Source of the DNA: Lentisphaerota bacterium
Lineage (GTDB): Bacteria > Verrucomicrobiota > Kiritimatiellia > JAAZAB01
Length of the DNA: 7,554 nucleotides
Direction of reading: 5' to 3'
Assembly: GCA_016182435.1 (NCBI GenBank)
Contig: JACPGN010000104.1
Location: forward strand, 1-7,554
The translations under genes and the position numbers were made by a program. This document shows positions 1 to 7,554 of the stretch, piece by piece (position 1 is the stretch's first letter; every line of letters starts with the position of its first letter). Below the pieces are notes generated by a model. The model had not been told where the DNA came from, made no database searches, and saw only the letters and a program-made list of their open reading frames with translations.

Positions 1-140
1 CCAAGTGCTATGGCGGCGACATTACCCGCAAACGCAAGCTCCTGGAACGCCAGAAGGAAGGCAAGCAGCGCATGAAACTCTGCGGCAAGGTGAACGTGCC
101 GCAGGAAGCGTTTGTGGCCGTGCTGAAATCAAGCGGTTAG
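1..140 (+). CDS. lepA: Elongation factor 4 (LepA), C-terminal end only
   Basis: The first 140 bases read in frame (codons from base 3) as [20 protein letters not shown] followed by [25 protein letters not shown] and a TAG stop. This is the highly conserved C-terminal tail of LepA/EF-4, the translational GTPase that acts on the ribosome; the KCYGGD and [10 protein letters not shown] segments are the family signature. Only the last 45 or so residues are present; the GTPase domains lie to the left of the window. It is followed 52 bases later by lepB on the same strand, the classical lepA-lepB order, so the two are probably co-transcribed. Identification is confident despite the short fragment because this tail is nearly invariant. 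Confidence 0.95.
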
Positions 141-173
141 CCCGCCTGCAACGCTATGCGTAGCATTGCGGGC
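140..173. repeat. Imperfect hairpin between lepA and lepB
   Basis: Directly after the lepA stop, GCCCGC (140-145) can pair with GCGGGC (168-173), and inside it AACGCTA (150-156) pairs with TAGCATT (161-167) with one mismatch around a TGCG loop. No T-run follows, so a strong intrinsic terminator is unlikely; it may be a repeat remnant or a processing or attenuation structure. A possible TTG start of lepB at 166 falls inside this stem, which argues for the ATG at 193. The 10-mer CGCTATGCGT (152-161) recurs in inverse orientation inside rnpB (3939-3948). Confidence 0.45.
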
Positions 174-192
174 AGGGCGGAAGAAAAATCCA

Positions 193-1383
193 ATGAACTT
201 TTTTTTACGGCGGCGAATCCGCAAGGGGTTGTTGCACGGGTTAAAAGAGGCGCGGCACATCCGCAATCTTCGGGAGGATGTGGCCGAACCCGTGGCACTG
301 CGCGGGCTGGATGCGGCAATTCAAAAGACGCATAAAGTCATTTCCACCTTGGCGGATCCCTGGCCGGGCTCCCTGGCCGAGCTCGGGCCCTTCTTTGCCA
401 AGGCTACGCAGGGCAGGCAGGCGGGCAGGCCGCCTGCTGGCGGAAAGAGCGGCGGCCTGACCGAGCTCGGCCAGGGCTGGTCGCAGGCTGAGTCCGTTGC
501 CACGGAGTTGAGCGCCAGGATTGAACCGCTCAGGCCCAGGCGCTCTTGCTCCTGGTTGCGCGAGAACCTGGAAATCATGGCGGTGGCCCTGGCCGTGGCC
601 ATGGCGTTCCGAACCTATTTCGTTCAGCCCTTCAAGATTCCCACGTCCTCGATGAGCCCGACTTTGTTGGGCATTCATTATCTTCCCCAAGCCAAGCCCG
701 ATTGGGTGGACCGCACGCCGTTGCGTCTGGCCAAGTGGCTGGTGTGCGGTTCCTGGTATGTGGAAATTCGCGCCTGGGCCTCCGGCCGAGTGCAGATTGT
801 CAATACGCCCGAAGGCCGCTTTTTCGAGATCGCCGGCCGGGCTCATCAGGTTTTCGAGCAGATGACCGAACATATTGCTAACGGCGAGATGGTTCTGCCC
901 GGTCAACTGCTGGCGTCCGGCGCGCGCGTGGCCGGGGATCACATCTTTGTCAATAAAGTGGCCTGGAACTTCCGCAAGCCGCGCCGGGGTGAAATCATGG
1001 TATTCAAAACCAACGGCATCAAGCATTCGCAGATCAAGCAGAATGAACATTACGTCAAGCGCATGGTGGGATTGCCGGGCGAAACTCTCAGTATTATTCC
1101 GCCGGATCTTGCCATCAATGGGCAGAAACTGCTGCACCCGGCAAGTATTGCCCGGGTTGCGGCGGCCATGCAGGGATACCAGGGCTATCAGGAAATAGGA
1201 ACATACTTGACCAATCAACACAACCGTGTGCAATTGGCTGATGAAGAGTTTTTTGCCTGCGGCGATAACCAGCGCAACAGCTTGGACAGCCGCTATTGGG
1301 GACCGGTGCAGCGCGCTAATCTGGTCGGGCCGGCCTTCCTGGTCTATTGGCCTTTATCCCGCCGCTGGGGAATAGCGGACTGA
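193..1383 (+). CDS. lepB: Signal peptidase I (leader peptidase)
   Basis: Serine-lysine membrane protease that removes signal peptides from exported preproteins at the outer face of the inner membrane. Numbered from the ATG at 193 (396 aa): a soluble basic N-terminus; one membrane helix at about 125-143 (EIMAVALAVAMAFRTYFV); box B IPTSSMSPTL with nucleophile Ser153; box C GDHIFVNK near 248; box D EHYVKRMVGLPGETL with general base Lys289; box E CGDNQRNSLDSRYWGPV near 356-372. Ser and Lys are 136 residues apart, against 55 in E. coli (Ser90, Lys145), so about 80 extra residues lie between boxes B and C. The upstream TTG at 166 is less likely because it lies in a hairpin; GGCGGAAG before 193 is a weak ribosome site. 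Residues 66-93 look like a repeat-derived insertion in the N-terminal linker. It follows lepA, as is common, and its stop codon abuts a repeat. Confidence 0.96.
   Translation: MNFFLRRRIRKGLLHGLKEARHIRNLREDVAEPVALRGLDAAIQKTHKVISTLADPWPGSLAELGPFFAKATQGRQAGRPPAGGKSGGLTELGQGWSQAESVATELSARIEPLRPRRSCSWLRENLEIMAVALAVAMAFRTYFVQPFKIPTSSMSPTLLGIHYLPQAKPDWVDRTPLRLAKWLVCGSWYVEIRAWASGRVQIVNTPEGRFFEIAGRAHQVFEQMTEHIANGEMVLPGQLLASGARVAGDHIFVNKVAWNFRKPRRGEIMVFKTNGIKHSQIKQNEHYVKRMVGLPGETLSIIPPDLAINGQKLLHPASIARVAAAMQGYQGYQEIGTYLTNQHNRVQLADEEFFACGDNQRNSLDSRYWGPVQRANLVGPAFLVYWPLSRRWGIAD
372..470. repeat. In-frame repeat insertion within lepB
   Basis: CCTGGCCGAGCTCGG (372-386) recurs as CCTGACCGAGCTCGG (456-470), 14 of 15 bases identical and exactly 84 bases (28 codons) apart. 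The 69 bases between contain a perfect 8-bp hairpin, GCAGGCGG (417-424) with CCGCCTGC (430-437) around GCAGG. They also contain GCCAAGGCTACGCAGGGC (397-414), which resembles intergenic repeat copies at 1519-1543 and 2715-2739. In the protein the repeat gives LAELG and LTELG on either side of a Gly/Arg/Pro-rich stretch, in a linker before the membrane helix. The simplest reading is insertion of a short palindromic element with duplication of the target, keeping the reading frame. Local tandem duplication is the alternative. Confidence 0.65.
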
Positions 1384-1409
1384 CGGACCACGCGGGACGC
1401 GTGGCAAGT
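1382..1409. repeat. 28-bp direct repeat, copy 1
   Basis: The 28 bases are identical to 1543-1570. The unit contains a perfect hairpin, CCACGCG (1388-1394) with CGCGTGG (1398-1404) around GGA, followed by CAAGT. The copy begins inside the lepB stop codon (TGA at 1381-1383), so two bases of that stop belong to the repeat. A neighbouring palindrome, CCCGCG-TTG-CGCGGG, lies at 1421-1435. Two copies bracket the heptamer array and may mark the ends of one composite element. Confidence 0.8.
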
Positions 1410-1433
1410 GACAGATTTATCCCGCGTTGCGCG

Positions 1434-1482
1434 GGACGACGGACGACAGAGGACAGACGACGGAGGACGGACGACGGACGGC
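1434..1482. repeat. Heptanucleotide tandem repeat, consensus GGACGAC
   Basis: Seven contiguous 7-base units read GGACGAC, GGACGAC, AGAGGAC, AGACGAC, GGAGGAC, GGACGAC and GGACGGC. The array continues in degenerate purine-rich form to about 1510. A period of seven gives open frames in several directions (Arg/Asp/Thr-rich strings), which are artefacts and not genes. It lies between the two identical 28-bp repeats. Confidence 0.8.
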
Positions 1483-1518
1483 AGATCGGAGAAGAAGGCA
1501 GAGGACGGACCCTCCTAC

Positions 1519-1543
1519 GCCAGGGCGCTACGGGGGGCAGGCG
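1519..1543. repeat. GCCA…GGGCAGGC repeat motif, intergenic copy
   Basis: These 25 bases match the motif at 2715-2739 in 18 of 25 positions and the shorter form inside lepB (397-419). The copy contains a small CGCC-AG-GGCG palindrome. It sits between the heptamer array and the second 28-bp repeat. Confidence 0.45.
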
Positions 1544-1570
1544 ACGGACCACGCGGGACGCGTGGCAAGT
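1543..1570. repeat. 28-bp direct repeat, copy 2
   Basis: The unit is identical to 1382-1409, 161 bases downstream. It has the same internal hairpin, CCACGCG (1549-1555) with CGCGTGG (1559-1565). It is followed after a few bases by the double-hairpin module at 1578-1608. Two copies with a structured, low-complexity spacer do not fit a CRISPR array. Confidence 0.8.
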
Positions 1571-1577
1571 AAACAAT

Positions 1578-1608
1578 TTCCGCCGAAGGCGGATCCGCCA
1601 AGGTGGAA
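1578..1608. repeat. Double-hairpin palindromic module, free-standing copy
   Basis: Two adjacent small hairpins are present: CCGCC (1580-1584) with GGCGG (1588-1592) around GAA, then TCCGCC (1594-1599) with GGTGGA (1602-1607) around AA, including one G-T pair. The same 31-base layout, TNCCGCC-nnn-GGCGGN-TCCGCC-nn(n)-GGTGGA, occurs at 4239-4269 inside the RNase P RNA gene. The spacer from 1384 to 1635 holds only this module and the other repeats listed; no gene is seen in it. Confidence 0.7.
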
Positions 1609-1635
1609 CAACCCGGCCAGGGTAGGGGGGATTGC

Positions 1636-2391
1636 ATGGCAATGAAATCACTATTCGTTATGGTTATGACCGCAGGGTTGTTGGGAGTTGGGCCGGTTAC
1701 CGCGGCGACGCTATCCACGTCGGATTCCCGGGAAACGCTGATTACCCAAAATAGTCTGGACCCTTTAAGCCTGGGCGGCGTATTCGAGTTGCTGAAACGC
1801 GATATAATTGATGATCCTGGCGGAAAAACCATACTGGAAGCTTATAACTACTACGGCTATGTGGGCTATGACTTTTTCGAGTTAGCAACACTCTTTGGCA
1901 CGTTAGGCGCTTCCCAGGCCAAGGCGATGGGCAGTGACGAGTTCGAAGATCCCGGGGTCAAGTGGTCATTGGGGCTGAACCTGAAAATCTGGCACATTGA
2001 CCTTGATGATCCCACGTTCATCGCGGGACGCTACAGCATCCGGGCGATGGGTGAATACTCGCAATACCAGTCCGGCGACAAAGTTACTACCCGGGTTCAG
2101 TGGCAAGACCTCTACGCGGCCTTAACGTTAAATTACGAGATTTTTGCGGCCGACATGGCCTCCACCGACAAATACCCCTACAGCCTTCTATTATTCATTG
2201 GCCCGGCATGGTCCCAGGTTGATGGCGAGCGCGAAACAGCCAACCAGATCTATGACTTCAGCGAGGAACACAATGTGGGCATTGCCGCCGGGGTGGACTT
2301 ATTTGCCGCTCATAATTTATCCATAGGCGGCCAACTTCAATTCTTCTTTGACGAGCCTACGTTTAGCGTCAGTGCGATGTATAACTTCTGA
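1636..2391 (+). CDS. Exported protein, probable small outer-membrane beta-barrel
   Basis: 251 aa from the ATG at 1636, which is preceded by a G-rich stretch (GGGGGG, 1625-1630) at ribosome-site distance; an upstream extension would run into repeat sequence. A signal peptide is clear: MAMK, a hydrophobic core (about residues 5-19), then VTA-AT, with cleavage near residue 23 or 24. After a short polar segment the protein alternates aromatic and small residues in strand-length runs (YYGYVGYDFFELATLFG, WSLGLNLKIWHIDL, LYAALTLNYEIF, YSLLLFIGPAW, NVGIAAGVDLF, LSIGGQLQFFF). It ends in FSVSAMYNF, with a terminal Phe as expected of the C-terminal beta-signal read by the BAM machinery. About eight to ten strands would fit the length. 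Family and ligand are not recognised. Base composition is visibly less GC-rich than its neighbours. No promoter is evident because repeats fill the upstream spacer. Confidence 0.75.
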   Translation: MAMKSLFVMVMTAGLLGVGPVTAATLSTSDSRETLITQNSLDPLSLGGVFELLKRDIIDDPGGKTILEAYNYYGYVGYDFFELATLFGTLGASQAKAMGSDEFEDPGVKWSLGLNLKIWHIDLDDPTFIAGRYSIRAMGEYSQYQSGDKVTTRVQWQDLYAALTLNYEIFAADMASTDKYPYSLLLFIGPAWSQVDGERETANQIYDFSEEHNVGIAAGVDLFAAHNLSIGGQLQFFFDEPTFSVSAMYNF

Positions 2392-2452
2392 TGAGCATTC
2401 TGAAAAAGTGTGGTTACATTTCTTCTTTATAAGCAGTTTATGCCTCATTCCT

Positions 2453-2527
2453 GTCATTCCCGCGCAAGCGGGAATCCAGGTATTGGCTCTTTACTGCTTC
2501 TGGATTCCCGATTAGATCGGGAATGAC
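2453..2527. repeat. Inverted-repeat element of the ATTCCC…GGGAAT type
   Basis: The left arm 2453-2479 and right arm 2500-2527 are imperfect inverted copies (GTCATTCCCG…GGAATCCAG and CTGGATTCCCG…GGGAATGAC). Each arm is itself a hairpin: ATTCCCGC (2456-2463) with GCGGGAAT (2468-2475), and ATTCCCGAT (2504-2512) with ATCGGGAAT (2516-2524). The core resembles the dRS3-like ATTCCCN8GGGAAT repeats known from Neisseria and widely seen in other genomes. It lies 61 bases after the beta-barrel gene and could stabilise or end its transcript, although no T-run follows. Confidence 0.7.
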
Positions 2528-2537
2528 GGACTGGATA

Positions 2538-2564
2538 GACTTGCCTGACTTGCGAGACTTACCC
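2538..2564. repeat. Three 9-bp tandem units (GACTTGCCT type)
   Basis: GACTTGCCT, GACTTGCGA and GACTTACCC follow each other without gaps, directly beside the inverted-repeat element. The array is short and its role is unknown; it is recorded because a second 9-bp-period array occurs at 5121-5147. Confidence 0.5.
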
Positions 2565-2680
2565 TGATGATTCCTGATTCTAGCGAAAAGGGCTAATTTT
2601 AAGCCAACGTCGCATAATATATCTTATGTCTACTAATGGCTATAGCGTAAAGCCCGGCAGGCCAAAGGATAATAAAGCTA

Positions 2681-2770
2681 TCTCCTCAGGTCTCACCACC
2701 GAGACCCATGCTTCGCCAAAGCGCTTCGCAGGGCAAGCACGGAGGTGCTGAGGAAGAGGTTCTCCTCACG
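2681..2770. repeat. Hairpin-rich repeat segment flanked by short direct repeats
   Basis: TCTCCTCAGG (2681-2690) and TCTCCTCACG (2761-2770) match at 9 of 10 positions and lie 80 bases apart. Between them are three small palindromes: GGTCTC/GAGACC (2689-2694 and 2701-2706), AGCAC/GTGCT (2736-2740 and 2745-2749) and GAGGA/TCCTC (2750-2754 and 2763-2767). The motif GCCAAAGCGCTTCGCAGGGC (2715-2734) is shared with the lepB insertion and with 1519-1543. The arrangement resembles the 84-base insertion in lepB. The stretch 2392-2864 between genes contains only repeats of these kinds and a doubtful 41-codon frame. Confidence 0.5.
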
Positions 2771-2783
2771 TGATTTGAATTCG

Positions 2784-2846
2784 TGTAGCCGCGCCGGTAA
2801 CGGCGTGGATTCCTTCGGCGGCCACGGCGTCACCGCCGCAGCTACA
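2784..2846. repeat. Cloverleaf-like palindromic element after gspC
   Basis: TGTAGC (2784-2789) pairs with GCTACA (2841-2846). Inside are CGCCG-GTAA-CGGCG (2792-2805), a CGTGG/CCACG stem (2804-2808 and 2822-2826) and CGGCG-TCAC-CGCCG (2825-2838), giving a multi-armed fold. The right half, GGCGGCCACGGCGT (2817-2830) plus ACCGCCGCAGCTACA (2832-2846), recurs at 4225-4284 inside rnpB, where a 31-base module splits it. It ends 18 bases beyond the gspC stop and could terminate or protect the gspC transcript, but there is no U-tract. Confidence 0.7.
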
Positions 2847-2864
2847 TAAAACCATTGTTAGCCG

Positions 2865-3797
2865 TTAACGCAGCAGATAAACAAACTTTTCAGTCCGTGC
2901 GTCGCGTTCGATGTCCAAAACAAAGGCATTAGCGCGGTCCTTGACGAACTCGTTGATAAAATATTCCGCCCGCGACTGGCTGATCATGGGCAGGGAATTG
3001 ACTTGCCTGATAATATCGCCCTGTTTAAGCCCGAACGCGCCAAATACATCGCCTTCCCCCTCAATATCCAGCGCATAGCCGGCTATCTTTCCGGAGTGAT
3101 AAACGGGCTTGAGCGATTCGAAAACCCTGGCCAGCCGGTCGGGATTATTGAGCAGCTCCTGGTAGTAACGCAGCACGTTGCCGCGCTGAAGCACCCAGCG
3201 GCGTTCCCCGGTCCGGTTGCCGAACCGCAACAGGGTTGCCTCCGCCCGGCCCTGGATAGCGGCAGTATCCGCGCGGCTGGCGGGCGCCCCCGGTTTTTCG
3301 CCGCCGCCAAAGCTAAGCCACAATTGTTCGTCCCGACTCTCTGCGAGGTCGGGATTGCCCTCGCGCAAAACAATGCGATCCCTGGCGATGGAAACAACCA
3401 GAATGCCTTGCTCCAGCAGATCGCCCTCGGCCACCAGGCATTGAGTTTTTTTCAGAAGGTCATCAAGGATGGCCTTACGCGACTGCTGAGAGCTGCTGGC
3501 GGCAAAAAAAGTGCCGGCCAGGCGAAAGCGCTTAGCCAAGGGACCGAGATTGGCGGCAGCGAGTTCGGCGGTCCGTTTTTTAAACGTGTGGCCGTCAAAA
3601 CTCAGCTCCGGCTGTTCCCGCGCCGACCAAGCCGGCAAGCGGCTCTCGACACTCCGGAGCGGCAATTCAGAAAGCTGAAAATTCTGATAGGCCAGCGCAG
3701 CACCCACAAGCAGTGTTGTGGCGAGGGCTATTGGGCTAAGGTACCGGAACAGGGGGTTGACCGCCGCGCTATTCATGAGGGGGGTATTATCCGGCAT
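2865..3797 (-). CDS. gspC: Type II secretion system inner-membrane protein GspC
   Basis: 310 aa from the ATG at 3797. GspC is a bitopic inner-membrane subunit that links the inner-membrane platform of the type II secretion system to the secretin GspD and helps select substrates. Visible order: a short cytoplasmic tail; one membrane helix (about 19-37, LSPIALATTLLVGAALAY); a variable linker; the HR domain (about 90-163), with LAGTFFA, SRKAILDD, EGDLLEQGILVVSIARDRIV; and a C-terminal PDZ-like domain (about 225-309) with FGLKQGDIIRQVNSLPM and a final EKFVYLLR strand. The start is uncertain: the ATG at 3797 lies 4 bases from the RNase P RNA 3' end, leaving no space for a ribosome site; Met8 (ATG at 3776) is an alternative and also lacks a clear one. 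No other gsp gene is adjacent, so this copy is apart from the main secretion operon or is an orphan. Confidence 0.85.
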   Translation of the reverse strand: MPDNTPLMNSAAVNPLFRYLSPIALATTLLVGAALAYQNFQLSELPLRSVESRLPAWSAREQPELSFDGHTFKKRTAELAAANLGPLAKRFRLAGTFFAASSSQQSRKAILDDLLKKTQCLVAEGDLLEQGILVVSIARDRIVLREGNPDLAESRDEQLWLSFGGGEKPGAPASRADTAAIQGRAEATLLRFGNRTGERRWVLQRGNVLRYYQELLNNPDRLARVFESLKPVYHSGKIAGYALDIEGEGDVFGAFGLKQGDIIRQVNSLPMISQSRAEYFINEFVKDRANAFVLDIERDARTEKFVYLLR

Positions 3798-3801
3798 AAA
3801 T

Positions 3802-4351
3802 GGATTTCAGATAGCCAGGCTATAAGCTGGATTCTGTGGGGACAGCGCTTACGCACCGGCCCGATGGTCATTTGTCTTGCCCACCTGGTCAAAAAGACCG
3901 GGGGGACTTATTGCGATCAACCCGATACCGACCCCGCGACGCATAGCGCCATCGGGGTAAAGGCGGGTCGCCTTGCCAGTATCATATTTGATCTTGCTCC
4001 GGGTGGGGTTTGCCTTGCCTCCGGGCCTTGCGACCTGGAGCGGTGGTCTCTTACACCGCCATTTCACCCTTATCCCGATCTCTTGCGAGAATCGGGACGG
4101 TATTATTTCTGTGGCACTATCCGTTTCTTTCGCTTACGCGAAAGACCTCCCGGCATTACGCCAGGACACCCTACCCTGCGGAGTCCAGACTTTCCTCCCC
4201 GCGCGCGCCCTTCTTTGCTCGTCTGGCGGCCACGGCGTTCCCGCCAGAGGCGGGTCCGCCTATGGTGGAACCGCCGCGGCTACACCCCGCATAGCGCGGG
4301 CGAGAATGAAGGGTGGCGCGGAGCGACCATCCGCCTGACCACCTGAGATCC
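3802..4351 (-). ncRNA. rnpB: RNase P RNA (catalytic RNA, bacterial type A-like)
   Basis: Catalytic RNA that removes the 5' leader of tRNA precursors with the RnpA protein. Read on the minus strand, it holds GAGGAAAGUCUGGACUCC (conserved region I, 4197-4180), AAGGGUGAAAU (4071-4061), CCCACCCGGAGCAAG (4007-3993) and ACAGAAUCCAGCUUAUA (conserved region V, 3837-3821). The ends close as P1, GGAUCUCAG (4351-4343) with CUGAAAUCC (3810-3802), one mismatch. P2 is GUCAGGC with GCCUGGC. A hairpin UCCCGAU…AUCGGGA capped by GCAA fits P9. The length of about 550 nt exceeds the usual 350-400 nt, largely because of a 94-nt insertion at the tip of P3. It lies between the zinc-ribbon gene (18 bases upstream) and gspC (4 bases downstream), all on one strand. 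Ends are inferred from pairing and the promoter and may be off by a few bases. Confidence 0.95.
4214..4307. repeat. Nested palindromic insertion in helix P3 of rnpB
   Basis: The P3 arms of the RNA are CCGCGC-CA-CCCUUC (4321-4308) and GAAGGG-CGC-GCGCGG (4213-4199). The 94 bases they enclose replace what is normally a short apical loop. Within them GGCGGCCACGGCGT (4225-4238) and ACCGCCGCGGCTACA (4270-4284) match the intergenic palindrome at 2817-2846. These halves are separated by a 31-base double hairpin, CCCGCC/GGCGGG (4240-4254) and TCCGCC/GGTGGA (4255-4269), matching 1578-1608. A further hairpin CCCGC/GCGGG lies at 4286-4300, and CTCG (4219-4222 region) can pair with CGAG (4301-4304). P3 is peripheral to the catalytic core, so the RNA probably still works. 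Confidence 0.8.
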
Positions 4352-4357
4352 GGAAAT

Positions 4358-4386
4358 ACTCTACACGATTATCCAGGCCAATACAA
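4358..4386 (-). promoter_or_regulatory. Sigma70-type promoter of rnpB
   Basis: On the minus strand TTGTAT (4386-4381) and TAGAGT (4363-4358) are separated by exactly 17 bases and match the -35 and -10 consensus at 4 of 6 positions each. The first base of the predicted P1 helix (G at 4351) lies 7 bases downstream of the -10, the expected initiation distance. The promoter overlaps the last codons of the zinc-ribbon gene. Confidence 0.65.
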
Positions 4387-5097
4387 GAGGCGAGCGCAAA
4401 ACGAACAGGTAATAAGCGTTTCGGAGTGTTTGACGTCTTGAAGTATATGGGGCGGCAAGGTCATATGGCATCCGCCGCAGGCATTAAGTCGTTTGCCCTC
4501 TATGCTTACCAGGGCCGCATCCCGGCGATTTTCCATAACACGGGTATAGTGGGTCAGCCAGTCGGCGGGGATGCCGGAGGCCAGGCCTTGCCGGTCATGG
4601 GCAAGCTGTTGCATTTCGGCTTCCAGGTTTTTACGGCGCTCATCCAATTGCCGGCATTCGCCGCGCATGGTTTCTTCCGCTCCGCCAACTTTAGCTTTCC
4701 AACTGTCGGCCTCGCGCTGGGAGAGTTCGGCCGACTCCATAAGCTCGATCTCGCGATCTTCCAGCGACCTGACTTTTTCCTGCAGGGCGCCGATCTCTTT
4801 ATTCAGAACCTTAAATTCCTCGTTGGACTTGATTTGAAACTGTTGCTCGCGCAATTTAGCGACCTGCTGGCGGATGGTTTCAATTTCGACCTCCGCGTTC
4901 TTGATGGCCGCCAGGCAGGTCTTATGCGTTGCTTGAGCCTTTTCCAGTGCCGAGCGCTGGTCAGTCAACTTGCCTTCGGCGCTCTGCTTCCGGTTGGGAA
5001 TTTCGCTCAATTCCTGCTGGCAGCGCGCCATGTGGCAATCGCGCTCCTGGACAATTAGCAACTGGTCAATGATGCCGCGGACCGTTTGTTTATCCAT
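4369..5097 (-). CDS. Coiled-coil protein with C4 zinc ribbon (CT398-like)
   Basis: 242 aa. Residues about 20-170 are a long, charged, heptad-rich helix region predicted to form an antiparallel coiled coil. The KSNEEFKVLNKEIGALQ segment (about 90-106) is typical of this family. The C-terminus carries a zinc ribbon: Cys207-GG-Cys210 and Cys231-SF-Cys234, separated by PPHILQDVKHSE. The family is widespread in bacteria and includes chlamydial CT398; its members are described as adaptor or scaffold proteins rather than enzymes, and the biochemical role here is unknown. The start at 5097 follows an A/T-rich stretch without a clear ribosome site. The gene runs straight into rnpB, whose promoter lies in its last codons. 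Association of this gene type with rnpB is, from general knowledge, recurrent in bacterial genomes. Confidence 0.85.
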   Translation of the reverse strand: MDKQTVRGIIDQLLIVQERDCHMARCQQELSEIPNRKQSAEGKLTDQRSALEKAQATHKTCLAAIKNAEVEIETIRQQVAKLREQQFQIKSNEEFKVLNKEIGALQEKVRSLEDREIELMESAELSQREADSWKAKVGGAEETMRGECRQLDERRKNLEAEMQQLAHDRQGLASGIPADWLTHYTRVMENRRDAALVSIEGKRLNACGGCHMTLPPHILQDVKHSETLITCSFCARLLYWPG

Positions 5098-5120
5098 AAA
5101 AAGTAAAGCAGTTTTATTAC

Positions 5121-5216
5121 CACGGATGACACGGATAGCACGGATTTCTTAGCCTGTCCCGCAACTTGGCGGGCGGGAACAATTTCCTCGTATCAGTGTG
5201 ATCAGTGTAATCCGTG
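5121..5216. repeat. Inverted repeat built of 9-bp tandem units
   Basis: The left arm is three 9-base units: CACGGATGA, CACGGATAG and CACGGATTT (5121-5147). The right arm reads, on the opposite strand, CACGGATTA, CACTGATCA and CACTGATAC (5216-5190), so the arms are imperfect inverted copies with the same period. A further palindrome, TCCCGC (5157-5162) with GCGGG (5169-5173), lies between. It fills the spacer between the large secreted-protein gene and the zinc-ribbon gene and may affect transcript ends, but no T-run terminator is seen. Confidence 0.65.
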
Positions 5217-5247
5217 GTGAGTAGTTATAAATAGTTTTGAAAATGGC

Positions 5248-7554
5248 TTAATTCCCAATCGGTCGGTAGCCGGGACCCCCCCAGAAATCAGCCAAGGTTA
5301 TGACGCTTCCTGCCAGTGTCCGGATATACCATAATCCGGTTGTCTGGTCATACACGGCCAGGTCCCATTGGCCATCGCCGTCATAGTCGCCCATCACCGG
5401 CTCAAGCCCCTGGCCGCCCCACGAAATGCCCGCTCCTAAAATCCGGCCATCCAGCGCGAGGATGGACCACTGCCCGGTCGAAAGCTGATAAAGAGCAAGA
5501 TCCCATCGTCCATCGCCATCATAATCGCCGGCCACCGGCTGATATCCCGACCCACCCCACGCCGCTCCGGACACCAGCAACTGACCGTTCAGCGCTTGGA
5601 TGTACCACAAACCAGTTGTTTCCTGGTACACGGCCAAGTCCCATTGGCCATTGCCGTCATAATCGCCTATTACCGGGGAATAGCCCGTGCCACCCCAGTT
5701 CCATTGGACCAAGCCGCCATTTTTCCGTAACACGTACCAGCGGCCGCTCGTTTCATGGTATACCGAGGCCTCGGCCTGCCCTACCCCTTCATAGTCGGCC
5801 GCCAGCGCGGAATAGCCCGCCCCGCCAAAGACCCCGCTCCCCCGGGTATCTCCACTGCCGGAATACAAGACCTGCCAAAGTCCGCCGCCACTCTCAAAGG
5901 CGATTCCATCAGCTTTGCGGTCGCCATCCAAGTCGCCCAGGACCGGGCGGCTGGTTGCGCCAAAGAGATTGATTCCGGCGGCCAGCACGCGCCCATCCAC
6001 TGACCGCACACTCCAGGTCCCGCCCCGATAAACCCCCAGGTCTGACACCCCGTCCCCATCATAATCATTAAAAGCCTGGTAGTTCAGACTCCCGCTCACG
6101 CGCACCCGGACGACGCCTGGGCGCCCGGCAACGTTATCGGAGGGGTTTGCCTCCGCCAGCAACGACGGGGATTCCGGCAATACCCGCGCAAAAACGTAGT
6201 AATCTCCCTCGGTGCCCGGCGCCGCCAACTGATTAGCATCCACCCTGATAACCGTGTCGGCGCCCGCGGCCAGGGTTACACTATCGGAAACCTCGCCCAT
6301 CAGAATTTCGCTCCCGGCGCCGAACGCCGAATTCGTGGACATGAAAAATTCCATTCCTACGGCGCCGTTCGCGCCGGTCATATTTGCTCCGCCGGCATTG
6401 CCCATCCGGAACGATACAATCGCCGGCGAGCTGCCTACCCCTATCTGCGCCGGCAACAGCACCAGATCAGCGATCCACAGGTCCACGCCGGCCGTCGCGG
6501 CGTAACCGCTGTCCATCTCCGAAAAGCCCCCCGTCCCGGCCGCCAGGCTGCTGGCGCGCGCCCAATAATAATAGGTTGCCCCGGCAGTCACGTTTGCGTC
6601 ATCATAGGTTGGCGAACTGACCGCGGCGATCATAGTCGCCCCGCCGCCTGGCGGTGAAATCGCGCGCGCGCTCCGCCAGACCTCGTAGCTCGAAGCCGAT
6701 TCCACGGCATTCCAGCCGACCCGCACCTTGCCCACGTAAGCTCCATCGCTGGCGCTCAATCCCTGCGGCGGGCCGAAGGCATAGCCAATTTCCGCCACGC
6801 TCAGCTCGCTGCCGAACAAGCCGTTGGTTGCCGCCACGCGATATTCGTAGCGCGCGCCGGGCGTCACGGTCAGGTCTTCATACAACCCCACCGTTGTAAA
6901 ATAAACCGGCGTCAGAGCGCCGCCTTCAAGGCCGCGATACACCCGGTAGCCGGTGGCGCCATCCACCAGCGGCCAGGTCAGGCGCACCTTGTTAGTATAG
7001 GTTCCCTCGGTCGCAAAGAGGCCCCCCGGCGCGGCCAAGCCGCGGTAGCCGGTTTGCTGGTCGGCGCTTAGCGACCCCTCGCCCCGGTAAGAATTGAGCG
7101 CGCTGACCCAATAGTAGTAGCGCACTCCGGCCTGGGCCGAAGAATCGCTGAAGTTTGTCGCGAGCTCTTCGCCAATCGGTTCCGCCAGGGTAAAGTCAAC
7201 CGTCGTGGAACGATACACTTTGTAAGAGGCGGCGCCGGCGACCGCGTTCCAATTCACCAGCACCTGGTTGGTGAAAATTCCGTCACTGGCCGTTATCCCG
7301 GCAGGCGTGAGCGGCGCGACTATCTCAACCCGGACGACCATGGTTGAGCTGACCTGGACCGTTCCCGTCGGCCAGTAAGTGTTGCCCACATCCATGCCCG
7401 CCGAGTGCACAATGGCCGTATAAATCCCCGCGCCCAACGCCGAGAGGTCCAGGTAACTGATTTGAATTGTATCCGCCTGGCCGGAGTTTATGCCCCCGGT
7501 TATACTCAAGCTCTGAATCAACTCCGGCGTTCCATTGGAAGCGGCCACGGAATA
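5248..7554 (-). CDS. Large secreted modular protein: Fn3, CARDB and FG-GAP/VCBS-like repeats (N-terminus missing)
   Basis: Open to the right edge of the window, so only the last 768 residues are seen; the upstream start and signal peptide lie outside. Numbered from the first visible residue: about 1-77 is the end of a beta-sandwich repeat (GQADTIQISYLDLSALGAGIY), perhaps BACON-like; three fibronectin type III domains at about 83-170, 173-259 and 262-352 (each with W-x-x-V…SYKVYRS-type strands and YYYWV or YEYRV); a CARDB-like domain at about 356-487 (ending EANPSDNVAG); and six repeats of 44-46 residues at about 497-768. Five repeats keep the acidic loop DxDGxG or a close variant, as in calcium-binding FG-GAP/VCBS propeller blades; the third is degenerate (DYEGVGQAE). 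No transmembrane anchor, PEP-CTERM or other sorting tag is visible before the stop. Probably a cell-surface or exported adhesion or scaffold protein. The substrate is unknown. Confidence 0.85.
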   Translation of the reverse strand, partial: YSVAASNGTPELIQSLSITGGINSGQADTIQISYLDLSALGAGIYTAIVHSAGMDVGNTYWPTGTVQVSSTMVVRVEIVAPLTPAGITASDGIFTNQVLVNWNAVAGAASYKVYRSTTVDFTLAEPIGEELATNFSDSSAQAGVRYYYWVSALNSYRGEGSLSADQQTGYRGLAAPGGLFATEGTYTNKVRLTWPLVDGATGYRVYRGLEGGALTPVYFTTVGLYEDLTVTPGARYEYRVAATNGLFGSELSVAEIGYAFGPPQGLSASDGAYVGKVRVGWNAVESASSYEVWRSARAISPPGGGATMIAAVSSPTYDDANVTAGATYYYWARASSLAAGTGGFSEMDSGYAATAGVDLWIADLVLLPAQIGVGSSPAIVSFRMGNAGGANMTGANGAVGMEFFMSTNSAFGAGSEILMGEVSDSVTLAAGADTVIRVDANQLAAPGTEGDYYVFARVLPESPSLLAEANPSDNVAGRPGVVRVRVSGSLNYQAFNDYDGDGVSDLGVYRGGTWSVRSVDGRVLAAGINLFGATSRPVLGDLDGDRKADGIAFESGGGLWQVLYSGSGDTRGSGVFGGAGYSALAADYEGVGQAEASVYHETSGRWYVLRKNGGLVQWNWGGTGYSPVIGDYDGNGQWDLAVYQETTGLWYIQALNGQLLVSGAAWGGSGYQPVAGDYDGDGRWDLALYQLSTGQWSILALDGRILGAGISWGGQGLEPVMGDYDGDGQWDLAVYDQTTGLWYIRTLAGSVITLADFWGGPGYRPIGN

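Follow-up and report, generated by a model that had tools for sequence, protein, structure and literature searches.

Trimming of transfer RNAs depends on RNase P, an essential RNA enzyme. That repeats can lie inside its RNA is already known, as a preliminary description of the present DNA had remarked, and the precedents are firm: one is Vioque's work of 1997, reportedly on STRR sequences (short tandem repeats) in the RNase P RNA gene, rnpB, of heterocyst-forming cyanobacteria, and the other is the palindromic element (RPE) of Rickettsia. In the passages of the two sources that treat them, RPEs measure 105–146 bp and are fused in the Rickettsia tmRNA and M1 RNA genes (PMC2229807, citing Ogata et al. 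2002), and the RPE sequences of R. conorii end in CGTC (PMC3733652). The build of REPs and BIMEs, in which GTAG is followed by a palindrome of 20–50 nt, is set out in part of PMC8266576, where RAYT enzymes are described as recognising REP hairpins on single-stranded DNA. Many ORFs contain GTAG repeats, which are also recorded for the PVC superphylum, the number of intragenic ones being highest in O. terrae (PMC3733652); the insertions treated in section 15 of that source are in protein genes, with no RNA gene mentioned.

Here we describe an RNase P RNA gene, in a host that is probably one of the Kiritimatiellota, in which the tip of helix P3 carries a GTAG-type REP whose loop encloses a further palindrome. 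Like the Rickettsia RPE it is a dispersed palindromic repeat within an RNase P RNA gene, but it carries a GTAG tag rather than the CGTC end and 105–146 bp length given for RPEs in the excerpts above, and on that description would differ from them. With the GTAG-type REP/BIME families and their RAYTs, as far as the cited passages describe them, it shares the tag, a short palindrome, inverted pairs and high copy number; it differs in that the REP contains a nested palindrome and sits in a catalytic RNA, and in that a cognate transposase was not found in 49 Y1 loci. The cyanobacterial STRR case is alike in being repetitive DNA inside rnpB but is tandem by its title, whereas around the rnpB described here we found no tandem repeats (3700–4500). 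Among the papers listed by an open-access literature search, none was recognised as reporting a GTAG REP within an RNase P RNA, and pairing Kiritimatiellota with repetitive extragenic palindromes brought up no paper; a GTAG REP with a nested palindrome in this position appears to be new, in a phylum for which we found no such report in the open-access literature.

The window (the whole 7,554-nucleotide stretch of DNA analysed) holds the gene and its surroundings as follows.

3813 to 4340, minus strand: rnpB, bacterial class A RNase P RNA (528 nt from P1 to P1; RF00010 and pairing)
4333 to 4340, minus strand: 5′ strand of P1 (GGTCAGGC), with its partner at 3813–3820
4325 to 4331, minus strand: 5′ strand of P2 (GATGGTC), with its partner at 3863–3869
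4199 to 4321, minus strand: P3 arm with the insert at its tip (pairing CCGCGC/GCGCGG and CCCUUC/GAAGGG)
4358 to 4386, minus strand: candidate rnpB promoter (TTGTAT, 17-nt spacer, TAGAGT)
4369 to 5097, minus strand: gene for a CT398-like zinc-ribbon protein, just upstream of rnpB (PF24481 and PF02591)

The Rfam search that had been proposed as a check bore out the identification: the RF00010 covariance model matched the minus strand from 4226 to 3811 with 176.1 bits, above its gathering score of 100, and together with the presence of P1, P2 and the core segments this places the RNA in class A. The match starts at 4226, within the P3 insert, and the true ends of the gene, 4340 and 3813, were set by P1 pairing; inserts can thus shorten the coordinates assigned by the Rfam class A model. 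P1 pairs at 8/8 positions in the window and in the relatives G001–G004 and at 7/8 in G005, and P2 pairs at 7/7 in all six sequences, with G005 altered on both strands. In an alignment with these five relatives the conserved core segments of the window RNA are intact, as judged by eye, which upholds the earlier statement that the RNase P core is preserved; outside the insert, with P1, P2 and the core in place, the RNA looks functional. The five relatives' genes measure 453, 509, 504, 446 and 445 nt, against 528 nt in the window.

The TTGTAT–17–TAGAGT element is a possible rnpB promoter, whose –35 box (TTGTAT) overlaps the final codons of the CT398-like gene; its placement is kept in G001–G004 and less clear in G005, and it was absent from the list given by a generic promoter scan of the window. 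Same-strand rnpB follows a CT398-like gene in 14 of the 15 relatives' loci scanned, a conserved order that may exist because the –35 box sits in the end of the upstream gene. The best match to the CT398-like protein comes from a groundwater Lentisphaerae MAG (78%) and the next from Kiritimatiellota MAGs, which makes Kiritimatiellota the probable group of the host; a search of viral contigs for relatives of this protein found none.

The outer stem of P3 is formed by CCGCGC (4321–4316) and GCGCGG (4204–4199) and the inner stem by CCCUUC (4313–4308) and GAAGGG (4213–4208), the latter enclosing exactly the 94 nt, 4307–4214, that had been delimited beforehand, an assignment that holds to the base. 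In G001 (locus L001), the nearest relative compared, P3 reads CCUUUC-GUUGCC-GAAGGG, a near-identical stem closed by a 6-nt loop. The window arm has a total length of 126–127 nt, and the stretch 4187–4344 folds better than its dinucleotide shuffles (z = –3.26). Within the arm we distinguish the following parts.

4214 to 4307, minus strand: 94-nt insert replacing the 6-nt P3 loop of G001 (alignment gap in G001)
4285 to 4300, minus strand: 16-nt hairpin (CCCGCGCTATGCGGGG) adjoining the REP, largely paired in predicted folds
4230 to 4283, minus strand: one GTAG-type REP unit (GTAGCCGCGGCG ... CGCCGTGG) with a nested palindrome in its loop (dispersed G001 copies and pattern count)
4237 to 4271, minus strand: nested 35-nt palindrome (GTTCCACC...GGCGGACCCGCC...GGCGGGAAC) in the REP loop (matches in G001–G005)

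The preliminary description had called the insert a palindromic element; palindromic it is, but it is not one simple palindrome. It comprises two nested families, an outer 24-nt REP and an inner palindrome of about 33–35 nt. The REP unit, GTAG-CCGCGNNN-GTRA-NNNCGTGG, consists of the GTAG tag, an 8-bp stem and a 4-nt loop, and the inner palindrome, TTTCCGCC..GGCGGATCCGCC..GGCGGAAA with variants, stands alone at many sites. In rnpB the REP is single rather than paired, its own palindrome being interrupted by the nested one. The insert's first ~30 nt, including the 16-nt hairpin, gave no repeat evidence of their own, the G001 copies covering them weakly in one case, and no target-site duplication could be defined around the insert. 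Two further features of the window belong to the same families.

2785 to 2845, no strand assigned: intact inverted REP pair, BIME-like (REP at 2785–2808 on the plus strand, inverted REP at 2822–2845 on the minus strand, 13-nt linker)
1577 to 1608, no strand assigned: second member of the nested palindrome family, here with no REP around it (from its sequence)

An inverted copy of the right half of the second palindrome lies at 342–359, and the 13-nt spacing of the REP pair recurs in at least 15 inverted pairs of G001. A GTAG tag followed by a palindrome within the 20–50 nt range (24-nt units), high copy number and dispersal in the sister genome G001, and inverted pairs are what define a GTAG-type REP; judged by its sequence, the main unit of the insert is such a REP, its loop occupied by a second palindrome, and the composite is a multi-copy subfamily in G001.

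The insert had been described as matching repeats elsewhere in the window. This stands for the REP arms, which alone match elsewhere, at 2783–2846 (14 nt perfectly and 15–16 nt at 93–94%), although within the window alone the best match, 28.2 bits, is only slightly above chance, the maximum in 100 two-base block shuffles being 26.3 bits. The dispersal is plain in the relatives. A 108-nt query, the insert with 7 nt on each side, matched five of the six relatives G001–G006 at E up to 0.1, with no match in G006. In G001 it found at least 41 matches (40 of 180 candidates scored), among them at least eight sites that match 54–68 nt at 91–96% identity with E down to 4 × 10^-24; these eight span the REP and the nested palindrome, and the seven that we read are all in the same nested form as the rnpB insert. 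A second REP, completing a pair, is present in full at L099 and L103, nearly so at L095, partial or displaced at others and absent at L081. Matches in G002 (42), G003 (36), G004 (17) and G005 (2) fall nearly all at about query positions 45–78, the nested palindrome. With the whole window rnpB as query (E up to 0.01; 40 of 174, 81 and 58 candidates scored in G001, G002 and G003, all in G004 and G005), the non-rnpB matches in G001–G005 among those scored all lie within query positions 76–153, inside the insert.

A search for the pattern GTAGCYGCG-N5..35-CGTGG gave 73 + 73 (146) occurrences in G001 versus 4 + 4 (8) for the reversed control, and 30, 29 and 17 in G002, G003 and G004 versus controls of 12, 4 and 8; there was no excess over the control in G005 (2 versus 7) or G006 (3 versus 6). 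At least one match was found in 96 of 116 relatives, many at or under the control level, with a clear excess in G001, G104, G071, G054, G002, G003, G105, G112, G080, G062, G032, G004 and a few more. Between the window and G001 the repeat is 91–96% identical but its host gene, outside P3, 80.8% (325 of 402 compared columns), which points to late arrival from an active family; that the unit is closer between genomes than rnpB is as would be expected of a late insertion with the family still active.

G001 thus has an empty site where the window has the insert, copies of the insert's main unit are scattered through G001, and the rest of the window RNase P RNA is seemingly intact. The claim that a dispersed repeat had landed in rnpB is supported by the first two of these, and the condition under which it had been expected to fail, that 4214–4307 is not a genomic repeat, does not obtain for the main part. 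Very probably, a non-autonomous palindromic repeat inserted in the P3 terminal loop of a working rnpB. The mover would have been a REP-associated tyrosine transposase (RAYT/TnpA-REP) or another hairpin-processing pathway, acting on a single-stranded DNA copy of the repeat. The repeat would then be retained in the mature RNA, folding on itself and merely lengthening a peripheral stem. P3 points away from the RNase P catalytic core, and selection against the insert may be weak because it is self-folded and only lengthens this stem; the insert most likely contributes nothing to RNase P. An essential ribozyme thus appears to have taken a mobile repeat into one of its outer stems, and a sister genome displays both the unoccupied site and the donor family.

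The intervening sequences of some 23S rRNAs are cut out by RNase III, and the insert could likewise be excised after transcription by RNase III-like processing, leaving a two-piece RNase P RNA. The P3 arm is long and well paired, the form that RNase III can cut, but nothing else indicates cleavage; we consider excision improbable, and it concerns the fate of the RNA, so that it is compatible with an origin by insertion.

How P3 varies among relatives bears on the remaining alternatives. We found 125 rnpB genes by regular expression in fetched loci, the window included, of which 119 were delimited by script and six were not. The median P3 arm is 24 nt among the 119, some of them mis-delimited; an equally long, conserved P3 in relatives, which was to count against an insertion, was not seen, P3 being short in most. 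After correction by hand, at least 8 of the 125 arms exceed 60 nt: those of the window, G074, G100, G032, G089, G003, G080 and G002. Lengths vary with the script: by the one giving the median, the window and G003 arms come to 54 and 58 nt, versus 127 and 71 once the first C/T of P3 is counted, and the arms of L026 and L262 are overestimated, a separate measurement putting them at 28 and 14 nt; another script, which gave 126 and 70 for the window and G003, often placed P2 too far upstream. The arms of G074 (L264) and G100 (L265) measure 132 and 99 nt. By eye the long arms differ in sequence, the sister pairs G002/G003 and G074/G100 excepted.

The 70-nt arm of G003 contains a 26-nt hairpin, GTCCCGACTCTTCAAAAGGTCGGGAC, a variant of which lies in the P3 of G002. 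As a query at E up to 0.1, this arm found 11 further matches in G003, three in G002 beyond its rnpB, three in G004 and none in G001; at 14 of the 17 sites, which we read, the hairpin recurs slightly altered, and the flanks are for the most part unrelated, apart from two pairs of sites that share theirs. A third repeat, of the GCCAAGGCTATGGCGGGCAGG type, lies in the rnpB of G003 (L003:5250–5770) and G002 (L002) in the interval from the 3′ strand of P2 to the conserved ACARAAUCC, in a stem that we take to be the location of P19 in RNAs having P19; with the G003 rnpB as query and 40 candidates scored per genome, it matched other sites at least 15 times in G003, at least 13 in G002 and at least twice in G004. 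At least three repeat families, the nested REP being one, appear to have entered two RNase P RNA stems in this small clade, so that outer stems have seemingly been colonised repeatedly. The different repeats and events offer a natural series for studying how far RNase P stems tolerate growth, whether hairpin loops attract insertions and how variable ribozyme stems originate. No convincing dispersed copies of the G074 arm were found in G074 and G100 (a few weak matches at E 0.013 to 0.09), nor any of the G032 arm; a long P3 is therefore not by itself a sign of a repeat.

The families of G003 have possible traces in the window. At 3330–3354, inside the minus-strand ORF 2865–3797, stretches of 11 and 9 nt match the 26-nt hairpin family in register, and two 12-nt matches to the P19-type repeat lie at 395–431, inside the signal peptidase ORF 166–1383, where the related repeat may be translated in frame.

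The recurrence of arms over 60 nt might instead mean that a longer P3 helps the RNase P of this lineage to fold or bind, and that the window arm is such an adaptive extension. This seems unlikely to us: the long arms lack a shared sequence outside the sister pairs, the presence, in neighbouring lineages, of a different family of repeat in each of two stems looks like repeated chance landings, and G001 manages without a long P3. Less likely still is an assembly chimera, in which a repeat-driven misjoin placed the repeat in rnpB. The window does look like a metagenome contig, repeats do cause misjoins and the P3 insertion of the nested REP is seen in one contig; yet both flanks belong to the same rnpB, pairing across the insert is kept in P1, P2 and the two stems of P3 (the inner one close to that of G001), a misjoin would normally continue into another locus past the repeat, and a different repeat occupies the same spot in two other assemblies. 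Growth of P3 by local duplication or slippage, with the likeness to repeats a convergence of GC-rich palindromes, would suit the slim excess of the within-window match over its shuffles but is scarcely credible beside the long, near-identical G001 copies and the lack of tandem structure.

Insertion of a mobile repeat remains the reading that we favour, and we looked for what might have moved it. Each of the six near relatives G001–G006 has Y1-type transposases (21 loci), as do 10 of 10 further REP-surveyed genomes (28 new loci), but none of the 49 Y1_Tnp loci, read for the REP family of the window, is clearly flanked by it. Among the 21, only L126 matches the 9-base REP search word, without the remaining REP; among the 28, L322 has an in-family REP copy ~1.4 kb off, and L304 and L315 have the search word only. 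The best lead to the cognate RAYT is L309:2416 in the REP-rich genome G104 (31 + 41 pattern matches), where a Y1 frame interrupted by one stop has a GTAGCCGCCGCCGTGAGGCGGTGG hairpin, a near-relative of the REP, at a distance of ~620 bases. At L117, L118, L121, L123, L129 and L315 the Y1 gene is flanked on both sides by GTAG hairpins belonging to other families, and 24-nt GTAG hairpins are densest in Y1 loci, with 14 in 137 kb, versus 27 in 718 kb of CT398 loci and one in 88 kb of GIY-YIG loci. A link between Y1 genes and GTAG hairpins therefore seems to hold generally in the clade, though no clear case was seen for the REP family of the window; given that an insertion happened, the RAYT route is a reasoned guess with an even chance of being right.

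A GIY-YIG enzyme was considered as mover of the nested palindrome and rejected, since the 88 kb examined (30 loci of 51 PF01541 matches, G001–G005) held three palindrome cores, too few, and one of these is a tRNA-Leu cassette. In G002 (L083:1472–2090) this cassette runs from the 5′ half of a tRNA through the palindrome, a GIY-YIG ORF, an intact tRNA-Leu (1814–1897), a spacer, the palindrome again and the 3′ half of a tRNA to a second copy of the spacer; in G004 (L082:1080–1540) a GIY-YIG gene with one in-frame stop is followed by an intact tRNA-Leu (1347–1429), the palindrome and a 3′ half tRNA. By eye, the palindrome in these tRNA-Leu(UAA) cassettes lies within the anticodon loop (CTT/AAAA), and the cassette looks like a tRNA-invading mobile unit.

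It is conceivable, though we regard it as doubtful, that the loops of structured-RNA genes in this Kiritimatiellota clade are preferred landing sites for several unrelated palindromic repeats. The basis for this is that the P3 tip was struck at least twice (by the nested REP, and by the 26-nt hairpin in G002 and G003) and the stem near P19 once, and that the palindrome family nested in the insert also occupies the anticodon loop in the additional tRNA-Leu(UAA) fragments next to the GIY-YIG gene. If so, the RNA gene's own extruded DNA hairpins would be the target, and RNase P RNA a natural trap recording mobile repeats.

Two minor observations complete the survey. Genome G008 gave two rnpB matches (C244 and C556, of 295.6 and 193 bits) and has either two genes or a mixed MAG. 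In the window, two intergenic hairpins, CATTCCCGCGCAAGCGGGAAT at 2455–2475 and GATTCCCGATTAGATCGGGAATGA at 2503–2526, look like further repeat elements.
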